NCBI GenBank assembly: GCA_035528375.1
Contig: DATKYS010000076.1
Location: 1-6,425 of the forward strand
From: a bacterium
GTDB taxonomy: Bacteria > RBG-13-66-14
Length of the DNA: 6,425 nt
Direction: 5' to 3'
Numbering within the stretch: the stretch's first letter is position 1; each line of letters begins with the position of its first letter. Below, piece after piece: positions 1 to 6,425 of the stretch. The position numbers and the translations under genes were made by a program. Below the pieces are notes generated by a model, which saw nothing but the letters and a program-made list of their open reading frames with translations, was not told the DNA's origin and made no database searches.

Positions 1-27
1 GTCGTCGCCGACCTGTTGGCCCGGTGA
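1..27 (+). CDS. C-terminal tail of an upstream gene (partial)
   Basis: The window opens in a reading frame that gives V-V-A-D-L-L-A-R and then TGA at 25-27. Third codon positions are all G or C, as expected for a coding tail in this genome, and the repeat-rich intergenic DNA starts directly after it. Eight residues are too few to recognise a family. The gene would be convergent with the minus-strand operon that ends at 405. The call rests only on frame and composition and could be chance. Confidence 0.4.
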   Translation, partial: VVADLLAR

Positions 28-211
28 GTGGGCCGGTGTGAGGGCTGCCGCATGTCCCCTCTCCCCTCTGGGGGGACGCGCGCTTACGGGTTAGGGTGGG
101 GGGCGAAACGGTCCCCCTCTCCCTTTTAGGGAGAGGCGCGCCTACGGGCTAGGGAGGGCGGTGCAGCGGTCCCCTCTCCCTGTGGGAGAGGGTTAGGGTG
201 AGGGCTTCCTT

Positions 212-242
212 TGAAAAAGCGGCGGGGATAGGAATCCCCGCC
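212..242 (-). terminator. Second hairpin plus T-run downstream of the operon (repeat-derived)
   Basis: On the minus strand a perfect 9-bp stem (234-242 with 221-229, arm GGCGGGGAT) with a 4-nt loop is followed by GC and five T residues (plus-strand AAAAA at 214-218). This is the form of an intrinsic terminator. It lies about 165 bp beyond the deacetylase stop, behind the first terminator, so it may be a backup. It is also a copy of a repeat hairpin seen at 2881-2909, so its termination role may be incidental. Confidence 0.5.
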
Positions 243-268
243 CTACGTCACGAACCGCACAGTATCGC

Positions 269-296
269 GTAGGGGCGACCGTCCACGGTCGCCCGC
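269..296. repeat. 28-nt inverted copy of a right-hand repeat hairpin
   Basis: A 10-bp perfect stem (273-282 GGGCGACCGT with 285-294) closes a 2-nt CC loop. The 28 nt at 269-296 are the exact reverse complement of 2769-2796 and differ at one base from the copy at 3014-3041. This shows that the left and right mosaics share units in opposite orientation. Confidence 0.85.
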
Positions 297-344
297 ATGT
301 CCCCTCTCCCCGTGGGAGAGGGATTAAGGGTGAGGGCTTCCGCT

Positions 345-386
345 AATAAAACGGGCCGACCTGAACGGCGCGCCGTCGGTCGGCCC
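345..386 (-). terminator. Intrinsic terminator for the minus-strand operon
   Basis: Read on the minus strand, a 9-bp perfect outer stem (386-378 with 361-353; plus-strand arm GGGCCGACC) encloses a nested palindrome ACGGCGCGCCGT. It is followed by G and TTTTATT (plus-strand AATAAAAC at 345-352). It starts 18 bp past the deacetylase stop codon, where a terminator should be. The element is also one copy of an intergenic repeat (inverted near-copy at 2604-2648), so the operon appears to use a repeat as its terminator. Confidence 0.65.
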
Positions 387-404
387 CTACGTCATCGCAG
401 TCCG

Positions 405-1286
405 TCAGGGACGCGTCGGCGTGAGCGTGCCGTCGGCGCCCAGCTCGACACGGCGCGGCTCTTCCTCCGCCAAAAAATCCGCCGCCGACCGTCCGCCGAA
501 GGCCGTGAAAAACGCCCGCAGCCGCTCGGCCATCCGCCCCCGCCCCAGCCCCTGGTGCAGGCGCATGAGCGGCGGCACGTCCCGTTCCAGTCCGGCGAAC
601 TCGCCGGGGTCCAGCTCGTAGGGGTGGCAGTAGAAGACGAAAGGTGCGCGCCGCAAAGACCTCCGCGCGAGCCCGCGGAATATCGCCCCCGGCAAGAGGC
701 GCATGTAACCCCCGCCCCCGCAGGGCCAGTTCCGCCCCAGGCCCCGGTAAACCCCGAGGGGCAGCTCGACAATCCCCCCGCCGCCCGGCAGCTCCAATGA
801 GAGCGGCTCCGGCGGCCAGTCCGCGATTCCGTACCGGCGATTTGCGACGGGGAAGACACTCGAGTCGTAGCGGTAGCCCGCCTCGGCGAGGGCGTCCAGG
901 GCCCAGAGGGTGGGGCGCATCACGGAAAAATCCGGCGCGCGGTAGCCCAGCACCGGGCGGCCGGTCAGCTCCTCCAGCCGCGCCTTGGAGCGTGTCACGT
1001 CGGCGGTGAAGTCCGACCGCGAACCGAGGAAAATCTCCCGGTGGGCGTGGCCGTGGCTCGCTATCTCGTGGCCGCGCCGGCCAATTTCCGCCACCAGGTC
1101 CGGGTGGGCCTCGGCCACCAGGCCCAGGACGAAAAATGTGGCCCGGACACCGCACCCGTCGAGGAGGTCCAGCAGGCGGCGGGTGTTGACCGCCACCCGC
1201 CCGGTGACGGGCAGGTCGTGGGAAAGCGTGGACTGGGGCCAGTCCTCGACGTCAACGGTGACGATCGGGGGGCCGTGGCGGGTCAT
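405..1286 (-). CDS. Polysaccharide deacetylase, exosortase (XrtA/PEP-CTERM) locus type
   Basis: A 293-residue NodB-fold deacetylase that should remove acetyl groups from an N-acetylated polysaccharide. Visible motifs: TVDVEDW (residues 10-16, catalytic and metal aspartates); SHGHAH (77-82), giving the metal-binding H-x3-H; GYRAPDFS (114-121); YDSSVFP (140-146); and FYCHPYELD (218-226) with the late catalytic histidine. The block GRNWPCGGGGYMRLLP (184-199) and the C-terminal region match the subfamily linked to exosortase/PEP-CTERM loci (NodB plus DUF3473). No signal peptide is seen. I chose the ATG at 1286 because it overlaps the methyltransferase stop as ATGA and puts the first motif at the usual distance; an ATG at 1334 would add 16 unlikely residues. 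It is the last gene of the operon. Family is firm from motifs; the substrate and any exosortase link are inferred. Confidence 0.92.
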   Translation of the reverse strand: MTRHGPPIVTVDVEDWPQSTLSHDLPVTGRVAVNTRRLLDLLDGCGVRATFFVLGLVAEAHPDLVAEIGRRGHEIASHGHAHREIFLGSRSDFTADVTRSKARLEELTGRPVLGYRAPDFSVMRPTLWALDALAEAGYRYDSSVFPVANRRYGIADWPPEPLSLELPGGGGIVELPLGVYRGLGRNWPCGGGGYMRLLPGAIFRGLARRSLRRAPFVFYCHPYELDPGEFAGLERDVPPLMRLHQGLGRGRMAERLRAFFTAFGGRSAADFLAEEEPRRVELGADGTLTPTRP

Positions 1287-1936
1287 GGGCGGGCCAGGGC
1301 GTGGAAGTCCAGGCCGGCGCCCGGTATCTTCCACAGGTCGAGGTCGCCGAAGCCGGCCCGATTAAAAAGCCGGCGGACGTCGTCCTCGGTGTAGAAATAG
1401 ACGGGGCAGCGGCGCAGGCGGTACCGCAGTCGTCGCAGGGGGGTTCTGAGCCAGTGCCGGCTGGGGAAGGAGACCGCCGCCGAGACCCGGACCAGCGGCC
1501 GGAGCGCCCCGAGGAAGGCCTCCGCGTCGGCCGTGTAGTCCATGACGCCCATGACGACGGCGTGGTCGTGGGGTTCGAGCGGGGTTCCGGGGAAGGCGCC
1601 CTTTATTAAGCGGAAGCGGCCGTCGAAGCCGCCCTCGCACAGGCGGCGTTCCGCCATCTCCAACATGGCCGGGGCCGGGTCCACTCCGGTCACGGACGCC
1701 GCCCCCCGCCGGAGCGACTCCACGAGGTAGGGTCCCGAGCCGCAGCCCAAGTCCAGCACCGTCCGCCCGCCCAGGTCCCCGAAGCCCTCGAAGGTCCGGG
1801 TGAAGCGGACGACCATGTCCCGGCGGAAGCGCCGGTCCAGCCAGCGCGTCAGCCGCGCGCGGCGCCCCGTGTAGAAACCGTCGAAGTCGCCCGCGAAGGA
1901 GTCGAAGAACCGCGCGGCGTCGTCAGGGTCACCCAC
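1283..1936 (-). CDS. Class I SAM-dependent methyltransferase
   Basis: A 217-residue Rossmann-fold methyltransferase, presumably cytoplasmic. The N-terminus has the FFDSFAGDFDGFY pattern (10-22) common before the SAM-binding core. Motif I is VLDLGCGSG (60-68). The acidic residue at the end of strand 2 is D86 in VTGVDPAPAML. A motif-II-like stretch MGVMDY lies at 129-134. A basic segment followed by CPVYFYTEDDV (177-187) forms the C-terminal part. The start is GTG at 1936, with AGGAG seven bases upstream. The upstream gene stops 10 bp before this start and the downstream deacetylase overlaps by 4 bp, so the three are co-transcribed. The acceptor is unknown; co-expression with a polysaccharide deacetylase suggests a sugar, lipid-linked precursor or related small molecule. 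A BchM/UbiG-like small-molecule role is an alternative. Confidence 0.88.
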   Translation of the reverse strand: MGDPDDAARFFDSFAGDFDGFYTGRRARLTRWLDRRFRRDMVVRFTRTFEGFGDLGGRTVLDLGCGSGPYLVESLRRGAASVTGVDPAPAMLEMAERRLCEGGFDGRFRLIKGAFPGTPLEPHDHAVVMGVMDYTADAEAFLGALRPLVRVSAAVSFPSRHWLRTPLRRLRYRLRRCPVYFYTEDDVRRLFNRAGFGDLDLWKIPGAGLDFHALARP

Positions 1937-1943
1937 GCTGCGG

Positions 1944-1948
1944 CTCCT
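1944..1948 (-). promoter_or_regulatory. Shine-Dalgarno site for the methyltransferase GTG start
   Basis: Minus-strand AGGAG stands seven bases before GTG at 1936 and overlaps the TAG stop of the upstream membrane protein gene (1947-1949). The overlap implies translational linkage and supports the unusual GTG start. Confidence 0.7.
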
Positions 1949-2483
1949 AATTCCCCTCCCCGGGGGGGAGCATGTCCCGGTCCGGGGGCTCGGGGGCGTT
2001 CTCGCCGCCGGTGATGGTGGCGGTGACCTTCACCGGCTCGCGCTTGGAGTCGTCGTACCCCACGCGGCCGTACACCAGGCTCACCACGATGCCGCCCACG
2101 ATGCAGACCCCGAGGCCGCCGAAGGCCCACAGGCCGGTCAGGCCCCGGAACTCGAAGGCGAGGTAGTTGTTCAGGGCCGTGGGAAGCCCGCCCAGGAGCC
2201 AGACGGCGGCGCCGAAGACGATGCCCTTTAAAAATCCCACGCCCCAGACGCGCTCCTCGATGGCGGCGTAGAAGAGGCCCCAGATGACGCCGATGATGAC
2301 CCCCCCGCCGATGCGGGCCAGGAAGTAGGTGAAGCCGAAGTCCTTCGTGGCGACTTCGGTCCCCGCCGCCGCGCCTTTCGAGAGGACATCCACCAGGATG
2401 TAGGCCAGCGCCATGACCGCCCCGGCGATGATCCCGGCCAGGGCGCCGCGCTTGTACCTCGCTCCGCTTTTTATCGGGACCAT
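1947..2483 (-). CDS. Four-helix integral membrane protein of unknown function
   Basis: I do not recognise a named family. The 178-residue product has a basic N-terminus (K5, R9, K11, R12) and four hydrophobic segments at about 13-34, 52-75, 84-104 and 117-138, rich in Gly and Ala. It ends in a hydrophilic, Pro/Glu-rich tail from about 143. The positive N-terminus predicts both ends in the cytoplasm. The ATG at 2483 is chosen because GGGAGGT lies just upstream and a promoter lies 30 bp beyond that; the longer frame from 2597 would begin upstream of this promoter and has a non-coding-like, repeat-adjacent N-terminus. It is the first gene of the operon, followed after 10 bp by the methyltransferase. 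It might anchor or support the polysaccharide enzymes, but nothing in its sequence shows that. Confidence 0.82.
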   Translation of the reverse strand: MVPIKSGARYKRGALAGIIAGAVMALAYILVDVLSKGAAAGTEVATKDFGFTYFLARIGGGVIIGVIWGLFYAAIEERVWGVGFLKGIVFGAAVWLLGGLPTALNNYLAFEFRGLTGLWAFGGLGVCIVGGIVVSLVYGRVGYDDSKREPVKVTATITGGENAPEPPDRDMLPPGEGN

Positions 2484-2486
2484 CGG

Positions 2487-2493
2487 ACCTCCC
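2487..2493 (-). promoter_or_regulatory. Shine-Dalgarno site that decides the membrane protein start
   Basis: Minus-strand GGGAGGT, with GGAGG four bases from ATG at 2483. It is a strong site, which is why the shorter 178-residue product is preferred over a start at 2597. Confidence 0.75.
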
Positions 2494-2514
2494 TGAGCCG
2501 TTCGTATCATCCCC

Positions 2515-2543
2515 AGTATAACCGACCCGGCCCGACCCGGCAA
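2515..2543 (-). promoter_or_regulatory. Sigma-70-type promoter of the three-gene operon
   Basis: On the minus strand TTGCCG (2543-2538) and TATACT (2520-2515) are separated by exactly 17 bp. Transcription should begin near 2508, giving a leader of about 25 nt before the ATG at 2483 that includes the Shine-Dalgarno site. The spacer contains a short direct repeat (GGGTCGGGCC then GGGTCGG) whose role, if any, is unknown. Confidence 0.72.
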
Positions 2544-2603
2544 GCGGTGGCCGGTAGTCGGGAAGTTCCGCCGTTCACTCGGACCCTTGCCGTGCAATTG
2601 CGC

Positions 2604-2648
2604 TGACGTAGGGGCCGACCGACGGCGCGCCGTTCAGGTCGCCCCGTT
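2604..2648 (+). repeat. Nested hairpin repeat with T-run, inverted copy of 350-394
   Basis: These 45 nt match the reverse complement of 350-394 with one mismatch (44 of 45). The outer stem GGGGC/GACC pairs with 2637-2645, with one bulged C, around the palindrome ACGGCGCGCCGT at 2622-2633. Six Ts follow at 2647-2652. On the plus strand it looks like a terminator, yet no plus-strand gene precedes it, so I list it as a repeat. Confidence 0.85.
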
Positions 2649-2698
2649 TTTTATAAGGTAGCCCTCACCTCCATCCCCGTCGGCGCGCCGCTCCCACA

Positions 2699-2799
2699 GG
2701 GAGAGGGGGGCTGCACCGGCCCGAACCGTAGCTTGCGATGATGTCGGGGCGGACCTTTAGGTCCGCCCGCGGGCGACCGTGGACGGTCGCCCCTACGGG
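2699..2799 (+). repeat. 101-nt direct repeat, copy A
   Basis: Matches 2944-3044 at 97 of 101 positions by direct alignment, with no gaps; unit spacing is 245 bp. It carries two adjacent perfect 10-bp hairpins: 2747-2768 (arm GGGCGGACCT, loop TT) and 2771-2792 (arm GGGCGACCGT, loop GG). One of the four differences changes a base in the leader just before the first hairpin; the stems themselves are unchanged. Confidence 0.9.
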
Positions 2800-2880
2800 T
2801 TGAATGTGCGATGGATGACGTAGGGGCGGGTCTCTTGACACGCCCGTTGGGTTATTCAACGCTATGTGCCCAGACGTAGG

Positions 2881-2909
2881 GCGGGGTTTCCTAACCCCGC
2901 CGCTTTTTT
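2881..2909 (+). terminator. Terminator-like repeat hairpin with six Ts
   Basis: A perfect 8-bp stem (GCGGGGTT at 2881-2888 with 2893-2900, loop TCCT) is followed by CGC and six Ts (2904-2909). In form it is an intrinsic terminator on the plus strand. No plus-strand gene lies upstream, so it may only block stray transcription running antisense into the lipoprotein gene, or be a repeat without that role. A related but diverged copy with T-run lies at 3064-3096. Confidence 0.4.
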
Positions 2910-2943
2910 CAATGGTAGCCCTCACCCCTGCCCCTATCCCACG

Positions 2944-3044
2944 GGGAGAGGGGGGCTGCACCCGCCCGAACCGTAGCTTGCGATGACGTAGGGGCGGACC
3001 TTTAGGTCCGCCCGCGGGCGACCGTGGACGGTCGCCCATACGGG
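2944..3044 (+). repeat. 101-nt direct repeat, copy B
   Basis: Second copy of 2699-2799. Its two hairpins are at 2992-3013 and 3016-3037, both with perfect 10-bp stems. Here the first hairpin is preceded by the full GACGTAGGGG leader, suggesting that copy B is closer to the family consensus than copy A. Confidence 0.9.
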
Positions 3045-3139
3045 GAATTGCGCGGTTCTAAATGTAGGGGGGGGAATCCTCTCCCCGCCGTTTTTTATAA
3101 GGTAGCCCTCACCCTCATTCCCTCTCCCCAGAGGGAAGA

Positions 3140-3186
3140 GGGGGTAGCTACCCCCCTCCCTAGCCCTCCCCCCAGAGGGGGGAGGG
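3140..3186. repeat. Two adjacent perfect palindromes before the lipoprotein gene end
   Basis: 3140-3155 is a perfect 16-bp palindrome: five Gs, TAGCTA, five Cs. 3164-3186 is a hairpin with a perfect 10-bp stem (CCCTCCCCCC) and AGA loop. A weaker relative of the second lies at 3222-3241. No T-run follows on the minus strand, so these are not clear terminators for the lipoprotein gene that stops at 3249. Confidence 0.7.
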
Positions 3187-3248
3187 ATAACGCTTCAGCC
3201 TTCCCCAGCACTTAAGCGCGCTTCTCCCCAGAGGGGGGAGGGGACATT

Positions 3249-5576
3249 CTACGGGTGGACCAGCTCGCCGAAGCTCCAGCTCCGGTCGCCCTCATCCGTC
3301 CACACCGCGCACACCGCCACCACGTACCGCGTCCCGCCCGGCACGCCCCAGTACTCGGCCAAATCCCCCTCGGGAATCACGAGCTCCCCGGTGCGCACCA
3401 GCTCGGGATAGGTCCGCCAGACCCCGGCGTCCGGCAGGCTCTGGGCGTCGAACGCCTTCGCTGGGACGACGGCCACGTAGTAGCCGGCGACGCCGTAGAG
3501 CGGCTCCCAGCTTATCCGCACGGTCGTGCCCTCGTCCACGGCGGAGACCTTGGTGAATGGGAGCTCGGCCAGGTCGAGGTCGTTCGAGCGCCAGGGGACC
3601 GGCTCCCCGACGGGCTCCCCGGTTTCGGCGTCCACCGGCGTGACCAGGAGCCGCGGCGCGGTGTCCGCCGGCAGCTCGACCGAGGCCCGGTCCAGGTAGG
3701 CCAGAATCTTCCCGGCCAGGGGCGGTCCCACGGGGTGGGACGCCTCCCCGAGCTCGAGGGCGTAGTTCCAGCCCCGGCCCTCCACCGTCGGGGCCTCCAC
3801 CCGCGCCTCGACGAGGAGATGGTCGCCGGGCAGCGCCAGCTCCGCCGTGGGCGCGTAGCGGACCAGGGAGCAGGCGACCTGTGTAATCACCGGCCAGGGC
3901 TCCAGCTCCACGACCGGCACCTCCTCGGCCCTCTCGGTCCCACCACGACCGAGGAGCAGCCCCTCGCCTTCCTTCCAGACGATGATTCGGGCGCCTCCCG
4001 GCAGGTCGGGCAGGGTGTAGCGGCCGTAGGGGTCGGTCGTGTCGAAGGCCAGCGGCCTCCCGGGCGGGTCGGCGACCAGGGCGACGGCGGCCCCCTCCAC
4101 CGGCTCGCCCGCGTAGACCGCCTTCCCGGTCAGCAGCGGCTCCTCTTCTCCCTTGGCGAGTGCGAGGGTCGAGAACCCGCTCCAATTCCCAAAAGTGTCC
4201 CGGGCGTGGACGATGAGGGTGTGCGCCTCCCCCGGATCCCAGTCGGCGGTGGGCACCGCCAGGCAGGCGGTGAGCCGGCGGTCGCCGGACAGGCCGAGCC
4301 AGGGGGGGACGGTGAGCGCCGTCCCCGCGCCGTCGTTGCCCGGCGTGTCGAGGAAGGCCTCCACGAGCGCCACCCCGGTGTCGTCCACGGCCGTCACGGT
4401 CACGGCCGCGGTGGAACCCGTGGACGGACCGGTTTTTTCCAGGCCCAGCTCGGGCCCCTGGACGTCGCGGCGGCGCAGTGTCAGCCGGACGGTTTTGAGC
4501 TCCCCTGCGTCGGCGGCGCCCAGGCGGTCGGCGGCCCCGTCCGAGTTCTCGTCGTAGGCGTCCTCGAAGCGCCAACCACCGGCGGCGCTGACCGCGGTCA
4601 CGTAGGGCGAGCTGCGGGCGTCCGTCGGGGTGAGCCCCCGGATCTCGAAGGCCCCGGAGTCGAGAACCGCCCGGGCCAGCGGCAGCTCACCCGCGGGGTC
4701 CTTGGAAACCGACACCGCGAGGTCCGCCGGGAGCGGCGTGCCGTCGGCGCAGAAAACCTCACCCGCCAGGGTATAGCCCTCCTCCGCCGGAGTGACGCCG
4801 AAGCGCCACGTCACCGGCTCCTCGGTGGCGTTGCCCCCCAGGTCCACCACGCCGTCGAGGGTCACCTGGTAACGCTTGGCGGGGTCGAGGGTTGCGGGGA
4901 GGGAGAGGAACACCCGGTCGCCCTCCACGCGGAGTTCCAGGGCCGTCTCGGGACCGAGCGCGACCTGCTCCTCGGGCGGAGGTGTATCGGGGGAAGTCTC
5001 CCCTTCGGTCGGGGTCACCGGCTCGGCGGCGGGCAGGATTTCGGCCAGGGAAGCGGACGCGTCGGGCGCGAGCCGCACCGCCTCGGAGAACCAGGCGTAA
5101 ACGGCCGGCTGGTCCGGCGCCCTCTCTTCCGGGAAGGTGGAGACCGCCCGGGGCGGAGTCTCGTCGGCGGGCGCGTCGGCGATGAACTCCCGCTCCAGCG
5201 GCTCCAGGGGAAGCCCCTCGCCCGAGCGCAGGTTGCGGGTCCGCAGGGTGTAGGTCGCCCCCGGCTCCAGGCCGGCCACGTCCAGAACCACACGGCGCCC
5301 GGTGGCCTGATCCAGCTTGGCCAGGACGACCTCGGCGGCTTCACCGCCCTCGCCGCCCGTGAGGATGAAGTTGCCCGTTTCCTTCAGCGGCGCGGGGTCC
5401 AGGGCGCGGTCGAACTCCAGTTGGATGTGCCGGCTGTCGAGGAGGCGGAAGAAGACCATCCGCGGCGGCATCCCGCCTTCGAGGGCCCGGTCGCCGGGGG
5501 GCGTGGCCTTCCGCCCGCACCCCGCCAGGGCGCCCAGGATGGCGAAAAAGAGGACTATTTTGACCGGTCGCAGCAT
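3249..5576 (-). CDS. Large lipoprotein with SbsA-type Ig-like and carboxypeptidase-regulatory-like modules
   Basis: A 775-residue exported lipoprotein. Residues 1-20 form a lipoprotein signal with lipobox L17-A-G-C20. Residues about 37-133 and 138-262 read as SbsA-type (Big_5) Ig-like domains (DETPPRAVSTFP opening; DLGGNATEEPVTWRFGV ending). The second carries a Pro/Glu/Thr-rich insert at about 181-207. About 268-375 and 482-560 resemble carboxypeptidase-regulatory-like beta domains (second has DTTDPYGRYTLPDLPGG). D342-ENSDGAA-D350 has the spacing of a calcium-binding loop. About 388-475 is another Ig-like module (ARDTFGNWSG). About 675-775 is fibronectin-III-like. No catalytic motif is seen, so a surface, adhesive or structural role is likely. 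The gene stands alone, divergent from the shell genes; any link to them is unproven. The signal peptide fixes the ATG at 5576, which has no Shine-Dalgarno site. Confidence 0.9.
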   Translation of the reverse strand: MLRPVKIVLFFAILGALAGCGRKATPPGDRALEGGMPPRMVFFRLLDSRHIQLEFDRALDPAPLKETGNFILTGGEGGEAAEVVLAKLDQATGRRVVLDVAGLEPGATYTLRTRNLRSGEGLPLEPLEREFIADAPADETPPRAVSTFPEERAPDQPAVYAWFSEAVRLAPDASASLAEILPAAEPVTPTEGETSPDTPPPEEQVALGPETALELRVEGDRVFLSLPATLDPAKRYQVTLDGVVDLGGNATEEPVTWRFGVTPAEEGYTLAGEVFCADGTPLPADLAVSVSKDPAGELPLARAVLDSGAFEIRGLTPTDARSSPYVTAVSAAGGWRFEDAYDENSDGAADRLGAADAGELKTVRLTLRRRDVQGPELGLEKTGPSTGSTAAVTVTAVDDTGVALVEAFLDTPGNDGAGTALTVPPWLGLSGDRRLTACLAVPTADWDPGEAHTLIVHARDTFGNWSGFSTLALAKGEEEPLLTGKAVYAGEPVEGAAVALVADPPGRPLAFDTTDPYGRYTLPDLPGGARIIVWKEGEGLLLGRGGTERAEEVPVVELEPWPVITQVACSLVRYAPTAELALPGDHLLVEARVEAPTVEGRGWNYALELGEASHPVGPPLAGKILAYLDRASVELPADTAPRLLVTPVDAETGEPVGEPVPWRSNDLDLAELPFTKVSAVDEGTTVRISWEPLYGVAGYYVAVVPAKAFDAQSLPDAGVWRTYPELVRTGELVIPEGDLAEYWGVPGGTRYVVAVCAVWTDEGDRSWSFGELVHP

Positions 5577-5582
5577 GCGGCG

Positions 5583-5591
5583 ATGATACCA
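5583..5591 (-). promoter_or_regulatory. Extended -10 promoter element for the lipoprotein gene
   Basis: On the minus strand TGG-TATCAT fits an extended -10 element (TGn followed by four of six consensus bases). No convincing -35 is seen 16-18 bp further up. The last base of the element is separated by six bases from the A of the start codon, which would place the transcript start at or next to the ATG and make the mRNA leaderless. Confidence 0.45.
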
Positions 5592-5634
5592 CGCCCGGCC
5601 GGTCGCCGACCAGTCCCGCCCGCGCCCGCGCCGC

Positions 5635-5664
5635 TTGACTCGACGCCCCGTCAGGCGCTAAACT
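5635..5664 (+). promoter_or_regulatory. Promoter of the microcompartment shell genes
   Basis: TTGACT (5635-5640) and TAAACT (5659-5664) are separated by 18 bp, with five and four matches to the sigma-70 consensus. Transcription would start near 5671, about 26 bp before the ATG at 5697. It is divergent from the lipoprotein promoter about 45 bp away, so the two could share regulation. No operator palindrome is obvious between them. Confidence 0.6.
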
Positions 5665-5696
5665 CGGAACGTCCGCAATCCAAGGCTGGGGTGGCG

Positions 5697-6011
5697 ATGG
5701 ACCTGGTTCTCGTTACGGGCAACGTGGTCTCCACGGTCAAGGACGCGGGACTGTCGGGCTTCAAGCTCCTTTTATGCCGACCTGCCGGGGCCGACGGGAA
5801 GCCGACGGGGGGCGAGCTGATCTGCGTGGACGCCGTGGGCGCCGGGCAGGGGGAGCTGTGCTTCATCGCCCGGGGGTCCTCGGCGCGCCAGACCGAGCCC
5901 ACCCGCAACCGACCCGTGGACGCCGTCGTCTGCGGCATCGTGGACTCCATCGAGCGCGACGGCCGCATCGTCTTCCGCAAGCACGGCGCACCCGACAAGC
6001 CTGAGGCTTGA
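5697..6011 (+). CDS. EutN/CcmL-family microcompartment vertex protein (BMC-P), first copy
   Basis: A complete 104-residue BMC-P protein; family members form pentamers that close the twelve vertices of a bacterial microcompartment shell. Family marks: VTGNVVSTVKDAGLSGFKLLL (6-26), with G8 at the same place as in CcmL; CVDAVGAGQGE (43-53); ARGSSAR (58-64); and PVDAVVCGIVDSIE (73-86). Length is typical. ATG at 5697 is chosen because it gives the family's usual N-terminus; an in-frame GTG at 5691 would add two residues and is better placed for AAGG at 5682-5685. The Shine-Dalgarno site for the ATG is weak. Four cysteines (C27, C43, C55, C79) are many for so small a protein. It is the first gene after the promoter at 5635 and probably heads a shell/enzyme operon. 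Which metabolism is enclosed cannot be told here. Confidence 0.93.
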   Translation: MDLVLVTGNVVSTVKDAGLSGFKLLLCRPAGADGKPTGGELICVDAVGAGQGELCFIARGSSARQTEPTRNRPVDAVVCGIVDSIERDGRIVFRKHGAPDKPEA

Positions 6012-6045
6012 CGCAGTTGCGCCGGGAGCGGGTTAACCGCGGGGA

Positions 6046-6123
6046 GGTGCCGGCGCGATTCTTGCCCGGAGGGTGCGTCGTCGTTGTTAAAAGAAGCGGG
6101 TCCGCAAGAATCGTGACGGCACC
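6046..6123 (+). promoter_or_regulatory. Long hairpin between the two shell genes
   Basis: Arms at 6046-6065 and 6104-6123 are complementary over 20 positions. The inner ten are perfect (CGATTCTTGC with GCAAGAATCG); then come a G-U pair, a C-G pair and one mismatch; the outer seven are perfect (GGTGCCG with CGGCACC). The loop is 38 nt and A-rich in part (TTAAAAGAAG). It fills most of the 153-bp gap and has no T-run after it, so it is not a standard terminator. It may be an RNA processing or stability element that sets the ratio of the two pentamer proteins. A small frame (GTG 6047 to TAA 6178) runs through it; see the rejected list. Confidence 0.6.
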
Positions 6124-6164
6124 GGTGGATGGTCGAGGAGCGACGCATCGGGGGTTGGATTTAA

Positions 6165-6425
6165 ATGCAACGGGGTAAAGTAACGGGCGGCGTCTGGGCG
6201 ACGCGGCATCTGCCCGTCCTCGACGGCGTCCGGCTGGCGCTGGTGCGTCGCCGCGGTCCCGACGGCCGACTCTCCGACCGCGAGGAGGTGGCCGTGGAGG
6301 TGGTGGAGGCCGGCGTCGGCGACGAGGTCCTCCTGGCCGACGGGCGCGAGGCGTCGCTGGCCATGCCCGAGGGGAAGGGTTTCGCCCCGGTGGACCTCGC
6401 CGTGGTCGGCGTCCTCGACGAACAG
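6165..6425 (+). CDS. EutN/CcmL-family vertex protein (BMC-P), second copy, cut by window end
   Basis: The first 87 residues of a second BMC-P protein, open to the last base. It aligns with the first copy: KVTGGVWATRHLPVLDGVRLALV (5-27, again with G8), EAGVGDEVLLADGREASLA (52-70) and PVDLAVVGVLDE (75-86). It is clearly diverged, for example lacking the GSSAR stretch and all four cysteines of the first copy. The ATG at 6165 must be the start, because an in-frame TAA lies directly before it (6162-6164). The ribosome site is weak (GGA five bases upstream, or GGGGG ten bases upstream). Loci with several BMC-P paralogues are common in metabolosomes, so more shell and enzyme genes are expected past 6425. 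I infer it is co-transcribed with the first copy. Confidence 0.88.
   Translation, partial: MQRGKVTGGVWATRHLPVLDGVRLALVRRRGPDGRLSDREEVAVEVVEAGVGDEVLLADGREASLAMPEGKGFAPVDLAVVGVLDEQ

Follow-up and report, generated by a model that had tools for sequence, protein, structure and literature searches.

What kind of element places one short leader in front of hairpins whose stems differ from copy to copy? The question is raised by a 0.7-kb repeat run in a stretch of 6,425 nucleotides (hereafter the window), a complete contig (C76) of a 2.63-Mb draft genome in 144 contigs (G000). The run lies between two minus-strand genes, one encoding a 178-aa protein without a Pfam match (1947–2483) and the other a protein with Ig-like domains, whose 3′ end is at position 3249. 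The run contains eight hairpins, each preceded by GTAG or a decayed version of it, and these fall into stem classes that we call B (2608), D (2743 and 2988), reversed C (2771 and 3016), E (2820), F (2876) and a broken F (3064). The class B element (2608–2645, plus strand) is a long form with a decayed right arm (GGTCGCCCC). The class D element at 2743–2768 (plus strand; stem GGGCGGACC, loop TTTA, tag decayed to GTCG) forms a heterodimer, across a gap of 2 nt, with a class C element at 2771–2796 (minus strand, loop TCCA). The class E element (2820–2845, plus strand; stem GGGCGGGTC, loop TCTT, one mismatch) is also found in a sister species (G001), and the class F element (2876–2901, plus strand; stem GGCGGGGTT, loop TCCT) borders, at the corresponding G001 site, the gene of a tyrosine transposase of the kind associated with repetitive extragenic palindromes (REPs), hereafter RAYT. 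A second D–C heterodimer joins an element at 2988–3013 (plus strand, loop TTTA, intact GTAG), a duplicate of that at 2743–2768, to one at 3016–3041 (minus strand, loop TCCA, tag decayed to GTAT), and the run ends with a decayed class F element with a T tract (3064–3089, plus strand). Each heterodimer is part of a 115-nt block (2685–2799, plus strand) that is duplicated at 2930–3044 with 93% identity, hence the two copies of GGGCGGACC in the window are not independent. A hairpin scan detected a second cluster of the same family at 221–390, namely a class F element at 221–246 (minus strand; stem GGCGGGGAT, loop TCCT), a class C element at 269–294 (plus strand; stem GGGCGACCG, loop TCCA) and a class B long form at 353–390 (minus strand; stem GGGCCGACC, 16-nt loop ending in TTCA). 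This long form also flanks the RAYT gene of G000.

A sequence-only reading of the window had described hairpins with differing stems behind a common leader, and all of those it named are present. It had also proposed a conserved border and intact pairing in each hairpin. A border does exist, although it is GTAG rather than the longer GACGTAGGG, and the tag is decayed at 2743 and 3041. Five hairpins (2743, 2771, 2876, 2988 and 3016) have perfect 9-bp stems and 4-nt loops, with fold z-scores from −3.5 to −5.1 (0 of 200 shuffles); by contrast, 2608–2645 (one pair lost, z = −1.4), 2820–2845 and 3064–3089 (mostly broken, z = −1.5) are partly decayed. Rfam gave zero matches in the window.

We counted the elements beyond the window in two ways, by searches of the full assembly and in a 774-kb sample of G000 that was picked partly where matches had been seen. 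Genome-wide, GTAGGGGC-N14-GCCC occurs 370 times versus 6 in a reversed control, and counts for the three sister species range from 108 to 203; GACGTAGGGG occurs 226 times versus 11 in the reversed control. The leader is thus enriched before hairpins, as anticipated from the window. In the sample, GTAG and TAGG, the same tag in a shifted frame, lead all tetramers by a wide margin in how often a stem of 8 bp or more follows: 5.2% of GTAG and 8.9% of TAGG occurrences, versus 2.0% for the next real tetramer. When GTAGGGGC sites were picked by their 5′ half alone (n = 255), the nine stem positions paired in 69–86% of sites, compared to 21–35% in the reversed control. Since sites picked without regard to pairing still pair, and since the tag is enriched, we take the true border to be GTAG plus a G-rich stem foot. 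A GAC ahead of GTAG is common but not general (83 of ~220), and in several classes it belongs to a longer tgcgatGAC context. The basic unit is a GTAG tag, a 9-bp stem and a 4-nt loop, 26 nt in total (38 nt in the long form), and approximately 236 such elements are present in the 774 kb. Among the papers listed in a literature search for GTAGGGGC, none dealt with repeats, and most were chance matches.

The cores cluster into discrete classes with many identical copies, as the exchangeable-core proposal had implied. Seven main stem classes were distinguished in the sample: A (stem GGGCGGGTG, 52 elements, loop TCCA), B (GGGCCGACC, 61 elements, loops TTCA and TTTA), C (GGGCGACCG, 21 elements, loop TCCA), D (GGGCGGACC, 14 elements, loops TTCA and TTTA), E (GGGCGGGTC, 16 elements), F (GGCGGGGNN, 50 elements, loop TCCT or TTTA) and G (GGCGGCCC, 12 elements, CTCTGC). 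In twenty-three class B elements the loop measures 16 nt, with TTCA or TTTA retained at its end. Identical copies of the most frequent sequences number 45, 20, 19 and 13, which favors copying bursts over one decaying family; class A, with its TCCA loop, is the most uniform and holds the 45 identical copies. Across distinct 26-mers, pairing holds in 179 of the 205 cells at the five central stem positions, whereas 2000 shuffles gave 113 on average and never more than 135. We also observed a long class F element with extra loop nucleotides (GCATAGCTCGCTGCGCTCGGTTCC) at 1590–1650 of L235 (G000:C130) and at G001:C240:3203-3274, with dozens of copies of ~90–98% identity in G001 and a further sister species (G002).

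Genes were predicted with a home-made hexamer coding model, by which 82% of the sample is coding. Of the 236 elements, 229 (97%) lie wholly outside predicted genes and only three wholly inside, so that genes are hardly ever struck. Convergent intergenic regions carry 1.04 elements on average, co-directional ones 0.37 and divergent ones 0.13; a preference of REPs for 3′ gene ends is also on record (PMC3733652). TTTT follows within 10 nt downstream in 26 of 50 class F copies, while none of 21 class C copies has a T tract, and positions 2880–2901 and 3067–3086 of the window score as terminator-like. The 120 nt nearest to stretch ends, which hold 2% of the bases, harbor 30 of the 235 elements, and REP arrays probably fragment this assembly. 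Given this excess at contig ends in a 144-contig draft, RAYTs or arrays may be missing from it. Window positions 171–205, 303–335, 2688–2712, 2939–2957 and 3118–3143 carry another repeat family, in which CCCTCTCCC and GGGAGAGGG enclose a loop and GGGTGAGGG comes next. It matches the TMECO/PIT intrastrand-triplex motif described in E. coli (PMC4666352) and amounts to 166 hairpins in the 774-kb sample. A CCYCTCCC/GGGAGRGG stretch lies within 200 nt of 168 of the 236 REPs.

A dedicated transposase had been predicted from the window, and a RAYT flanked by the same hairpins is indeed present in G000. The sole Y1_Tnp gene of this genome (G000:C91:11737-12210) encodes 157 aa and lies between what we take, from their translations, to be purF-like and purM-like genes. 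Its product scores 109 bits against the NCBIfam model REP_Tyr_transpos (NF047646; cut-off 80) but only 42 bits against the IS200 model, under the cut-off of 55, and its best PDB match is 4er8, "TnpArep". An HLH motif at residues 71–73 (H71, H73) and Tyr112 are conserved. With an HUH motif, one catalytic tyrosine and a match to the REP-type model, the protein qualifies as a RAYT. A class D element lies 16 nt upstream of the gene and an inverted class B element 15 nt downstream, which is the layout of a REPtron. We found one intact RAYT in G000 versus seven stem classes. A cognate RAYT for class A was not found in G000, though G001 has one, nor was a TCNA-type RAYT like that of G001:C310 found in the G000 assembly.

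Comparison with three congeners (G001, G002 and G003) uncovered further RAYTs, each with its own flanking classes. Those of G001:C353 and G002:C41 have class F elements (GGCGGGGAC) on both sides, that of G003:C454 is flanked by GGCGGGGTT/GGCGGGGAT, and that of G001:C310 by classes A and C. The ortholog of the window is G001:C240, where the flanking genes are 89% identical and the E and F elements of window 2814–2902 are conserved. There, an intact RAYT sits directly beside the GGCGGGGTT class F element, whereas the window has no RAYT at this position; conversely, ~260 nt of other REPs in the window are absent from G001:C240. Contig C130 of G000 holds a 24-codon relic of the G001:C240 type of RAYT together with the long form of its REP, at a site where G003:C454 has the full gene. 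At the purF–purM site, a RAYT is present in G000 and in none of the three sisters.

REP clusters, too, differ between the sister species, in that an intergenic region may carry one where its ortholog has none. One gap, for example, measures 187 nt in G000, with three REPs of different classes (two from the scan and one by eye), versus 15 nt in G002. A comparison of the sister genomes for clean empty sites of individual REPs with exact ends uncovered only differences of whole clusters, and we infer the mobility of single REP units. Elsewhere in the window, two adjacent EutN/CcmL genes for microcompartment vertex proteins (5697–6011 and 6165–6425, plus strand) are separated by 168 nt, versus 15 nt in G002, so ~150 nt were gained or lost. 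In G002:C111 (~23476–24923, L207), from purF to a purM-like gene, an AT-rich gene unlike its surroundings and a small gene are found where G000 has its RAYT.

We then compared loops and stems across 42 RAYTs from many phyla, each with at least one flanking REP, taking the nearest correctly oriented REPs; these REPtrons came from relatives of the window and from a search of named genomes, an approach that favors relatives of the G000 RAYT. On a quick RAYT tree without bootstrap, loop categories, as defined in this analysis, changed 20 times, compared to a minimum of 18 and to at least 24 with shuffled labels. Among RAYT pairs at 40–60% identity, the loop was shared in 31–61% and the stem in at most 1%. 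In the clade of the G000 RAYT (SH-aLRT 91), most of whose members are from Chloroflexi, all 11 members carry TTNA loops, combined with 13 different stems. Stem-class labels had almost no signal on the same tree, because nearly every stem is unique. The loop, not the stem, tracks the RAYT clade.

Published biochemistry of the Marinomonas TnpAREP Mb agrees with this pattern (PMC8266576). Its wild-type loop is TTTA, in which the first two T residues and the A are essential and the third base can vary, and a T-to-C change at the second loop position abolishes cutting; inner stem pairs are exchangeable, while mismatches are harmful (PMC8266576). From the TTNA loops of the clade and this agreement we propose that recognition by the enzyme depends on GTAG and the loop, with pairing the sole demand on the stem. 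Two further RAYT observations stand apart. In G008:C120 (L195, 718–1931), two adjoining RAYT-type genes belong to distant branches of the tree and have different flanking REP loops. A single 5.0-Mb contig (G060:C1, kinship "same domain") contains GTAGGGGC-N14-GCCC 221 times, and several interchangeable stem parts surround a common CCCTTGTGG; it has ten Y1_Tnp matches, and REP flanks were detected at none of the six RAYT loci inspected.

REPs of the GTAG type are palindromes of 20–40 nt with GTAG or GTGG at the 5′ hairpin foot. The elements carry the GTAG tag, are short high-copy palindromes, lie outside genes and are linked to a RAYT in a REPtron. We consider it highly likely that the window hairpins are GTAG-tagged REP elements, that is, non-autonomous single-strand mobile repeats that RAYTs mobilize now or mobilized formerly, and the proposal of a modular mobile intergenic element with exchangeable self-complementary cores and a REP-type TnpA is thereby supported. 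Their mover in G000 is very probably a small transposase that reads the common tag and the loop. The REPs stand singly and in mixed (BIME- or REPIN-like) clusters, and GTAG would act as the guide at the hairpin foot. RAYTs, which are HUH enzymes with one tyrosine and related to IS200/IS605, would bind REP DNA as a folded single strand, recognize GTAG and the loop, and then cleave and rejoin the DNA next to the REP; for cleavage, strand transfer and reading alike, we extrapolate from the published biochemistry of relatives. Stems would diversify by paired changes and copying bursts, giving one leader before several stems, since a stem must pair but its sequence would be little read. By loop type, the C91 RAYT would act on the TTNA elements, namely classes B and D and much of E; the TCNA classes A and C would depend on a RAYT resembling the one at G001:C310, and class F on the C130/C240 type, which in G000 is reduced to a relic.

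Known systems provide close parallels. In Di Nocera 2013 (PMC3733652) and Nunvar 2013 (PMC3686654), GTAG REPs likewise consist of a 5′ GTAG, an immediately adjoining perfect stem of 8–9 bp and a short loop; they are intergenic, prefer 3′ gene ends and are present in hundreds of copies and in several classes per genome; REPtrons have a RAYT flanked by inverted REPs; and heterodimers are preferred in many families, while orthologous RAYTs have differing stems and a common loop. Multiple classes per genome, orthologous RAYTs with shared loops, and heterodimers have been described in Pseudomonas, Stenotrophomonas and others (PMC6006769, PMC3686654 and PMC3733652). Unlike the families in the two 2013 papers, G000 has seven stem classes with one intact RAYT and belongs to an uncultured lineage, and the stems GGGCGGGTG, GGGCCGACC, GGGCGACCG and others do not occur in the available parts of those papers. 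REPtron Mb of Marinomonas sp. MWYL1, with a group 3 TnpAREP, shares the TTNA loop, which the REPs of the G000 RAYT and its whole clade carry; however, in Mb a 2-nt spacer separates GTAG from a stem of 5 bp (PMC8266576), whereas the stems of G000 measure 9 bp and adjoin GTAG directly. With their perfect short stems, the G000 elements resemble the REPs of group 3 TnpAREPs in shape. The BIMEs of E. coli comprise Y, Z1 and Z2 REPs, which are long and bulged, with one TnpAREP. G000 is similar in having several REP variants per RAYT and adjacent inverted REPs of different variants, but differs in its short perfect stems, its larger number of classes and its more numerous pair combinations.

Could the hairpins instead be kept mainly as functional RNA or DNA, for instance as terminators, stabilizers of mRNA 3′ ends, or gyrase or IHF-like binding sites? 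The preference for convergent and co-directional gene ends would fit, as would the TTTT after about half of the class F copies and the two terminator-like stretches in the window, and such roles of REPs are reported elsewhere (PMC8266576 and PMC3733652). Class C, however, lacks the T tract altogether, the position and content of clusters vary between orthologous intergenic regions of the sisters, and host function alone leaves the bursts of identical copies and the RAYT link unexplained. We therefore regard this explanation as possible but rather unlikely, and host function can be a side effect or a co-option. A set of protein-binding sites, which had also been suggested from the window, may be a secondary role; the turnover between sister species and the RAYT link favor mobility.

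A single ancestral repeat, decayed by point changes so that the stem classes are noise, would account for the GTAG, G-rich stem base and similar loops common to all copies, and for decayed copies such as 3064–3089 and 2608–2645; we find it hardly credible, given discrete classes with up to 45 identical copies, middle-stem pairing above the maximum of all shuffles, and different classes flanking different RAYT paralogs. This agrees with the original view that one repeat had not simply decayed. Defective insertion sequences, either miniature IS200/IS605 elements or MITEs of another transposase, would involve the same enzyme superfamily and an end hairpin with a 5′ guide. Against this, the G000 protein passes the RAYT model and fails the IS200 model, its gene is single-copy, and the copies are single 26-nt hairpins with no left and right end pair seen, which makes such an origin very unlikely.

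Returning to the REP elements themselves, we examined how neighbors are arranged in the G000 sample. In 17 inverted pairs the GTAG ends point outward and no more than 10 nt separate the two elements; the gap is 2 nt in nearly all, and the 2-nt-gap pairs share GCCCGCGGGC. Inverted pairs in the opposite arrangement within 40 nt number 20, commonly 20–30 nt apart. None of 57 inverted pairs within 150 nt had the same stem, compared to 11.2 expected, and none of 24 in the sisters, compared to 4.1 expected. REPINs in the strict Pseudomonas sense, in which two identical REPs form one long hairpin, are thus not what these pairs are. Same-stem direct neighbors were likewise absent within 40 nt (0 of 21, 4.2 expected) but occurred at 41–150 nt (7 versus 6.1 expected). 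A heterodimer preference was reported in 2013 and left unexplained, SbcCD-mediated loss of long hairpins being mentioned as one possible cause (PMC3733652). The orientation dependence beyond 40 nt supports the removal of long palindromes, with the serious caveat that same-stem inverted pairs may be lost at assembly breaks, as 30 of 235 elements lie near stretch ends.

Taken together, these results describe a known kind of element in an uncharacterized lineage, to which the loop-versus-stem and heterodimer results add modestly. They place a dense REP/RAYT system in an uncultured lineage. The 42 REPtrons from several phyla give comparative support for GTAG and the loop carrying specificity, with the stem largely free; so far, stem-free specificity has been biochemically tested on few enzymes only. 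For the heterodimer preference left unexplained in 2013 (PMC3733652), they supply an orientation-resolved count, in which neighbors with identical stems are avoided only in the inverted orientation, as expected from the removal of long palindromes. Tentatively, and with the odds rather against it, stem diversity itself might be selected: RAYTs would read GTAG and the loop, cells would purge identical inverted pairs as long palindromes, and the loop would be a RAYT-clade code that crosses phyla. If so, only stem-diverged elements could adjoin as dimers, and the stem classes would be maintained by negative selection against homodimers.
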